64,000 bases of DNA from an uncultured Eubacteriales bacterium (lineage in GTDB: Bacteria; Bacillota; Clostridia; Lachnospirales; Bianqueaceae): contig OMYN01000009.1 of the NCBI GenBank assembly GCA_900315265.1, forward strand, positions 1 to 64,000, read 5' to 3'. The notes under the pieces are model-generated. The model saw nothing but the letters and a program-made list of their open reading frames with translations. It was not told where the DNA came from and made no database searches. Positions 1 through 64,000 of this stretch are shown here, one piece after another. The translations under genes were made by a program, and so were the position numbers. Within the stretch, counting starts at the first letter, position 1; each line of letters begins with the position of its first letter.

Positions 1-1
1 A

Positions 2-74
2 GGAAGGTTAGCTCAGCTGGGAGAGCGTCTGCCCTACAAGCAGAGGGTCACAGGTTCGAGCCCTGTACCTTCCA
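2..74 (+). tRNA. tRNA-Val (anticodon UAC)
   Basis: A full cloverleaf can be drawn. The acceptor GGAAGGT pairs with ACCTTCC, the D arm is GCTC/GAGC, the anticodon stem TCTGC/GCAGA encloses the loop CCTACAA (anticodon TAC), and the T arm is ACAGG/CCTGT. The discriminator is A and CCA is not encoded. The anticodon reads GUA/GUG valine codons. Any promoter lies outside the window. Confidence 0.95.
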
Positions 75-78
75 TCTG

Positions 79-119
79 AAAAGGTCATGAGAGATCATTG
101 ATTTCTCTTGACCTTTTTT
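79..119 (+). terminator. Rho-independent terminator after tRNA-Val
   Basis: A stem with left arm AAAAGGTCATGAGA and right arm TCTCTTGACCTTTT (one mismatch) is followed by a T run. It sits a few bases after the tRNA. Confidence 0.85.
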
Positions 120-150
120 ATTTGTTTTTTAGTCGGCTTTATCCTGGTAT

Positions 151-180
151 TTGACAGCCTGATCTCATCCGTGGTATACT
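151..180 (+). promoter_or_regulatory. Sigma-A promoter for the Cys-rich membrane protein
   Basis: TTGACA (151-156) and TATACT (175-180) are separated by 18 bp, about 55 bp before the GTG start at 236. Confidence 0.75.
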
Positions 181-235
181 TTAATCGGTTAGAGATATCT
201 AACTTTATTATATATGAAAGGCAGGTATCGAAGCA

Positions 236-466
236 GTGGAAGGTTTATTGGGAAGCATCCTCGTTGTAGTGATCATCGCTGTTATTTTAGCCTTTGCTAT
301 CAGAAACGTAGTAAATGGAGGTCTGGACGGGTCCTGCGGAGACTGCAATGCCTGCGGAGACAATCGTAAAGCATGCAGGGCCGCTCATCGCAAGGCCCAA
401 AAATATATGAAAATGAAAGCAAAAGAAAAAAAGGCAATGGAGCGTATGAAAGCTGATCGGGCCTGA
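236..466 (+). CDS. FeoB-associated Cys-rich membrane protein
   Basis: This 76-residue protein has one N-terminal membrane helix (about residues 3-22), then a short Cys cluster (CGDCNACG, with a further Cys near residue 47), then a very Lys-rich tail. This layout matches the FeoB-associated Cys-rich family, small partners of the ferrous iron transporter; feoB itself is not in the window. The start is GTG, with an AAAGGCAGG ribosome site about 12 bases upstream; the nearby ATG at 214 is in another frame. It appears to be transcribed alone from the promoter at 151-180. The family assignment rests on size and cysteine pattern, so the role in iron uptake is inferred. Confidence 0.7.
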   Translation: MEGLLGSILVVVIIAVILAFAIRNVVNGGLDGSCGDCNACGDNRKACRAAHRKAQKYMKMKAKEKKAMERMKADRA

Positions 467-568
467 GAGAATGGAGTTAAAATTGCGACTGCAATTGCTA
501 CAGCAAGAGCAGTTGCAGTTATAGTTATCCTGATGTAAAATCCAACATGAAAAGCATTTATAGAAAGG

Positions 569-599
569 CGGGCTAACCGTATGACGGCGGATTAGCCCG
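569..599 (+). terminator. Hairpin between the Cys-rich gene and the GH2 gene
   Basis: CGGGCTAA pairs with TTAGCCCG, and CCG with CGG around a single bulged A. No T tract follows, so it is either a weak terminator of the upstream gene or a leader hairpin of the beta-galactosidase mRNA. The rest of 467-632 shows no clear gene. Confidence 0.45.
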
Positions 600-632
600 T
601 TAACTATATATACAAGGAGGACATACCATACT

Positions 633-3197
633 ATGTCAAATATCCGGTCTTACCGTCTTGACGAATGGAAATTCGGTTACGGACAGCCGAACAGCAATGA
701 TATCCTGCTTAGAAAAGATAAGGCTCAAACGGTGTCGATCCCTCACGATGCACTCATCGGAACGGAAACGGACAAAGATGCACCTTCAGGACCCTCAGGT
801 GGCTACTACAAGACTTCGTGCATCTATTATTACCGCTATGTATTCATCCCGCGCGAATGGGAAAATGATAAGGTCTATCTTTATTTTGACGGGGCTATGA
901 TCAATGCCCAAGTCAATGTCAACGGATCGGATGCTGCCCTTCATCATTACGGATATTCTCCGTTTTGGGTAGATCTTACGGACTATCTCACATTCGGGGA
1001 AGATAACCGGATCACCGTGACCCTGACTCCTGATCAGGAGCCTTTTTCCCGCTGGTACAGCGGGATGGGCCTGTACCGGCCTGTTTATCTGGTCCATACG
1101 CCACGTGTCCATTTCAAGGGGAACGCCCTCTATGCCTTTACGAAAAATATCGATTTTGACGCACAAGGCAATGCAGAGACCGCCTATCTTGAGGTAAGGG
1201 CCGATATTCAGAATGACAGCCTCAAAAAAGCACTGGTGAGGGTCACTTTTTATCTGACCGACAGGCAGGGACAGATCGTCTGCCAAAACGGCCGTAAAGC
1301 GGAGTCGCAGACCCTGATCGAAGTCGGGGCAGGAAAAAGCGCTCAAGCCCGTCAGACCTTGACTCTTGATGCCCCGAAACTCTGGAACGATCAGCACCCT
1401 TACTGCTATCAGCTGCATGCCAAAGCGGTCGCAGAGGGGACTTTTACGACTCATATCGTCAAATCAGATAATGCTTGTGTCGATGAAGATGCGGTCACCT
1501 TCGGCGTGCGGACTATATCAGCGGATGCAAGGCACGGACTGCGCATCAACGGGCAAACGGTCAAACTGAAGGGGGCCTGCCTGCATCATGACAACGGTCT
1601 TTTGGGAGCGGCAAGCCTGGAAGACGCCGAGGAACGCAAGGTCCGCCGTCTTAAGGAAATCGGTTTCAACGCTATCCGCACCGCCCACAATCCTCCGTCG
1701 GCATATTTGCTGGAGGTTTGCGACCGGCTGGGTATGTATGTGATCGATGAGCTATTTGACGTCTGGAACATGGCTAAGGTGCCTGGCGATTATCATCTCT
1801 TTTTCGCATCTGACTGGAGGCAGGATCTGCAAGCTTCTGTGCGCCGCGACCGCTGCCATCCGTCGGTCATTTTCTGGTCGACCGGCAACGAGATCTGCGA
1901 GCGGGGAGGCCTGGGCAGCGGTTACCAGCTGGCAGCGGAGATCGCCGAGGCATTCCGCAGCCTGGATCAAAGCCGCCTGATCACCAACGGGATCTGCTCA
2001 TTCTGGTCAGGCCAGGACGACAGGAATACTCTTAAGAGCCTTGATAAGGTGATGAATGTCCCCGACACGGTACTTCAGAATGCGGACATAACCGAAGATG
2101 ATGTATGGGAACGGTTGACTGAAGCTTTTGCCTGCAGCCTGGATGTCGTTGGTTATAACTATCTGGAAGACCATTACGCAAAAGATCATGAATGGTATCC
2201 GGAAAGAGTCATGCTGGGGACTGAAAACTATCCTAATAAAATCGGGGTCCACTGGCCCATGATCGAAAAGACGCCATATGTGATCGGCGATTTTACCTGG
2301 ACGGCCGTCGATTATATAGGTGAGGCCGGTGTAGGCAAGTCAGCTTTTCTGGATGAAGACGATCCCAAGTGGAAAGCCGGCCCCTTTGCTCTTATGAGCC
2401 ATGATTCCCAGTATCCCTGGCGGCTGGCCAATGACGCTGATCTGGATATCTGCGGCTTTACTACTCCGCAGGGATATTACCGGCATATCGTATTCGGAAG
2501 TATGGATACCGCCCTGTTCAGTTATGACCCGGCAGTTTATGGCAAAAAAGAACTGATCAGTTTGTGGGGCTTTACCGATGTCCGGAAAAGCTGGAATTGG
2601 AAGGGCTTTGAAGGAAAAAATGTGACACTGGCTGTTTTCAGCCGGGCGGATGAAGTAGAAATATTTGTTAACGGCGTCTCGATCGGGCGTAAAGAAAAAG
2701 ATCAGTCTTTAGCTGCCGCCATGCCCTATACCTTCACTTTTGACACGGTCTTTCAGCCGGGAAAGGTAGAAGCAGTCAGCTATAAGGGGGGCAGCAAAGT
2801 ATCTGCGGATACACTGGAAACGACCGGAGCGCCGGCAAAGATCAGCCTGACAGCAGAAAAACAAACGATAGAGGCAGACGGAGAGAGCCTTGCCTACGTG
2901 TGTGCAGAGGTTCAAGACTCGCAGGGGCAGCTGGTGCCTGATGCCGATCTGCCCGTCATGGCTGCCGTCGATCCTGACAGCAGCTGCGGCAGCATGGCAG
3001 GCTTCGGGTCTTCCGCACCCATGACTATGGACAATTACACAAAGGGCCTTGGCCACACCTATCGGGGACGGGCCCTGGCTATCGTGAGGGCAGGACAAAA
3101 GCCCGGACCGGTTCATCTTACGGTATCCTCGCAGGCAGAAGGCAGGATCCTGACCGCCCAAATGACGCTGAATGTTGTAAGCAAAGAAGGAAACTGA
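633..3197 (+). CDS. Glycoside hydrolase family 2 (beta-galactosidase-like)
   Basis: This 854-residue enzyme has the usual GH2 order: an N-terminal jelly-roll sugar-binding domain (to about residue 160, with the motif RWYSGMGLYRPV), an Ig-like domain, a TIM barrel (about 300-600), then a DUF4982-like domain and a C-terminal Ig-like domain. The acid/base Glu is in STGNE (about residue 419). The nucleophile is probably the Glu of LGTEN (about 530), before the conserved DFTWTAVDYIGE stretch. No signal peptide is seen, so it should act in the cytoplasm on imported beta-galactosides. The ATG has AAGGAGG 14 bases upstream. No sugar transporter or regulator lies beside it, so the substrate is unknown. 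The family is certain; beta-galactosidase against beta-glucuronidase is not settled from sequence. Confidence 0.88.
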   Translation: MSNIRSYRLDEWKFGYGQPNSNDILLRKDKAQTVSIPHDALIGTETDKDAPSGPSGGYYKTSCIYYYRYVFIPREWENDKVYLYFDGAMINAQVNVNGSDAALHHYGYSPFWVDLTDYLTFGEDNRITVTLTPDQEPFSRWYSGMGLYRPVYLVHTPRVHFKGNALYAFTKNIDFDAQGNAETAYLEVRADIQNDSLKKALVRVTFYLTDRQGQIVCQNGRKAESQTLIEVGAGKSAQARQTLTLDAPKLWNDQHPYCYQLHAKAVAEGTFTTHIVKSDNACVDEDAVTFGVRTISADARHGLRINGQTVKLKGACLHHDNGLLGAASLEDAEERKVRRLKEIGFNAIRTAHNPPSAYLLEVCDRLGMYVIDELFDVWNMAKVPGDYHLFFASDWRQDLQASVRRDRCHPSVIFWSTGNEICERGGLGSGYQLAAEIAEAFRSLDQSRLITNGICSFWSGQDDRNTLKSLDKVMNVPDTVLQNADITEDDVWERLTEAFACSLDVVGYNYLEDHYAKDHEWYPERVMLGTENYPNKIGVHWPMIEKTPYVIGDFTWTAVDYIGEAGVGKSAFLDEDDPKWKAGPFALMSHDSQYPWRLANDADLDICGFTTPQGYYRHIVFGSMDTALFSYDPAVYGKKELISLWGFTDVRKSWNWKGFEGKNVTLAVFSRADEVEIFVNGVSIGRKEKDQSLAAAMPYTFTFDTVFQPGKVEAVSYKGGSKVSADTLETTGAPAKISLTAEKQTIEADGESLAYVCAEVQDSQGQLVPDADLPVMAAVDPDSSCGSMAGFGSSAPMTMDNYTKGLGHTYRGRALAIVRAGQKPGPVHLTVSSQAEGRILTAQMTLNVVSKEGN

Positions 3198-3211
3198 CAG
3201 AATAGGGTCGA

Positions 3212-3240
3212 TTGACAGCATTAGCTCCAAGGGATATAAT
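3212..3240 (+). promoter_or_regulatory. Consensus sigma-A promoter for the ATP-grasp gene
   Basis: TTGACA (3212-3217) and TATAAT (3235-3240) are exactly 17 bp apart, a perfect consensus match, about 33 bp before the ATG. Confidence 0.88.
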
Positions 3241-3272
3241 AATAAAACTTTCATAATTTTTCGAGGTGGCTT

Positions 3273-4274
3273 ATGTCAAACGTGATCTATGTCATGAAGC
3301 GTCTTCTGCATATGAACTACAAGCAGATGTTTCAGAAAATAAACGGGATCCATAAAAAAACGGGCAAAAGCAGACTGTATATCCTGAAGGATATGCAGCG
3401 GTGCGCCAATCTATACGGGGCCGGCTACAGTGATTACGATCTGTATGAAATGTATAATCTGACCCCCCAGCAGCGCGACACGTATCTGACAAGGGGCCGC
3501 AACAACGCTCTGGTCGCTAAATACAATGACCCTGCTTATGTCGGCATCTTTGACGATAAGCTGCAGATGGATGTCCGTTTCAAAGATTTTCTGGGCCGGG
3601 ATTTCACGACTATGAAGACCGACACGGATAAAGATCAGGTCATAGCCTTTTTAAAGGCGCATGACATTGTTATAGCCAAACCGGCAAACGGGATGTGCGG
3701 CCACGGCGTCGAAAAGATCGAGGTAGCCAAAGAAGGGGGCCCTCAGAAGGTCTACGAGCATCTGAAAGCCAACAAGAGTGCTTATGTGGTCGAAGAAGTG
3801 ATCGTCCAGCATCCGGCTGTCAGTGCCATCTATCCGCTGGCGATCAATACCTGCCGTATCGTTACCATCTTGAAAGACGGAGAGGTACATGTTATCTGTG
3901 CTTACTTCCGCATCGGCAACAAAGGTCATCACGTTGACAATTTCAACAGTGAAGGAATGGTAGCGCCGGTCGATGAAAAGACGGGTATCGTTAAAGATTA
4001 TCCCATTGACAAAAAGAAGAATCTTTATAAGGTCCACCCCATGACAGGTACCCCCATTAAAGGGTTCCAATTCCCGGATTGGGATAAGGCCACCGATCTG
4101 GTCAAGCGGGCGTCGATGGTGATTCCCCAAGTCGCTTATATCGGCTGGGATGTGGCCTTTTCGGATAAAGGGCCTGTGCTGGTAGAAGGCAATGATTTTG
4201 CCGGTCACGATATTTATCAGCTCCCTGAGCATACCCACGATCATATGGGTATTTATCCCAAGTTTCAGATCTGA
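3273..4274 (+). CDS. Sugar-transfer-associated ATP-grasp protein
   Basis: A 333-residue protein resembling the ATP-grasp subfamily annotated as sugar-transfer associated, often found in polysaccharide or cell-envelope loci. The central part (about residues 125-150) has the nucleotide-binding Lys in IAKPANGMCGHGV. The C-terminal part has GWDVAFSDKGPVLVEGND, with the metal-binding acidic and Asn residues of the fold. ATP-grasp enzymes join a carboxylate to an amine or thiol through an acyl-phosphate; the substrates here are unknown. It is a single gene with its own perfect promoter and a GAGGTGG ribosome site. No glycan-synthesis genes are adjacent, so the usual context does not help. Confidence 0.72.
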   Translation: MSNVIYVMKRLLHMNYKQMFQKINGIHKKTGKSRLYILKDMQRCANLYGAGYSDYDLYEMYNLTPQQRDTYLTRGRNNALVAKYNDPAYVGIFDDKLQMDVRFKDFLGRDFTTMKTDTDKDQVIAFLKAHDIVIAKPANGMCGHGVEKIEVAKEGGPQKVYEHLKANKSAYVVEEVIVQHPAVSAIYPLAINTCRIVTILKDGEVHVICAYFRIGNKGHHVDNFNSEGMVAPVDEKTGIVKDYPIDKKKNLYKVHPMTGTPIKGFQFPDWDKATDLVKRASMVIPQVAYIGWDVAFSDKGPVLVEGNDFAGHDIYQLPEHTHDHMGIYPKFQI

Positions 4275-4278
4275 CCTA

Positions 4279-4307
4279 TTGACACGAGTCCGCGTAAATA
4301 CTATACT
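4279..4307 (+). promoter_or_regulatory. Sigma-A promoter of the SCIFF locus
   Basis: TTGACA (4279-4284) and TATACT (4302-4307) are 17 bp apart. It starts a few bases after the stop of the ATP-grasp gene and leaves a leader of about 90 nt before the precursor ATG. Confidence 0.82.
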
Positions 4308-4399
4308 TATTGCCAGCAAACTTCCTTCTTTGCGCTTTTTGTCCCAATGGCAAGGAGCCTGCGGGAGGGGGCTGTAAGAAGAAAAGAGAGGTGTTTCCA

Positions 4400-4546
4400 A
4401 TGGAAAGAATCAAAACTCTGAATACCAGAAATCTTGTTGAATCCGCTAATAAGGGTGGCTGCGGCGAGTGCCAGACTTCCTGCCAGTCCGCATCCAAAAC
4501 TTCCTGCGCAGTTGCAAACCAGAAATGCGAGCAGCTGAAGAAGTAA
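4400..4546 (+). CDS. scfA: SCIFF ranthipeptide precursor (five-Cys variant)
   Basis: A 48-residue peptide with the near-invariant SCIFF leader start (M-x-x-IKTLNT) and a Cys-rich core containing CQTSCQSA and KTSC. It is the substrate of the radical SAM enzyme immediately downstream, which installs Cys thioether bridges in the family. The name SCIFF stands for six cysteines in forty-five residues, but only five are present here: the position that is usually Cys in SACKTSC is Ser (codon tcc), and the usual Thr after the last KTSC is Ala. The ATG at 4400 follows a GAGAGG ribosome site. The context is canonical: own promoter, a terminator, then the maturase. The mature function is unknown; quorum-sensing-like roles have been proposed for some clostridia. 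Confidence 0.9.
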   Translation: MERIKTLNTRNLVESANKGGCGECQTSCQSASKTSCAVANQKCEQLKK

Positions 4547-4565
4547 TTTGAATTTCTGAAGGAAG

Positions 4566-4607
4566 AAACGCTGCGAAGGCATTGGAAAGTGCCCTGCAGC
4601 GTTTTTT
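4566..4607 (+). terminator. Attenuating terminator between scfA and scfB
   Basis: AAACGCTGC (4566-4574) pairs with GCAGCGTTT (4596-4604), followed by a T run. An inner GGCA/TGCC extends the helix. Partial read-through would make precursor mRNA in excess of maturase mRNA. Confidence 0.85.
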
Positions 4608-4647
4608 CATGTATAGATATCAAGGATAAGGATGGGAGATTTTGTCC

Positions 4648-6075
4648 ATGGTACATTGCTTTAAAAAGAACGGCTACAATATCGTTTTAGACGTCAACTC
4701 GGGAAGCGTTCACCAGGTCGATGATGTTGCCTACGATATGATCCAAATGTACGAAAGCAGCACGCCCGAACAGATCATCGAAGCGATGCTGGAAAAATAC
4801 AAGGACAGGGCGGATGTTACCCGTCAGGATCTGCAAGCTACGATCGAAGACATCGAAGAGCTCAAAAAGTCAGGACAGCTGTTTTCCAAGGACATGTTCG
4901 AAAATGTGCAGTGGAACTTTAAAAAGCGACAGTCGGTCCTGAAAGCCTTATGCCTGCATGTTGCCCAGGACTGTGATCTTGCCTGCAAATATTGCTTTGC
5001 CGGACAGGGAGAGTATCATACCGGCCGCAGTTTGATGTCCTACGAAACAGGCAAACAGGCGTTGGATTTTCTGATCCAAAGTTCCGGCAGCCGTCACAAC
5101 CTGGAAGTCGATTTCTTCGGCGGTGAGCCTCTTTTAAACTGGGACGTTGTCAAAAAACTGGTAGCCTACGGACGGTCCAAAGAAAAGGAATACGATAAAA
5201 ACTTCCGTTTTACCATTACGACCAACGGCATGGGCATCAATGACGACGTGATCGATTTCTGCAATAAAGAAATGAGCAACGTGGTCCTGAGCCTTGACGG
5301 ACGAAAGGAAACAAACGACCGTATGCGGTCGACCCGGGCCGGCGTGGGAAGCTACGACATTATCGTGCCTAAATTCAAAAAATTGGTGGAAAAGCGCCTG
5401 CAGGGTCCGGAGGGACGCCGTGAGTACTATATCCGCGGCACCTTTACTCATTACAATCTGGACTTTTTACAGGACATCCTGCATATGGCTGATCTTGGCT
5501 TTACCGAACTGTCCATCGAACCGGTCGTTGCTTCTCCGGATGCTCCCTACGCTTTGAAGCCGGAAGATCTGCCTGTGATCAATGAGCAGTATGACCAGCT
5601 GGCCAAAGAAATGCTGAAACGCAGAAGAGAAGGAAGAGGTTTTACCTTCTACCATTATATGATCGATCTGGAAGGCGGCCCCTGCATCGTTAAGCGTATT
5701 TCTGGCTGCGGAGTCGGCACCGAATACCTGGCGGTCAACGCCAATGGAGACCTGTATCCCTGTCATCAGTTCGCTGGTGAAGAGCCTTACAAGGTCGGCA
5801 ATGTCTACGATGGCATCACCCGTCCTGAAGTAGCCGATGAATTCAAAGAGTGCAACGTCTATTCTCACGAGGAGTGCAAGTCCTGTTTTGCCCGTTTGTA
5901 CTGCAGTGGCGGCTGCGCGGCCAATGCCATGCATACCACCGGCAGCATCAAAGGTGTATATAAGTTCGGCTGCGACATTCACCGCAACCGCATCGAGAAT
6001 GCTCTGATGCTGAAGGTAGCGGAGCAGGCCGATAAGGATGCGGCCGAGGAAGCAGAGCGGGAAAAGGCAGAATGA
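4648..6075 (+). CDS. scfB: SCIFF radical SAM maturase (thioether-forming)
   Basis: A radical SAM/SPASM enzyme that forms thioether links in the SCIFF peptide. The N-terminus (MVHCFKKNGYNIVLDVNSGS) is typical of the family and carries the peptide-recognition region. The SAM cluster motif CDLACKYC (Cx3Cx2C) lies near residue 109, followed by a GGEPLLN motif. The C-terminal SPASM domain, with Cys in CGVGTE, LYPCHQF, CKSCFARLYCSGGC and GCDIH, should hold two auxiliary 4Fe-4S clusters. The ATG at 4648 is chosen over an in-frame TTG six bases upstream because GGGAG sits at good spacing. It shares the precursor's promoter through an attenuating terminator. The length of 475 residues is normal for the family. 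Confidence 0.93.
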   Translation: MVHCFKKNGYNIVLDVNSGSVHQVDDVAYDMIQMYESSTPEQIIEAMLEKYKDRADVTRQDLQATIEDIEELKKSGQLFSKDMFENVQWNFKKRQSVLKALCLHVAQDCDLACKYCFAGQGEYHTGRSLMSYETGKQALDFLIQSSGSRHNLEVDFFGGEPLLNWDVVKKLVAYGRSKEKEYDKNFRFTITTNGMGINDDVIDFCNKEMSNVVLSLDGRKETNDRMRSTRAGVGSYDIIVPKFKKLVEKRLQGPEGRREYYIRGTFTHYNLDFLQDILHMADLGFTELSIEPVVASPDAPYALKPEDLPVINEQYDQLAKEMLKRRREGRGFTFYHYMIDLEGGPCIVKRISGCGVGTEYLAVNANGDLYPCHQFAGEEPYKVGNVYDGITRPEVADEFKECNVYSHEECKSCFARLYCSGGCAANAMHTTGSIKGVYKFGCDIHRNRIENALMLKVAEQADKDAAEEAEREKAE

Positions 6076-6143
6076 ACAAGTAAGGGCTTATAAACTGCAG
6101 GCTTTTATGTATGAATAAGTTTTGAAAATCTTCAAATATTTCG

Positions 6144-6172
6144 TTGACATAGTAAGGAACCTGTGGTATTAT
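6144..6172 (+). promoter_or_regulatory. tRNA promoter
   Basis: TTGACA (6144-6149) and TATTAT (6167-6172) are 17 bp apart, about 50 bp before tRNA-Thr. Confidence 0.82.
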
Positions 6173-6221
6173 AAACATCGCAGTTGCAAACGAGACATAC
6201 GCTCCGGTTGCAGTTGCGTAA

Positions 6222-6294
6222 GCTGCTGTGGCTCAGTTGGTAGAGCGTCGCCTTGGTAAGGCGGAGGTCACCAGTTCAAATCTGGTCAGCAGCT
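6222..6294 (+). tRNA. tRNA-Thr (anticodon GGU)
   Basis: The acceptor GCTGCTG pairs with CAGCAGC, the D arm is GCTC/GAGC, the anticodon stem TCGCC/GGCGG encloses TTGGTAA (anticodon GGT), and the T arm is ACCAG/CTGGT. The discriminator is T and CCA is not encoded. Confidence 0.95.
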
Positions 6295-6306
6295 CTGAGT
6301 ATAAGG

Positions 6307-6345
6307 CCCCGGAAAGACCTATAAAAAAGTCTTTCCGGGGTTTGT
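6307..6345 (+). terminator. Terminator after tRNA-Thr
   Basis: A perfect 12-bp stem, CCCCGGAAAGAC with GTCTTTCCGGGG, is followed by a short, interrupted T run. It lies between the tRNA and the dehydrogenase start, so some transcription may continue into the gene. Confidence 0.75.
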
Positions 6346-6365
6346 GTATACCCGGAGGCATTGCT

Positions 6366-7352
6366 ATGAAAATCATGTTTTACAACCTGCGTCCTTTTGA
6401 CGAGCTGGCTTATGCGGAAAAATTCAGTAAGGAATTCGGCATCGACATGGCCTGGACGCCGGATCATCCTAATGAAGAAAATTTGAAATTGGCGGAAGGC
6501 TGTCTTGCGGTCAGCACCAATCCCTGCAATATGCCGGCCTCTTTTCTGGATACCTTTGCCTCTATGGGTGTGAAATACCTGCCGTGCCGGTCCATCGGAT
6601 ACGATCATATCGACCTTGCCGAGGCGGCAAAACTGGGCATGAAGGTTTCCAACAGCAGTTACGCACCGGGAGGAGTCGCCAATTATACGGTTATGCTGAT
6701 CCTTATGCTTCTGCGTAAATTTATCCCGATCTATAAAAGGACGGAGATCCAGGATTTCTCCCTTCCGGGTAAAATGGGGCGGGATATTTCACGCTGCACG
6801 ATCGGCGTCATCGGTACCGGCAGGATCGGTAGTACGGTAATTCGGTCGCTGTCCGGTTTCGGATGCAGGATACTGGCTTATGACCTTTATCCTAACGATA
6901 CTGTCAAACAATACGCAGAATATGTTTCGATGGATCAGCTGCTGGCCCAATCTGACGTGATCACCCTGCATGCCCCGGCTACCAAGGAAAACTATCATAT
7001 GATCGACGAAAAGGCCTTTTCCAAGTGCAAGAAGGGCGTGTTGTTCGTAAATGCAGCCCGTGGTTCCCTGATCGATTCGGACGCCTTGATCCGGGCCCTG
7101 GAATCCGGTCAGGTAGGGGGAGCGGCCCTTGACGTGTTGGAGGATGAGAATGGTCTATATTATTACAATCGGCTCGGCGATGTGATCCGCAATGATGAAA
7201 TGAGCATCTTACGGTCCTTCCCCAATGTCGTTTTTTCCGCCCATACGGCTTTTTATACCGACGATGCGGTTGAATCTATGGTAAGGGCAGCCTTTGAAAG
7301 CGTTGACTGCTGGGTCAAAGGTGTAAAAAATCCTCATGAAGTCCGTTTGTAA
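6366..7352 (+). CDS. D-isomer-specific 2-hydroxyacid dehydrogenase (D-lactate dehydrogenase-like)
   Basis: A 328-residue NAD-dependent dehydrogenase that interconverts a 2-keto acid and its D-2-hydroxy acid. The Rossmann motif VIGTGRIGS lies near residue 144. The catalytic Arg is in NAARGSLID, the Glu in DVLEDE and the His in SAHTAFYT. The sequence is closest in style to D-lactate dehydrogenase/VanH proteins. The ATG at 6366 has GGAGG nine bases upstream. A longer in-frame reading starts inside the tRNA-Thr gene and is rejected. It stands alone, between the tRNA terminator and a strong convergent terminator. Lactate fermentation is the likely role; substrate preference cannot be read from sequence. 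Confidence 0.87.
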   Translation: MKIMFYNLRPFDELAYAEKFSKEFGIDMAWTPDHPNEENLKLAEGCLAVSTNPCNMPASFLDTFASMGVKYLPCRSIGYDHIDLAEAAKLGMKVSNSSYAPGGVANYTVMLILMLLRKFIPIYKRTEIQDFSLPGKMGRDISRCTIGVIGTGRIGSTVIRSLSGFGCRILAYDLYPNDTVKQYAEYVSMDQLLAQSDVITLHAPATKENYHMIDEKAFSKCKKGVLFVNAARGSLIDSDALIRALESGQVGGAALDVLEDENGLYYYNRLGDVIRNDEMSILRSFPNVVFSAHTAFYTDDAVESMVRAAFESVDCWVKGVKNPHEVRL

Positions 7353-7416
7353 CAGGGCTGTCGACAGATGCCATATATGTTTTTTGATGTCATTATACGA
7401 ATAAATAAGGACAATC

Positions 7417-7466
7417 AAAAGGTGCTGTCAGGAATCGGAGTATCGGTTCTTGGCAGCACCTTTTTT
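7417..7466. terminator. Bidirectional terminator between convergent genes
   Basis: AAAAGGTGCTG pairs with CAGCACCTTTT, flanked by A and T runs. It separates the dehydrogenase from the minus-strand beta-CASP hydrolase. Confidence 0.85.
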
Positions 7467-7481
7467 GTTTTTCATAAGGAA

Positions 7482-9113
7482 TCATTTCCATTTTTCAACA
7501 AGGGACAGGATATCATCCGTAAACTTGCCAAGGTCTTTATTGGCCCATCCGGAGCTCTTTTCGACCAGGTTCTTCAAGCGGCCGAAAGCAGAAACCAACC
7601 GCTGATAAGCCAGGGATGCAGTGCGGACAGCTGCGGAAGTTCCGGCAGCACGATGCTCGATCGGCTTCGGAGGCGCTTCATATATCCAGCAGCCGTTGAC
7701 CAAATCATAAACAGATCCGGAATAAGGAGCCTTGGCCAGATCATCCTTCCCGAAAGTGTCGTTGAGCAGAGCGGCAAAAAGATCGGTGACCTTGTCCTCG
7801 CCGTGGACAACGAAGATGCGGGAGGGCTGCTTTTTCATGGATTTGACCCAGTCGATCAGCATTTTCTGATCGGCATGGCCACTAATACCGGGCAGCTGGC
7901 AGATGGAAGCTTTGACGGCGATCTCATCGCCGAACAAGGTGACCGAAAAGTCTTCGTGAGCGGCAGCGCCATCCAGGAGACGTCTGCCTAAAGATCCCTC
8001 TGCCTGATAGCCTACGAAGAGAATGGTCGACTCGGGCCGCCATAAATTATATTTCAAATGATGGCGGATACGGCCGGCATCGCACATACCGGAGGCGGAA
8101 ATGATGACTTTGGGATCTTTATTGTAGTTGATTGCTTTGGATTCGTCGCCGGTAACGGCCGTGCACAGACCGGGAAAGTCGATAGGATCGATGCCCTGAC
8201 TCAAGAGCTGGCTGGCTTCCTGATCGAAGCAGCTGTCCTGGTTGCGGGTAAAGATCTTGGTGGCTTCTACTGCCAGAGGACTGTCGACGTAAACCTTGAA
8301 GTCGGGAAAATCGGGGACCAGATTGCGGTTCTTGATCTCGCGGAAATAGTAAAGCATCTCCTGGGTACGCCCAACGGCAAAGGAGGGGATCACCAGGTTG
8401 CCGCCGGCCTTAAAAGTGCGTTCCAGGATCTCGGCCAGAGGCTGAATGTAATCGGCCGGTTTTTCGTGGATACGATCGCCGTAGGTCGACTCGATGAGCA
8501 GGTAGTCGCCGCCTTCGACCGGCTGGGGATCGCGCAGCAAAGGCTGGTTGGTGTTGCCGACGTCGCCGGAGAAGACGATCTTGCGGCTGACCCCGCTTTC
8601 GGTCGCCCATACTTCGATGGCGCTGGATCCCAGAAGGTGTCCGACGTCGGTAAAGCGGATGCTGATCCCCGGGCATAAATCGATCTTCTGGTCGTAATCG
8701 CAGCCTATGAAAAGGGTCATCAGGCCGTTTACGTCTTCCATGGTGTATGGCGGTTCGATAGGTTCCAGTCCTTTACGCTGGCGTTTGCGGTTTTTCCACT
8801 CAGCGTCGGACTCCTGGATGTGAGCGCTGTCGGCCAGCATGATCGAGCACAGATCCAGCGTGGCCTTGGTAGTCAGCACGGTCCCGCGGAAGCCCTGCTT
8901 GTATAAGAAGGGGAGCATGCCGGTGTGATCCAGATGGGCATGGGTGATCAGCACATAATCAACGTCTTTGGCAGCAATGGGAAGGTCGATATTTTCATAT
9001 AGATCCCGTCCCTGCTGCATACCAAAGTCGACCAGGATGTTCTTTCCGGCAGCCTGCAGATAATGACAGCTGCCGGTAACTTCGTGGTCGGCTCCGATAA
9101 AGGTAAGTTTCAT
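7482..9113 (-). CDS. Beta-CASP metallo-beta-lactamase RNA hydrolase
   Basis: A 543-residue zinc hydrolase of the MBL/beta-CASP type (YSH1/CPSF-like), a group of RNA endo/exonucleases. Visible signatures are the metal motif THAHLDHTG (about residue 57), a later His in the GHLLGSS stretch, VFSGDVG, the beta-CASP domain (GNLVIPSFAVGRTQEML), ASGMCDAGRI, and the C-terminal His motifs SGHADQ and VVHGE of the RNA-specificity domain. The ATG has AAGGAG upstream. It lies just downstream of, and possibly is transcribed with, the ABC exporter pair. The RNA target is unknown; a general RNA-processing role is inferred from the family. Confidence 0.87.
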   Translation of the reverse strand: MKLTFIGADHEVTGSCHYLQAAGKNILVDFGMQQGRDLYENIDLPIAAKDVDYVLITHAHLDHTGMLPFLYKQGFRGTVLTTKATLDLCSIMLADSAHIQESDAEWKNRKRQRKGLEPIEPPYTMEDVNGLMTLFIGCDYDQKIDLCPGISIRFTDVGHLLGSSAIEVWATESGVSRKIVFSGDVGNTNQPLLRDPQPVEGGDYLLIESTYGDRIHEKPADYIQPLAEILERTFKAGGNLVIPSFAVGRTQEMLYYFREIKNRNLVPDFPDFKVYVDSPLAVEATKIFTRNQDSCFDQEASQLLSQGIDPIDFPGLCTAVTGDESKAINYNKDPKVIISASGMCDAGRIRHHLKYNLWRPESTILFVGYQAEGSLGRRLLDGAAAHEDFSVTLFGDEIAVKASICQLPGISGHADQKMLIDWVKSMKKQPSRIFVVHGEDKVTDLFAALLNDTFGKDDLAKAPYSGSVYDLVNGCWIYEAPPKPIEHRAAGTSAAVRTASLAYQRLVSAFGRLKNLVEKSSGWANKDLGKFTDDILSLVEKWK

Positions 9114-9139
9114 CGCATCTCCTTAGTGTCTTAAATAGG

Positions 9140-10912
9140 TCATGACTGCTGGAACTGGCTGTTATACAGCTTTGCGTAGAATCCGCCTTTCTTCAGCAGT
9201 TCCTGATGATTTCCGGTCTCGATGATATTGCCGTCTTTCATGACAAGGATCTGATCCGCGGATCGGATGGTGGACAGACGATGGGCAACGATAAAGCTGG
9301 TGCGTCCGTTGGACAGTTTATCAAAGGACTGCTGGATCAGCATTTCGGTACGGGTATCGATGGAGCTGGTGGCCTCGTCCAGGATGATCATAGGAGGCAT
9401 GGCCAGCATGATACGGGCAATGCACAAAAGCTGGCGCTGGCCTTCCGAAAGGTCTCCGCCTCCGGTAAGATACGTGTCGTAGCCATCGCCCAGACGGCGG
9501 ATAAATTCGTCGGCATGAGCTTTTTTGGCAGCCGTTACGATCTCCTCGTCGCTGGCGTCGGGCCGTCCCATGGCGATATTTTCGCGGACGGTGCCGTCTT
9601 TGATCCAAGTATCCTGCAGGACCATGCCGAAGCCGCTTCTGAGGTTACGGCGGGTCATGTCGTAGATACTGGTATCTTCGACTTTGATGTCGCCCTTGTT
9701 GACGTCATAAAAGCGCATAAGCAGGTTGATCAAAGTAGTCTTGCCGCATCCGGTAGGCCCTACGATGGCGATCTTGCTGCCCGGTTTTACATGCAGGTTA
9801 AAGTCCTGGATCAGAGGACGTTCCGGAACATACTGGAAATATACATGATCGATATCGACCTTTCCGTCGAAATGATCGACCGTGACCGGATGTTGGGGAT
9901 CGGCCTTTTCAGGCTCCAGTTCGATCAGTTCCAGGATACGGGCGGCGCAGGCAATGGAGTTCTGAAGTTCGGTCACAACGCCGGAGATCTCGTTGAAAGG
10001 CTTGCTGTACTGGTTGGCATAGCTGAGAGCGCTGGAAAGCTGGCCGACGGTGATACGGCCGCGTAAGGTCAAAAAGGCTCCGAAAATAGCAGCGGCCGCA
10101 TAAACGATACTGTTGACGAAACGGGTACAGGGGTTGGTAAGAGAACTGTAGAAGGTAGCCTTCAGGGATGTGTCGCGCAGACGGTCGTTGATATCATCAA
10201 AGCGTTTGCAGACATCTTCTTCTCTTCCGTAAGCCTGGACAGCTTTCTGGCCGGAGATCATCTCATCGATCAGGGCAGTCTGCTGGCCGCGGATCTCACT
10301 CTGGCGGCGGAAGTGTTTATAGGAATGGGATGCGATGAAACGGGCAACGAACAAAGACAGAGGTGTCAGGATGACAACGACAAGGGCGATGATCCAGTCG
10401 ATGGAGAACATAAAGATCAGGGTGCCCAGGATCATCAGGACGCCGGAAAAGAGCTGTGTGAACCCCATCAGAAGACCGTCCGAGAACTGGTCGGCATCGG
10501 CGATGACACGGGATACCAGGTCCCCGGAAGGATGAGCGTCAAGATAGGACAGCGGCAGCTGCTCGATCTTTTTGAAGGCTGCGTTTCGAAGGTCGCGGAC
10601 GACATGATAAGCAACTTTATTGTTGACCAGGTTCTGCAGCCACTGAGCTAAAGCCGTGATCAGTACGGTTACGACAATGATCATCAAAATGTGGACCAGA
10701 CCCTTGAAATCGACATTGCCCTTGGAAACGATCTTATCGATGGCCTGTCCCTGAAGGATAGGCAGCCACAGAGTCAGCACGCAGACGACCGCTGCAAATA
10801 AGATCGAACCGATCAGCAGCCAGCGGTAATCTTTAATATAATGAAGGACTTTTTTCAGTGTTTTGATCTGAGAAGCCTTATCGACCGGCTTCTTGTTTTT
10901 CTGAATGCTCAT
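9140..10912 (-). CDS. ABC exporter half-transporter with canonical ATP site
   Basis: A 590-residue half-transporter with about six membrane helices (residues 35-320) and a C-terminal ATPase. The ATPase has Walker A GPTGCGKTT, signature LSEGQ, Walker B with catalytic Glu (IILDEATSS) and switch His (IVAHRLSTI). It overlaps the upstream partner by 4 bp (ATGA), so translation is coupled. With that partner it should form a heterodimeric exporter of the TM287/288, BmrCD or EfrCD kind. The substrate could be a drug, lipid or peptide; sequence alone does not say. The ATG at 10912 has AAAAGGAGG upstream, inside the partner's last codons. Confidence 0.87.
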   Translation of the reverse strand: MSIQKNKKPVDKASQIKTLKKVLHYIKDYRWLLIGSILFAAVVCVLTLWLPILQGQAIDKIVSKGNVDFKGLVHILMIIVVTVLITALAQWLQNLVNNKVAYHVVRDLRNAAFKKIEQLPLSYLDAHPSGDLVSRVIADADQFSDGLLMGFTQLFSGVLMILGTLIFMFSIDWIIALVVVILTPLSLFVARFIASHSYKHFRRQSEIRGQQTALIDEMISGQKAVQAYGREEDVCKRFDDINDRLRDTSLKATFYSSLTNPCTRFVNSIVYAAAAIFGAFLTLRGRITVGQLSSALSYANQYSKPFNEISGVVTELQNSIACAARILELIELEPEKADPQHPVTVDHFDGKVDIDHVYFQYVPERPLIQDFNLHVKPGSKIAIVGPTGCGKTTLINLLMRFYDVNKGDIKVEDTSIYDMTRRNLRSGFGMVLQDTWIKDGTVRENIAMGRPDASDEEIVTAAKKAHADEFIRRLGDGYDTYLTGGGDLSEGQRQLLCIARIMLAMPPMIILDEATSSIDTRTEMLIQQSFDKLSNGRTSFIVAHRLSTIRSADQILVMKDGNIIETGNHQELLKKGGFYAKLYNSQFQQS

Positions 10913-12636
10913 TGCGCCATGTCCTCCTTTTTGATCTGAGACTCATAGATCTCGCGGTATACCTGACAGGTCTTGAGCAGTTCCTCATGAGTACCTTCGC
11001 CCATCAGACGTCCGTCCGCCAAAACCAGGATCTTATCGGCATACAGGATCGAAGCGACACGCTGGCTGACGATAAAGGTAGTGGGGTGGTAGCTCAAATG
11101 GTGAATGGCTTCCCTCAGAGCGGCATCGGTCGCAAAGTCAAGGGCAGAAGAGCTGTCGTCCAGGATCAGTATGCGAGGTTTGCGGATCAAGGCGCGGGCA
11201 ATGGAAAGCCGCTGGCGCTGGCCTCCGGAGAAATTGCGTCCGCCTTGTTCGACCGCCTCGTCAAGCTGCTTAGGCTTCTGACGGACGAAATCTTCGGCCT
11301 GGGCATCCTTTAAAGCCTGCCAGATCTCCTGATCGGTCGCATCCGGATTTCCAAATTGAAGGTTGCTGCGGATGGTGCCGGCAAAAAGAATAGGCTTCTG
11401 AAGAACGATGCCCACTTCCTGTCTGAGATCGGCCATAGGCAGATCTTTGACATCGACACCATCAACCTTGACACTGCCCGAAGAAACGTCATAAAAACGT
11501 GGGATCAGGTTGACCAGGGATGATTTTCCGCTTCCGGTACCGCCGATGATGCCGATGGTCTGTCCAGGCTCGGCCTTGAAGGTGATGTCGGACAGGGCAG
11601 GATCTCCGCCGCCCTCATAAGTCAGGCTGACATGGTCGAAATCAACGCTGCCTTCCCGGTCGGTCTGTGCGGGACTTTCCGATTGCTGCATGCCGATCGG
11701 AGTGTCCAAAATGGCCTGGACGCGGTTGCCGGCAGCGATGGAACGGGAAATGGTGACGATCAGGTTGGCCAGCTTGACCAGTTCGACCAGGATCTGAGCC
11801 ATGTAGTTGACAAGGGCGATGACCTGTCCTTGTGTGAGGGCCCCGACGTTGACGCGGATAGCGCCTACATATAAAAGCAGAGCAGTCGCCAGGTTGATCA
11901 GGATATAAGTCAGGGGGTTGGTCAGTGCGGAAAACAGACCGACGTGTTTAGACTGCTGGGTCAGTTTTTCGTTCTGGTCAAGAAACTGATTTGTTTCACT
12001 GGATTGTAAGTTGAAGGCCCGGATGACGCGGACACCGGTCAGATTGTCACGGGTAGCCTGGGTCACCTTATCAAGGCGCGCCTGTACTTTTTTGTAAAGG
12101 GGGACCGTGATGGCCATGATGCCGTAAACGACGATGGCAAGAAGAGGTACCGCCGCGGCAAAGATCCAGGCAGCGTGAGTGTCAACGGTGAAGGCCATGA
12201 TGACCGAACCGAAGACGATAAAGGGCGAGCGGAGGAAAAGGCGGAGCGTCATATTGACGCCGGTCTGCAGCATATTCACGTCGCTGGTCAGACGGGTGAT
12301 CAGCGTAGCGGTACCAAGGCTGTCCTGCTTGGAAAAAGACAGGTGCTCGATATGTGAAAAGGCCTTGCTGCGTACGTTAGCGGCAAAGTTAACGGCCGCT
12401 TTTGCTGAAAACCACTGGGCGACTGATGACAGAGCCAGACCGCATGCGGCAAGAACGATCAAAAGGATGCCGATCTTGACGATATAAGATGTATTGTTTC
12501 CTCCGATGCCGATATCGATCAGGCGAGCCATCAGCAGCGGAACGATCAGGTCGACGCAAGCTTCCAGGCATTTGAAGAGAGGAGCCAGTATACATTCTTT
12601 GAGGTGATCCTTCATTAAATAAAGAAGTTTTTTCAA
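10909..12636 (-). CDS. ABC exporter half-transporter with degenerate ATP site
   Basis: A 575-residue half-transporter: membrane domain to about residue 310, then an ATPase with Walker A GGTGSGKSS and signature FSGGQ. Walker B has Asp in place of the catalytic Glu (LILDDSSSA), and the switch His is Gln (IVSQRVASI). This is the pattern of the partner that forms the degenerate site in heterodimeric exporters. The start is taken as TTG 12636, because AAGGGGG sits seven bases before it while the first ATG (12615) has no ribosome site; the resulting N-terminus MKKLLYLMKDHLKE fits the family. It is first in the operon, after an extended -10 promoter. Confidence 0.86.
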   Translation of the reverse strand: MKKLLYLMKDHLKECILAPLFKCLEACVDLIVPLLMARLIDIGIGGNNTSYIVKIGILLIVLAACGLALSSVAQWFSAKAAVNFAANVRSKAFSHIEHLSFSKQDSLGTATLITRLTSDVNMLQTGVNMTLRLFLRSPFIVFGSVIMAFTVDTHAAWIFAAAVPLLAIVVYGIMAITVPLYKKVQARLDKVTQATRDNLTGVRVIRAFNLQSSETNQFLDQNEKLTQQSKHVGLFSALTNPLTYILINLATALLLYVGAIRVNVGALTQGQVIALVNYMAQILVELVKLANLIVTISRSIAAGNRVQAILDTPIGMQQSESPAQTDREGSVDFDHVSLTYEGGGDPALSDITFKAEPGQTIGIIGGTGSGKSSLVNLIPRFYDVSSGSVKVDGVDVKDLPMADLRQEVGIVLQKPILFAGTIRSNLQFGNPDATDQEIWQALKDAQAEDFVRQKPKQLDEAVEQGGRNFSGGQRQRLSIARALIRKPRILILDDSSSALDFATDAALREAIHHLSYHPTTFIVSQRVASILYADKILVLADGRLMGEGTHEELLKTCQVYREIYESQIKKEDMAQ

Positions 12637-12674
12637 AAGAGTGCCCCCTTAGCAGAGATTACAAACATTCCATT

Positions 12675-12683
12675 ATTATATCA
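12675..12683 (-). promoter_or_regulatory. Extended -10 promoter of the ABC exporter operon
   Basis: On the minus strand TGATATAAT (extended -10) lies about 40 bp before the TTG start. No good -35 is seen at 17 bp. Confidence 0.55.
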
Positions 12684-12744
12684 TAGCGGCCGGATACCTT
12701 CTACACGTTTTGCGAAGAGAAGGGGCGAGGCAGAATACGAAAAG

Positions 12745-12786
12745 AAAAAGCCTTATGACGGTAAGAATGCCATCACAAGGCTTTTT
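12745..12786. terminator. Terminator of the Rrf2 regulator gene
   Basis: AAAAAGCCTT pairs with AAGGCTTTTT, with inner TGA/TCA and GG/CC pairs. It is symmetric, so it can act on both strands. Confidence 0.8.
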
Positions 12787-12799
12787 GATCAGAAATCGT

Positions 12800-13231
12800 T
12801 CAGATCACGTAGTCGTTGCCGGGCTCCAGGGGCGGAAGAAGATCGGCAAGCGAAACACTGTCCAGATATTTGTTGATCATGTCGTTTAGTTTGATCCAGA
12901 TGGGAAGGGTACGGCAGTCGGCGCTTTGCTGGCACTCGGGAGCATTATGCTCCAGACAGGCGACGGGAGCCAGGTTTTCTTCGGATAGGCGTAGGATCTC
13001 ACCGACGCTGTATTCGCTGGGGCTGCGGGTCAGACGGTAGCCGCCGCCTTTTCCCCTGACGCCGACCAAAAGGCCGTGCTGCACCATCGAACGGAGAATG
13101 GTTTCCAGATATTTTTCAGAGATCTGCTGGCGGTCAGCGATCGTCTGAAGAGGAATATAACCACTGCTCTGGTGCTCGGCAAGGTCGATCATAACTTTCA
13201 GCGCATATCTGCCTTTGGTAGATATCATCAT
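12800..13231 (-). CDS. Rrf2-family regulator (CymR/IscR-like cysteine regulator)
   Basis: An Rrf2 winged-helix repressor of 143 residues: N-terminus MMISTKGRYALKVMIDLAEH, recognition region ISEKYLETILRSMVQHGLLVGVRGKGGGYRL, then a C-terminal part with Cys near residues 97, 105 and 111 (VACLEH, PECQQ, ADCRTL) that could hold a cluster or sense redox state. The ATG at 13231 is preferred, because GGAGAG is nine bases upstream and a longer reading would run through its own promoter and operator. It is divergent from cysK, and the same palindrome lies at both promoters, so it probably represses itself and cysK according to cysteine supply, as CymR does in Bacillus. Confidence 0.85.
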   Translation of the reverse strand: MMISTKGRYALKVMIDLAEHQSSGYIPLQTIADRQQISEKYLETILRSMVQHGLLVGVRGKGGGYRLTRSPSEYSVGEILRLSEENLAPVACLEHNAPECQQSADCRTLPIWIKLNDMINKYLDSVSLADLLPPLEPGNDYVI

Positions 13232-13260
13232 AAAGCAGGGCTCTCCTTTCAATTGGATAG

Positions 13261-13287
13261 ATAAACCCATTATACCACTGGGTTTAT
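13261..13287. promoter_or_regulatory. Rrf2 operator at the regulator's own promoter
   Basis: ATAAACCCA-N9-TGGGTTTAT is a perfect 9-bp inverted repeat. It covers the -10 and most of the spacer of the minus-strand promoter, the geometry of autorepression. The same motif recurs at 13387-13413. Confidence 0.85.
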
Positions 13288-13297
13288 GCTTTGCCAA
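13269..13297 (-). promoter_or_regulatory. Promoter of the Rrf2 regulator
   Basis: On the minus strand TTGGCA (13297-13292) and TATAAT (13274-13269) are 17 bp apart, with the operator lying over the -10. Confidence 0.82.
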
Positions 13298-13353
13298 GTA
13301 GCGAGCGGCGTTTTCATTTCCTAAAAATTTTTACGGAATTTTTGAATTTTATA

Positions 13354-13382
13354 TTGACAGGAAGGGAAGAAGCTTTTATTAT
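13354..13382 (+). promoter_or_regulatory. cysK promoter
   Basis: TTGACA (13354-13359) and TATTAT (13377-13382) are 17 bp apart, about 120 bp before the cysK ATG. Confidence 0.85.
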
Positions 13383-13386
13383 ATCC

Positions 13387-13413
13387 ATAAACCTACAGGA
13401 TAAAAGGGTTTAT
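13387..13413. promoter_or_regulatory. Rrf2 operator at the cysK start site
   Basis: ATAAACCTA-N9-AGGGTTTAT has the same 27-bp length and consensus as the operator at the regulator gene. It begins five bases after the -10, so a bound repressor would block initiation. Confidence 0.83.
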
Positions 13414-13501
13414 AAACAAGCGGAAAGCATGTATCTGCAGAAGCAAGTGTATGGACAATATTTTGCTGCTGGGCTGCTTTAAGCTGTAAGGAGGCATTTT
13501 T

Positions 13502-14434
13502 ATGAGCAGAATTTACAAAAGCGTTGACCAGCTGATCGGTAATACTCCGTTGGTTGAGCTGACCCATCTTGAGAAGAAATACGATCTGAAAGCCACGATC
13601 CTGGCAAAGCTGGAGTATTTCAATCCGGCCGGTTCTGTGAAAGACAGAATTGCCAAGGCGATGATCGATGATGCAGAGCAGAAGGGACTCCTGAATCAGG
13701 ATTCCACCATTATCGAACCTACTTCCGGCAATACCGGCATCGGACTTGCCTCCGTTGCAGCTGCCCGCGGATATCGTATCATCATTGTAATGCCCGAGAC
13801 CATGAGTGTTGAACGCCGCCAGATCATGAAGGCTTACGGTGCCGAGCTGGTCCTGACCGAGGGAGCCAAAGGAATGAAAGGGGCGATCGCTAAAGCGGAT
13901 GAACTGGCTAAAGAGATACCGAATTCCTTTATTCCCGGACAGTTTGTCAATCCGGCTAACCCGGCTGCCCATGAAGCGACTACCGGTCCCGAGATCTGGA
14001 AGGATACCGACGGAAAAGTTGATTTCTTTGTTGCCGGTGTTGGTACAGGCGGAACGCTTACCGGAGTCGGCCGTTACCTGAAAAAACAGAATCCGGACGT
14101 AAAAGTGGTCGCAGTCGAGCCCGCATCTTCTCCGGTCCTGTCCCAGGGGCATGCCGGATCCCACAAGATCCAGGGTATAGGAGCGGGTTTTGTACCCAAA
14201 GTACTGGATACCAAGATCTATGATGAGATCCTTCCCATCACCAACGAGGATGCTTTTTCGGTAGGTAAAGAGATCGGCAAAAATGAAGGTTTTCTTGTCG
14301 GCATTTCTTCCGGTGCGGCTGTTAAAGCGGCTATCGAACTGGCTCAGCGCCCCGAGAATGCAGGGAAAACGATCGTAGCACTGCTGCCGGATACCGGCGA
14401 CCGCTATCTGTCCACTCCTTTGTTCCAGGACTGA
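13502..14434 (+). CDS. cysK: Cysteine synthase (O-acetylserine sulfhydrylase A)
   Basis: A PLP enzyme of 310 residues that makes L-cysteine from O-acetylserine and sulfide. The PLP Lys is in NPAGSVKDR (about residue 45), the substrate loop is [10 protein letters not shown], the phosphate-binding loop is GTGGTLTG, and the C-terminal motif is [10 protein letters not shown]. Length and motifs are standard for CysK. AAGGAGG lies nine bases before the ATG. The leader carries the Rrf2 palindrome, and the divergent regulator gene has the same site, so expression should rise when cysteine is low. The gene ends at a strong GC-rich terminator and is monocistronic. Confidence 0.95.
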
Positions 14435-14495
14435 TACCCTTTTGCACATTTCTTTTTCCTTTCTTGCTGTTGGAAATATTCTCTGTTGCTTTTGA

Positions 14496-14528
14496 CCCGG
14501 CGGAAAAATCCGCCGGGCCCCTTTTTTT
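14496..14528 (+). terminator. cysK terminator
   Basis: A perfect stem, CCCGGCGGA with TCCGCCGGG, with a 4-nt loop is followed by CCC and seven T residues. Confidence 0.9.
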
Positions 14529-14536
14529 CTAAGGGG

Positions 14537-14565
14537 TTTACCCCTTGCGGCCGTTGTGGTAAAAT
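14537..14565 (+). promoter_or_regulatory. Promoter before the small membrane protein
   Basis: TTTACC (14537-14542) is 17 bp from TAAAAT (14560-14565), with an upstream TG making an extended -10. It could serve the whole cdaA region. Confidence 0.6.
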
Positions 14566-14601
14566 TATTTGAACCTATAGCCATACGGCAGAGGAGAAAA
14601 A

Positions 14602-14982
14602 ATGCCAAAAACAAGTTATATCGCACTGATGGCCAAGGCTGCTGCGTATGAAGAAGAGTATCTGAAGCGTGACAGCATTGCCAGACGGTATTATAAACAG
14701 GATTATGTCGGGGTCCAGCAGCTCAAGGCCCGGGTCTGGGCAACCATTTTTTACATTATTTATTGGGCGTATAAAGTGGTGGATATCTTCTACATCCAGC
14801 AGGCCAATCTGCTTCATTATAACTATACAGGCCTGATCATACGCGTCCTTGCCGAGTATGCGGTCGTTCTGATCGCTGTATCTGTCATCGCGGGTCTGGT
14901 GCATTCGGTCCGTTATGACAGGGCTAAAAAGCGCCTGGATGTTTATTATGACCTCTTGGATCAGATCGATAACTTTGTCTGA
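14602..14982 (+). CDS. Small two-helix membrane protein, unknown function
   Basis: A 126-residue protein I do not recognise. It has a charged N-terminus, two hydrophobic segments (about residues 48-68 and 82-105), and a short cytoplasmic tail rich in Arg, Lys and Asp. The ATG has GAGGAG upstream. It is followed closely by the larger membrane protein and cdaA on the same strand, so it is probably in the same transcription unit, but nothing in the sequence ties it to cyclic-di-AMP. Confidence 0.65.
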   Translation: MPKTSYIALMAKAAAYEEEYLKRDSIARRYYKQDYVGVQQLKARVWATIFYIIYWAYKVVDIFYIQQANLLHYNYTGLIIRVLAEYAVVLIAVSVIAGLVHSVRYDRAKKRLDVYYDLLDQIDNFV

Positions 14983-15030
14983 CTCATCGCTTACGCTATT
15001 TAAAATTTTCTGAAATCAAAGGGGAGACAG

Positions 15031-16389
15031 ATGGAACAACTTTCAGTCCTGGATAAAACCAGAAACGTCCTGTCCAAAATCCTGCAGCATTCGCAGCTGA
15101 TCATTCGCTACGCGTTGAAATTCCTGTTGTTTTTTATTGCTTTCCGTATGATATCGGGGATGGAGATCTTCAGCCCTTATGCCTCGGCCGTGCTCAATTC
15201 ATCACTGGTCCAGGTCGTAATGGCGGCTGTCTGCATGCTGCTTCCCAACCGCAGCGGGGCATTGGCTGCTCTGATCCTCCTGGTTTACAACATATTCCAG
15301 TCATCTTTGATCGGTTCGATCATTGTGGGACTGATCCTGCTGCTGATCTATATTGCCAGCGCAAATCTGTTCCCCGACGATACCTTCCTGCTGCTTTTAG
15401 TTCCTATTTTTATCCATTTTAACTGGTATCTGGCTATTCCCCTTTTTGCCGGAATGTATCTGGGCCTTGGTTCGGCGGTCCCTGTCGTTCTGGGAGTTAT
15501 GGCTTACGGCGTCTTGGATATCATCCCGATTTTTATGGACCTGCAGATGGGATCATCGATCGATCAGCTGCCTCAGCTGATCACCAGCGCGTCTTCGTCG
15601 GGCCTTTCTCAGCTGACCCACAATGATTCCATGGTTTTTCTGATCGTTCTGTCCGGGCTTGTGGTACTCTGCGTCGGCCTTCTTCGTAAACTCCATGTCC
15701 GCTACAATCGCTATATCTCTCTGGGCACCGGTTCAATCCTGGGCCTGATCCTTCTTTTTATCGGCCTCTACAAGGGCAAAGTGGTCGGATCCGCCCCCGC
15801 AGTTATTTTATGGGCCGTGCTGGCGATAGCGATCCTGTTTGCTCTTGAGGTGCTGCATGTGTCGCTGAACTATAAAGAAGCGCGCAACCTTGAATTTGAA
15901 GACGACGATTATATGTACCAGGTACGTATGATCCCCAAGATCAATGCCAAAAAACCGGACCAGGAAGATTACCGTCATATCGTTGATGAAGATATAGAAA
16001 AAAGGGTATTGGAACAGAAAGATACCCGCAGAAGGCCGGAACGTCCGGCCCGAAGAGACACATCCGACAGAACCGGGCAGTCTGCCTCTATCGTCAGAAG
16101 GGTCCCTCAGGAGACCGTCCGTTTGGATCCTTCCGCACGCAAGGCAGCTGAGGCCAAAGCCCAGGCCAGTATGGGACCGGAGAAGGCAGCAGGCAGGCCT
16201 GTCGACAAGCCTGTCAAAGTCAATGTGCCTGATGAGCCCGAACAGAAGGAAGAGAAGACTCAGGTAGTTCCGACGGTCGGGAAAAAGACCGGGACCGGCC
16301 GGAGCCGCAAAGATATATCTTTCGGTCCTGCCGGAGAAGAGGACCAGGAAGAGGCTGTCGATCTGTTCGCGGAAAAACCGGACAAATAA
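15031..16389 (+). CDS. Polytopic membrane protein with charged C-terminal tail
   Basis: A 452-residue protein of unknown function. Residues about 25-285 form some eight to ten hydrophobic helices. The remaining 165 or so residues are a hydrophilic, low-complexity cytoplasmic tail rich in Arg, Glu, Lys and Pro, typical of an unfolded linker or docking region. It starts with a GGGGAGA ribosome site and ends 57 bp before cdaA. Co-location suggests a link to the cyclase locus, but no known domain is visible. Confidence 0.65.
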   Translation: MEQLSVLDKTRNVLSKILQHSQLIIRYALKFLLFFIAFRMISGMEIFSPYASAVLNSSLVQVVMAAVCMLLPNRSGALAALILLVYNIFQSSLIGSIIVGLILLLIYIASANLFPDDTFLLLLVPIFIHFNWYLAIPLFAGMYLGLGSAVPVVLGVMAYGVLDIIPIFMDLQMGSSIDQLPQLITSASSSGLSQLTHNDSMVFLIVLSGLVVLCVGLLRKLHVRYNRYISLGTGSILGLILLFIGLYKGKVVGSAPAVILWAVLAIAILFALEVLHVSLNYKEARNLEFEDDDYMYQVRMIPKINAKKPDQEDYRHIVDEDIEKRVLEQKDTRRRPERPARRDTSDRTGQSASIVRRVPQETVRLDPSARKAAEAKAQASMGPEKAAGRPVDKPVKVNVPDEPEQKEEKTQVVPTVGKKTGTGRSRKDISFGPAGEEDQEEAVDLFAEKPDK

Positions 16390-16446
16390 GAGGGAATTCA
16401 TTGCAAGACAGGGCCGTAATACTTTCAGTAAAGGAGGTCGGCACAG

Positions 16447-17331
16447 ATGGATTCGTTTTTATCGGGCATTGAAGGAATCGACGATCTGTCGCAGATATTG
16501 CTGCCGACGATCCAGCTGACGGATATTCTGGATATTGTGGCGGTTGCGGCATTGATCTACCTGGTTTTGATCTGGATCCGCAAGACCCGGGGCTGGATGC
16601 TTTTCAGAGGCATTGCGATCGTGCTTGGCGCCTGGATCGTTGCCATGATCCTGAATCTGAATATGGTAGAGCTGGTTTTCAACAAGCTCTTCAATATCGG
16701 TATCCTGGCTATCATCGTTATTTTCCAGCCTGAGCTCAGAAGAGCTCTGGAAAGACTCGGTACCAGCCGGGTCTTCAACAATTTATTCGGTTATAAAGAC
16801 AATACCGTAAATAAAAAGACCGCGGATGCTCTGACAGAAGCCATGGTCAATATGGCTTCGACCAAAACAGGCGCCTTGATCGCCGTCGAGCAGAAAGTAG
16901 CACTGGGTGAATATGAACAGACCGGTATTCCCATTGACGCGGAAATCTCCAGCGGTCTTCTGATCAACATTTTTGTGAAAAATACTCCTCTTCATGACGG
17001 AGCAGTGATCATACGCCAGAACCGTGTATTAGCAGCGACCTGTTACCTGCCCCTGTCTGAAAACAACGATATTTCGAAAGACCTGGGCACCCGCCACAGG
17101 GCAGCTCTCGGTCTGTCGGAAGTGTCGGACGCTAAAGTTTTTATCGTATCGGAAGAGACCGGCGCCATGTCTATGGCTTACCAGGGGGAATTGTACCGGG
17201 ATATCACCAAGGATTTCATCCGCCGCCAGCTTATCGGGGACGCCAATCAGCAGACTCAAAAATCCGGATCCCTGGTCAAAAGGATCCGCAGGCACAGCGG
17301 TAAACAGGACGGCAAGGAGGCCAACCCATGA
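16447..17331 (+). CDS. cdaA: Diadenylate cyclase CdaA
   Basis: This enzyme makes cyclic di-AMP from two ATP. Three N-terminal membrane helices (about residues 23-90) precede a DAC domain with the two diagnostic motifs: DGA in LHDGAVII (about residue 185) and RHR in LGTRHRAALGLSE (about 215-220). The length of 294 is slightly above typical CdaA, with a basic tail. AAAGGAGG lies upstream. It overlaps cdaR by 4 bp (ATGA), the conserved cdaA-cdaR arrangement, in which CdaR binds CdaA at the membrane and modulates it. In this phylum cyclic di-AMP controls potassium and osmolyte balance and cell-wall homeostasis. Confidence 0.95.
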   Translation: MDSFLSGIEGIDDLSQILLPTIQLTDILDIVAVAALIYLVLIWIRKTRGWMLFRGIAIVLGAWIVAMILNLNMVELVFNKLFNIGILAIIVIFQPELRRALERLGTSRVFNNLFGYKDNTVNKKTADALTEAMVNMASTKTGALIAVEQKVALGEYEQTGIPIDAEISSGLLINIFVKNTPLHDGAVIIRQNRVLAATCYLPLSENNDISKDLGTRHRAALGLSEVSDAKVFIVSEETGAMSMAYQGELYRDITKDFIRRQLIGDANQQTQKSGSLVKRIRRHSGKQDGKEANP

Positions 17332-18737
17332 AAAACTTTATACAAAAATGGGTGCTCCACAATCTGGGCTATAAGATCCTGGCCCTGGTCATTGCCATCA
17401 TTTTATGGCTCATATATACCAATACCAATGATCCCATCCATACTTACTCGGTCGATGTCCCGGTCACGGTACAGAATCAGGATCAATTCACCCGGCAGGG
17501 CCGTTATTTTGAAATCGAAGGGACCAGCAATCCGAGTAACCTAAAAGTGACTGTTTACCTGCGGGCAAGAAATTCTGTGATCGAGAAGCTGCGCAACCGG
17601 TCCGCCTCTTCCTATCTGAGTGCCTACGTGGATCTGTATGAACTGGACAGCTCGGAGTCAGACCGCCTGCTCATCCATTACTCTATAACGGATCCGACGG
17701 TCAAGGCAGAATTTTATACGATCCGGAACAAATCGTATCTGTCGGTTGAAGTCGAAGACAACGTGACGGTCGAAGTCCCCATCAATTATGTTATTTCGGG
17801 CGAACCGGCAGTAGGATATCTGAATATGGAGGAGGATCCTTCTGTAGTTGTTACTCCTGAAACGGTCAAATTGACGGGACCGGCCAATCAGATCAGTAAT
17901 ATCAGCTACGGACAGGTTTCCGTGGACATCACAGGTGCAAATGCCAATGTGACCAAGGTAGGCCGCATATATCTGAAGGACAAGGATGGCAATGACGTTT
18001 CCTATTCCCGTGATGTCATCGTTTCGTCCGTCAGCGAAGCTTCGGTCTTTGTACCCATCTATGCTTTTAAGTCGGTGCCCCTGTCCGCTTCGGTGACCGG
18101 CACGCCTGCCAGCGGGTATCAGTACGCAAACAACGCACAGATCAGTGTGGATCAGATCGAAGTGTACGGACCCGAAAGCGTAATGAACAAGCTGCGTAAT
18201 ATCACGCTGCCCCCGGTGGATCTATCGGAGGCGACCGGATCTCTGACTCAGACCTACCAGCTGCAGGATGTGCTCAGAGACGCTTTCGGCCAGGACAATG
18301 ACGGAAATGATGTGGTCCGCCTGATGCCGGATGCGCCGACCGAGGCAACGGTCGATCTGTCGGTGGAAAAGATCATCGAAAGGTCCTTTACCATTCATAA
18401 CAGCAGCATTACGGTCTACAATCTGACCAATGACTGGGAGCTGACTTTCGACCAGGATACGGTAACCATCACGGTGCAGGGTCTGACGTCCCAGATCCGC
18501 GGACTATCGATCAGCGATATCAATGTTTCGCTGACGCTGGCTCCTTCGGATCTGACCAAAGGTTCGCATACTTCCAAGCTGGTGATAGGCGGGATCGGGG
18601 ATATGACTGCTAAAGACGTGACGATCAGCTATACGCTGCGAAGTAAAACCGACAGCGGGCAGCCCCTTCCTACGTCTTCTCAGAAGGAATCGTCCGCAAG
18701 TGATTCCGATTCCAGCACAGGTAAAGCCGGTAAATAA
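17328..18737 (+). CDS. cdaR: CdaR, YbbR-repeat regulator of CdaA
   Basis: A 469-residue membrane-anchored protein. One helix near the N-terminus (residues 14-31, LGYKILALVIAIILWLIY) precedes several YbbR repeats of about 80-90 residues outside the membrane (visible repeat starts near 40, 140, 245 and 340), then a Ser/Asp-rich tail. CdaR binds the membrane part of CdaA and alters cyclic di-AMP output. It is translationally coupled to cdaA by a 4-bp overlap. A hairpin with a T run follows it. Confidence 0.9.
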   Translation: MKNFIQKWVLHNLGYKILALVIAIILWLIYTNTNDPIHTYSVDVPVTVQNQDQFTRQGRYFEIEGTSNPSNLKVTVYLRARNSVIEKLRNRSASSYLSAYVDLYELDSSESDRLLIHYSITDPTVKAEFYTIRNKSYLSVEVEDNVTVEVPINYVISGEPAVGYLNMEEDPSVVVTPETVKLTGPANQISNISYGQVSVDITGANANVTKVGRIYLKDKDGNDVSYSRDVIVSSVSEASVFVPIYAFKSVPLSASVTGTPASGYQYANNAQISVDQIEVYGPESVMNKLRNITLPPVDLSEATGSLTQTYQLQDVLRDAFGQDNDGNDVVRLMPDAPTEATVDLSVEKIIERSFTIHNSSITVYNLTNDWELTFDQDTVTITVQGLTSQIRGLSISDINVSLTLAPSDLTKGSHTSKLVIGGIGDMTAKDVTISYTLRSKTDSGQPLPTSSQKESSASDSDSSTGKAGK

Positions 18738-18745
18738 ACATGACA

Positions 18746-18778
18746 GGGAGCTGGCAGACGTAAAGCCGGCTCCCTTTT
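18746..18778 (+). terminator. Terminator or attenuator after cdaR
   Basis: GGGAGCTGGC (18746-18755) pairs with GCCGGCTCCC (18765-18774), with one T-G pair, followed by four T residues. It is short in T, so partial read-through into the lipoprotein gene is likely. Confidence 0.7.
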
Positions 18779-18793
18779 AACGATAGGAGAAGT

Positions 18794-19762
18794 ATGAAGA
18801 AATTTTCGTATATAAGAAGGGCAGGGACGGCACTTTGCCTGGCTCTGCTGCTCCTGCTTTTGACTGCCTGCAGCGCCGTTTATAAACCTGTCGAAAGTTC
18901 ATCTTTGATGAGTGCGTCCCAGCCGGCTCCCTCATCCGAGGCTTCCGCAGCCCGGCAGGAGTCCGCCGTATCAGAAGCTCCGGACACGTCCTCGTCTCTG
19001 CCCTCGGAAGGAGAGTCGTCAGCGGAAAAACCGGAGGAAGCCGGGGACGGAACAGTCAGTCTGACAGTCTCCAAAGGAGCTTACCTGATCGGTATCCTGC
19101 AGCAGTTAGTCGATCTTGGTTTTGCCGATGACCTGGACAGTGCTATTTCAGAATCCCAAAACCTTGATATAGCGGAAAGTAAGACCGCCGCACCCCTGGC
19201 AGAAGCGGATCTTACCGGGCGTTCTTACCGTTATGAAGGCTATATAGCGCCGGGTATCTACCAATTGGATACCTCAGATGATCTGAGAACGGTCCTGACT
19301 CAGCTTTTCAGCAGCTGGGACAGTCTCCTGACCGATCAGCAGATCCGGCAGGCGGCCGATAAAGGATGGTCGATCGACCAGCTGCTGACACTGGCCTCGA
19401 TCGTAGAAGCGGAATCCAGTCATGATCCTGCCGGTACGGTCTACCCGCAGGTAGCTGCTGTTTTTGACAACCGCCTGGACCAGAGTATGCAGCTGCAGTC
19501 GGACGTTACCATTTTTTATCTGCAGGAAGGCTTGGATCAGAGCAGGACCGAGGACCAATATCAACCTTATTATAATACCTATCAGGTCGAAGCCCTTCCG
19601 GCCGGACCGATAGGGAGCCCCAGCCTTGATGCGGTAAAGGCGGTCCTGGAACCGGCCGATACCGACGACCTCTTCTTTGTATATGATGACAGCGGCAATT
19701 ATTACTTCGCCGCTGACTGGGACACGCACGTGGAAAATTGTAAAAAAGCAGGTATCGAGTGA
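18794..19762 (+). CDS. MltG/YceG-like endolytic murein transglycosylase, lipoprotein form
   Basis: A 322-residue lipoprotein. The signal peptide ends in the lipobox LLTAC, giving a lipid-linked Cys near residue 26, followed by a Ser/Glu-rich linker. The C-terminal half matches the YceG core: the catalytic Glu is expected in LASIVEAESS, followed by VAAVFDNRLDQSMQLQSD, YNTY, LPAGPIGSPSLDAV and FFVYDDSG. MltG cleaves nascent glycan strands beside the peptidoglycan synthase. The usual protein has a transmembrane anchor; lipid anchoring here is a variant. It lies in the cdaA-cdaR locus, which fits the cell-wall connection of cyclic di-AMP. Confidence 0.83.
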   Translation: MKKFSYIRRAGTALCLALLLLLLTACSAVYKPVESSSLMSASQPAPSSEASAARQESAVSEAPDTSSSLPSEGESSAEKPEEAGDGTVSLTVSKGAYLIGILQQLVDLGFADDLDSAISESQNLDIAESKTAAPLAEADLTGRSYRYEGYIAPGIYQLDTSDDLRTVLTQLFSSWDSLLTDQQIRQAADKGWSIDQLLTLASIVEAESSHDPAGTVYPQVAAVFDNRLDQSMQLQSDVTIFYLQEGLDQSRTEDQYQPYYNTYQVEALPAGPIGSPSLDAVKAVLEPADTDDLFFVYDDSGNYYFAADWDTHVENCKKAGIE

Positions 19763-19784
19763 TTTCGGAAGATCAGGAGGAGCC

Positions 19785-21440
19785 ATGCCCAATTTATTTT
19801 CAAGAAGGCTGCGAAACTGGGTGCAGGACAACGCCGGAAAAGAAGATGAAAACAATGTTCCGGATATGTCCATGATCGAAAAGAACTTTGTCCGCATGAT
19901 GCGGAAAGAGGACTGGATCCTGGATGACCAGGCCTTCAACGACCTGGATATGGGCAAAGTCTATCTGAAAATGAACAGGACTATGTCAAATCCCGGTCAG
20001 CAGATGCTTTACAACATGTTCCGCATCTTGAAGTTTGACGAAGGCGAGCTGAAAAAGCGGGACCGCCTGATCGAGTTTTTTCAGATGAACAAAGAGCCAA
20101 GGGAAAAGATCCAGTGCATCCTGCATTATATGGGAAAGGAAGAGTTTGACTCGGCGGCGGAATGCCTGTACGGGAAACCTAGTGAACTGCCGCCCGGCCG
20201 CGGCTGGATCATGCCTTTGACCCTGGCCATGATCGCTTCGCTGATTTCCATTCCTTTTTTAAAGGTCAAAGCTATCCTCCTGATCGTCATTTTCCTGGTC
20301 CTGAACATGATCGCCCACGCTCAGTTCAGCCGTTATACGGAAAAAGGTCTGCCGGGCATCCGTGCCGTGGCCCGCATGCTGACGGCAGCCCGCGAGATCG
20401 TCAAGCTGGATATACCGGAACTTAAGGACGGGTACAGCGATTTCTTTGACAAGGCAGTGGATAAATGTTCTCCCATCCTTAAAAAGAATAAGGCTCTGGC
20501 CATGCAGTCCGGGTCCGATACCTTCGGGATCCTTTTATATCTGCGCATTATGTTCCTGACGGATGAAAGGGCTTATCTTCGCTGCGTCCGGGATATCAAG
20601 GAGCTGGCTCCCGTTTTAAGGACCCTTTACCGCCGCCTGGGGGAACTGGATGCTTTTCAATCTATGTCCTATGTGCGCCGCGCCATGGTGCCGGTCACCC
20701 GTCCGGTCTTTACGGATAAACCTACTTATCTGAAGGTAGAACAGATCGGACATCCCACCCTGACGGGGGCGGTTTTGAACGATCTGACACTGGATGGAAA
20801 GAATATGGTCCTGACCGGTTCCAACATGTCCGGTAAGTCGACCTTTTTACGTACTCTGGGCTTGAATATGGTCCTGGCCCAGACTTTTTACATGGTCAGG
20901 GCCCGGTATTATGAAGCAAACATGATGGCCCTGGCTACATCGATCAGTCCCAGTGATGATCTGAGTCAGGGGACCAGTTATTACATGGCAGAAGCCACTG
21001 CCTTGAAACGTATGCTGGCCGTTGCCGAAGGCGACCACCCCAGCCTGCTTCTGGTCGATGAGATCTTCAGAGGGACCAACCCCACCGAAAGGGTGGCAGC
21101 TGCCAGTGCTTTGCTGACCTATTTGTCCAAACGCCCCTGTCTGGTCATCGTGGCCACCCACGACATTGAGATCACCGGGAATGTCAAAGACTGCTATGAT
21201 TCCTACCACTTCGAAGAAAGCGTCAGCAAGGACGAGCTCACCTTTGACTATAAGCTGAAGCCGGGCGTGCTGAAAAAGCCCAACGGCATCCGCATCCTGT
21301 CCTATCTGGGTTATCCGGATGAGATCGTCGATATGGCCCTGAACAATGTGAGAAAGGAGTTCCCGGACGGAAGTGATGAGCAAGAAGACCAAGGAGCCGG
21401 AAAAAACAGCCGGGAAGACAGTGGCGAAGGCAGAACGTAA
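19785..21440 (+). CDS. Membrane-anchored MutS-like ATPase
   Basis: A 551-residue protein with a MutS-type C-terminal ATPase: Walker A GSNMSGKSTFLR (about residue 345), Walker B LLVDEIFRGTNPTER, and the conserved ATHDIEIT. It lacks the mismatch-binding N-terminal domain of MutS and the Smr nuclease of MutS2. Instead, residues about 138-185 form two hydrophobic helices, so it is probably bound to the membrane. The ATG at 19785 has AGGAGG upstream; a longer in-frame reading begins inside the preceding gene and is rejected. Its 3' end overlaps the helicase start. A role in DNA mismatch repair is not supported by the domain set. Confidence 0.8.
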   Translation: MPNLFSRRLRNWVQDNAGKEDENNVPDMSMIEKNFVRMMRKEDWILDDQAFNDLDMGKVYLKMNRTMSNPGQQMLYNMFRILKFDEGELKKRDRLIEFFQMNKEPREKIQCILHYMGKEEFDSAAECLYGKPSELPPGRGWIMPLTLAMIASLISIPFLKVKAILLIVIFLVLNMIAHAQFSRYTEKGLPGIRAVARMLTAAREIVKLDIPELKDGYSDFFDKAVDKCSPILKKNKALAMQSGSDTFGILLYLRIMFLTDERAYLRCVRDIKELAPVLRTLYRRLGELDAFQSMSYVRRAMVPVTRPVFTDKPTYLKVEQIGHPTLTGAVLNDLTLDGKNMVLTGSNMSGKSTFLRTLGLNMVLAQTFYMVRARYYEANMMALATSISPSDDLSQGTSYYMAEATALKRMLAVAEGDHPSLLLVDEIFRGTNPTERVAAASALLTYLSKRPCLVIVATHDIEITGNVKDCYDSYHFEESVSKDELTFDYKLKPGVLKKPNGIRILSYLGYPDEIVDMALNNVRKEFPDGSDEQEDQGAGKNSREDSGEGRT

Positions 21441-24132
21441 GACCTATGCCGCGTCCGTCAGGACCCTGGTCGAATACATCCTGAGGACCGGGGACATTGA
21501 CTCTTCTTTTTCAAGCGGAGTGAGGGCCAATCTGCGCGCCCTGGAGGGAACACGCCTGCATAAAAAGCTGCAGAAAAGCGAAGGCAGCGGTTATATGGCA
21601 GAAGTCCCCATGGAAAAGACCTTTGCGATCAAGGATAAAGACGGGCAGACGGCTGCCTGTCTGACAGTTGAGGGACGGGCGGACGGCCTTTTCCGGACTG
21701 ACTGGCAGGGGCAGACACTCTGGGCCGTCGATGAGATCAAATCGACGGATCTGAAACTGGAGGATGTCCGGAAAGAAAGAAACGAACTGCACTGGGCTCA
21801 GGCATACTTTTATGCCTGCTTTCTGGCTCAGGAAAAAGATCTGGACAAGGTACTGGTGCGCCTTTCGTATGTGCAGACGGAGACAGAAGAGGTTACCCGC
21901 CTTTACGAATGCCAAAGCAGAAGTCAGCTGGAAGCGTTCGTCCAAAAAGTAGTGGACAGTTACAGCCGATGGATCCTGTGGAGCGCTGCCTGGCAGAAAC
22001 AGCGCGATCAGAGTCTGTCCGGGCTGACTTTTCCCTTTGACAGTTTCCGGCCCGGCCAGCGTCAGATGGCGGCTTTGGTCTACAGTACCATCAAAGACGG
22101 TAAGAAGATCTTCCTGGAAGCCCCGACCGGCATCGGCAAGACTATGTCGGCTCTGTTTCCGGCCTTAAAGGCTATGGGGGAGGGCAGGACCGAGAAGATC
22201 TTTTATCTGACAGCCAAAAATGTGACTGCTGAGGCGGTCCTCAAGGCAGACCAGCTGCTTAGGACCAAGTCGGATATGCAGCTGGCTGCCATTCGGATAA
22301 CGGCCAAAGACCGCATTTGTTTTCAGACTCAGAAGGGCAGACCGAGGCGCTGCAATCCGGTGGACTGCCCCTATGCCAAGGGTCATTACGACCGGGTCAA
22401 CGATGCCTGCCTGTGGGCTCTTGATCATGAAAAACAGTTTTCCAAACAAACGATCGAGACGGTCGCAGAGAAGTTCAAGGTCTGCCCCTATGAACTGTCG
22501 CTGGATATTGCCGTCTGGTGCGACCTTCTGATCTGCGATTATAATTATGCTTTTGATCCGTCAGCTTCCCTCAAGCGCTTTTTTGCTTCCGGTAAGCAGC
22601 CCTTTACCTTATTGATCGACGAAGCGCATAACCTGGTCGACCGGGCCAGAGATATGTTTACCGCCGATATCTCCAAGAAGGACTTTCTGACCATGAGGCG
22701 AAAGTGTAAGAAGGGGACTCCCTTATACAAAGCCCTGGGCAGGGTCAATGATCTTTTTCTGGAATGTAAAAAATCCATGCCCGAGGGGACCGATTATCTG
22801 AAAGCGGATCTGTCTTCATTAGAAGGGGTACTGCCCGATGCGGACGAAGTTATGACAGCAGAAACGACTACAGCCGCCCCCGCTGCTGTCACCGTCGACA
22901 CCGTTACTGTCGACGAGGACGGGATCGAACATATCCCGGCCGGTACGGAGGGTAAGATGCAGGATAACCTGGCATCCCCTTTTCTGGATCCGGTCTTTAT
23001 GGCTGGCATCGAGGCAAAAGAAGATCCCTGGCATCTGGATCTGAGCTGGTACCGGGCATTAAATCAAACGGCAGATCTGATGGGCCAGTACTTTGCCGAG
23101 CATTCCGGCCAGATGTCGCTGGAAGAGGTAAAAATAGAAGAAGAGGAAGAAAGCTGGCAGCTGTATTTCCGCCTTCTCTTTTTCCTCAGGATCTGGAACC
23201 AGCGGTCGGAAGGCTATGAAGATTATATGCAGATCAAAGGCGGCGATATGCTGCTGCGCTTTTTCTGCGTAGACCCTTCCCAGGTTTTAAAAAGCGCTTA
23301 TAAGTCTGTTTCCAGTGTGATCTTTTTTTCGGCTACCCTGGAACCGATCGAATATTATCAGCGCCTTCTGGGAGCCGATGACGCCAAAGCCGTGGCGCTG
23401 GACTCACCTTTTGACCACGAACGCATGAAAGTGATGACGGCTTCTGTACCGGTCACTTACCGTTACCGGCAGACCAGCATCCCCGCCGTCAGTGATCTGA
23501 TCGCGCAGACGGTCCGGGCCAGGGACGGACATTATATGGTCTTTTTCTCTTCTTTTGCCTACCTGGGACAGGTCTATAAGGATTTTACGATGCGCTATCC
23601 GGAGTTTAGGACTATCAAACAGGAGCCGGGCATGAGCGAAGACCAGCGGCAGGACTTTCTGGAGCATTTTCAAAAAGAAGGTTCATTATCAGAGATGCTG
23701 GACCCTGAATTTGAACCGGACCGGACCCTGATCGGTTTTTGCGTCTTATCGGGAGTTTTTTCCGAGGGCATCGACCTGAAGGGGGAAAGCCTGATCGGGG
23801 TGATCGTGGTCAGTGTAGGTCTGCCCCAGATCGGACTGGAACGGGATCTGATCAAAGAAAACATAGACCGCCGCTATGGGAACGGGTTCGAGTATGCTTA
23901 TGTGTATCCGGGCATGGGCCATGTGCTTCAGGCAGCCGGCCGTCTGATCCGGACCGAGGAAGACAAGGGAGTGGTCCTTCTGATCGATCAGCGGTTCAGC
24001 CAGGCCCGTTATAAAAAGCTTTATCCCAGGCAGTGGCAGCCGGTAAGGCCGGTCACCGCCGATACCTTATCGACCGAACTGGATCATTTCTGGCAGTCTT
24101 TTGACCGGGAAAATCATCTTTCTAATTTATAA
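21376..24132 (+). CDS. Rad3/DinG-type helicase with N-terminal Cas4-like nuclease domain
   Basis: A 918-residue protein. Residues 1-205 contain a PD-(D/E)XK nuclease pattern: VEGRADG, then AVDEIKST, then LHWAQAYFYACF. The rest is an XPD/DinG-like superfamily 2 helicase: Q-region FRPGQRQM, Walker A EAPTGIGKT, four Cys for an iron-sulfur cluster (RICFQ, RRCNPVDCPYAK, NDACLW), DEAH box LLIDEAHNL, motif III FFSATL, and C-terminal AAGRLIRTEEDKG. It should unwind DNA 5'-3', possibly with nuclease processing. The start (ATG 21376, or GTG 21373) lies inside the end of the MutS-like gene, so the two are coupled. An acidic, Thr-rich insertion sits near residue 495-525. Confidence 0.87.
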   Translation: MSKKTKEPEKTAGKTVAKAERKTYAASVRTLVEYILRTGDIDSSFSSGVRANLRALEGTRLHKKLQKSEGSGYMAEVPMEKTFAIKDKDGQTAACLTVEGRADGLFRTDWQGQTLWAVDEIKSTDLKLEDVRKERNELHWAQAYFYACFLAQEKDLDKVLVRLSYVQTETEEVTRLYECQSRSQLEAFVQKVVDSYSRWILWSAAWQKQRDQSLSGLTFPFDSFRPGQRQMAALVYSTIKDGKKIFLEAPTGIGKTMSALFPALKAMGEGRTEKIFYLTAKNVTAEAVLKADQLLRTKSDMQLAAIRITAKDRICFQTQKGRPRRCNPVDCPYAKGHYDRVNDACLWALDHEKQFSKQTIETVAEKFKVCPYELSLDIAVWCDLLICDYNYAFDPSASLKRFFASGKQPFTLLIDEAHNLVDRARDMFTADISKKDFLTMRRKCKKGTPLYKALGRVNDLFLECKKSMPEGTDYLKADLSSLEGVLPDADEVMTAETTTAAPAAVTVDTVTVDEDGIEHIPAGTEGKMQDNLASPFLDPVFMAGIEAKEDPWHLDLSWYRALNQTADLMGQYFAEHSGQMSLEEVKIEEEEESWQLYFRLLFFLRIWNQRSEGYEDYMQIKGGDMLLRFFCVDPSQVLKSAYKSVSSVIFFSATLEPIEYYQRLLGADDAKAVALDSPFDHERMKVMTASVPVTYRYRQTSIPAVSDLIAQTVRARDGHYMVFFSSFAYLGQVYKDFTMRYPEFRTIKQEPGMSEDQRQDFLEHFQKEGSLSEMLDPEFEPDRTLIGFCVLSGVFSEGIDLKGESLIGVIVVSVGLPQIGLERDLIKENIDRRYGNGFEYAYVYPGMGHVLQAAGRLIRTEEDKGVVLLIDQRFSQARYKKLYPRQWQPVRPVTADTLSTELDHFWQSFDRENHLSNL

Positions 24133-24185
24133 ATTATGTAGTAAACTTTATAAGAAGATAAGAATCCGAAAGTCAGGAGTTTTGC

Positions 24186-24968
24186 ATGCGATTTTGTTCA
24201 ATCAGCAGCGGATCCAACGGCAACTGTACCTTTATCGAAACCGGCGAGCAGCGGCTGCTTCTGGATATAGGTCTGTCGGCCAGACAGATCGAGACCCTGC
24301 TTAAGGCCAAGGGGATCGATCCGGGCACTATTACCGCTGTGTTTGTGACCCACGAGCATTCAGACCATACCAAAGGGGTGGGCGTTTGGTGCCGCCGCTA
24401 TAAAGTGCCGGTCATGGCGACGGCCGGTACCTGGAAGGGTATGGAAAAAGCCATCGGTCCGGTACCGCCGGAGCTTCGGTTTGAGATCACCTCCGGCAGG
24501 GGCTACCGTATGAGCGATCTACGCATCGAAGCCATTCCCACCAGCCATGACGCCAACGACCCCTGTGCCTATACGGTGGAGAGCAAGGGCTGTAAGGCCT
24601 CGGTCATAACCGATACCGGATACATAACCGAGACTATGATCCGTCATCTTTTTGATTCGGACATAGCCATCGTGGAAAGCAATCATGACCTGAACATGCT
24701 CATGAACGGGTCTTACCCCGATTCATTGAAAAAGCGCATCCGGGGCAATCTGGGCCATTTGTCCAATGACGACTGCGGAAAAGCCCTGGCCCTGGTCCGC
24801 CGCCGCAATGCCAACGGAGTCTTTCTGCTGGGCCATCTGAGCGAAGAAAATAACCGGCCTCCCCTGGCTCTGGAAACGGTAGAGCACATCGTGGAAGAGG
24901 CCGATGGGTCCTTCGGAGCCATCGGGCTGACAAGCCGGGGCGCTTCGACGGATATGTATGAGATCTGA
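24186..24968 (+). CDS. walJ: WalJ/YycJ-type MBL-fold hydrolase
   Basis: A 260-residue metallo-beta-lactamase-fold protein with the metal motif THEHSDHTKGV (about residue 57), a later TSHDANDPCAY, ITDTGY, and a C-terminal GHLSEENN. The N-terminus MRFCSISSGSNGNC is characteristic of YycJ/WalJ, a likely 5'-3' exonuclease linked in Bacillus to the WalRK locus; here no walRK genes are near. AGGAG is upstream of the ATG. It is followed 12 bp later by the oxidoreductase gene. Confidence 0.85.
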   Translation: MRFCSISSGSNGNCTFIETGEQRLLLDIGLSARQIETLLKAKGIDPGTITAVFVTHEHSDHTKGVGVWCRRYKVPVMATAGTWKGMEKAIGPVPPELRFEITSGRGYRMSDLRIEAIPTSHDANDPCAYTVESKGCKASVITDTGYITETMIRHLFDSDIAIVESNHDLNMLMNGSYPDSLKKRIRGNLGHLSNDDCGKALALVRRRNANGVFLLGHLSEENNRPPLALETVEHIVEEADGSFGAIGLTSRGASTDMYEI

Positions 24969-24980
24969 AAGGGGACCAAG

Positions 24981-26009
24981 ATGCTGAAGTATGCTATTAT
25001 CGGGACCGGCTGGATCACTGGGACCTATATCGGCGGAGCCATGAAAGACGACCGGTGGGAGCTGGCAGCCGTTTATTCCCGCAGTTATGATAAGGGCCGC
25101 AGTTTTGCGGATCAGTACCTTAGCGCTGCCCACGGGAACCCCATCAGGATTTACACATCGCTGGAAGACATGTCCAAAGACCCCCAGATCGACGCTGTTT
25201 ATATTGCAAGTCCAAACCGCTTTCATGTAGAGCAGAGCCGACTGATGCTCGAGGCCGGAAAACATGTGATCTGCGAAAAACCGATCGCTATCCGGTCGGA
25301 AGATCTGATCGAACTTACCAGGCTGGCGGACTCAAAGGGCCTTGTCTATATGGAAGCTATCATGATGGAGCACCAGCCCCAGATAAGGGTCCTCAAAGAG
25401 GCTGTGGACAGGATCGGGGAGATCTATACGGCCCACATCGATTTTTCGCAGCTCAGTTCCAAGTATCAGCTCTATAAAGACGGTAAAAATCCCAATATTT
25501 TTAATCCGGCCATGTGCACGGGTGCCCTGGAAGACCTGGGTGTTTATAACTTTTATGCCTTGATCGAGCTGTTCGGGGTCCCGGACCGGATCGATGTCGT
25601 CCCCCTGTTTTTGAATACCGGAGCGGACGGAGCCGGACAGGTGGTCTGCACCTATCATAAAGATGACCGGCCGGATCTGCAGGTGACCGTCACCTACAGC
25701 AAGGTCGGACAAAGCCGGCTGGGCAGCCAGATCATGGGTGACAAAGGCACTATTACCATCGAATCGATCTCGCAGCTGACCGGCATGAACCTGTATGATA
25801 ATAAGGGAGCCGTGACGGCCCTGTGGGGGAATGAAGAAAAGAACACCCTGATGGGAAGGGAAGCGGCGGATTTTGCCCGCTATATCCTGGATCCTCAGGG
25901 GACAAAAGAAGAATACGACTATATCCGTCAGCAGTCCCTGAAAGTTTGCCGGCTGATGGAGCAGATCCGGGAAAAGGGCGGCATCCGCTTTAAGGCGGAC
26001 GGAGTTTGA
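24981..26009 (+). CDS. Gfo/Idh/MocA-family NAD(P)-dependent oxidoreductase
   Basis: A 342-residue oxidoreductase with an N-terminal Rossmann fold (IIGTGWITGTYIGGA, residues 5-19), the family motif CEKPIA (Lys near residue 97), and a C-terminal alpha/beta domain containing EDLGVYNFYA, which holds active-site residues. These enzymes reduce or oxidise sugars, inositols or related polyols; the substrate cannot be read here. The ribosome site is AAAGGGGA. Neighbours are housekeeping genes, so there is no pathway hint. Confidence 0.83.
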   Translation: MLKYAIIGTGWITGTYIGGAMKDDRWELAAVYSRSYDKGRSFADQYLSAAHGNPIRIYTSLEDMSKDPQIDAVYIASPNRFHVEQSRLMLEAGKHVICEKPIAIRSEDLIELTRLADSKGLVYMEAIMMEHQPQIRVLKEAVDRIGEIYTAHIDFSQLSSKYQLYKDGKNPNIFNPAMCTGALEDLGVYNFYALIELFGVPDRIDVVPLFLNTGADGAGQVVCTYHKDDRPDLQVTVTYSKVGQSRLGSQIMGDKGTITIESISQLTGMNLYDNKGAVTALWGNEEKNTLMGREAADFARYILDPQGTKEEYDYIRQQSLKVCRLMEQIREKGGIRFKADGV

Positions 26010-26036
26010 TACGATCGAAGAAAGCAGGATTAATAC

Positions 26037-27851
26037 ATGCCATTTGACGGAATATGCACTCATGCCATGGTAAAGGAACTGTCAGGCCTTTTGACCGGCA
26101 CTCATATCGATAAGATCTATCAGCCGGAAGCGGATGAGATGGTCTTCAACATCCGCAGCCAGGGCCAGGTGCTTCACCTTGTTTTATCGGCCAGTGCCAG
26201 TCACGCCCGCATCCAGCTGAGTAAAAATAAACCGGAGACACCGATGAATCCGCCGGCTTTCTGTATGCTGCTTAGGAAAAACCTGAGCGGAGGCAAGCTG
26301 GTCTCGATCCGCCAGCATCATTATGACCGAATCGTGCAGCTGACTTTCGAAGGTATCAGCGAGATGGGTGATACAGTCGAAAGATCCCTGTATCTGGAGA
26401 TGATGGGGAAGCACAGCAACCTGATCCTGGTAGGAGAAAACGGCAAAGTGGTGGACAGTATCCGAAGGGTCAATCCCATGATGAGTTCGGTCCGCCTGGT
26501 CGAACCGGGCCTGGTCTACCAGCTGCCCACTCATAATCATAAGGCCGATCCCCACCAGCTGATGCCGGACGGGACCTTATCTTTTGATGTGCTGATGCGG
26601 CAGTACGAGGGTCCTTTGGACTCGGCTTTGTATCAGGTCTTCAACGGGCTGAGTCCATTTGCTTCACATGAGGTCCTGACAAGGGCAGGGATCGACGGGC
26701 GGAAAGCCTACCGGGATCTTGAGCCGGAAGAGGCTGTCTGCCTGCAGGAGACACTGAAGAGCTTTATCCGTGAGACCGACAGTTCGGACGGCCCCTATTT
26801 TTTATACCGGGACAAAAGCGGAGCCATCGTTGATTTTTCAACGGTCCCTTATGTCAGCATGAGCGAGGTGGACAGCGAAAGCTTTGACACTTTATCATCC
26901 TTGCTGGACGTTTACTATCAGCGGCGCGATACCGTTGATAAGATGAAGCAGAAGTCCCAGGAGCTGCGCCGCCTGGTCAATACGGATCTGGAAAGAGCCA
27001 GACGCAAGCTGGCCCTGCAGGAAAAGCAGATAGCCGGCACCAAGGACAGGGACAAATACCGGCTGCGGGGGGATCTGATCACCGCTAACATGTGGCAGCT
27101 CAAGTTGGGACAGACCAAGGTCAAACTGCCCAACTATTACGAAGAGGGGCAGCCCCTGGTGGATGTGACGCTGGACGTAAATTTGACGCCGGCTCAGAAT
27201 GCACAAAAGCAATATGCGCGTTATAATAAGCTGAAAAGGACCGAGGAGGCCCTGACCGGCCAGATCAAGACTTCGTCCGAACAGGTCAGCTACCTGGAAA
27301 GCATCATGGAAGCCATTTCCATGGCCGACTGCGAGCAGGATATCGAGGACATCAAGCAGGAGCTGCATGAAACGGGCTACTTGAAAAAAGCAGCAGGCCG
27401 CAAGGGCAAAAAGAACTTGGCAAGGTCAAAACCGCTGGAATTTATCACTTCGGAAGGGGTCAAAGGCCTGATCGGTAAGAACAACATCCAGAACGATCAG
27501 CTGACTTTTCAGATGGCCAGACCGCAGGATATATGGCTGCACGTCAAGGATATCCACGGGTCACACGTCATCCTGCGGACATCGCAGCTTCAGTACGGCA
27601 GCGACTATACGGAGCGCACCCTTTTGGAGGGGGCTGCTCAGGCGGCTGCCCACAGCAAAGCCGTATCGCAAGGCCGGGTGACCGCAGCCAGCGTGGCGGT
27701 GGATTATACGGCCAGGATCTTTGTAAAAAAACCGGCGGGCAGCGCTCCCGGCTTTGTCCGCTACACCCATCAGACCACTCTGATGGTGCCGGCGGAGCAG
27801 ATCGAAAAGGCCCTGACCGACCGCAATAAAGAGCAGACGCTTACCAATTAA
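26037..27851 (+). CDS. rqcH: RqcH, ribosome quality-control NFACT protein
   Basis: A 604-residue NFACT protein that binds stalled 50S-peptidyl-tRNA complexes and recruits tRNA-Ala to add C-terminal Ala tails, marking aborted proteins for degradation. The N-terminal NFACT-N domain begins MPFDGICTHAMVKEL. A long coiled coil (about 290-430, rich in Lys, Glu and Gln) follows, then the NFACT-R domain with DIWLHVKDIHGSHVIL near residue 500. The length is typical of Firmicute RqcH (formerly FbpA/YloA). The ribosome site is weak (GAAAGCAGGA). Confidence 0.92.
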   Translation: MPFDGICTHAMVKELSGLLTGTHIDKIYQPEADEMVFNIRSQGQVLHLVLSASASHARIQLSKNKPETPMNPPAFCMLLRKNLSGGKLVSIRQHHYDRIVQLTFEGISEMGDTVERSLYLEMMGKHSNLILVGENGKVVDSIRRVNPMMSSVRLVEPGLVYQLPTHNHKADPHQLMPDGTLSFDVLMRQYEGPLDSALYQVFNGLSPFASHEVLTRAGIDGRKAYRDLEPEEAVCLQETLKSFIRETDSSDGPYFLYRDKSGAIVDFSTVPYVSMSEVDSESFDTLSSLLDVYYQRRDTVDKMKQKSQELRRLVNTDLERARRKLALQEKQIAGTKDRDKYRLRGDLITANMWQLKLGQTKVKLPNYYEEGQPLVDVTLDVNLTPAQNAQKQYARYNKLKRTEEALTGQIKTSSEQVSYLESIMEAISMADCEQDIEDIKQELHETGYLKKAAGRKGKKNLARSKPLEFITSEGVKGLIGKNNIQNDQLTFQMARPQDIWLHVKDIHGSHVILRTSQLQYGSDYTERTLLEGAAQAAAHSKAVSQGRVTAASVAVDYTARIFVKKPAGSAPGFVRYTHQTTLMVPAEQIEKALTDRNKEQTLTN

Positions 27852-27931
27852 GGCACTACCTTCTTTCATAAGGCAGCCGGAACCTGACTTCTGAAAGAAG
27901 AAAAATAAATTCTCACTGAGAGGACACGATT

Positions 27932-29140
27932 ATGGGACTTATCAAAGCACTTACAGGGGCAGTCGGTAGCACGATGGCCGATCAATGGAAAGAGTTTTTC
28001 TACTGCGAAGCATTGCCTGAAGATGTTCTTGTCACCAAAGGCAAAAAACGTGTCAGCAGCCGTTCTTCCAACACCAGGGGCAGTGACAATATCATTACCA
28101 ATGGTTCCGGCGTCGCAGTTGCCGACGGCCAGTGCATGATCATCGTCGAGCAGGGCAAGGTCGTCGATGTCTGCGCCGAACCCGGAGAGTTTACCTACCG
28201 GTCCGACACCGAGCCCAGCCTCTTTACCGGCAGTCTGGGCAAAGGAATCCTGGATACCTTCAAGACCATCGGACGCCGTTTCACCTATGGCGGTGATACC
28301 GGACGTGATCAGCGGGTCTACTATTTCAACACCAAAGAGCTGATCGATAATAAGTTCGGTACTCCCAATCCGATTCCTTTCCGTGTCGTTGACCGCAATA
28401 TCAACCTGGATATCGATGTATCGGTCCGCTGCTCGGGCGTTTACTCCTATAAGATCGCGGATCCCCTCCTCTTTTACACCAATGTATGCGGCAACGTTGA
28501 AGAGGATTATACCCGCGACAAGCTGGACGGTCAGTTAAAGCCCGAATTCATCAGCGCCCTGCAGCCCGCCTTTGCGAAATTGTCCGATCTGGAGATCCGT
28601 CCCAACCAGCTGGTGGCCCACACTACCGAAATGGAAGCCGCGCTGAATGAAGCCCTGTCGGATAAATGGAAAAAGCTGCGCGGCCTGGAAGTTGTCAGTG
28701 TCGCCATGGGCTCTGTCACCCTGCCGGAAGAAGATCAGGAGATGATCAAGCAGGCTCAGAAGACCGCCATCCTGCGCGATCCTACCATGGCAGCAGCTAC
28801 TTTGGTCGGCGCTCAGAGCGAGGCTATGAAGACGGCCGCAGGCAACTCCGCCGGAGCCTTTACCGGTTTCATGGGTATGGGAATGGCTATGAATCAGGGC
28901 CAGGGTATGAACGCTCAGCAGCTGTATCAGATGGGCCAGGGACAGCAGCCTCAGCAGGCACAGGCTCAGCAGCAGGCCCCTCAGCAGGCACCCAATGCTT
29001 TTGCAGGTGCTGCGGCGGGCCAGACAACCGACCAGACCGCTTCCGGGGCCGCTCCTAAATTCTGCCCCAACTGCGGGTTCAAACTGCCCAATCCGGGCCA
29101 GGCCAAGTTCTGCCCCAACTGCGGATTTAAACTTCAGTAA
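27932..29140 (+). CDS. SPFH-domain protein with double zinc ribbon (YdjI-like)
   Basis: A 402-residue protein of the SPFH/flotillin-like family often annotated as virion core protein. The SPFH domain covers about residues 20-310. It is followed by a Gln/Ala/Met-rich linker, and the C-terminus has two near-identical zinc ribbons, each KFCPNCGFKL. In Bacillus the homologue YdjI works with YdjG and YdjH at the membrane to recruit the stress protein PspA. The same order of partners follows here (zinc ribbon membrane protein, then a YdjH-like protein), but no pspA gene is present. The ribosome site is GAGAGGA. Confidence 0.82.
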   Translation: MGLIKALTGAVGSTMADQWKEFFYCEALPEDVLVTKGKKRVSSRSSNTRGSDNIITNGSGVAVADGQCMIIVEQGKVVDVCAEPGEFTYRSDTEPSLFTGSLGKGILDTFKTIGRRFTYGGDTGRDQRVYYFNTKELIDNKFGTPNPIPFRVVDRNINLDIDVSVRCSGVYSYKIADPLLFYTNVCGNVEEDYTRDKLDGQLKPEFISALQPAFAKLSDLEIRPNQLVAHTTEMEAALNEALSDKWKKLRGLEVVSVAMGSVTLPEEDQEMIKQAQKTAILRDPTMAAATLVGAQSEAMKTAAGNSAGAFTGFMGMGMAMNQGQGMNAQQLYQMGQGQQPQQAQAQQQAPQQAPNAFAGAAAGQTTDQTASGAAPKFCPNCGFKLPNPGQAKFCPNCGFKLQ

Positions 29141-29154
29141 AAAGGTCTACGAGT

Positions 29155-30243
29155 ATGGCTGAAGGACTTCTTCAATATAAATGTCCCTGCTGCGGGGGAG
29201 CGATCGAGTTCGATCCCTCGCTGCAGAAGGTAAAATGCCCCTACTGCGACACGGAATTCGACTTCAACACGCTGAAACAGTACGATGAATCGCTCAGCAA
29301 GGTCAAGCCGGAGGACATGAAGTGGCAGAAAGAGGCCGGGTCTGAATGGACGGAGGATGAAGCTTCCGGCATGCGTGTTTATGTATGCAAGTCATGCGGA
29401 GGATCCATCGTCGCCGATCAGAATACGGCTGCTACTACCTGTCCTTATTGCGGGAACCCGCTGGTCATGATGGGCAATCTCGGGGGCGATCTGAAGCCGG
29501 ATTACATCATCCCCTTCCGCTTTGACAAAGAAGCGGCCAAGAAGCAGTACCGGGAGTTTCTGTCCACAAAGCGTCTTTTACCCAGTGTTTTCAAAGACGA
29601 AAACCATATCGACGAGATCAAGGGAGTGTATGTACCTTTCTGGCTCTTTGATACGGATGTGGATGCTCAGTTCCGCTTTAAGGGCGAGAAGGTCAGTGTA
29701 CGGCAGGACAACCAGTTCGAGTACCGTGACCATAGTTACTACAATGTCAGCCGGGCAGGCGATCTTAAGTTTTCCCATGTGCCGGTGGACGGGTCCAAAC
29801 AGATGGATGACGCGCTGATGCAGTCGATCGAACCGTTCGATTTTTCCAAGGCAGTGCCCTTCCAGACGGCCTACCTTGCCGGTTTTATGGCAGACCGCTA
29901 TGATGTGAGTAAAGAGGACAGTATCGATGCGGCCAATAAGCGTATCAAAGAATCGACCCGCCAGGCCTTTATGGAAACGGTTTCCGGCTACAGCTCAGCC
30001 GTTCCCATTTCAGAGAGCATCCAGCTGAAAAACGGAAAATCGAACTATGCTCTGTATCCGGTATGGCTGCTCAACACGACATGGAACGGACAGAGATATA
30101 CCTTTGCCATGAACGGCGAGACGGGTAAGTTCGTCGGCAATCTGCCGGTGGACGAAAAGGCATATAAAAAGCTGTGGTGGAAAGTCTTTCTGATTGCTTC
30201 TGTGGCTGCTTATGCCGCTTCCTGGCTGATCTACTTACTGTAA
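29155..30243 (+). CDS. TFIIB-type zinc ribbon membrane protein (YdjG-like)
   Basis: A 362-residue protein. Two zinc ribbons lie near the N-terminus: CPCC...CPYC (about residues 9-30) and CKSC...CPYC (about 79-100). A soluble middle part contains VPFWLFDTDVD, and a single C-terminal helix (about 343-361) anchors it. This is the YdjG architecture; the Bacillus protein binds YdjH and recruits YdjI for membrane-stress response. It starts 14 bp after the SPFH gene and ends 13 bp before the next gene, so the three form one operon. Confidence 0.8.
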   Translation: MAEGLLQYKCPCCGGAIEFDPSLQKVKCPYCDTEFDFNTLKQYDESLSKVKPEDMKWQKEAGSEWTEDEASGMRVYVCKSCGGSIVADQNTAATTCPYCGNPLVMMGNLGGDLKPDYIIPFRFDKEAAKKQYREFLSTKRLLPSVFKDENHIDEIKGVYVPFWLFDTDVDAQFRFKGEKVSVRQDNQFEYRDHSYYNVSRAGDLKFSHVPVDGSKQMDDALMQSIEPFDFSKAVPFQTAYLAGFMADRYDVSKEDSIDAANKRIKESTRQAFMETVSGYSSAVPISESIQLKNGKSNYALYPVWLLNTTWNGQRYTFAMNGETGKFVGNLPVDEKAYKKLWWKVFLIASVAAYAASWLIYLL

Positions 30244-30256
30244 GAGGAGACGGACT

Positions 30257-30841
30257 ATGAAAAAACATCTTTCTTCTCTTATAATAGCAACTGTTTTTGC
30301 CATTACGGTCTGTCTGGTCAGTCTGCTTACATGGACACCGGCCAAGGCAGCAACGGCCACCCTGGCCGGGGCAGAAACAGGATCGATCACTTTCGGGGAT
30401 ACGAATGCCGATTGGGCCGATGATTCGGAAAACGATCCGTATAATGACTATAATGACGAATATGATTCTTATGATCAGGAAGGTTCCGGACACGGACTGA
30501 TCTGGATCCCCATTTCACTGATCATCGGAGCTGTTTTTGCCTCGGCTTACGCAGGGGCTGTAAAAAAGCAGCTGCACACGGTCGAAGAGCAGACCCAGGC
30601 TAATCAGTACATTGAGAATCATAAGGTAAACCTGACGGATAACTCGGAAATGTTTCTGTATCATCAGGTGACCCGTACGCCCCTGGGAAATTCCGACAAT
30701 GGGATGATGGGAGGTCCCGGCCCCAACGGATTTAACCATGGCCCTGTCAACGGAAACACCTTTAGTAAACAAATGGGAGGACGTCCGGCCGGTGGGCCTA
30801 GGCCCAATCCTCCGGGCAATCGGCCGACCAGGATAAGGTAG
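30257..30841 (+). CDS. YdjH-like protein lacking the TPM domain
   Basis: A 194-residue secreted or membrane protein: signal peptide (residues 1-32, cut after AKA), a short acidic Asp/Asn/Tyr-rich stretch, one membrane helix (about 78-97), then a tail with LTDNSEMFLYHQVTRTP and a Gly/Pro/Asn-rich end. The helix-plus-tail part matches the C-terminus of TPM-domain proteins (YgcG/YdjH type). The roughly 130-residue TPM domain that should stand between signal peptide and helix is missing, replaced by about 45 acidic residues. The operon position matches YdjH. Either a compact form or a domain loss. Confidence 0.65.
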   Translation: MKKHLSSLIIATVFAITVCLVSLLTWTPAKAATATLAGAETGSITFGDTNADWADDSENDPYNDYNDEYDSYDQEGSGHGLIWIPISLIIGAVFASAYAGAVKKQLHTVEEQTQANQYIENHKVNLTDNSEMFLYHQVTRTPLGNSDNGMMGGPGPNGFNHGPVNGNTFSKQMGGRPAGGPRPNPPGNRPTRIR

Positions 30842-30851
30842 TACAAAGGAC

Positions 30852-30896
30852 AAAAGATCTGTCATACTTGCTTGAGATAAGGTGACAGATCTTTTT
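30852..30896 (+). terminator. Terminator of the SPFH operon
   Basis: AAAAGATCTGTCA pairs perfectly with TGACAGATCTTTT, followed by T residues. Confidence 0.88.
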
Positions 30897-30922
30897 GATT
30901 ATTTTTTATAGGCAAATATCGG

Positions 30923-30928
30923 TATAAT
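30923..30928 (+). promoter_or_regulatory. -10 box before the glycosyltransferase
   Basis: TATAAT lies 67 bp before the ATG. No convincing -35 is seen at 16-18 bp, as the terminator occupies that region. Confidence 0.45.
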
Positions 30929-30995
30929 GGCAATAGAAAAAAGAACATCTTAATTATGCGCGGAGCGCTTTTAATGCAATGAAGGGAGATACACA

Positions 30996-32183
30996 ATGAA
31001 TATATTGGTTATCACACCGGATTTTCCATATTCATTTGGAGGCATTGGGGAGCATGTCTATAATCTCTATAAGAATATGGATGTAACGGATTGTCAGATA
31101 TATATTTTTGTGGTGAGATTTGCTGTTTCCAACTTAGGCATAAAAGATGTTTCCGATGAATTTCCTTCAAATATCAGGGTGATTGAATTTACACATAGTA
31201 GTTATAGAGAATACGAACAGGTTTTCCGTAATCGAAGTGGAGATGGATTTTCTTATGAATTTGAAGCATTAAAGACGGAAGCATATAATTTAGAAATATT
31301 CATGAAAATGAATGAATATATACAAAATGAGGGAATCGAGTTTGATCTGATACATCTGCATGATGCCTTTGCGGCGATTCCTGCAGTCGCATTAAAAAGA
31401 ATGTATCATGTTCCTTTAGTTGCAACCGATCATAGTATAGGAAACGAATTATATGTGATCGATGGGATAAGAGCATATATGATCCGGAATGCTTCACAAG
31501 TCATATATGTCAGTTCATATTTACAAAAGACTGCTGCTCATAGGTATAATTGCGGTGAGATCGGTACCGTAATACCCAACGGTATTAATAAAACACGATA
31601 TGTGAAAGATCGTTATGATTTGCAGGGACGAATAACCTATGTTGGCAGATTAGAAAAAAAGAAAGGGGTCGACATTTTACTGAAAGCGATTGCTTTATTG
31701 AGTCAAAGGGGAGGACCAGGCCTGAAGCTATGCTTATACGGCGATGGTACAGAGAAGGAAAATCTGCAGGAATATACTTCAAAGCTGGGGATTGCTGGGC
31801 AAGTGGATTTTTACGGATACTGCGGCCACGAAGAAGTCTTAAAGAGAATGGTGGATTCGGATATTGTCATTCTACCCAGCCGTGAGGAGGCTTTTGGCCT
31901 GACAGCTCTTGAAGCTATGAGTGTCGGAGTTCCCGTAATAGCTTCGGATATAGAAGCCTATAAAGAATTCATAGGTGATGGGAAAAATGGGATCCTTTTT
32001 AAAACCGAAAACGCTTTTGATTTATGCGAGAAAATAAAATTTTTACTTAAAAATAAAGAGGTAAGACAACAGATCGGAAAAGCGGCAGTATCCGTCAACA
32101 GGGAATATTCCTGGAAAAACATTTCTCAGAAAACAAAAGAATTATATTCTCAGGTAGTTAACGAAAACAAGCCCGTCCATTGA
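30996..32183 (+). CDS. GT4-family glycosyltransferase, AT-rich and probably acquired
   Basis: A 395-residue GT-B glycosyltransferase. The N-terminal half has the acceptor loop TPDFPYSFGGIGEHVYN. The C-terminal half has TYVGRLEKKKGVDILL and the nucleotide-sugar site PSREEAFGLTALEAMSVGVPVIA (Glu pair). It should transfer a sugar from an activated donor to a glycan or lipid; donor and acceptor are unknown. The DNA is visibly more AT-rich, with AT-rich codons (ata, tta, aaa), than the genes on either side, and it sits alone between two terminators with no glycan genes near, which suggests horizontal transfer. The ATG has AAGGGAGA upstream. Confidence 0.83.
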   Translation: MNILVITPDFPYSFGGIGEHVYNLYKNMDVTDCQIYIFVVRFAVSNLGIKDVSDEFPSNIRVIEFTHSSYREYEQVFRNRSGDGFSYEFEALKTEAYNLEIFMKMNEYIQNEGIEFDLIHLHDAFAAIPAVALKRMYHVPLVATDHSIGNELYVIDGIRAYMIRNASQVIYVSSYLQKTAAHRYNCGEIGTVIPNGINKTRYVKDRYDLQGRITYVGRLEKKKGVDILLKAIALLSQRGGPGLKLCLYGDGTEKENLQEYTSKLGIAGQVDFYGYCGHEEVLKRMVDSDIVILPSREEAFGLTALEAMSVGVPVIASDIEAYKEFIGDGKNGILFKTENAFDLCEKIKFLLKNKEVRQQIGKAAVSVNREYSWKNISQKTKELYSQVVNENKPVH

Positions 32184-32215
32184 GTTGATCTCAACGGACG
32201 GGCTTGCGTCTTATT
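32169..32215. terminator. Bidirectional terminator between convergent genes
   Basis: AAGCCCGTCC (32169-32178) pairs with GGACGGGCTT (32196-32205), with an inner TTGAG/CTCAA. T-rich DNA lies on the right and A-rich on the left. It overlaps the last codons of the glycosyltransferase. Confidence 0.82.
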
Positions 32216-32223
32216 TTTATAAT

Positions 32224-33672
32224 TTACTGCTGGCAGATCTCAATGCTGGTGGGATACCGATGCCGGGTAGAGTAGAGCCTTATGCCGGATGCTTCCATTC
32301 GTTTCATAACTTCCAGAGTATCCGAGGTGATGATCTCACCCGGAACGATGTAGGGGATCCCCGGAGGATAGGCATATACATATTCCCGCGCGATACGTCC
32401 GACCGAATCTTCCGGCGGGGCCAGAAGGGAATCCAGATCATAGGCTTCGGAAGGAGACAGAGAGGGGACCGTGATGACATTATGACGGATGGGGATGCGT
32501 TCAGGCGCTTCCACGTCTTCCAGGGTAGAATCGATCTCCAAAAGGGCGGCCGACAGGCGGTCAAATCCTTCCTGGGTATCGGCTATAGAAGTCATGGCCA
32601 GGACCAGGTCGTTGAGTTTGTTTTCAAACTGCAGGCGGTATTTGTCCAGCAGGATCTGGTAAAGTTCGGCACCGGTGATGTTGGTCCCTCGGGTCGAAAC
32701 CATGATTTTTCCCTGATCGTAGCGGAAGATGTTGGGGTGGTTTTCGATACGATCGTTGCCCTTGCACAGAACGGTTAAATGTTTAAGGCCTTTCATCTGC
32801 TCGGAGAACTGTTCCAGACGCTGATGGTAAATTTCGAACAGTTCCGGCCCACGTTTTTCCAAAAGATCGACACACTGGTCGCAGCTGGCCATCAGGATGT
32901 AGGAAGGACTGGTGGACTCGATCACGGCCAGCTGGCGCTGGATCGCTTCGGGGTCGACACGGTCGCTGCAGATGTGAAGGATGGAAGCCTGGGTCAGAAC
33001 GGGAAGGGTCTTATGCAGGCTCTGGATGACCAGATCGGCTCCGGAAACAACCGCGCTTGCAGGAAAATAATCCGACACGGACAGGTGGGGACCGTGAGCT
33101 TCATCGACCATCAGCAGCGCATCATGTTCATGAGCGATCCTGGCGATCGATTCAATATCGGAAACGACTCCGTTGAAGGTGGGGGATACCACGACTACCA
33201 GCTTGATATCGGGGTGCTCTTCAAAAGCGCGCTCAACATCCTTGGGATCCAGCTGCGCATAAATGCCGGTCTGCTCATCCTCAGATGGGTAGATGTATAC
33301 CGGTTTGACACCGCCAAGAGCCAGTGCGTTGTATAAAGACAGATGGCAGTTGCGGGGGATCAGTACCCTGTGTCCCCGCCTGGACAAAGCCAGGATACCG
33401 GCGATCAGACCGGATGACGAGCCGTTGATCAGGTAAAAACTCATCTTGCTGTGGAAGAGGCGTGAAGCCCGGCGCATCGCGTTGGCTATGATGGAATCGC
33501 GATAGGGGTGAGCGCAGGCGTCGTGCAGATTATCCAGCCCGTCGATCTCGGTGTAATCGATACTGTACGGGTTGTCCATCTGCATCAGCTCTGTGTTGCG
33601 TTTGTGACCGGGCATGTGGAAGGGATAAATATTCTTGGTGTTATACTCGCGGTATATGTCCTGAAGATTCAT
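32224..33672 (-). CDS. Orn/Lys/Arg decarboxylase-family PLP enzyme
   Basis: A 482-residue fold-type I PLP enzyme of the basic amino acid decarboxylase family (Bacillus SpeA/YaaO size class). The N-terminal part has PFHMPGHKRN; the PLP-binding region has DEAHGPHL and the Schiff-base Lys in SLHKTLPVLTQ; the C-terminal domain has YPPGIPYIVPGE. It should decarboxylate arginine, lysine or ornithine to a polyamine precursor; which one is not clear from sequence. The ATG has AAAGGGGG upstream. It follows the methionine-sulfoxide reductase gene by 22 bp on the same strand, so it is probably in that operon. Confidence 0.86.
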   Translation of the reverse strand: MNLQDIYREYNTKNIYPFHMPGHKRNTELMQMDNPYSIDYTEIDGLDNLHDACAHPYRDSIIANAMRRASRLFHSKMSFYLINGSSSGLIAGILALSRRGHRVLIPRNCHLSLYNALALGGVKPVYIYPSEDEQTGIYAQLDPKDVERAFEEHPDIKLVVVVSPTFNGVVSDIESIARIAHEHDALLMVDEAHGPHLSVSDYFPASAVVSGADLVIQSLHKTLPVLTQASILHICSDRVDPEAIQRQLAVIESTSPSYILMASCDQCVDLLEKRGPELFEIYHQRLEQFSEQMKGLKHLTVLCKGNDRIENHPNIFRYDQGKIMVSTRGTNITGAELYQILLDKYRLQFENKLNDLVLAMTSIADTQEGFDRLSAALLEIDSTLEDVEAPERIPIRHNVITVPSLSPSEAYDLDSLLAPPEDSVGRIAREYVYAYPPGIPYIVPGEIITSDTLEVMKRMEASGIRLYSTRHRYPTSIEICQQ

Positions 33673-33694
33673 CGTTTCCCCCTTTCTGAAGAAA

Positions 33695-34186
33695 TTATCC
33701 TAAGTCAAGGTTCTGTTCCAGGACCTTGACGAAGCGGACCAGACCTTCCTGATCCTCTGCGCTGAAGCGCCGGTATGACGGACTGTCAATGTCCAGCACC
33801 CCGACGATACCATCGTGTCGGCGGATGGGCAAGACGATCTCGGAATTCGAGGCCGAGTCGCAGGCTATGTGGCCGGGAAACTCATGAACATCATCGATCC
33901 GCTGGACACGGCCGGTTTTCAGGCAGGTCCCGCAGACGCCTTTTCCCTCGTCGATGCGTATGCAGGCCGGCTTACCCTGAAACGGTCCCAGCACCAGCTG
34001 GCGCGGAGCCTCTATCCCTGATTTTTTGTCCGTATGATCATTATCGACCAGATAAAAACCGGCCCAGTTAAGATCGCTCATACTGTCAAACAACAGCGCA
34101 GAGGCATTGGCCAGATCCGCGACCCAGTTGCTTTCACGGTCGGTCAGCTCCCGCAGCTGGCTGACCATCAAGTCATAATCTGTCAT
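33695..34186 (-). CDS. Free methionine-(R)-sulfoxide reductase (GAF-domain, YebR-like)
   Basis: A 163-residue single GAF-domain enzyme that reduces free Met-R-sulfoxide. The N-terminal part has NWAGFYLV. The redox cysteines expected of the family are present in GKGVCGTC (two, 6-10 residues from the fold centre) and HIACDS (the catalytic one), and the active-site acidic pair is in SEIVLP and VLDIDS. The ribosome site is AAAGGAG. It is first in a two-gene operon with the decarboxylase, under a good minus-strand promoter. The role is protection from oxidative damage. Confidence 0.87.
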   Translation of the reverse strand: MTDYDLMVSQLRELTDRESNWVADLANASALLFDSMSDLNWAGFYLVDNDHTDKKSGIEAPRQLVLGPFQGKPACIRIDEGKGVCGTCLKTGRVQRIDDVHEFPGHIACDSASNSEIVLPIRRHDGIVGVLDIDSPSYRRFSAEDQEGLVRFVKVLEQNLDLG

Positions 34187-34263
34187 TGGTCTCCTTTAGC
34201 ATAAAAAGAGCGGATAGATCCAAACCGTAAAGTTTGTGAAAAACCGCCTCGCAAGTCCGTCAT

Positions 34264-34292
34264 ATTATAAAGGCAGGGGGTGTTTTTTTCAA
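34264..34292 (-). promoter_or_regulatory. Promoter of the fRMsr-decarboxylase operon
   Basis: On the minus strand TTGAAA (34292-34287) and TATAAT (34269-34264) are 17 bp apart, about 78 bp before the ATG. The remaining intergenic DNA (34293-34485) holds no gene that I can support. Confidence 0.75.
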
Positions 34293-34485
34293 TGCAAAAT
34301 CTGTAATTAAGCTGCCTGATTTTCAAAAAATGAGCGTAATGTGTTTGCAGAAATCTTAACGGGGCGTCGGACCGAACTATTCCTTATGACCCGACCTTGC
34401 AAAAATCGTATTTTGGGAGGATAATATTTCCTCGTAAAGTTTTCGAAAAGCGGAACGGAATAATTAGTAAAACGGGGGGACAGGT

Positions 34486-35841
34486 ATGGCCGGAAAATCT
34501 TATACGATGGACATGACAGAAGGGTCGATCATCAGCAAGATGATCGTATTTGCCCTTCCTTTGATGCTGTCCAGTGTGCTGCAGCTGCTGTTCAATGCGG
34601 CTGATGTGATCGTAGTAGGCCGTTTCGCCGGCGAGCAGTCTCTGGCGGCGGTCGGTTCGACAGGTGCTTTGATCAATCTTTTGATCAGTGTTTTGATGGG
34701 CCTGTCGGTCGGGGCAAACGTGCTGATCGCCCGTTATTATGGGGCAGGGGACGCCAAAAACTGTCAGGAAAGCATCCAGAGTTCCATCCTGTTTTCTTTG
34801 GTCGGCGGCGCGGTCATGGCTGTGGTCGGCATCGTCCTGTCGCGTCCTTTGCTTTTTCTGATGGGAACGCCGGATGATGTCATTGACAAGTCCGTTACTT
34901 ACATGCGGATTTATTTCGTAGGCATGCCGGTCATGGCCCTCTATAACTTCGGCTCGGCGGTCCTCAGGTCCAAGGGAGACACACGGAGGCCCCTTTATTT
35001 TCTTATCATAGCCGGCATCCTCAACGTGGGACTTAATCTGTTCTTCGTCATCGTATTCCACATGGATGTTGCAGGTGTGGCGCTGGCGACCGTCATCTCT
35101 CAGGCTCTTTCGGCTGCCCTGATCCTGATCGCCATCATCCGCGACCAGGACATCTGCCGGCTGGACCTGAAGGGGATGCGCTTTTACGGCGATAAAATGA
35201 AAGAAATGGTGCGCATCGGTCTGCCTGCCGGCCTTCAGGGGGCCGTGTTCAGCATTTCCAACGTTTTGATCCAGTCCAGTGTCAACTCTTTCGGGTCGCT
35301 GGTCATGGCGGGCAATACGGCGGCTGCCAATATCGAAGGCTTTATCTATGTCGCTATGAACTCCATATATCAGACATCCCTGAGTTTTTCCAGCCAGAAC
35401 GTAGGTGCCAGGAAATATAAAAGACTTACCCGTATCACACTGGATGGTGTCGGCATCGTAACGGTCATCGGACTGGCTCTGGGCATGCTGGCCCTGATCC
35501 TCCGCTATCCGCTGCTGAGTATTTATACGGACAATCCGGATGTCGTCAAATTCGGCATCATCCGTATGATGATCATCTGCCCTACCTACTGGCTGTGCGG
35601 CATCATGGATACGATGGTAGGCAACCTGAGAGGGCTCGGTTATTCGATCATGCCCATGATCGTTTCCCTGACCGGAGCCTGCGGTCTGAGGGTCGTCTGG
35701 ATCCTGACCCTGTTCCGCATGGATCCTTCTCAAAAGATCCTTTACATCTCGTATCCGGTCTCCTGGGCGGTAACGGCTCTGGCTCATATCATCTGCTATA
35801 TCGTTGTCAAGCGTAAATTTGATAAAGAACATCAAATTTGA
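34486..35841 (+). CDS. MATE-family multidrug/Na+ efflux transporter
   Basis: A 451-residue integral membrane protein with twelve hydrophobic helices in two homologous halves. The N-terminal motif is FALPLMLSSVLQLLFNAADVIVVGRFAGEQSLAAVG and the matching half begins near residue 235 (IGLPAGLQGAVFS), both typical of MATE exporters that expel cationic drugs using Na+ or H+. GGGGGACAGGT lies before the ATG. The C-terminus ends early, at a 19-bp tandem duplication that puts a stop in frame. A long opposite-strand reading over the same region is a shadow. Confidence 0.88.
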   Translation: MAGKSYTMDMTEGSIISKMIVFALPLMLSSVLQLLFNAADVIVVGRFAGEQSLAAVGSTGALINLLISVLMGLSVGANVLIARYYGAGDAKNCQESIQSSILFSLVGGAVMAVVGIVLSRPLLFLMGTPDDVIDKSVTYMRIYFVGMPVMALYNFGSAVLRSKGDTRRPLYFLIIAGILNVGLNLFFVIVFHMDVAGVALATVISQALSAALILIAIIRDQDICRLDLKGMRFYGDKMKEMVRIGLPAGLQGAVFSISNVLIQSSVNSFGSLVMAGNTAAANIEGFIYVAMNSIYQTSLSFSSQNVGARKYKRLTRITLDGVGIVTVIGLALGMLALILRYPLLSIYTDNPDVVKFGIIRMMIICPTYWLCGIMDTMVGNLRGLGYSIMPMIVSLTGACGLRVVWILTLFRMDPSQKILYISYPVSWAVTALAHIICYIVVKRKFDKEHQI

Positions 35842-35852
35842 TAAAGAACATC
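35815..35852 (+). repeat. 19-bp tandem duplication across the MATE stop codon
   Basis: AAATTTGATAAAGAACATC occurs twice in direct tandem (35815-35833 and 35834-35852). The second copy shifts the frame and creates the TGA. With one copy the frame would stay open for 24 further, basic residues to a TAA at 35927-35929. Confidence 0.9.
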
Positions 35853-35908
35853 AATTTTCACAAAAAGGTCTGAAAAAACGGAAGCAGCTTAAAATTTATT
35901 TAATCCGG

Positions 35909-35937
35909 TTGAAGGAAGAAGTCAAGTAAGCTATAAT
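35909..35937 (+). promoter_or_regulatory. Promoter of the acidic membrane protein
   Basis: TTGAAG (35909-35914) and TATAAT (35932-35937) are 17 bp apart, 33 bp before the ATG. Confidence 0.75.
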
Positions 35938-35970
35938 AAGGCAAATTACGGATCAAAAGGAGGCAGTGCG

Positions 35971-36393
35971 ATGAATCAGGTTATCAGCGATCTATTTGAT
36001 AAAGACCTGGCTGTTGCCGCTGTTGTCCCCAAAATCAAAAAAAACCTAAGGAATAAGGTGGAAAAAACGATGGAAACTGTATATGTAAAAAAAGGCCATA
36101 AAGGTTTATGGATCACCCTCATCGTTCTGTGCGCTGTTGCTGTCGGCGTTTATTTCCTGCTCCGTTATCTGCATAAAGACGATGAGTTTAAAGACGATCT
36201 GGACGATGATGATCTGGATTTTCTGGACGATGACGATGATGAAAAAGAAGATGAGGATGAGGATGAAGCGGATGAATCCGAGGAAGAGACTCAGCCTACT
36301 TCTTATGCAGAAGCTCCGGTAGAAAGTGCCGCCGAAAAAACAGCAGAAGCAGCAGAAGAAGAGACCGAAGAGGCGGCCGCTGCCGAAGAATAA
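35971..36393 (+). CDS. Single-pass membrane protein with acidic tail
   Basis: A 140-residue protein of unknown function. Residues 1-45 are basic, a single helix spans about 47-66 (LWITLIVLCAVAVGVYFLLR), and the rest is extremely acidic, first an Asp run and then Glu/Ala. The ATG at 35971 has AAAGGAGG upstream; an internal ATG at 36070 would still keep the helix but has a poor ribosome site. The acidic tail could bind cations or basic proteins, but no domain is recognisable. Confidence 0.68.
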   Translation: MNQVISDLFDKDLAVAAVVPKIKKNLRNKVEKTMETVYVKKGHKGLWITLIVLCAVAVGVYFLLRYLHKDDEFKDDLDDDDLDFLDDDDDEKEDEDEDEADESEEETQPTSYAEAPVESAAEKTAEAAEEETEEAAAAEE

Positions 36394-36425
36394 GTTTGAT
36401 TCGTTAAAGATCCCAGAGGACTTGT

Positions 36426-38135
36426 ATGAAAGAACGCGTTCTGTTGGAAGGCGTTGTTTCGGAGGTTTCTTTTCCCAACAAGGGTAAATTGGCGCCGACA
36501 GACCGGCGTCCTTCTGCAGAGGAAGCTCAGCCGCCTGCCGGCATTTTGTATATAGAGCCGACGAAAGAATATCCTTCTTTACATGTGAAAAATGCCCTTC
36601 CCGGCCAGAAATGGCTGGTATCGACTGCCAGAAGAGGCAGGTACAGCCATGAGGGACATCTGGTCAAGCTGCTCGAAAGGGCCCCCTATGAGATCGAGTC
36701 AAACTGCCCTTATACGGGCAGCTGCGGGGGATGTCTTTTCCAGACTGTACCTTACCATAGGCAGACCGCCTGGAAAGAAGATCAGGTCAAAAAGCTGCTT
36801 TCCGGTATCGAGCATATTGACGAAGCCCAGTGGGATCCGATCGTGGAGAGTCCCCTTACCCAGGGATACCGCAATAAAATGGAGTTCAGCTTCGGCGACG
36901 AAGTCAAAGACGGGCCTTTGACACTGGGAATGCATCGGAGAGGTTCTTTCCATGATGTCATCAGCACACCGGACTGTCAGCTGGTCGCGGACGATGTCAA
37001 AAAAACGGTAGAAGCAACACTGGAATATTTCACCGGGCAGGGAACGCCAAAATACAACAACATGACTCATGTCGGCGTTTTGCGCCATCTGGTCGTAAGG
37101 CGCAGCTATCTGACAAAGCAGATCCTGATCAATCTGGTCACTTCGTCTCAGGCTCCTGAGGAGTTGATCGACGGTTGGCGCCGGGCTATGCTGGCTTTGA
37201 AAGGAGTATCTTTCGCCGGCATCCTGCATACCGTCAATGACCAGGTCGCGGATGCTGTCAGGGCGGAGAAGCTGGAAATTTTGTACGGCAGGGCAGAGCT
37301 GACTGAGCAGCTTCTGGGACTTACCTTTACCATCTTTCCTTTTTCCTTCTTTCAGACAAATACGGCAGGGGCAGAAAAGCTCTACGAGGTGGTACGTTCC
37401 TTTGCCGGTGATGTGACCGGTAAAACGGTTTTCGATTTATATTCCGGTACAGGTACCATCGCCCAGATCATGGCGGCGGCCGGTGCTAAAGAAGTGGAGG
37501 GCATCGAGATCGTGGAAGAAGCCGTTCAGGCTGCCAAGGTCAATGCAGCCGCAAATCAGCTGGATAACTGTCATTTTATCGCGGGAGATGTGCTGGAGCA
37601 GGTCGAGACCTTGAAAGGCAGGCCGGACCTGATCGTGCTGGACCCGCCCCGGGAAGGGATCCATCCCAAGGCCATAGGCAAGATCATCGAATTTGCTCCC
37701 CGGGAATTTATTTATGTATCTTGTAAACCGACATCTCTGGTAAGGGATCTGCCCCTTTTGCAGGAAGCGGGCTGGCATATCGACCGCATCCGCTGCGTGG
37801 ATATGTTCCCCCAGACCCCGAATGTGGAGACGGTTGTCTTGCTTTCCAAGGGTGAGGTCGACTCGAGAAAGATTCGGGTTGAGTTCTCTTTGGAAGATAT
37901 GGATATGTCGGAGTTCCAAGATGGAGCTACCTATCCGCAGATCAAGGAGTATGTGTTGGAGCATACCGGATTAAAGGTGTCCAACCTCTATATCTCACAG
38001 ATTAAGCGGAAATGTGGGATTGAGGTAGGAAAAAACTATAACCTGCCAAAATCCGAGGATTCCAGACAGCCCCAGTGTCCGCCGGAAAAAGAGAAAGCAA
38101 TCCGAGAAGCGTTCAAATATTTTGGGATGATCTAA
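36426..38135 (+). CDS. rlmD: 23S rRNA m5U1939 methyltransferase RlmD with foreign C-terminal tail
   Basis: A TrmA/RumA-family enzyme that methylates U1939 of 23S rRNA. It has an N-terminal TRAM-like part, an iron-sulfur Cys set (CPYTGSCGGC plus PDC), the SAM site DLYSGTGTIAQ, VLDPPREGI, and the catalytic Cys in YVSCKPTSLVRDL. The native enzyme should end shortly after NVETVVLLS (about residue 475). Here about 95 more residues follow (VDSRKIRVEFSLEDMD... to KYFGMI). Such tails are seen where integrative elements enter the 3' end of rumA genes and replace the last codons. The catalytic domain is intact, so function is probably kept. Confidence 0.87.
   Translation: MKERVLLEGVVSEVSFPNKGKLAPTDRRPSAEEAQPPAGILYIEPTKEYPSLHVKNALPGQKWLVSTARRGRYSHEGHLVKLLERAPYEIESNCPYTGSCGGCLFQTVPYHRQTAWKEDQVKKLLSGIEHIDEAQWDPIVESPLTQGYRNKMEFSFGDEVKDGPLTLGMHRRGSFHDVISTPDCQLVADDVKKTVEATLEYFTGQGTPKYNNMTHVGVLRHLVVRRSYLTKQILINLVTSSQAPEELIDGWRRAMLALKGVSFAGILHTVNDQVADAVRAEKLEILYGRAELTEQLLGLTFTIFPFSFFQTNTAGAEKLYEVVRSFAGDVTGKTVFDLYSGTGTIAQIMAAAGAKEVEGIEIVEEAVQAAKVNAAANQLDNCHFIAGDVLEQVETLKGRPDLIVLDPPREGIHPKAIGKIIEFAPREFIYVSCKPTSLVRDLPLLQEAGWHIDRIRCVDMFPQTPNVETVVLLSKGEVDSRKIRVEFSLEDMDMSEFQDGATYPQIKEYVLEHTGLKVSNLYISQIKRKCGIEVGKNYNLPKSEDSRQPQCPPEKEKAIREAFKYFGMI
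37830..37870. other. Inferred left junction of the integrative element in rlmD
   Basis: Reading style and codon use change where the conserved RlmD end (VETVVLLS) gives way to the tail starting VDSRKIRVEF. The exact crossover bases cannot be fixed, because no clear matching core is seen at the right end. Confidence 0.5.
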
Positions 38136-38159
38136 CATCTCGCAGAATGGAGGTTTCTT

Positions 38160-38408
38160 ATGGATAGATTGATTTCTTGTGAGTTTAACATGGATACTGC
38201 CTGTGTGGAACTGAAATTTGCTGATGGAAGTATGATAGCGATTGACACTATCGCTGTGGAGAACGAGATTGCTGACAACATGTATCAGCGGTCAGAACTG
38301 GACTATCTAATCTACAATGACCCGATTGGATATGCTGACTTGATACTGAACGGCGAGCCTGAAGTATATTTGAAAACTGTAACGGAATACAGAAGTTTGG
38401 ACAGTTGA
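38160..38408 (+). CDS. DUF6061-like small element protein
   Basis: An 82-residue acidic protein beginning MDRLISCEFNMDTACVELKF, matching the pattern of DUF6061 proteins that sit at the ends of such elements. TGGAGG precedes the ATG and the gene follows the rlmD tail by 24 bp. The function is unknown. In the circular form of the element it would lie close to the recombinase gene. Confidence 0.65.
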   Translation: MDRLISCEFNMDTACVELKFADGSMIAIDTIAVENEIADNMYQRSELDYLIYNDPIGYADLILNGEPEVYLKTVTEYRSLDS

Positions 38409-38512
38409 TTTAGGAGCCCCCTATAGCTCAGCCTATGGGCGGCTTAAAATCTGTGATAGACCCGAATATGAACAAAAAGTTAATATTCAGAAAAATCCCC
38501 CTGCGTAAGGTC

Positions 38513-38543
38513 TTGCTTGTGACGCTGCGTAATGTTGTAAAAT
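38513..38543 (+). promoter_or_regulatory. MerR-type promoter with 19-bp spacer
   Basis: TTGCTT (38513-38518) and TAAAAT (38538-38543) are 19 bp apart, the long spacing used by MerR activators. The spacer contains ACGCTGCGTAAT, the same motif as at 48153 and 55025-55070. Confidence 0.7.
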
Positions 38544-38567
38544 AAGCGGCGTAAGGAGGTGAAAGCT

Positions 38568-39302
38568 ATGTCAAAATACACAACAGGAGAAATTGCAAAG
38601 CTTTGTGGCGTATCTGTTCGGACAGTGCAGTATTACGATTCGAGGAACATTCTCGTTCCCAGCGAGCTGTCGGAGGGTGGTAGGCGGCTTTATTCCGAAC
38701 AGGATCTGAAGCGAATGAAGATCATTTGTTTTTTACGAGATGCCGGAATATCTATTAACAACATTGGCGAGTTGCTGTCCGAAGATGATCCAGGCAGTGT
38801 CATATCTGTTTTGCTGGAACAGCAGGAACAGGCGCTTCGTGAGGAAGTAAGCGAACGGCAAGAAAAACTTGCTATACTTGATGGCATCAAAAAAGAGCTA
38901 AGAGGCATTGATAATTTCTCTGTTGAATCTATCGGTGATATAGCTTATGCGATGGAAAACAAAAAGAATATGCAAAAGCTCCATGCCATTCTGCTCATAA
39001 CCGGAATTCCGCTTGGCATTATCCAGTGGACATCGATTGTTCTGTGGATCACTATGGGAATTTGGTGGCCGTTTGCTGCGTACTGGTTTGTGGCAATTCC
39101 CTATGCCGTATGGGTATCAAACTTCTATTTCAAACGGGTAGTATATATTTGTCCGCAGTGCCACGAGGTATTTAAGCCAAACTTCAAGGAAGCGTTTTGG
39201 GCAAGACACACGCCGACACTCCGTAAACTGACCTGTACCTGTTGCGGTTATCACGGCTTCTGTGTGGAAACCTACGGAAAGGAGGAGAAAGAGAATGGAT
39301 AA
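38568..39302 (+). CDS. Membrane-anchored MerR regulator with zinc ribbon
   Basis: A 244-residue MerR-family regulator. The N-terminal winged helix (YTTGEIAKLCGVSVRTVQYYD, with GGRRLYSEQDL) is followed by a coiled dimer helix, then two hydrophobic segments (about residues 140-185), then a C-terminal Cys set (CPQC and CTCC) of a zinc-ribbon type. It should activate its own 19-bp-spaced promoter and the downstream exporter. A DNA-binding protein tied to the membrane is unusual for MerR and suggests sensing of an envelope-active compound. The ATG at 38568 follows AAGGAGGTG at good spacing. It overlaps the next gene by 8 bp. Confidence 0.83.
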   Translation: MSKYTTGEIAKLCGVSVRTVQYYDSRNILVPSELSEGGRRLYSEQDLKRMKIICFLRDAGISINNIGELLSEDDPGSVISVLLEQQEQALREEVSERQEKLAILDGIKKELRGIDNFSVESIGDIAYAMENKKNMQKLHAILLITGIPLGIIQWTSIVLWITMGIWWPFAAYWFVAIPYAVWVSNFYFKRVVYICPQCHEVFKPNFKEAFWARHTPTLRKLTCTCCGYHGFCVETYGKEEKENG

Positions 39303-39498
39303 GATTATGGAATTTCTCCCATTTTTGATCCCGTTGGTCATTGCAGAATTTGCATTGCTCGGCTATACTCTGCATCACATCTTGACCCACAAGAATTATA
39401 AACGAGGCAATCGCACGCTGTGGCTCATCATTACCATCGTGTTGATGAACTTTGTCGGGCCTATCATGTACTTCCTGCTCGGCAAGGAGGATGCGTAA
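39295..39498 (+). CDS. Small PLDc_N-like membrane protein (YxlE-like)
   Basis: A 67-residue protein with two membrane helices (about 7-27 and 42-62) and the short N-terminal pattern of PLDc_N proteins (LVIAEFALLGYTLHHI, NFVGPIMYFLLGK). Bacillus YxlE, a negative regulator in the sigY operon, has this form and precedes ABC genes yxlF and yxlG as this gene does. AAAGGAGGAG precedes the ATG. It overlaps the MerR gene by 8 bp and the ATPase gene start by 1 bp. Confidence 0.75.
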   Translation: MDKIMEFLPFLIPLVIAEFALLGYTLHHILTHKNYKRGNRTLWLIITIVLMNFVGPIMYFLLGKEDA

Positions 39499-40397
39499 TG
39501 GACATGCTGGCAATAACAAATCTTCAGAAACGCTTCGGGGACAAAGCGGTTCTGAAGGGGCTCGATCTGTCGGTTCCCGAACACAGCGTTTTCGGGTTTA
39601 TTGGTAAAAACGGAGCTGGTAAGACAACCACCATGAAAACGATACTTGGACTTCTCAAAGCAGATGGCGGCGAGATATTGGTATCAGGAGAAAAGGTTGT
39701 TTATGGACAGACGGCAACAAACAGACACATTGGTTATCTACCCGATGTACCGGAATTCTATCCATTTATGACAGCACCGGAATATCTCTCTTTTTGCGGT
39801 GAGATCACCGGAATGAGCAGAATTGAAATCAAAAGCAGAAGCAATGAGCTTCTGAAACTTGTTGGGCTTGGCAATGAAAAACATCGAATCAAAGGTTTTT
39901 CCAGAGGTATGAAACAACGGCTCGGAATTGCCCAGGCACTCTTAAACCGTCCGAAGCTGCTCATCTGCGATGAACCCACCTCTGCCCTTGATCCTGTGGG
40001 ACGAAAAGAAATACTGGATATTCTGATGGCAGTTAGAGAACAGACGACCGTCTTATTCTCCACACACATTCTGTCTGATGTGGAGCGCATCTGCACCGAT
40101 GTGGCATTTTTAAATGACGGTGTAGTGAACATCCAGGGGAAACTGTCAGATATAAAATCCCAATACCGTACAGAGGAGTATGTTCTTGAAACAGGAAACG
40201 AGGAAGAACTGAAACTGCTTATGAACGTATTTGCGGGACTAAAAAAATCCGGCATAAATACAGCCTCTTTCCGTGAGAACGATCACACCCTGTTTGACAT
40301 ACTGCGCTTTGTTACGGATAATCGTATCCGTCTGCTGAAAATAGAACAGGTTGAACCTACACTTGAAACTTTGTTTATGGAGGTGGTGGAGAAATGA
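39498..40397 (+). CDS. ABC transporter ATPase (YxlF-like)
   Basis: A 299-residue ABC ATPase: Walker A GKNGAGKTTT, signature FSRGMKQRLG, Walker B LLICDEPTSALDP, switch His in FSTHILSDVE, and a C-terminal extension common in exporters of the bacitracin/lantibiotic resistance class. The ATG at 39498 overlaps the previous stop (TAATG). It pairs with the downstream permease (4-bp overlap). It is probably an envelope-stress or antimicrobial exporter under MerR control. Confidence 0.87.
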   Translation: MDMLAITNLQKRFGDKAVLKGLDLSVPEHSVFGFIGKNGAGKTTTMKTILGLLKADGGEILVSGEKVVYGQTATNRHIGYLPDVPEFYPFMTAPEYLSFCGEITGMSRIEIKSRSNELLKLVGLGNEKHRIKGFSRGMKQRLGIAQALLNRPKLLICDEPTSALDPVGRKEILDILMAVREQTTVLFSTHILSDVERICTDVAFLNDGVVNIQGKLSDIKSQYRTEEYVLETGNEEELKLLMNVFAGLKKSGINTASFRENDHTLFDILRFVTDNRIRLLKIEQVEPTLETLFMEVVEK

Positions 40398-41164
40398 AAT
40401 CTTTACTTGCCTTTATGAAAAAAGAATGGATGGAACAGGTTCGATCAGGGCGGCTGTTGATTCTTGTCATAATCTTCATTTTGCTTGGTATCATGAATCC
40501 TGCTGTTGCAAAACTGACGCCTTGGCTGCTTGAAATGATGGCGGATTCTCTTGAAGCAAGCGGTATGACGGTTACGGCTGTTACGGTAAGCGCAATGGAT
40601 TCATGGGTGCAGTTCTTCAAAAATGCTCCGATGGGACTGATTGCATTTATATTGCTTGAAAGCAGCATCTTTACGAAAGAATATCAGTCAGGCACTTTGG
40701 TGCTTGCTCTGACAAAAGGACTCGACCGGCATAAGGTAGTGATTTCCAAAGCAATCATTTTGACTCTGCTCTGGACAGTTTGTTATTGGTTCTGCTTCAC
40801 TATCACCTTTGGCTACAACACTTATTTCTGGGATAATTCCATAGCGCAGAATTTATTTTTTTCTGTCATTTGCTGGTGGCTGTTTGGATCATTGGTGGTA
40901 GCTTTGACCGTGCTGTTTTCCACGTTGTCCAACTCAAACACGGGTGTGCTTGCCGGAACAGGCTGTACAGTTCTGGTATCGTATTTGATTGGCCTAATCC
41001 CGAAAGCAAAGGAATATCTTCCTACTCTGTTGATGGACGGAAATTCCCTCATTTACGGAACGGTGGAGGCACGGTCATATGTCACGGCAATTTACATCAC
41101 CGTTCTTTTGAGTGTGGTCTGTTTGGCAATCAGCTTTCCTGTCTTTAATAAGAAGTATTTATGA
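40394..41164 (+). CDS. ABC-2 type permease (YxlG-like)
   Basis: A 256-residue permease with about six hydrophobic helices, starting at residue 20 (LLILVIIFILLGIMNP), and an extracellular loop after the first helix. It is coupled to the ATPase by ATGA and ends at a terminator. It forms the membrane half of the MerR-controlled exporter; the substrate is unknown. Confidence 0.82.
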   Translation: MKSLLAFMKKEWMEQVRSGRLLILVIIFILLGIMNPAVAKLTPWLLEMMADSLEASGMTVTAVTVSAMDSWVQFFKNAPMGLIAFILLESSIFTKEYQSGTLVLALTKGLDRHKVVISKAIILTLLWTVCYWFCFTITFGYNTYFWDNSIAQNLFFSVICWWLFGSLVVALTVLFSTLSNSNTGVLAGTGCTVLVSYLIGLIPKAKEYLPTLLMDGNSLIYGTVEARSYVTAIYITVLLSVVCLAISFPVFNKKYL

Positions 41165-41166
41165 GC

Positions 41167-41197
41167 TAAAGGCATCGCTTCTGCGGTGCCTTTATTC
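41167..41197 (+). terminator. Terminator of the MerR-ABC operon
   Basis: TAAAGGCATCGC pairs with GCGGTGCCTTTA (one mismatch), followed by a short T-rich stretch. Confidence 0.72.
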
Positions 41198-41251
41198 CTT
41201 TGCTGGGATTTTGGATATTTTCGAAATTTCTACAAGCAGTCTTCTCAAAAT

Positions 41252-41281
41252 CGGTCAATGGATTTAGAATATGCTTGACCG
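41252..41281. promoter_or_regulatory. Probable TetR operator
   Basis: CGGTCAA (41252-41258) and TTGACCG (41275-41281) form an inverted repeat spaced by 16 bp, 24 bp before the TetR ATG, with a possible -10 (TAGAAT) between the arms. Confidence 0.6.
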
Positions 41282-41304
41282 AAACGGTTTATGGAGGTGA
41301 CACG

Positions 41305-41916
41305 ATGAATGAACGCTTTTATACCCTGCCGCCAGAGAAGCAGCAAGCTATCATCAATGCGGGCTACCGGGTATTTTCACAAAATTCGTACAAAAACAGT
41401 CCTATGAGTGAGATTGCTGCCGAGGCGGGAATCAGCAAATCTCTGCTGTTCCATTATTTTCACAACAAGAAGGAGTTGTACTTGTTCCTGTGGGACAAAT
41501 GCGCCGAAACGACAATTGAATTTCTGACCAGATATGGGTGCTACGGACAGACGGAGCTGTTTGAGAGCATGGAACGAGGTATGCGGGCGAAAATGGAAAT
41601 TATCCGTCTATACCCGGATATGGGTAATTTCACAATCAAGGCATTTTATGAAAAGGATGCAGGAATTAGCGCAGCTATTCAGGAGAGTTATCACAGGTAT
41701 TTCAACCTGAAAGCGGATAAGACACGCTTGAACCTCGATCCCTCTCAATTCATACCAGGACTGGATATTCCTATGATGTATCGGGAAATGTATTGGGCTT
41801 CGGAGGGTTATCTTTGGGAAATGGTGCAGCAAGGCAATGTGGATATAGAGAAAATGGAAAAGGATTTCACAAAACTGTTGGCCTTTTGGAAAAGCATCTA
41901 TCTGCGTAAGGAGTAA
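41305..41916 (+). CDS. TetR-family regulator
   Basis: A 203-residue TetR regulator with an N-terminal helix-turn-helix (ARG-like start at YRVFSQNSYKNSPMSEIAAEAGISKSLLFHYFHNKKELY, residues 17-54) and a variable ligand-binding C-terminal domain. GGAGGTGA precedes the ATG at 41305; a longer reading lacks a ribosome site. It is first in an operon with an ABC ATPase and permease, which it probably represses together with itself through the palindrome just upstream. Confidence 0.85.
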   Translation: MNERFYTLPPEKQQAIINAGYRVFSQNSYKNSPMSEIAAEAGISKSLLFHYFHNKKELYLFLWDKCAETTIEFLTRYGCYGQTELFESMERGMRAKMEIIRLYPDMGNFTIKAFYEKDAGISAAIQESYHRYFNLKADKTRLNLDPSQFIPGLDIPMMYREMYWASEGYLWEMVQQGNVDIEKMEKDFTKLLAFWKSIYLRKE

Positions 41917-41921
41917 AAGTC

Positions 41922-42803
41922 ATGGAAGCAATTAAAACGGAGAATTTAACCAAATATTACGGGAAATCCAGAGGTGTTTTGGAACTGAATCTGTCTGTGG
42001 AGCAGGGCGAAGTGTTCGGTTTTATCGGGCCAAATGGTGCGGGAAAATCTACCACCATTCGTACCCTGCTGGGACTGGTATCCCCCACAAAAGGCAGTGC
42101 TCAGATTTTCGGTATGGACACGGTAAAGAATAAAGAAGCTGTTTTGCAGAAGGTTGGGTATCTTCCGTCAGAAGCGATTTTTTATCCCGGCATGAAGGTA
42201 AAGGACATCTTGAAATTATCTGCCGACCTGCGCAAAAAGAATTGTGCAGCCGAAAGCAAATCCCTCTGTGAGCGTTTGCAGTTGGATAGAAACCGAAAGG
42301 TGGACGAATTATCCTTTGGCAATCGAAAGAAAGTTGCCATCATCTGTGCTTTGCAGCATCGTCCGGAACTTTTGATTTTGGATGAACCCACCGGTGGTCT
42401 TGATCCACTGATGCAGCGTGAATTTTTTGAAATCATCCGGGAGCGCAGCAGGCAGGGAACAACCGTATTTCTTTCCAGCCATATTCTATCCGAAGTACAG
42501 CATAATTGCTCCCGTGCCGCCATTATTCGGGAAGGCAGAATGATCGCTTGCGACAGTGTGGATTCTTTGGCAAAAACAAATGCCAAACGGGTGGCCCTGC
42601 GGGGGACTGTTGACCTGACGGATCTGAACGGAATTCGGGATCAGGTTACGGTAGATGGAACCACCAGCTTCCTATTCGGCGGCGATATAAACCAATTGCT
42701 TCGGCAGCTTTCGGACGGAAACATCTTGGACATCCATATTTCGGAGCCTGATCTGGAGGAAATCTTCCTGCATTATTATGAAAAGGACGGTGATAGAGTA
42801 TGA
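41922..42803 (+). CDS. ABC transporter ATPase of the TetR operon
   Basis: A 293-residue ATPase: Walker A GPNGAGKSTT, Walker B LLILDEPTGGLDP, switch His in LSSHILSEVQ. The usual LSGGQ signature is changed to LSFGNRKKV, as in several BcrA-like exporters. It starts 5 bp after the TetR gene and overlaps the permease by 4 bp. The role is efflux of an unknown toxic compound. Confidence 0.86.
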   Translation: MEAIKTENLTKYYGKSRGVLELNLSVEQGEVFGFIGPNGAGKSTTIRTLLGLVSPTKGSAQIFGMDTVKNKEAVLQKVGYLPSEAIFYPGMKVKDILKLSADLRKKNCAAESKSLCERLQLDRNRKVDELSFGNRKKVAIICALQHRPELLILDEPTGGLDPLMQREFFEIIRERSRQGTTVFLSSHILSEVQHNCSRAAIIREGRMIACDSVDSLAKTNAKRVALRGTVDLTDLNGIRDQVTVDGTTSFLFGGDINQLLRQLSDGNILDIHISEPDLEEIFLHYYEKDGDRV

Positions 42804-43591
42804 CGATTGTAAAGCACGAATTAAAGAAAGGAAAAAATTCCTTTTTGATATGGACGGCGGCAATCGCCATGCTGCTTGCAGTTTGCGTGTTTTTGTTCCC
42901 GGAAATGAAAGGGGAAATGGATGGCATCAGTGATGTATTTGCCTCTATGGGTTCTTTTACTGCGGCCTTTGGTATGGATCGCCTGAATTTCGGCACACTG
43001 GTCGGCTTCTATGCCATTGAGTGCGGAAATGTGCTGGGACTTGGCGGTGCATTTTATGCTGCGCTTTGTGCCGTAGGCATTCTCAGTAAAGAGGAGAAGG
43101 AGCGGACTGCCGAATTTCTTCTGACCCATCCTGTCAGCCGTGTCAAAATCATTACGGAAAAACTGATTGCTGTTCTGATTCAAATAACAGCGTTGAATCT
43201 AATTATTTATGCCATTTCCGTCGGCTCCATGGTTATAATCGGGGAGGAGATTCCCTGGGAAGAAATAAATCTGTTGCATCTTGCTTACTATCTGCTTCAA
43301 ATTGAATTGGCGGGCATTTGCTTTGGTATCTCTGCATTTCTACGCAAAGGAAGCACTGGCGTGGGACTTGGCATTGCGGTGATGATGTATTTTATGAACC
43401 TGGTCGCCAACATCGCCGAAGTTGCGGAGTTCTTGAAATACATAACACCTTTCGGATATTGTGAGGGCGCTGACATTGTGAGCAACGGGTATTTAGATGG
43501 TACTTTAATTGCAATTGGTCTTATATTCGGGACGGTGGGAATTGTTGCTGCCTATTGGAAATACACCCGAAAAGATATTCATTCCGCATAA
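42800..43591 (+). CDS. ABC-2 type permease of the TetR operon
   Basis: A 263-residue membrane protein with about six helices, beginning at residue 15 (FLIWTAAIAMLLAVCVFLF), with a conserved cytosolic stretch LSKEEKERTAEFLLTHPVSR typical of ABC-2 permeases (EcsB/NatB-like). It is coupled to the ATPase by ATGA. The operon ends at the shared bidirectional terminator at 43594-43645. Confidence 0.83.
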   Translation: MTIVKHELKKGKNSFLIWTAAIAMLLAVCVFLFPEMKGEMDGISDVFASMGSFTAAFGMDRLNFGTLVGFYAIECGNVLGLGGAFYAALCAVGILSKEEKERTAEFLLTHPVSRVKIITEKLIAVLIQITALNLIIYAISVGSMVIIGEEIPWEEINLLHLAYYLLQIELAGICFGISAFLRKGSTGVGLGIAVMMYFMNLVANIAEVAEFLKYITPFGYCEGADIVSNGYLDGTLIAIGLIFGTVGIVAAYWKYTRKDIHSA

Positions 43592-43593
43592 AG

Positions 43594-43645
43594 AAACCGC
43601 TGCAATTTTCATCCCTTGTCGGATGGAAGTTGCAGCGGTTTTTCT
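43594..43645. terminator. Bidirectional terminator between convergent ABC operons
   Basis: AAACCGCTGCAA pairs with TTGCAGCGGTTT, with an inner ATCC/GGAT helix. A T run follows on the right and A-rich sequence precedes it on the left. Confidence 0.85.
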
Positions 43646-43648
43646 GAT

Positions 43649-44089
43649 TTATGGATTCTGTTGTTTCTGCTTTAGCGCTTCATTGAGCCTTTCTGTTCTG
43701 TTTTTGGTTATTGAATAAATGAGCGCCCATATCACGATATAGCCCACAAGAAAAATAGCCGAGAAAACTACGATGGGCATTACACCCCAATCCAGCCAAT
43801 CGTTAAGCAAATAAGTGACGAGATAGCTGATATATAAAACGCTGCCGTGAATCAAAATTGCCACCATCAAGGGCAACCGTTCAATTTGATAAATGGCGTT
43901 CATACCTCCTGCAATAAAAGCAAGTGCGGTTATTGAAAAGATTCCAATGCAGACCTGATTTACGGTTAGAGTCTCTACGGCAGCGGTCTGTTGCAAAATC
44001 AGATAGAGTATCGCTAAAATGATGGGACCCATGCCGCAAGCTGCAAACCCTCGGCGCAAAAACTCCAAAACAAACTTTTTCATATTCAT
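43649..44089 (-). CDS. DUF3021 membrane protein
   Basis: A 146-residue protein with four hydrophobic helices (about 17-35, 45-65, 74-94 and 103-123). Size and layout match DUF3021, which is regularly encoded beside a LytTR regulator; the two are thought to form a membrane inhibitor and regulator pair. It overlaps the LytTR gene by 4 bp and is last in the operon. Confidence 0.8.
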   Translation of the reverse strand: MNMKKFVLEFLRRGFAACGMGPIILAILYLILQQTAAVETLTVNQVCIGIFSITALAFIAGGMNAIYQIERLPLMVAILIHGSVLYISYLVTYLLNDWLDWGVMPIVVFSAIFLVGYIVIWALIYSITKNRTERLNEALKQKQQNP

Positions 44090-44523
44090 TCATACCTCCT
44101 TCTGATTTCCGCAAAGCAGCGTCTGGAAACATATTCCCTATAGCCACATTGAAATACGGCATCCACACCGCCGCTGAACACCGCATCAAATCGCAGAATA
44201 CGGTGTTCATTGGCAAGGGTAGATTTGTTAATGCGGATAAAGTAAGAGGGTAGGATACCTTCCAAGTCACGAAGCCTGTCCTTGAGTGAAAAGTGGTTAC
44301 CACCTATATCAATGGCAATTACTTTTCTGTTCAGAATGGTAATACATTCGATTTCTGAAAATGCCAGTTTCCGCATCTCGTCATCCCTGTATCCCATAAT
44401 GTAGTCCTCACCGGAATAGCTACAAACAAGATTCTCGATTTGCTGTGTCAGAGAAGAAGGTGCATGAACGACTGCTATAATTTCTTCTTCTGCGTTTTTA
44501 TCGATAATGAGCTTATATTTCAT
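44086..44523 (-). CDS. LytTR-domain DNA-binding regulator
   Basis: A 145-residue protein whose second half is a LytTR DNA-binding domain (residues about 50-140, with FSLKDRLRDLEGILP and FIRINKSTLANEHRI). No receiver domain is present, so it is a one-component LytTR of the type paired with DUF3021. It should regulate the ABC genes upstream of it in the same operon, perhaps through the large palindrome at 46005-46054. Confidence 0.85.
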   Translation of the reverse strand: MKYKLIIDKNAEEEIIAVVHAPSSLTQQIENLVCSYSGEDYIMGYRDDEMRKLAFSEIECITILNRKVIAIDIGGNHFSLKDRLRDLEGILPSYFIRINKSTLANEHRILRFDAVFSGGVDAVFQCGYREYVSRRCFAEIRRRYE

Positions 44524-44534
44524 CTCCTCAATCC

Positions 44535-45266
44535 TTACTGTTTTTTCATTTGCCTAAGAAAGCAGAATACGGCAATAACTGTTATCAATACACCATACAG
44601 CAAAACGGGTAGAATGTGCGTTGCTGCAAGTTCAAAATTACCGCTGAATAGTGCTTTTTCCAATTCGGCTGCGTGCATAAAGGGCAGCGCATTGGCAATT
44701 TTCTCAAATGCCCCTCCCACAAGCTCCAGATCAAACCACACACCGGAAAGCCATGCAGAGAGATTGGTCAGCAATGCCCCACAGATACCGCCAACCTGTT
44801 TCACTCCAAAAACGCTGCCGCAAAAAAGTCCCAAAGAAATATTGAAAACAGCCATAGGGATGATGCCAATGACAGCGTACACGATATTTACGCTGACAGT
44901 CAGCCCCAACGGAATCGCAAACAGATAGCAGATCAGAACCTGTCCGATAGCAATAGGTAATAGCGGGAGCATATATCCCATGATAAAGTCAAATCCCGTA
45001 AGCGGAGTAGTATACAACCTCTGCAAGAGGGCGCTTTCCCGGTCTTTTGCGATTAGTGTTGCGGAAAACAGAGTCATAAACGACAGCCCGAATACGGTAA
45101 TGCCCGGAGTCAGTGTGTCGATTTCAAACAGGCTTACCGGGATATTAGCCTGTATCGCACTAAGCAGAACCAGCAAAACCAAAGGGAATCCCAGACCGAA
45201 ACCAAGGTTGATCGGATCACGCAAAATCTCTTTTGAACATCTTTTGGCAAATGTCATCATTCTCAT
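44535..45266 (-). CDS. ABC-2 type permease (DrrB-like)
   Basis: A 243-residue membrane protein with six helices and the ABC-2 motif around TLIAKDRESALLQRLYTTPLTGFDFIMG, as in DrrB and antibiotic exporters. It overlaps the ATPase gene by 4 bp. Together they form the third exporter of the element. Confidence 0.84.
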   Translation of the reverse strand: MRMMTFAKRCSKEILRDPINLGFGLGFPLVLLVLLSAIQANIPVSLFEIDTLTPGITVFGLSFMTLFSATLIAKDRESALLQRLYTTPLTGFDFIMGYMLPLLPIAIGQVLICYLFAIPLGLTVSVNIVYAVIGIIPMAVFNISLGLFCGSVFGVKQVGGICGALLTNLSAWLSGVWFDLELVGGAFEKIANALPFMHAAELEKALFSGNFELAATHILPVLLYGVLITVIAVFCFLRQMKKQ

Positions 45267-45994
45267 ACCACAGTATCCTCCTTCACAATAGAAACGAACG
45301 CTGTTTCAAAATCATTTGTTCCTGCTAATGCGTTCAGTTCTTCTACTGTTCCTACCGCAAGAAGTTTTCCGCTTTTCATAATGCCGATGCGGTCAGAAAG
45401 AGCCTCTGCTTCTTCCATGTAATGCGTTGTCAGAATGATGGTTATCTTGCCTTTAAGTGAACGAATTGTTTCCCAAAGCTCGTGCCTTGCAATGACATCC
45501 AAACCAAGGGTAGGTTCGTCCAGAAACAGGATTTGCGGTTCGCTGATCAGAGCCATGGCAATGCTGACTCTGCGTTGCCAACCGCCGGATAACTTACCAG
45601 CTTTTCTTTTCAAAACGGTATCCAAAGCGAATTGCCCGGAAAGTTCTCGAATCTTTTCTTCCGTTTTACCTTTTGAAAAACTGTGGATGCCGCAGATCAG
45701 TTCCAGATTTTCTTTCACGGAGAGGTTAGGAGCAACAGCCGTTTCCTGCGGAGATACGCCAATCAGCCGCTTTACCTGTTCAGGCTCCTTTGTAATGCTA
45801 TAGCCCCCTACGAGGGCATCTCCGCCCGTGGGCTTTGTCAGACAGGAGAGCATTTTAATAGTTGTGGTCTTTCCTGCGCCGTTTACACCCAGTAGAGAAA
45901 ACAATTCTCCCTGCTGAATATCTAAATAGAGCCTGTCCACGGCAGTCAGGGTTTTATACTGCTTGACAAGTTCCATGGTTTTAATTGCTTGCAT
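45263..45994 (-). CDS. ABC transporter ATPase (DrrA-like)
   Basis: A 243-residue ATPase with Walker A GVNGAGKTTT, signature LSGGWQRRV, Walker B LFLDEPTLGLDV and switch His LTTHYMEEAE, all consistent with the DrrA/multidrug group. It is first in a four-gene minus-strand operon (ATPase, permease, LytTR, DUF3021). The ribosome site GGAGG lies in one arm of a 14-bp inverted repeat. Confidence 0.87.
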   Translation of the reverse strand: MQAIKTMELVKQYKTLTAVDRLYLDIQQGELFSLLGVNGAGKTTTIKMLSCLTKPTGGDALVGGYSITKEPEQVKRLIGVSPQETAVAPNLSVKENLELICGIHSFSKGKTEEKIRELSGQFALDTVLKRKAGKLSGGWQRRVSIAMALISEPQILFLDEPTLGLDVIARHELWETIRSLKGKITIILTTHYMEEAEALSDRIGIMKSGKLLAVGTVEELNALAGTNDFETAFVSIVKEDTVV

Positions 45995-46004
45995 TTGTGA
46001 TATC

Positions 46005-46054
46005 CTCCATTTTGATTTTATTTGCCAGTACTATCATAGCAAATCAAAATGGAG
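46005..46054 (-). promoter_or_regulatory. 14-bp inverted repeat at the DrrA-like leader
   Basis: CTCCATTTTGATTT and AAATCAAAATGGAG are perfect complements separated by 22 nt. On the minus-strand mRNA the 3' arm includes the start of the GGAGG ribosome site, so it may act as an operator or as an RNA hairpin that hides the site. Confidence 0.65.
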
Positions 46055-46113
46055 AAATGTTGATTTCTGTCTGTTCGGTCGATTTTGATGTCTCATCGGT
46101 TTATTATTGAACT

Positions 46114-47289
46114 TCATAACTCGAATGCAACCATTATTTCCTTGGGCAGCTTTTCGTTCTCACAGTTCAAAAGATACGCTATTGCCCGGTTTGCATAGCG
46201 ATTTGTTTTCATCGTATCCCAATCGGCAAGACGGATGATTTCCGCTGTGCCGTTCTCAAAATCAAATGAAATCTCGCCCCATTCGCCGTCGCAGTCTGCT
46301 TGGTATTCGTAGATTGCGGCGGCGATTTTCTTTTTGCGCTTGGTTTTGGATTTCTGTTTCAGCCGGACAGCATGGAGCGCACCTTCGGCAACCAGCAGTT
46401 CTGTCAGCTTGTCCACCGCTTTCCGGTAGGCTCGCTCTGCACCGCTGGCTGTACTGCCCTCAAACATAATTGCCAGTTCCTCAAAGGTGGGGCGGTTTTT
46501 CCATGAGCCGACACGCCCGCAGGTCATGCAGATCGCCAACCGCTTTTCAAGCAAGGTCTGCTCCCGGTAATTCAGCTTCTCAAATGCTCGCTGCACCTTT
46601 TCTGCCTGTATGCCGTTCCAGAGGATGTCGGTATAGTTCCAAGTATCATCAAGGGCAACATCCTCGCCAGTTTCCTCGCCGTCCTCGTCTGTCACATAGA
46701 AAGGCTGTTGATTGCGGATGCCACGGACAACTTTCAAATATTCTTCCGCAAGGGCAAGGTCACAGTTATACTTTTTGGAAAACTCGCTGACCGCATCCTT
46801 GGTGTTATGGTACAGCCATGCCATTGACCGCACCATTTTGTAATTAGTCAGAGAGGATACCGACCATTTTTCTTCGCCCATACGGAAACGGAGCATAGCA
46901 TCCCGTATGAACGGGAAAATGTATGTAGCATACTCCGCACCCTTGGCAGGATCATAGTCCATCAGCTTTTGGAGCATTTGTTCCCGGCAGGAGAGCTTTA
47001 TATCTATAAAACGGTCTGTATCGTACAGATCGCCGCCATCCACGCCGAGAAAGGATTTGATGCGCTTGTTGAGCTGCGGCTCGTAGTGGTGCAGGAAGAA
47101 CGAAAAATATAGCAGATTCTTTTCCCGCAAAGCAGACAGGATATATTCGTTCAGACTGTCCACCGCTGGCGGCTCCGGGTCCAGTTGGAAGATGCGCTCT
47201 GCCACATAGGGAATGATGCCATCACCGTGCGGATTGACTTGGTATTTTGGTATGTATCCGATCATATTCCATGTAAAATCATTCAGCAT
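46114..47289 (-). CDS. Sigma-70-like element protein
   Basis: A 391-residue protein. Residues about 80-185 resemble a sigma region 2-like helical domain, and the part around residues 225-300 (YREQTLLEKRLAICMTCGR, then PTFEELAIMFEGSTASGAERAYRKAVDKL) resembles sigma region 4. A basic Lys/Arg stretch follows, then a small C-terminal domain. Proteins of this kind recur in Clostridial mobile elements and may direct element transcription. Confident target promoters cannot be named. It is a single gene on the minus strand. Confidence 0.65.
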   Translation of the reverse strand: MLNDFTWNMIGYIPKYQVNPHGDGIIPYVAERIFQLDPEPPAVDSLNEYILSALREKNLLYFSFFLHHYEPQLNKRIKSFLGVDGGDLYDTDRFIDIKLSCREQMLQKLMDYDPAKGAEYATYIFPFIRDAMLRFRMGEEKWSVSSLTNYKMVRSMAWLYHNTKDAVSEFSKKYNCDLALAEEYLKVVRGIRNQQPFYVTDEDGEETGEDVALDDTWNYTDILWNGIQAEKVQRAFEKLNYREQTLLEKRLAICMTCGRVGSWKNRPTFEELAIMFEGSTASGAERAYRKAVDKLTELLVAEGALHAVRLKQKSKTKRKKKIAAAIYEYQADCDGEWGEISFDFENGTAEIIRLADWDTMKTNRYANRAIAYLLNCENEKLPKEIMVAFEL

Positions 47290-47387
47290 AGCGCACCTCC
47301 TTCCGGTTTAACAATGCGTATAAAGATTTAGAAAACTGAAATTTTCTGTTCACCCTAACAGGGGTCTGCTAATCTTAATTACCTATA

Positions 47388-48113
47388 TTAACTACAATAA
47401 ATCTCTATTGCTTTTGCCACAAATACAGCAGTTCCTCTTCCAGCAGCTTTATCGATATTTTCAGTAAATTCTCCACCAGAAGCATACATTGCACCAAGCC
47501 CCTTTAAAACCTCATTAGAGCATTTATAAAAATGCTCCGAAATATAGTCTTGCAGTTTCTTAACTTCAAACTGTACTTCCGCATGCTCCGGTTCCTTATC
47601 TTTCATTTTTCCAAACTCTACAAATATAAGCATGAGGTTTTTCCAAGCCATTTTTTGTGCGTCTGGAGACTGATTGTTTGCATTTTCTTCATATTCCTTA
47701 TATTCTGAAGTCTGTCCCCATTGCTCTTTTGCCTTTCTGGCATACTCATCCATTCTTGTTGTATCAAATACTTTAAAATCCATTTTATTCACTCCTGTCG
47801 TTTTTATTTTACGAGCGAAATTAATAAGAACTTCAAGATGCTCTTTTTTCATAGTAAGCAACTCAATTTGTTGCTCCAACGCTTTGCTTCTATCAAAATT
47901 GGGTGCATCAATTATCGTCTTAATTTCCTTTAGTGGGAATTCAAGTTCTTTAAACAGTAGAATTTGTTGCAGCCTTTCCATTGCTGTATCGTCATACAGT
48001 CGATATCCTGCCTCTGTATATTCAGTCGGTGGCAGGAGTCCTATGGTATCATAATATTGCAGAGTGCGTATACTCACTCCGGTCAATTTGCTTACTTCAT
48101 TTACTGTCATCAT
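47388..48113 (-). CDS. MerR-family regulator with TipAS drug-binding domain
   Basis: A 241-residue regulator. The N-terminal MerR winged helix (TVNEVSKLTGVSIRTLQYYD, AGYRLYDDTA) is joined by a coiled helix to a C-terminal TipAS-type helical domain (about residues 125-240, with GQTSEYKEYEENANNQSPD), which in Streptomyces binds thiopeptides and other peptides. The ATG at 48113 follows GGAGGG and overlaps the upstream gene by 17 bp. Its promoter, with a 19-bp spacer, lies inside that upstream gene, so the regulator can be made on its own. Confidence 0.86.
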   Translation of the reverse strand: MMTVNEVSKLTGVSIRTLQYYDTIGLLPPTEYTEAGYRLYDDTAMERLQQILLFKELEFPLKEIKTIIDAPNFDRSKALEQQIELLTMKKEHLEVLINFARKIKTTGVNKMDFKVFDTTRMDEYARKAKEQWGQTSEYKEYEENANNQSPDAQKMAWKNLMLIFVEFGKMKDKEPEHAEVQFEVKKLQDYISEHFYKCSNEVLKGLGAMYASGGEFTENIDKAAGRGTAVFVAKAIEIYCS

Positions 48114-49308
48114 TGGCTTTTCCCTCCTCTCGATAAGTATACTCTAAACTATTACGCAACGTAGGAGTCAATAGCTTTTTTAAATATTTTGTTAGTTCTA
48201 CAAATTCAAAGTTCTTTAGGGCTTCTTTCTTCAAAGCAGCCTGTCCCATTTCCTTTTCATAATCACCCTTGGCATAAGCCACATTGCTCAATGCCCGGAG
48301 CATCTTATCTTTTGCCAGCTTCTTCATAACCTCCGCAAGATCAGCGTCCAGAGTACCACGCTTCACATAGCGGTTTATGGTATTCAGACGCTTCTCATAT
48401 ATCTGCTTCAGCGGATGATCGTCCGCAAGTTCCCGCTGTTCTCTGCCTTTCAGATTGCCGATCTGCCGACAGGTTCGGTGCAGCTTGTCCCCCGGCGCAT
48501 AACCGCCGCAATATTTGGTGTGCCTTGCGTTGGTTGTCAGAAACCATTTGCCGCAGATTTTGCATTTCTTAGGCGCATGGCCGACACACAAGCCCTCAAA
48601 GAGATCAGATCGGAACATCCCAACAAAGGAAACATAGTGGATTCGTTTGACCAGCTTTGCAACTTCTTCGCCGGGACGGATGACCGATACATACTGAACA
48701 GAATTGTTCAGGGTAGACATCCAGGCATTGCCCTCTGTGATAGACAACTCTGGCGGGAAATAGCTGCCGAACATTCTGGCGAAGCCCTCTGCGGTGCGGT
48801 CTGCTTCGTTACCGTCTGATTTTTCTGCAAAATCAAGCATTGCCGTTTGATATTCCCCAAGGGAGTATGCCAGATGTCCAAACACAGCGGTATAGCGTTG
48901 GAGTATGATTGCATCCGCATATTTCGGAACTTCTTCAAACTGCAAGGAGTTGGTTGCGGCTTTTATAGCAAACTCCACATATTTCAGCGCATTGTCGGCA
49001 GTAAATACCTTTTCTATCCGTTCCCGGTGCTTTGGTATGTCCATGTGGGAGAATGGCAGCGTTTTACTGAGAATCCCCAACATTGTCAGAGCAGCTTCCC
49101 TTGCCATAGGAAATAGCGCAGAAGCATCCTGCCCGGCGTTCAGCAGACCAAGCAGCAGATTGATTTTCTCGCATTGCTCATTCATCTTTGCAATGGTATC
49201 CGCAGGAACATTCAGTGCATCACAGGCAAGAGTGCCGACAGGAAATGTTTTGCCCTCATATATGACCGTATCCTGCCAAAAATCCAATGTCATCAGTTCT
49301 TGATTCAT
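48097..49308 (-). CDS. DUF6076 zinc-binding element protein
   Basis: A 403-residue protein beginning MNQELMTLDFWQDTVIYEG. A Cys/His cluster around residues 245-275 (KKCKICGKWFLTTNARHTKYCGG) looks like a zinc finger, followed by a basic helical part. This matches DUF6076, a common but uncharacterised family in Clostridial mobile elements. The start at 49308 has AGGAGGG upstream; a longer reading has none. The function is unknown. Confidence 0.72.
   Translation of the reverse strand: MNQELMTLDFWQDTVIYEGKTFPVGTLACDALNVPADTIAKMNEQCEKINLLLGLLNAGQDASALFPMAREAALTMLGILSKTLPFSHMDIPKHRERIEKVFTADNALKYVEFAIKAATNSLQFEEVPKYADAIILQRYTAVFGHLAYSLGEYQTAMLDFAEKSDGNEADRTAEGFARMFGSYFPPELSITEGNAWMSTLNNSVQYVSVIRPGEEVAKLVKRIHYVSFVGMFRSDLFEGLCVGHAPKKCKICGKWFLTTNARHTKYCGGYAPGDKLHRTCRQIGNLKGREQRELADDHPLKQIYEKRLNTINRYVKRGTLDADLAEVMKKLAKDKMLRALSNVAYAKGDYEKEMGQAALKKEALKNFEFVELTKYLKKLLTPTLRNSLEYTYREEGKANDDSK
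48141..48171 (-). promoter_or_regulatory. MerR-type promoter of the TipAS regulator
   Basis: On the minus strand TTGACT (48171-48166) and TAGAGT (48146-48141) are 19 bp apart. The spacer contains ACGTTGCGTAAT, which recurs at the other MerR promoter and around the recombinase promoter. Confidence 0.8.
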
Positions 49309-49385
49309 GCTTGCCCTCCTGTCCTGTTTTTTGAATTTTTTAATTATACCATGCAAATGTGAAGAAATCTACATTTCCTCCATAT

Positions 49386-49439
49386 AAAAAACACAGGCCG
49401 CCAACCTTTCGCAATGCGTACAGTCAACGACCTGTTTTT
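49386..49439. terminator. Possible terminator before DUF6076
   Basis: AAAAACACAGG and CCTGTTTTT can pair across a loop of about 30 nt, with T on one side and A on the other. The loop is long, so the call is weak. Confidence 0.4.
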
Positions 49440-49474
49440 ATCAGTTATTCATGAAAAAAATTGAAGGATTCACC

Positions 49475-49867
49475 TTACTTCCTCCCTTTTATTTTCATAA
49501 CCAACATTGGTGAAATCAAAGCCGATAAAACAACAAGTATCCATGTATTTCCAGTCAGAATGTTGTAAGATTGAAGCAAGCCTGCAAATCCTTCACCAGA
49601 TTTGATGTAGGATGACAAGTCAAATAAGTTCGTCAAAACAAACCACATCACGCCAAATAAAATGTAATCTCGTTTTACACACCCTTTGATTTTAGGCACA
49701 AACAGATATGCAACAAGAAAGATGCAAACGCTCAAAATAAACCCGCTTAATGGGAGTGCCAGTATCTCAAGATGCACCATAAGCACATATTCACGGAATC
49801 CACCATTTAATATTGCGATAGGTATAATCATAACCCATATCAAAAACACAATCACATACTTCTTCAT
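49475..49867 (-). CDS. Four-helix membrane protein, unknown
   Basis: A 130-residue hydrophobic protein with four helices (about 4-22, 32-52, 66-84, 102-122). I do not recognise the family. The start at 49867 is set by ATG MKKYVIVFLIW and an AGAAAG site; a longer reading would begin ten codons earlier, inside the flavodoxin gene's tail. It follows the flavodoxin gene by 10 bp and belongs to the MarR operon. Confidence 0.65.
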   Translation of the reverse strand: MKKYVIVFLIWVMIIPIAILNGGFREYVLMVHLEILALPLSGFILSVCIFLVAYLFVPKIKGCVKRDYILFGVMWFVLTNLFDLSSYIKSGEGFAGLLQSYNILTGNTWILVVLSALISPMLVMKIKGRK

Positions 49868-49877
49868 ATAAATCTTT

Positions 49878-50411
49878 CTATCTCCATTTTTCAATTTGCT
49901 TCAGCAACGGTTCTAAATAGGATTGATCCGTCCAATCACATTTTTGCCCCACTGTACACATCAATGCTTTTTGCCAGGGCTCATATTCATCCGGATTTTG
50001 TTTTGCAACTGCTTTCTGGAGCATCTTACAAAGCGCTCTGTCCGTAAATTTCATTGTTTCTTCATCCCAAGCCCCTCTGCAATAGAATAGCGGTATACTA
50101 CGAAGTTCGTTTTTGAAATGCAGGTCTCTCATTTGCAAGATTGCCTTCTCATCGTATGGAGAAGCACCGACTGCAAACACAGCGATCTTTTTATTTGCTA
50201 ACTGACCTATATTCTTCTTAATAAATTGGAATCCTGCAATGCCGGAAGCGTAAACACCGCCACCCAGCAGGATCACATCATAGGGTTTCAGATCCACAGC
50301 ATTTGCGTTTTTTGTTTCAGCACAATCATACCCGGTCATTTCGGCTAACCAGTCCGCATACTTTTTTGTTGCGCCATATTTCGATTGAAATAAAATAATA
50401 CCTTTACTCAT
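49878..50411 (-). CDS. Flavodoxin-domain protein
   Basis: A 177-residue flavodoxin-like protein: FMN phosphate loop ILFQSKYGATKKYADWL (residues 6-22), VILLGGGVYASGI, VFAVGASPYDEKA. It resembles HemG/BilS-like flavodoxin-domain proteins. It overlaps the MarR gene by 8 bp, so it is translated with it. A redox role in stress or drug response is inferred from the MarR control. Confidence 0.78.
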   Translation of the reverse strand: MSKGIILFQSKYGATKKYADWLAEMTGYDCAETKNANAVDLKPYDVILLGGGVYASGIAGFQFIKKNIGQLANKKIAVFAVGASPYDEKAILQMRDLHFKNELRSIPLFYCRGAWDEETMKFTDRALCKMLQKAVAKQNPDEYEPWQKALMCTVGQKCDWTDQSYLEPLLKQIEKWR

Positions 50412-50886
50412 GTCCCTGAATCTCCTGTAAGTTATCTCCGATTTGTATAATGGTCTGTATGGTTGTTTGCAGCTGTTCCTCTGACACATCGTCAAACATT
50501 TTCTTCATGATTTTCATGGTCATTTCATCATTTTTTGCACAAAACGCTCTGCAATAATCGGTAAGCTCAATACGCTGCTTTCTCTTATCGCTTTCGTCCG
50601 CAGTAATATCAACAAATCCTTTCTTTTTAAGCTTCAATAAAATCTGTTTTACATTCTGGTGAGAGCTTCCCATGATCTCCGCAAGCTCCTTGATAGTTGG
50701 CTTCTCTTTACACATATTGATACAGATAATTGCAAAAAACTGCTTCCAGCTGATCTCTTGCATCGTACCATCTGCGACTGCTTGAAATCTATTATCAAAG
50801 GCACTCAGTAAACCAAGCAAAAAATAGGATTGTTCAATCCCTGTAAAGTCAACTTTGCCACTGTTGATTACTTCTTTAATATTCAT
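50404..50886 (-). CDS. MarR-family regulator
   Basis: A 160-residue MarR repressor with a winged helix in residues about 55-105 (TIKELAEIMGSSHQNVKQILLKLKKKGFVDITADESDKRKQRIELT, the last part being the wing). The start at 50886 has GGAGGATAGA before ATG; an upstream ATG would sit inside that ribosome site. Two palindromes lie directly upstream, over its promoter, so it is autoregulated and controls the flavodoxin and membrane protein genes. Confidence 0.87.
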   Translation of the reverse strand: MNIKEVINSGKVDFTGIEQSYFLLGLLSAFDNRFQAVADGTMQEISWKQFFAIICINMCKEKPTIKELAEIMGSSHQNVKQILLKLKKKGFVDITADESDKRKQRIELTDYCRAFCAKNDEMTMKIMKKMFDDVSEEQLQTTIQTIIQIGDNLQEIQGHE

Positions 50887-50898
50887 TCTATCCTCCAT

Positions 50899-50936
50899 AG
50901 GTAATATATTACCTTTAATAAGGTAACACATTACCT
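50899..50936. promoter_or_regulatory. Tandem MarR operators
   Basis: The perfect palindrome AGGTAATATATTACCT (50899-50914) and the near-perfect AGGTAACACATTACCT (50921-50936) have centres 22 bp apart, two helical turns. They overlap a minus-strand promoter (TTGACA at 50948-50943, -10 TACCTT at 50925-50920). Confidence 0.85.
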
Positions 50937-51060
50937 ATTATTTGTCAATAGAATAGGGCGAAATCTATATTGTAAGATAAGTTGTCCTGTTTTTTGAAAT
51001 AGGGTTGTCCTGCTTTTAGCCTGTTTTTTTCAAAATCCGTCATAACCATAGTGGAAAGAG

Positions 51061-51092
51061 CGAAGCACCTGCCAATCACGGCGGGTGCTTCG
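51061..51092 (+). other. Leader hairpin before the CHC2 protein gene
   Basis: CGAAGCACC and GGTGCTTCG pair, with an inner TGCC/GGCG helix and a 6-nt loop. No T run follows, so it is a leader structure rather than a terminator. Confidence 0.55.
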
Positions 51093-51126
51093 TGCTTTCC
51101 AGACTATTATGAACGGAGGTTTTTCT

Positions 51127-51747
51127 ATGACAATCTATGAAACCATCAAGGCGGCAATCAGCGTAAAGCAAGCCGCCGAACATTACGGGCTGAAAGTCAA
51201 CCGCAACGGTATGGCTTGCTGCCCGTTCCACAATGACAGGCATCCGAGCTTGAAGCTGAACGAGGATTATTTTTTCTGCTTTGGCTGCGGAGCTAAGGGG
51301 GATGTAATTGACCTTGTGGCAAGGCTATTCAATCTGAGCAGCTATGAAGCAGCGCAGAAGCTGGCGGCGGATTTCGGGCTTGACCCGAAACCTCCTACTG
51401 CCGCAGTTTTACCCAAGCCGAAACATCCTTACATCCGTCAGTTCCGGGAGGATGAAATGCTGTGCTTCCGGGTGCTGACGGACTATCTGCATCTTCTGGA
51501 GGACTGGAAAGTGCAGTATGCACCCAAGACACCGGACGAGCCTTACGATGACCGTTTTGTGGAAGCCTGCCAGATGCACTGCCATATCGAATATATGGCA
51601 GATGTGCTGACCGTGGGTGATTTGGAAGAACGGGTCGCACTGGTGGACGAGCTGATGAAAAGCGACAAGATCTCTTTTCTGAAAGAGTACACCGAACGAA
51701 AGAAAAAGGAGGTGGCGCACAATGGCGAAGAACCGGAAAACGCCTGA
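51127..51747 (+). CDS. CHC2 zinc-finger protein (primase-like)
   Basis: A 206-residue protein with a DnaG-type CHC2 zinc finger in residues about 25-60 (GMACCPFHNDRHPSLKLNE, then FFCFGCGAKGDVIDLV). No primase catalytic (TOPRIM) domain is present, so it is probably an accessory DNA-binding subunit. The ATG has GGAGG upstream. It overlaps by 26 bp with the P4-type primase/helicase gene and is likely its partner in element replication. Confidence 0.82.
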   Translation: MTIYETIKAAISVKQAAEHYGLKVNRNGMACCPFHNDRHPSLKLNEDYFFCFGCGAKGDVIDLVARLFNLSSYEAAQKLAADFGLDPKPPTAAVLPKPKHPYIRQFREDEMLCFRVLTDYLHLLEDWKVQYAPKTPDEPYDDRFVEACQMHCHIEYMADVLTVGDLEERVALVDELMKSDKISFLKEYTERKKKEVAHNGEEPENA

Positions 51748-53113
51748 TATGAATTTACCTGTCTGGTTTGACGGGCAGAACATCAACGAAGCTCTGTTTT
51801 GTGAAGAATTTCTGCAAGAGCGCAGAATTATTTTCGCAAACGGAGCTTTTTTCACACCCGATGGTCGGGTGACAGACGATCTCCCTCTGCGTGGAGAGAT
51901 TTACGACAAGCTGAAATTCTGTGCCGTGAACAACATTCCCCGGAAGATCACCAACATTCTGGAGGTGCTGAAGCTGGAAGCGCAAGTGCCTGACTTTCCA
52001 CCGGAGCGGGATCGGATTCATGTGTCCAACGGTACGCTGCTGCTGAACGGAACATTTACCGAGGGCAGACCGGCTATCGTGAGAAGTCGTCTGCCGGTTG
52101 CTTACAATCCTAACGCTCCTGCGCCGGTGATCTGGATGAACTTTCTGGATGGTCTGCTCCACGCAGAGGACATCCCCACCTTACAGGAGTTCATCGGCTA
52201 CTGTCTGATTCCCTCCAACAAGGGGCAGCGCATGATGGTGATTAAGGGCAACGGCGGTGAGGGCAAATCCCAAATCGGTGCGGTGCTGTCCACCATCTTC
52301 GGCACGAATATGAAAGACGGCAGCATCGGTAAGATTTCTGAAAACCGTTTTGCCCGTGCCGATCTGGAACACATCCTGCTGTGCGTGGATGATGATATGC
52401 GAATGGAAGCCCTGCGTCAGACCAACTATGTAAAATCCATCGTGACGGCACAGGGCAAGATGGACTTGGAACGCAAAGGCAAGCAGAGTTATCAGGGCTG
52501 GATGTTTGCCCGACTACTGGCGTTCAGCAACGGCGATCTCCAAGCCCTGTATGACCGTAGCGACGGTTTTTACCGCAGACAGCTTGTGCTGACCACCAAG
52601 GAAAAGCCTGTGGACAGAGCCGACGATCCCGACCTTGCGGAGAAAATGAAAGCCGAAGCCGAGGGTATTTTCCTCTGGGCTTTTGAAGGATTGCAGCGGC
52701 TCGTTGCCAACAACTTTAAGTTTTCGGAGAGTGACCGCATCCGTGAAAACCGGGAAGCGGTTAAGCGTGACAATAACAATATTTTCGATTTCATGGAGTC
52801 GGAGGGATACATCCGGCGCAAAGTGGATGCGTCCATCAGCTCCAAGGATTTCTATGAAATCTACCGGATGTGGTGCGAGGAAAACTCCCTTGCACCGCTG
52901 AAAGCCCGCAGCTTCAGCGATGCCATGGTTGCTAATGCCAAGAAATTCAATCTGGAGCATTGCAACAACATCACCAACTCTGCCGGACGGCGGGTGTGGG
53001 GATTCATAGGAGTGGAAGCGATTGCACGACCTCATATAAATGGGTTTTACGATGTTTCGCCGTGTACGTACGTACCGGAGGACATTCCGAAGGAATGGCG
53101 GGACGAATCGTAA
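51722..53113 (+). CDS. P4-family phage/plasmid primase-helicase
   Basis: A 463-residue protein with an SF3-helicase core of the D5/P4 type: Walker A IKGNGGEGKSQIG (about residue 178), Walker B ILLCVDDDMR, sensor motif LAFSNGDLQALYD, and a D5_N-like region before it. The C-terminal part (VKRDNNNIFDFMESEGYI) resembles a winged helix. It should open DNA for element replication. AAGGAGGTGG precedes the ATG. Confidence 0.85.
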   Translation: MAKNRKTPDMNLPVWFDGQNINEALFCEEFLQERRIIFANGAFFTPDGRVTDDLPLRGEIYDKLKFCAVNNIPRKITNILEVLKLEAQVPDFPPERDRIHVSNGTLLLNGTFTEGRPAIVRSRLPVAYNPNAPAPVIWMNFLDGLLHAEDIPTLQEFIGYCLIPSNKGQRMMVIKGNGGEGKSQIGAVLSTIFGTNMKDGSIGKISENRFARADLEHILLCVDDDMRMEALRQTNYVKSIVTAQGKMDLERKGKQSYQGWMFARLLAFSNGDLQALYDRSDGFYRRQLVLTTKEKPVDRADDPDLAEKMKAEAEGIFLWAFEGLQRLVANNFKFSESDRIRENREAVKRDNNNIFDFMESEGYIRRKVDASISSKDFYEIYRMWCEENSLAPLKARSFSDAMVANAKKFNLEHCNNITNSAGRRVWGFIGVEAIARPHINGFYDVSPCTYVPEDIPKEWRDES

Positions 53114-53119
53114 CCCCCG

Positions 53120-53351
53120 TTGCTGGTACGTATGTACGCAGCAAAAGAGCGTGAAACGCTCGTTATAGAAACAGCACATTTCTTTTGCTTGGGCTGTTTC
53201 TATGTCCACGGAATTTTGCAAAAGTACCGTGGACAGGCAGTGAAAGATACGGTTTTCACTGCCAACCTCTGCAAGAGAATGCTCCGCAGAGCAGTATCGT
53301 ACAGAGGTGCTGACCATGGAAAAAGTTGCAGACATTTTCACTTTGGTCAGC
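53120..53351 (+). other. Cluster of stem-loops between primase and relaxase
   Basis: Seven consecutive inverted repeats: 53120-53144 (TTGCTG/CAGCAA), 53147-53161 (GAGCGT/ACGCTC), 53165-53203 (ATAGAAACAGC/GCTGTTTCTAT, 11 bp), 53203-53235 (TGTCCACGG/CCGTGGACA, 9 bp), 53236-53263 (GGCAGTGAAA/TTTCACTGCC, 10 bp), 53267-53291 (CTCTGC/GCAGAG), 53309-53351 (GCTGACC/GGTCAGC). No coding frame here is convincing. A replication or single-strand origin, or part of the transfer region, is likely. Confidence 0.75.
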
Positions 53352-53429
53352 AGAGGTCGCCGCAGTGACCGCACTCCCCCTCGGGAGAGCCCTCGGAGAG
53401 CCCACGGCACTTTGCAGCCATTATGGATG

Positions 53430-53457
53430 AAAGTGTAATAGTGGGTTATTACACTTT
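53430..53457 (+). other. oriT: oriT of the MobV (pMV158) type
   Basis: AAAGTGTAATA and TATTACACTTT form an 11-bp perfect inverted repeat around GTGGGT. The core TAGTGGG/TTA closely matches the pMV158 nick site TAGTGTG/TTA, so nicking is predicted between 53445 and 53446. It lies 62 bp before the MobV relaxase gene. Confidence 0.82.
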
Positions 53458-53518
53458 GAAAAAGTGCCGTTCCCCAGCTCTCCGCTGTCTGCAAATCTCA
53501 AAGAAAGGAAGAACATCT

Positions 53519-54808
53519 ATGGCAAGAAATGATGGAATTGACCGTACCTTAGCCAGGAATCAAGACTTGGAAACCTCGGATGATGTGGCTAAGGTACAGG
53601 AACACAATGAGCGTGAAAAAGACCGTTATTCCAATGTGGACATCGTGCCGGAACGCACTCCGCTTAACGTCCATTTCAAAGCTCCCAGCGCCAGCTATAC
53701 AGAAATGTTTGAGCAGTTGGAACGAGACAAGGTGATTTCCACAAGAGGTCTGAAAGAGGATGCCGTTAAATATGGCGAGCTGGTATTCGATGTGAACTCC
53801 GCTTACTTCTACAACCACGGCGGCTATGAATTTGCAAAACAGTTTTATGCCGATGCCTATAAAGCCGCCGTGGAGATCGTAGGCGGTGAGCAGTATATCC
53901 TCTCCGCTGTGATGCACGCCGATGAACGCAATCGGGCAATGTCCGAAGCTCTGGGCGAGGATGTGTACCACTATCACCTTCATGTGGTTTATATCCCGGT
54001 GGTGGAAAAGCAAATCCTGTGGTCGAAGCGGTGCAAGGATGAATCCCTCCGTGGAACCGTCAAGGAGGTCATCACACAGGTCAGCCGCAGTAAGAAATGG
54101 GAGTCCAAGCCGGTGCTTGGTGAGGACGGAAATCCCATGCTCAACGCAAAAGGAAAAAAGATTTTGAAGTCGTCCTACAGTGTGTTGCAGGATGACTTTT
54201 TTCAGTTCATGCGAGCTGCCGGATATACCGATGTGGAGCGTGGAGAGCGTGGCAGCACCGAGGAGCATCTGACGGTGACGCAGTTTAAGGTGCAGGCAGA
54301 ACAGCAGCGTTTGGAAGCTGTGACCGGACAGGTGGCACAGGCCGAGCAGAGTTTGGAGGACGCCAAAGCTGCCACGGAAAAGCAGAAAAAGAAACTGGAA
54401 GCTCTGAAAAAGGAAACGCAGGCTGCCAACTCTGTTGCTATGACCGCACATGAGATTGAGTCGATGGGTAAGAAAAATCCCATCACCGGAAATATCACGC
54501 TGTCAGCGGATGAGTGCCGTACCCTAAAAGATTATGCGGTCAGCAGCTTTGCGGAAAAGTCTGAGAAGCTGAAATACAAGCAGAAATTTGAGAAGGCAGA
54601 GAAAAGCGCAAAGATCTGGAAAGACCGTTATGAAAAACTGGATAAAGACCATGAGGAACTGAAACAGAAAGTCCAGCCTTTCCTGGATGCGATTGAGATT
54701 GCATCTGAAAAAGTCTGGGCTTTTATCAATGCCATCCTCGCCAGAGGAAAGGAACTGTATGAACACAAACACCCTGCCCGGAAGCGTGGACAGGATATGG
54801 AAATTTAA
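53519..54808 (+). CDS. MobV-family relaxase
   Basis: A 429-residue relaxase that nicks oriT and starts conjugative transfer. The MobV signature is present: VMHADERNRA, then VYHYHLHVVYIPV (His triad) near residues 140-165. Residues about 270-325 and 360-410 form coiled coils. The ATG at 53519 has AAAGGAAG upstream; a longer reading begins within oriT and is rejected. The protein lacks any secretion system genes nearby, so it must use a helper's. TnpZ of Tn4451 is the nearest known model. Confidence 0.87.
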   Translation: MARNDGIDRTLARNQDLETSDDVAKVQEHNEREKDRYSNVDIVPERTPLNVHFKAPSASYTEMFEQLERDKVISTRGLKEDAVKYGELVFDVNSAYFYNHGGYEFAKQFYADAYKAAVEIVGGEQYILSAVMHADERNRAMSEALGEDVYHYHLHVVYIPVVEKQILWSKRCKDESLRGTVKEVITQVSRSKKWESKPVLGEDGNPMLNAKGKKILKSSYSVLQDDFFQFMRAAGYTDVERGERGSTEEHLTVTQFKVQAEQQRLEAVTGQVAQAEQSLEDAKAATEKQKKKLEALKKETQAANSVAMTAHEIESMGKKNPITGNITLSADECRTLKDYAVSSFAEKSEKLKYKQKFEKAEKSAKIWKDRYEKLDKDHEELKQKVQPFLDAIEIASEKVWAFINAILARGKELYEHKHPARKRGQDMEI

Positions 54809-54824
54809 TGGAGGTAACTGCTTA

Positions 54825-55010
54825 TTGAAGAAATATTATGAGGATGCAAAGTATAATGCGGCATTTGTCCGCTGTGTGGATGTTATGAGCCAGATGCTCC
54901 AAAAATATGGACATCAGGTTTTGGATAAATTGGAGCAGGATGCACCGCAGAAAGTGGAGCATTCCGAGGAAAGTAATCAAGCGCAGCCTTTGACGAATAA
55001 GGCTGCGTAA
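54825..55010 (+). CDS. Small element protein, unknown
   Basis: A 61-residue protein (LKKYYEDAKYNAAFVRCVDVM...) that follows the relaxase. A TTG start is used because GGAGG lies nine bases before it and no ATG fits. It is helical and charged, with no known domain. It probably accompanies the relaxase. Confidence 0.5.
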   Translation: MKKYYEDAKYNAAFVRCVDVMSQMLQKYGHQVLDKLEQDAPQKVEHSEESNQAQPLTNKAA

Positions 55011-55023
55011 AAATTTACAATTT

Positions 55024-55072
55024 ACACGTTGCGTATTCGCTGTGGCTATGCTATAATGATTACGCAACGTGT
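55024..55072. promoter_or_regulatory. Recombinase-operon promoter framed by a 12-bp inverted repeat
   Basis: ACACGTTGCGTA (55024-55035) and TACGCAACGTGT (55061-55072) are perfect inverted repeats with 25 bp between. The promoter lies within: -35 TTGCGT (55029-55034) and -10 TATAAT (55052-55057), 17 bp apart. The arms contain the same ACGTTGCGTA motif as the MerR promoters. Confidence 0.78.
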
Positions 55073-55100
55073 ATTTTTGTTTTTTATGGAGAAAAGACAG

Positions 55101-55331
55101 ATGGATTGTAAGAACAGAATTATCAAGTTGCGGGAAAGTACAGGACTGAACCGGAAAGATTTTTGCAAGCTCGTCCATATCCCTTACCGGACTATGACCG
55201 AGTGGGAATTGGATAACCGCCATGCACCGGATTATGTGCTGTGGCTTTTGGAGTATTATATCCGCAACGAAGGACTTATGGTAAAAGAAATGAACGAGGG
55301 AGGTGGCGATTCTGAAAAAGAAACAACTTAA
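55101..55331 (+). CDS. Small helix-turn-helix protein upstream of the recombinase
   Basis: A 76-residue protein with a helix-turn-helix in residues about 5-45 (KNRIIKLRESTGLNRKDFC, then IPYRTMTEWELDNR), as in Xre-like excisionase/regulator proteins. The start at 55101 follows GGAGAAAAG. It overlaps the recombinase gene start by 29 bp. It is probably a control or directionality factor for the recombinase. Confidence 0.72.
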   Translation: MDCKNRIIKLRESTGLNRKDFCKLVHIPYRTMTEWELDNRHAPDYVLWLLEYYIRNEGLMVKEMNEGGGDSEKETT

Positions 55332-57012
55332 ATGCTATCTTTATACAAGAGTGTCCACCTCTATGCAGGTTGACGGATACAGCTTGGATGCCCAGCGTGA
55401 CAAGTTAAGAAAGTATGCGGCATACGAAGATATGGTTATTGCCGGGGAGTATTCTGACGAGGGCTTTTCCGGAAAGAACATCCAAGGACGGCAGGACTTT
55501 CAACGGATGCTGAATGACATTCAGGACTGCAAAGACGGCGTATCTTATGTGCTGGTCTTTAAGCTCTCCCGATTTGGCAGAAATGCGGCGGACGTTCTGA
55601 ACTCTTTGCAGCTCATGCAGGATTTCGGTGTCAATCTGATCTGCGTGGAGGATGGCATTGATAGTTCCAAGGATGCCGGAAAGCTGATGATTTCTGTGCT
55701 GTCTGCGGTGGCAGAAATCGAGCGTGAGAATATCCGAACTCAGACCATGGCAGGACGGGAGCAAAAGGCTCGTGAGGGCAAGTGGAATGGTGGTTTTGCC
55801 CCTTATGGCTATAGTCTGGAAAACGGTGATCTTGTCATTGCAGAGGATGAAGTGGAAGTAATCCGTGTCATTTATGACCGCTACATTCACACCAACGAGG
55901 GCGTTGCCGGAGTTGCAAAATATTTGAATCGTAATGGCTTTGTCAAGAAGCTACGGCAGAACAATACTATTCCCGGATTTTCAAGGAGCTTCGTGCAGGA
56001 TGTACTGGACAATCCTGTTTACATGGGTAAGATAGCCTATGGCAGACGCAGGACGGAAAAGAAACAGGGTACAAGAAACGAGATGCACGTGGTTGAGCAG
56101 TCAGAGTTCCCTATTTATGACGGGCAGCACGAAGCCATCATTTCCGAAGAAGATTGGTATCTGGCACAGGAAAAGCGCAAGATCAATTCCTTTAAGCGGG
56201 AAAAGGTCAATAATCCAGATCACGCACATATCCTGTCCGGTATTCTGAAATGTCCATGCTGCGGAAAGAGTATGTATGGCAATATCGCCAAGGCTCACAG
56301 CAAGGACAAGAAAACAAGATATTATTACTACTGTAAAAACACAGTAACACCAACCGGGCATGAGTGCAGCTTCCGACTGAATATCGAGCAGACGGAAATC
56401 AATAAGTTTGTGGCAAAGATTATATCCGCTATGGTCAACAATCCTCGGTTTGTAGAAGCGATTCAGGCGAAAATCGGCTCGGCAGTTGATACAGAGGATA
56501 TGGAAAAGCAGATCGCCGTTCTGCAAGGTCAGTTAAAGCAAGCCTTTGGAACGAAAAGCCGCTTGGAGCGTCAGATGGACACCTTGGACATCAACGATGC
56601 CCACTATGACAGAAAGATTTTGGACTTGCAGCGCCGCTATGATGAGCAGTATGATACCATAGAGGATATCGAAGTTCAGATTGGCGAATTGCAAAGCCAA
56701 ATCCGCAGCATTCAGCAGGAGAAAATCTCCGGCGACAATATCTATCGGCTCTTACTGGCATTTGATGAAGTCTACCATTCCGCAACGGAAGCGGAACAGA
56801 AAGAGTTTATGAAAGCCTTTATCGAGCGAATTGAAATGTTCCCGGAGAAAAGGAAAGACGGAAGCTGGATAAAGAAGATCGTATTCAATTTCCCTGTGCC
56901 TGTTGATGGCGAGGAAGTGAAAGAACTTCCCTTGGAAACTGAAACAACCAGGACTCGTAGTAATCCTTGTTTTCAAGTACTTTATGAGCAATATTCGGTA
57001 TCTCAGCTGTAA
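55303..57012 (+). CDS. Large serine recombinase (integrase of the element)
   Basis: A 569-residue serine recombinase that should integrate and excise the element. The N-terminal catalytic domain has the active Ser in YTRVSTSMQVDGYSLDAQ and conserved Arg in FKLSRFGRN and EIERENIRTQTMAGREQKA. A recombinase domain follows (about 165-300), then a four-Cys zinc ribbon (CPCCGKS to GHEC, about 322-360), a coiled coil (about 390-470), and a short C-terminus. GTG 55303 is the longest start, but its ribosome site is too close; CTG 55312 has GGGAGG at better spacing. The last 20 or so residues (after LETETT) may be joined from flanking DNA. Confidence 0.9.
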   Translation: MAILKKKQLKCYLYTRVSTSMQVDGYSLDAQRDKLRKYAAYEDMVIAGEYSDEGFSGKNIQGRQDFQRMLNDIQDCKDGVSYVLVFKLSRFGRNAADVLNSLQLMQDFGVNLICVEDGIDSSKDAGKLMISVLSAVAEIERENIRTQTMAGREQKAREGKWNGGFAPYGYSLENGDLVIAEDEVEVIRVIYDRYIHTNEGVAGVAKYLNRNGFVKKLRQNNTIPGFSRSFVQDVLDNPVYMGKIAYGRRRTEKKQGTRNEMHVVEQSEFPIYDGQHEAIISEEDWYLAQEKRKINSFKREKVNNPDHAHILSGILKCPCCGKSMYGNIAKAHSKDKKTRYYYYCKNTVTPTGHECSFRLNIEQTEINKFVAKIISAMVNNPRFVEAIQAKIGSAVDTEDMEKQIAVLQGQLKQAFGTKSRLERQMDTLDINDAHYDRKILDLQRRYDEQYDTIEDIEVQIGELQSQIRSIQQEKISGDNIYRLLLAFDEVYHSATEAEQKEFMKAFIERIEMFPEKRKDGSWIKKIVFNFPVPVDGEEVKELPLETETTRTRSNPCFQVLYEQYSVSQL

Positions 57013-57031
57013 GGTAATAGGAAGGCAGCAC

Positions 57032-58294
57032 ATGGAAAAAACCTATACATTATTCCTGAAAGCATTAAAGGCATCATTACTTAATTCAAGTGTGAATTGG
57101 GATGATTCCAATACTATCTCAGATGCTGACTGGCACAATCTTTTCTGGTTGGCAAATTTTCAAAATGTTTTGCCCATGAAATATGAAGCAGTCTATAAGT
57201 GCCCCGCGGCGCAGGCGGCGGATGCTTCCTTGATGGCTACTATTAAACAGAAAATTACGTTAACGGTTGTCTCCCAAACGATACGTACAGAAGAAGCGGT
57301 CAGACTGTTGAAAATACTAGAGAAGAAGAATCTGCATCCATTAGTCGTGAAAGGACTGGTTTGCCGGAATCTATATCCCAAACCGGATTTTCGCATCTCC
57401 GGAGCCGAAGACATCTTAATCCCATGGGAAGAATACAAACCGTGTCATGAAGCGTTGCTGGAATTCGGCATGGAACTAGTAAATCCAGGTCAGAATGTAG
57501 AAAAAGCTGCTGAAGTTTCATACAAAGGAAAGAACAGTTCCTTCTATATTGAGCTCCATAAAAATCTGTTTCCGCCGGAATCATCCGCTTATGGTGATTT
57601 AAACCGTTTTTTTGAAAATGTTGAGAAACGTGCCATTCATATTTCAGCAGTGGAAGGTTCTACACTTATTCCAACTCTGAATTTTACTGACCACTTGTTT
57701 TATTTGATTTGCCATTCTTTCAAGCACTTCCTGCATAGCGGATTCGGCATCCGTCAGGTCTGTGACGTCGTGTTGTTTGCCAATGCCTATGGGAAATGCG
57801 TGGACTGGACATATATTCTGAACAGCTGTCGTGAAATCAAAGCGGAAAAGTTTGCCGCATGTATGTTCCTTATTGGAAATAAATATCTTACTTTTGACCC
57901 TGAAAAAGCAGGTTATCCGGATTCATGGAGGAAAATACAGATCAATGAAGAGATGATGCTGCAGGATCTGCTTGCGGGCGGAATCTTCGGCGATAGTTCT
58001 CTGTCACGCCTGCATAGCAGCACCATGACTCTGGAAGCGGTCGTGGCTGATAAGCATGGCACAAAATTTCACTATGGTATTCTTAAGTCGCTTTTCCCAT
58101 CTGCGAAAGCACTTATGGGAAGATATCCATATCTGGAAAAAAATCCATGGATGCTGCCTGCTGCATGGGTACAGAGGATCCATGGTTATATAAAAGAAAG
58201 CAGGCATTCCTATAACGACCGTGCATCCGAATCGGTGAAAATCGGTGAGGCCAGAATAAAACTTTTCAAAGAATACGGTATTATTGATAAATAG
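57032..58294 (+). CDS. Nucleotidyltransferase-family protein of a RiPP-type locus
   Basis: A 420-residue protein of the uncharacterised nucleotidyltransferase family (NTP_transf_5-like) often next to PqqD and radical SAM genes. It has VVKGLVCRNLYPKPDFRISGAEDILI around residues 105-130, which fits the glycine-rich and acidic active-site part of the fold (the usual D-x-D appears as AEDIL), and a helical C-terminus. The ATG has GGAAGG upstream. It begins 19 bp after the recombinase stop, so the element end and this gene are adjacent. Function in peptide modification is inferred from neighbours only. Confidence 0.7.
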   Translation: MEKTYTLFLKALKASLLNSSVNWDDSNTISDADWHNLFWLANFQNVLPMKYEAVYKCPAAQAADASLMATIKQKITLTVVSQTIRTEEAVRLLKILEKKNLHPLVVKGLVCRNLYPKPDFRISGAEDILIPWEEYKPCHEALLEFGMELVNPGQNVEKAAEVSYKGKNSSFYIELHKNLFPPESSAYGDLNRFFENVEKRAIHISAVEGSTLIPTLNFTDHLFYLICHSFKHFLHSGFGIRQVCDVVLFANAYGKCVDWTYILNSCREIKAEKFAACMFLIGNKYLTFDPEKAGYPDSWRKIQINEEMMLQDLLAGGIFGDSSLSRLHSSTMTLEAVVADKHGTKFHYGILKSLFPSAKALMGRYPYLEKNPWMLPAAWVQRIHGYIKESRHSYNDRASESVKIGEARIKLFKEYGIIDK

Positions 58295-58344
58295 CAATAG
58301 CCAAACAGCCCATAAAGGCTGTCTGGAGGAAGGAGGTCAATGCT

Positions 58345-58671
58345 GTGAAAAGATACAGTAACGATGCAAAATCTTCGAGAAAGGATGATACCAAAAGGTA
58401 TCTTCGATCTCCAGATTATGTCTACCGGAAGATAGCGGATGCGGATGTATTGATTCCCGTTGGGCAGAATATCGCACGCTCCAATGGATATATCTCACTG
58501 AATAAATCTGCGGCCGTACTCTGGAATACGCTTCAAAAGCCAAGTACATTCGCTGATTTGGTGCAGGCACTTGAAACTGCATTTGAGGTTGATACAGAGC
58601 ATGCAGAATTGGATACAAGAGATTTTCTGGATGAGCTGATTAACTATGGAATGGTGATCTTGGATGAGTGA
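58345..58671 (+). CDS. PqqD-like peptide-binding protein (RRE domain)
   Basis: A 108-residue protein with the PqqD/RRE winged fold: GQNIARSNGYISLNKSAAVLWNTL (about residues 42-65), then a helical part with ETAFEVDTEHAELDTRDFLDELINYGMV. PqqD-type proteins hold the leader of a RiPP precursor for a maturase. A GTG start is used with AAGGAGG eight bases before it. The stop overlaps the start of the radical SAM gene (ATGAGTGA), which is broken. Confidence 0.85.
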   Translation: MKRYSNDAKSSRKDDTKRYLRSPDYVYRKIADADVLIPVGQNIARSNGYISLNKSAAVLWNTLQKPSTFADLVQALETAFEVDTEHAELDTRDFLDELINYGMVILDE

Positions 58672-58941
58672 AACGCTTGTTGAAAAGCGCCAGCTCTGAA
58701 AAGCTGCCAAAGCATGTTCCAGCCTATGTTTGAACTAACTCTTCGCTGTAATTTACAATGCAAAATGTGTCTGTTTTGTCATAAAGACAGTGAGTATGGA
58801 GAAATGCAGGCGAAGGAATTGTCTTGTGCCCTATGGATCGATATGAGTAGGCGGCAGGCAGAAAAATTAGGGAAAATTGTAAGGCAAACTACCCGATTGG
58901 ATAATGCAGCTTGGGAAAAACCTGCGAAAAGATACAAATAA
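58664..58941 (+). pseudogene. Decayed radical SAM maturase
   Basis: The coupled start gives MSETLVEKRQL and then an early TGA. Pieces continue in other frames: LPKHVPAYV in one, then FELTLRCNLQCKMCLFCH (the radical SAM Cx3Cx2C motif) with KELSCALWIDMSRRQAEK in a third. The rest of the enzyme is missing, and the regulator gene begins soon after. At least two frameshifts and a large deletion are needed, so the gene cannot be functional. Confidence 0.82.
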
Positions 58942-58973
58942 GGATCTTAATGCTGTTTTCGGGGGTAATAAGA

Positions 58974-61358
58974 ATGAATGATATTTATATAATGCCGGAG
59001 GAGGCGCATCGGAAGCTTACGTTTGCCCGAGGTTTGTCACAGCCAGTCTATGTTTGTGCACCTATGGGATTTGGTAAAACGGAACTGGTCCATCAATATC
59101 TGAAGTCCAGGAATTATTTGGAATTTTCTGCCAAAACAGGCTGGCAGCCGGAAGAGCTGGAGGCAGCTTTAGAGCAGGCACTAAAGAAGAACCAGACAAA
59201 AACGGTTGTTGTCATCGATGATCTGCAATATGTTGGAGACGATGAAGTAAAAAAACAGGTCCTTTCCCTGGCCGCCAGGAACAATGTTTACCTGATCCTG
59301 ATCGGAAGAGGCAGTGATGTAAAATGGCTTTCCCCTCTTGTGGTCGAAAAGGGACTGATCCGGATCACAGAGCAGGATCTTGCCCTTGGTCCAAAGGAAA
59401 TCGAGGTTTTATTTTCGAAACAGGGAATCGATCTGTCTGCCCAGGATATTGAAAAAGCATATATAATGACGAACGGGGCCCCAAAAAGCCTTCAATTTCT
59501 CGGCCATCTGCTGCTCCATCAGGAAAAAATGGTCCTTACGGACGAATTGATGGAAAAGTCGGGGCAGGTATACCGGGATTATATCTATTCGGAAATTTCT
59601 ACTTTCTGGCCGAGTGAATTGATCGAATTTCTGATGCAGGTGTCGATCGTTGATCATTTTACCGTTGAAATGGCTTCGTTTATCACTGGCAACGGAATGG
59701 TTGCCAAGATCCTGTCTGCCGCTGAAAGTGTCGGGTCCTTTATTGGAGAAGACAAAGGAGTTTATACACTTCGCAGACCTATATTGCTTTTGATGCGGCA
59801 AAAGCGCGACGAAAGCTATGACATCTCGTATGTGAAGAACCTGTATTATAATGCCGGATTATATTATGAAACCAGAGGCAAGATCATTCAGGCTCTTGAA
59901 ATGTATGAAAAGAGCGGAAGCAACAGACAGATCAAAGAGCTGCTGATCCGAAATGCCCGCTGCAATCCGGCTAACGGGTATTACTATGAACTAAAACCTT
60001 ATTATGAAACATACCCGGAAGAGGAGATACGAAAAAATCCGACCCTGCTTGCCGGTATGAGCATGCTGTATTCACTGACACTGGAGCCGGATAAAAGCGA
60101 ATACTGGTACCAGCAGCTGAAACAGTTTGCCCGCAGCGCCAAAGGGGCCGATCTTCATGAGGCCGTGGTCCGTCTTGCTTATCTGGACATCTCTCTGCCC
60201 CACAGAGGCAGCAAAGGGATGGTTGAGATCTTAAAGTCCATGCCCGCACTGATCTTTAACAAGGGTATGAAGCTGCCTGAATTGTCGGTTACCAGCAATA
60301 TGCCTTCGGTGATGAACGGTGGTAAAGATTTCTGCGACTGGTCGCTGCATGATGTCGAGCTGGCCTCCACCATAGGGCGGGTCGTCGAGTTATGCCTGGG
60401 TCCTTATGCCAAAGGACTGATCGAAGAAGCGCTTGGTGAGAGTTTTTATGAAAAAGGAAAAGGCCTCTTCGATGTGCTGCCCCATTTATCAAAGGCCCAA
60501 ATGCAAGCTCAGGCAGGCGGGAAAAAGGAGATGGAATTTGCCTGTCTGGGGATCTACTGCCGTATGCAGGTCTTGTATGGGAAAGATAATGAAGCATTAG
60601 AACAACTGAATAATTTCAAAAAATCCCTTCCGGAAGATACAGCGCCCCTTTTGACCGGCAACCTGGAGGCTTTTATCACCAGGATCGCCTTGCATGACGG
60701 CGATCTTGCCACGGCTGAAAAGTGGCTGGTCGAAGCCCCTGATGAAACAGCCGCCTTCAATATTATGGCCCGCTACCTGTATCTGACCAAGGTCCGCGTT
60801 TATATTGCTTTTGAAAATTACAATGAAGCGCTGGCTCTTCTGGAAAAACTGATCTCTTATGCAGTCCAGTATGACCGTCCCTATGTAAGAATGGAATCAC
60901 TGCTTCTAAAAGCGGTGATCTGCTACCGGGCGGGGGAGGATTATTTATCACCTTTGCAGGAAAGTTTGACAATGGCTGAAAAATATTCTTTTGTCCGCAT
61001 TATCAGCGAGGAAGGAACAGCCGTGCTGCCCCTTTTAAAGGAATTCAAGAAAAAGGCAGGAGCTGAGAAACCCGATTTCCAAACATGGCTGGCAAAAGTC
61101 ATTAAAGAGACGGACCGGGTGGCAAGCCTGTACCCTTCCTATCTGCGCAGCAATATCGCTTATAAACGGGACTTTTCGGATAAAGCGCTGGCCGTTTTAT
61201 CCCTGCTGGCCAAAGGGTATTCTGTTACACAGATCGGAAATTCTTTGAATATGAAGCCGGACACGGTCAAATATTATACCAAGCAGATATATAAAAAGCT
61301 GGGTGTATCCGGAAGAAGCGATGCTGTGCTGACTGCCCGCAATATGGGCATTTTATAA
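58974..61358 (+). CDS. MalT/LuxR-type large transcriptional regulator
   Basis: A 794-residue ATP-dependent regulator of the MalT/LAL class. It has an N-terminal NTPase with Walker A VCAPMGFGKTELV (about residues 26-38) and Walker B VVVIDDLQYV, a long TPR-like helical middle (about 300-680), and a C-terminal LuxR helix-turn-helix (LLAKGYSVTQIGNSLNMKPDTVKYYTKQIYKKLGV). The ATG at 58974 follows a GGGGG site; a longer reading lies in the decayed gene. Such proteins respond to sugars or small signals. Its target may have been the decayed RiPP genes beside it. Confidence 0.87.
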   Translation: MNDIYIMPEEAHRKLTFARGLSQPVYVCAPMGFGKTELVHQYLKSRNYLEFSAKTGWQPEELEAALEQALKKNQTKTVVVIDDLQYVGDDEVKKQVLSLAARNNVYLILIGRGSDVKWLSPLVVEKGLIRITEQDLALGPKEIEVLFSKQGIDLSAQDIEKAYIMTNGAPKSLQFLGHLLLHQEKMVLTDELMEKSGQVYRDYIYSEISTFWPSELIEFLMQVSIVDHFTVEMASFITGNGMVAKILSAAESVGSFIGEDKGVYTLRRPILLLMRQKRDESYDISYVKNLYYNAGLYYETRGKIIQALEMYEKSGSNRQIKELLIRNARCNPANGYYYELKPYYETYPEEEIRKNPTLLAGMSMLYSLTLEPDKSEYWYQQLKQFARSAKGADLHEAVVRLAYLDISLPHRGSKGMVEILKSMPALIFNKGMKLPELSVTSNMPSVMNGGKDFCDWSLHDVELASTIGRVVELCLGPYAKGLIEEALGESFYEKGKGLFDVLPHLSKAQMQAQAGGKKEMEFACLGIYCRMQVLYGKDNEALEQLNNFKKSLPEDTAPLLTGNLEAFITRIALHDGDLATAEKWLVEAPDETAAFNIMARYLYLTKVRVYIAFENYNEALALLEKLISYAVQYDRPYVRMESLLLKAVICYRAGEDYLSPLQESLTMAEKYSFVRIISEEGTAVLPLLKEFKKKAGAEKPDFQTWLAKVIKETDRVASLYPSYLRSNIAYKRDFSDKALAVLSLLAKGYSVTQIGNSLNMKPDTVKYYTKQIYKKLGVSGRSDAVLTARNMGIL

Positions 61359-61595
61359 GCGGCCGGTAAATTCGTGATTGCTGGTGTAGAGGAAGACGGC
61401 TGCCCAGGAGATCAGGACCGGATAACCGGCAAAGCAGAAAGCCCATTGGGCAGAATCCAGAGCAAAGAAGCGGACGATCCCCCATATACCCAGTCCGATC
61501 GATGCATATACAAGCCCGACGGCTGCCAGCATGATCTTCGTTTTTATTGACACCGACCAGGCCTTTTTTTCAAGTACTGTCCATAACCATTTCAT
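61353..61595 (-). CDS. Small two-helix membrane protein
   Basis: An 80-residue protein with two membrane helices (about 21-43 and 50-72). AGGAAAGGAAGG lies before the ATG. Its 3' end overlaps the regulator's stop by 6 bp on the other strand. The function is unknown. Confidence 0.62.
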   Translation of the reverse strand: MKWLWTVLEKKAWSVSIKTKIMLAAVGLVYASIGLGIWGIVRFFALDSAQWAFCFAGYPVLISWAAVFLYTSNHEFTGRL

Positions 61596-61692
61596 AGGAG
61601 CACCTTCCTTTCCTGTTCACAGATACTGTAACAGGGGAATGTAAAAGCTGATATCAAATGCAAGTAAAGTATGAGTAAAGATTCTATGAATA

Positions 61693-61708
61693 TTACATAA
61701 ACTTTACA
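61693..61708 (+). promoter_or_regulatory. Possible PhoP box
   Basis: TTACA at 61693-61697 is repeated 11 bp later at 61704-61708, the period of PhoP direct repeats, and a third TTACA is at 61727-61731. It lies before a phosphate transport gene. Only two well-spaced repeats are present. The rest of 61596-61813 shows no gene. Confidence 0.35.
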
Positions 61709-61813
61709 ATTCAACGCCAATAGGTTTTACACGCGTCCGCTAAGATGTTGTCCAGAGTCGATCGACGGGTCCGGAAAGTACCCGGATACGATCTTTCATC
61801 GGAGGATGCGCGA

Positions 61814-63586
61814 ATGGATGTTTTTGGTGTGCTGTCCCTGATCGGGGGCCTGGCCCTGTTCCTGTACGGCATGAATGTCATGGGCGACGGATTGGTGAAA
61901 CTTTCCGGAAGTAAGCTGGAAAAGATCCTGGCAAAACTGACCGGCACGCGCCTGATGGCTGTACTTCTGGGAACTCTGGTCACGGGTATCATTCAATCTT
62001 CGTCTGCAACGACTGTCATGGTCGTTGGCTTTGTAAATTCCGGTATCATGAAGCTGAATCAGGCAGTCGGTGTTATTATGGGTGCTAACATCGGAACTAC
62101 CGTCACCTCGTGGATCCTTTCATTGACGGGTATCGAAAGTGAAAATGTCTTTGTTAAACTACTGAAGCCGAGTTCCTTTTCACCGATCCTGGCCATGATC
62201 GGTATCATCATGGTCATGGTAAATAAAGAAGGGACCAGGAAGAAGACGGCCGGTCAGATCCTGTTGGGCTTTGCTGTGCTGATGTTTGGCATGGATACGA
62301 TGAGTTCGGCGGTTTCTCCTCTGCGTGACGATCCTACTTTTACCGGAATGCTGACAACTTTCAGCAATCCCGTTTTAGGAATGGCCGCCGGTGCCATCCT
62401 GACAGCAATCATTCAGAGTTCTTCTGCATCCGTCGGTATCCTGCAGGCCCTGTGCCTTACCGGGGCTGTTTCTTACGGTACGGCTATTCCCATTATAATG
62501 GGCCAGAACATAGGTACCTGCGTAACGGCCTTGATTTCTTCGATCGGAACCAGTAAAAACGCAAAAAGGGCTGCTTTTATCCACCTTTATTTCAATCTGA
62601 TCGGCACTATCCTGTTTATGATCGTCTTTTATTCGATCAATCATTTTGTCCATTTCCAGATCCTGACCAGTAAGGCCAGTGCGGCCGGAGTTGCGGTCAT
62701 CCACAGCATGTTCAATATAGGATGCTGCATTGTCATGTTCCCCTTTGCCAACGGGCTGGTAAAATTATCGGAGCTGACGATCCGCGATAAGAAGCATCAA
62801 GTCGAAAAGCCTCAGGAGCCGGCGGTTTTGGCCGCTTTGGACGAACGATTCCTGGATAATCCCGGTTTTGCCGTTCAGCTTTGCAAGAACGCGGCAAATG
62901 AAATGGCAGAACTGTGCAAACAGTCCATCCTGCTGGCTTTACAGGTCGTCAGCCGCTTTGATGCATCGAAAACCGATCAGGTCATCGCATTGGAACAGAA
63001 AGTCGACCATTATCAGGATGTACTCGGTTCCTACATGGTCAAATTGGCCGGACGGGACCTCAATAAAGATGACAGTCATCTTTTAACGGAGATGCTGCAT
63101 TCCATCAGTGATTTCGAACGCATATCCGATCATGCCATCAACTTGACCGAAGCAGCCGGAAAGATGCATGACAAGGGGATGACCCTGACCGATCAGGGGC
63201 AGCGGGAGCTGGACTCGCTTAGCACAGCAGTTCGTGATGTAATCAGACTTACAACGACCGTATTTCAAACGAATGACGTAAAGAAGGCAGCGGATGTGGA
63301 GCCGCTGGAACAGGTGATCGACGGACTGGTCCACGAGATGATGCAGCGTCATATCGTCCGGCTCAGGAAGGGAATCTGCTCCATGGAAGCGGGACTGATC
63401 CTGGAAGATATCGTGAATGACTGTGAACGGGTCTCCGACCATTGTTCCAATATCGCCGTGACCGAGATCGAGGTACCTGCCGACGTACTGGATATGCATG
63501 AGTATCTGGGGACCAAAGTCAGAAATGTCGATCCTCATTTTATTGCGGAATACAATCGTCTGAAAGACATCTATATCTTACCCTGA
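61814..63586 (+). CDS. Na+/phosphate cotransporter with PhoU-like domain
   Basis: A 590-residue NptA/YjbB-family protein that moves phosphate with sodium. Residues about 1-320 contain two copies of the Na/Pi repeat (TGIIQSSSATTVMVVGFVNSG and ILTAIIQSSSASVGILQAL, with the QSSSA signature), within eight to nine helices. Residues about 370-580 form a PhoU-like helical domain. The ATG at 61814 follows GGAGG; an upstream start is not supported. The response regulator gene follows 8 bp later, so they may be one operon, consistent with phosphate control. Confidence 0.88.
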   Translation: MDVFGVLSLIGGLALFLYGMNVMGDGLVKLSGSKLEKILAKLTGTRLMAVLLGTLVTGIIQSSSATTVMVVGFVNSGIMKLNQAVGVIMGANIGTTVTSWILSLTGIESENVFVKLLKPSSFSPILAMIGIIMVMVNKEGTRKKTAGQILLGFAVLMFGMDTMSSAVSPLRDDPTFTGMLTTFSNPVLGMAAGAILTAIIQSSSASVGILQALCLTGAVSYGTAIPIIMGQNIGTCVTALISSIGTSKNAKRAAFIHLYFNLIGTILFMIVFYSINHFVHFQILTSKASAAGVAVIHSMFNIGCCIVMFPFANGLVKLSELTIRDKKHQVEKPQEPAVLAALDERFLDNPGFAVQLCKNAANEMAELCKQSILLALQVVSRFDASKTDQVIALEQKVDHYQDVLGSYMVKLAGRDLNKDDSHLLTEMLHSISDFERISDHAINLTEAAGKMHDKGMTLTDQGQRELDSLSTAVRDVIRLTTTVFQTNDVKKAADVEPLEQVIDGLVHEMMQRHIVRLRKGICSMEAGLILEDIVNDCERVSDHCSNIAVTEIEVPADVLDMHEYLGTKVRNVDPHFIAEYNRLKDIYILP

Positions 63587-63594
63587 GGTAGCTT

Positions 63595-64000
63595 ATGGCA
63601 TTGATTTATATCGTAGAAGATGACCCCAGTATTCAGGAAATCGAAATGATCGCCCTGAAAAACAGCAACTATGAGGTGGAAGCTTTTGACAGGGCTTCCA
63701 CTTTTTATGAAAAAATCGAAGAGTCCGTCCCGGACCTGGTCCTTCTGGACATCATGCTGCCGGATGAAGACGGCTATAAGATCGTCCGGAAACTGAGATC
63801 CAACCCTAAAACAAGGCGGCTGCCGGTCATGATGATCACGGCAAAAACGACAGAGATGGATATGGTCAAAGGTCTGGACGACGGGGCAGATGACTATATC
63901 CGTAAGCCTTTTTCCGTCATGGAGCTTTTATCCCGCGTCAAAGCGCTGCTTAGACGGGCCCAGGAAGAAAAACCGGACCAGATGACAGTCGGAGCAATCA
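63595..64000 (+). CDS. OmpR-type response regulator (partial, cut by window)
   Basis: The first 135 codons of a two-component regulator. The receiver domain is complete: acidic pocket VEDDPS, phospho-acceptor Asp in LVLLDIMLPDEDGY (about residue 52), Thr in MITAK and Lys in IRKPFSVMELL. The DNA-binding domain lies beyond the window. The position after a phosphate transporter suggests a PhoB/PhoP-type regulator, but the output domain is not visible. Confidence 0.87.
   Translation, partial: MALIYIVEDDPSIQEIEMIALKNSNYEVEAFDRASTFYEKIEESVPDLVLLDIMLPDEDGYKIVRKLRSNPKTRRLPVMMITAKTTEMDMVKGLDDGADDYIRKPFSVMELLSRVKALLRRAQEEKPDQMTVGAI

Follow-up and report, generated by a model that had tools for sequence, protein, structure and literature searches.

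The window analyzed here, a stretch of 64,000 nucleotides, encodes a SCIFF precursor, scfA, followed by its maturase, scfB (Table 1). SCIFF systems rank among the best-conserved peptide systems of Clostridia. The precursor model TIGR03973 describes them by six cysteines in about 45 residues and an adjoining TIGR03974 maturase. The window peptide, MERIKTLNTRNLVESANKGGCGECQTSCQSASKTSCAVANQKCEQLKK, has 48 residues (coded at positions 4400-4543, with the stop codon TAA at 4544-4546) and scores above the cut-off of this model. Its maturase lies about 100 bases downstream, but the peptide contains five cysteines (positions 21, 24, 28, 36, and 43) and a serine at position 32, and it is filed here as a five-cysteine variant, not as a typical SCIFF. 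Over the respective cut-offs, the genome has a single SCIFF precursor and a single maturase; a second SCIFF copy with Cys32 was sought in this genome and not found. A PDB search with the peptide gave no match.

Table 1. Features of the scfAB locus (window positions)
Feature	Position	Strand	Basis
Promoter-like TTGACA-17-TATACT upstream of scfA	4279..4307	+	11/12 matches; number of such sites not above chance
SCIFF precursor gene scfA, 48 amino acids, five core Cys	4400..4546	+	TIGR03973, 79.1 bits (cut-off 50)
Leader, residues 1-18	4400..4453	+	Register as in the CteA leader (PMC8326336)
Residues 24-28, C24-Q-T26-S-C28, candidate alternative cross-link site	4469..4483	+	Read from sequence; use of the site putative
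Codon 32, TCC, Ser; donor Cys32 in CteA and Tte1186a	4493..4495	+	Sequence
Codon 34, ACT, Thr; acceptor in coexpression study, kept	4499..4501	+	Thr in 193/193 distinct peptides
Codon 37, GCA, Ala; Ser in almost every other Ser32 peptide	4508..4510	+	Sequence, alignment
Stable, terminator-like hairpin with U run between scfA and scfB	4562..4608	+	z -4.6 (-37.9 kcal/mol for the entire spacer)
SCIFF maturase gene scfB, radical SAM/SPASM	4648..6075	+	TIGR03974, 730.2 bits (cut-off 425)

The scfB product consists of PqqD-like, radical SAM, and SPASM domains and matches the CteB structure (5wgg) across nearly its full length (E value of 2e-160). It keeps the CX3CX2C radical SAM motif (C111, C115, and C118) and the SPASM cysteines (C356, C374, C412, C415, C421, C425, and C444; all numbered from TTG 4642), confirming the initial annotation's impression of a complete maturase. 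As the start codon, ATG 4648 is favored over TTG 4642 by its spacing to GGAGA. The neighbors of scfAB (positions 236-9113) encode a small FeoB-associated Cys-rich protein, a family 2 glycosidase, an ATP-grasp protein, tRNA-Thr, a 2-hydroxyacid dehydrogenase, and a beta-CASP metallo-hydrolase; neither an exporter nor a peptidase lies among them.

Register of the peptide and the published cross-links

In both Tte1186a and CteA, the donor of the cross-link is Cys32; in vitro studies assigned Thr37 as the acceptor (a Cys32-Thr37 bridge), whereas a later coexpression study in E. coli assigned the gamma carbon of Thr34 (Cys32-Thr34) (PMC8326336, PMC8172795). CteA has an 18-residue leader, with Cys21 as the third core residue and Cys32 as the fourth cysteine (PMC8326336). 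Given that the first three cysteines of the window peptide fall at 21, 24, and 28, its register is the published one, and the missing fourth cysteine falls on residue 32. Leader length, register, and core motif are thus shared with CteA/CteB (thermocellin), the SCIFF system of Clostridium thermocellum, as is an adjoining maturase with leader-binding, radical SAM, and SPASM domains. However, Cys32 and Thr37 of CteA, whose known cross-link joins Cys32 to Thr37 in vitro or to Thr34 upon coexpression (PMC8326336), are replaced by Ser32 and Ala37. Since Cys32 donates in both published bridges, neither can form in the window peptide, including the Cys32-Thr37 bridge reported for Tte1186a/Tte1186 of Caldanaerobacter subterraneus, with which it shares family and positions.

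The initial annotation had read five cysteines, Ser (TCC) at residue 32, and Ala (GCA) at residue 37 and had equated these two positions with the partners of the Cys32-Thr37 assignment, all of which agrees with the sequence and the literature. Its conclusion that this bridge is not made holds in the wider sense that any Cys32 bridge is impossible, but it took no account of the later Cys32-Thr34 assignment, whose acceptor is kept here. A more distant comparison is offered by PapA/PapB (freyrasin), likewise with a related SPASM enzyme, whose product is a ranthipeptide, a class defined by a thioether to a non-alpha carbon; PapA differs by its Cys-X3-Asp motifs, and the PapB model gives scfB 270 bits, below its cut-off of 340.

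Distribution of Ser32 and its pairing with residue 37

The change is not confined to this genome: Ser32 turned out to be the state of a large lineage, in which Ser32/Ser37 is the usual pair. The window's family comprises 19 genomes, and of the 15 from which a precursor was recovered, seven, from genera g1 and g2, carry Ser32 (with Ser37 in six and Ala37 in the window), the other eight having Cys32-Gly37. Related loci were sought with the window maturase as the query, so that sampling is uneven and the following proportions do not represent frequencies in nature: among the 80 named loci with related maturases that were listed, 44 have Ser32-Ser37 and the rest Cys32-Gly37, and among the 150 matches listed for family f26, which holds all types, 59 have Ser32 (58 with Ser37 and 1 with Ala37), 55 have Cys32-Gly37, and 36 have Cys32-Thr37. 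A class-wide sample contained mostly Cys32 with Thr37 or Gly37. Altogether, Ser32 recurs in about a hundred related genomes, a few possibly counted twice across sample sets, from several families.

The recurrence of Ser32, in seven members of the family and in many further genomes, rules out a sequencing error at codon 32. An artifact of sequencing, assembly, or start-site choice could still be suspected given that the assemblies are drafts and that G016, a genome of the same genus, has a different type with Cys36 replaced; yet the number of genomes, the use of several serine codons, and the intact reading frames render this explanation practically negligible. When 300 genomes of the phylum were searched for the TCN-codon version of Ser32, the window was the sole hit, which is uninformative, as most Ser32 codons are AGC.

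The G016 peptide (locus L015, G016:C136) is a different five-cysteine peptide from the window's genus, with Ser in place of Cys36, Cys32 kept, and Gly37. Its maturase clusters with the Cys32-Gly37 block described below, and the locus could stem from transfer or from contamination of the draft genome by a foreign contig. Elsewhere, locus L273 (G1090:C7:80900-83700) has one open frame with two complete tandem SCIFF precursors (leader-core-leader-core, with a 47-residue period) followed by one single maturase, and genome G1139 has two SCIFF maturases over the cut-off (703 and 673 bits).

In our first survey of 193 distinct peptides, residue 32 is Cys (160) or Ser (33), and residue 37 is Gly (87), Thr (73), Ser (32), or Ala (1). 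Thr is therefore not the usual residue after the last cysteine of the block, as had been assumed; Gly is commoner. Residues 20-25, 27-31, 33-35, 40, 41, 43, and 44 are invariant across this set, and Cys36 is lost in one peptide (L015). Loci collected later from f26 show rare variants at residues 19, 23, and 26, with residue 34 still Thr. We observed that Cys32 is always paired with Gly37 or Thr37 and Ser32 always with Ser37 or, twice, Ala37; no discordant pair (Ser32 with Gly37 or Thr37, or Cys32 with Ser37 or Ala37) was seen in the sampled peptides.

All five remaining cysteines are invariant in the Ser32 peptides. A compensating cysteine elsewhere in the peptide was considered and rejected: the window peptide has none, and those of other Ser32 peptides are inconsistent, the 33 distinct sequences having no extra cysteine in 12 cases, one in the leader in 12, and one in the tail in 9. 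A leader cysteine is present in Cys32 peptides, too.

The Cys32 peptides themselves bear on the disagreement between the published Cys32-Thr34 and Cys32-Thr37 bridges. In over half of the distinct ones (87 of 160, those of Faecalibacterium, Fournierella, and Bacilliculturomica among them), Gly37 makes a Cys32-Thr37 bridge impossible, whereas none of them lacks the residues for a Cys32-Thr34 bridge. The combination of an invariant Thr34 with Gly37 in roughly half of the Cys32 peptides favors the Cys32-Thr34 assignment and points to Thr34 as the probable normal acceptor, with the qualification that nearly all core residues are invariant, so that the invariance of Thr26 or Thr34 as such singles out no acceptor.

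The spacer between the two genes can also be compared across types. Hairpins similar to that of the window were found in 45 of 51 Ser32-Ser37 loci, 59 of 66 Cys32-Gly37 loci, and 16 of 41 Cys32-Thr37 loci. The probable effect of the hairpin is that precursor transcripts outnumber those of the maturase.

The Ser32 lineage on the maturase tree

A tree built from 151 maturases groups the Cys32-Thr37 rows in one block (support of 100) and most Cys32-Gly37 rows in another (support of 100). The Ser32 rows make up a third block, within or beside which lie six Cys32-Gly37 rows, five from the window's own family plus L044. Peptide type needs 4 changes on this tree, compared with 68.8 when shuffled, and residue 32 needs 2-3. 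Several independent origins of Ser32 were considered and set aside: the best trees need these 2-3 changes, but a single Ser32 clade is not rejected (AU test, P values of 0.20 and 0.26). We likewise set aside repeated, independent coupled changes at residues 32 and 37, for which a sign test is precluded by too few changes. Whether the two residues change together, as the initial annotation asked, is answered by a perfect association in the sample, but only 2-3 changes lie behind that association. These results suggest that Ser32 marks essentially one old lineage, a single clade being neither shown nor rejected and the state not strictly irreversible.

The Cys32-Gly37 type (the three genera named above; loci L064, L092, and L048) is nearest to the Ser32 lineage on the tree and has the same core otherwise, but it differs from the window in having six cysteines with the donor Cys32 retained, and it lacks Thr37. 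All nearest Cys32 relatives of the lineage have Gly37, both serine sites are most often coded by AGC, and TGC to AGC as well as GGC to AGC are single-base steps, so that a route from Cys32-Gly37 to Ser32-Ser37, with either step first, is likely. The presence of Ala37 in two distant Ser32 rows (the window and L244) marks it as a later change from Ser37. This history bears on the original proposal that a Cys32-Thr37 bridge disappeared through the joint loss of both partners. The positions agree with the in vitro assignment (PMC8326336, PMC8172795), but Gly37 already occurs in the many Cys32 peptides counted above and in the nearest Cys32 relatives, and Ala37 derives from Ser37, which makes such a joint loss very improbable.

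Several peptide types coexist within each of the host families f1, f26, and f87, and two within genus g652; this scatter of types suggests that precursor and maturase may have been transferred as a unit.

At the codon level, the Ser32 rows show at least six changes among AGC, AGT, TCT, TCA, and TCC at codon 32 without any change of residue; AGC is used by the Ser32 members of the window's genus, but TCC by the window. At codon 34, 12 changes were counted, none of them altering the residue, and at codon 37 there were 16, one of which did. The repeated synonymous changes at codon 32, with the residue constant, indicate that serine is held by selection and that the gene is not decaying. Hence, the window peptide very probably represents an old, actively maintained five-cysteine SCIFF subtype without any Cys32 bridge.

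Candidate products of the Ser32 systems

In this subtype, the maturase would bind the leader through its PqqD-like domain and still act on the core, with an outcome that differs from that in CteA. The segment CQTSC (residues 24-28) is an internal copy of C32-K-T34-S-C36, in which the window has Ser at residue 32. Given that the donor of the second copy is lost and that of the first is kept, the enzyme of the Ser32 lineage may use the upstream copy, and we tentatively regard a thioether from Cys24 to Thr26 as the likeliest single product. Thr occupies residue 26 in all 33 distinct Ser32 peptides and throughout the Cys32-Gly37 type, whereas 12 of 73 Cys32-Thr37 peptides have Asn or Ala there, a pattern that would fit a Cys24-Thr26 link, if weakly.

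Alternatively, Cys36 (or Cys28) might take over as the donor to Thr34, so that the ring would be reversed instead of moved. No Ser32 peptide departs from Thr34 or Cys36, and the two are spaced like Cys32 and Thr34, but these residues hardly vary in the Cys32 types either and thus say nothing specific about Ser32 peptides; we consider this donor switch rather unlikely. Ser32 itself might also be modified. The SPASM maturase of the Ser32 lineage is a relative of the Ser/Cys-oxidizing sulfatase maturases, and it is conceivable, if improbable, that it oxidizes Ser32 or links it, either in an ether or as the acceptor for Cys28 or Cys36, which would yield a novel kind of SCIFF product. Finally, the Ser32 peptides may not be cross-linked at all, with the maturase retained to bind the leader or for other chemistry, or with the five cysteines forming a metal or redox site. 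Their invariance despite the loss of the known donor would suit such a role, but no Ser32 maturase whose sequence spans the radical SAM and SPASM motifs lacks their cysteines, which is unexpected for binding alone and leads us to regard uncross-linked peptides as unlikely.

The wider point is that a natural lineage keeps peptide and enzyme without the sole known donor cysteine, and the known bridge is therefore not the universal product. We found no description of the Ser32 subtype in the literature searched, which on CteA and the ranthipeptides consisted of reviews. According to a paper that reprised the family models, all clear ScfA homologs seem to be equivalent in function (PMC5300114), a statement that the Ser32 subtype makes testable.

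Residues of the maturase were compared with the Ser32 state as well. V358, beside the SPASM cysteine Cys356 (near window positions 5713-5715), is Val in 66 of 66 Ser32 rows, while the two main Cys32 types lack Val at this site and have mostly Ser or Ala. It was rejected as a marker of the Ser32 state, since the nested Cys32-Gly37 rows share it, and it marks the lineage instead. Residues 350, 368, 409, and 432 appear to follow the Ser32 state better than residue 358, suggestively but not cleanly. Residue 453 (near 5998-6000), in the C-terminal helix (RIECAIM), is Cys in 135 of 149 maturases; the window's genus and a few more have Asn, with no link to Ser32.
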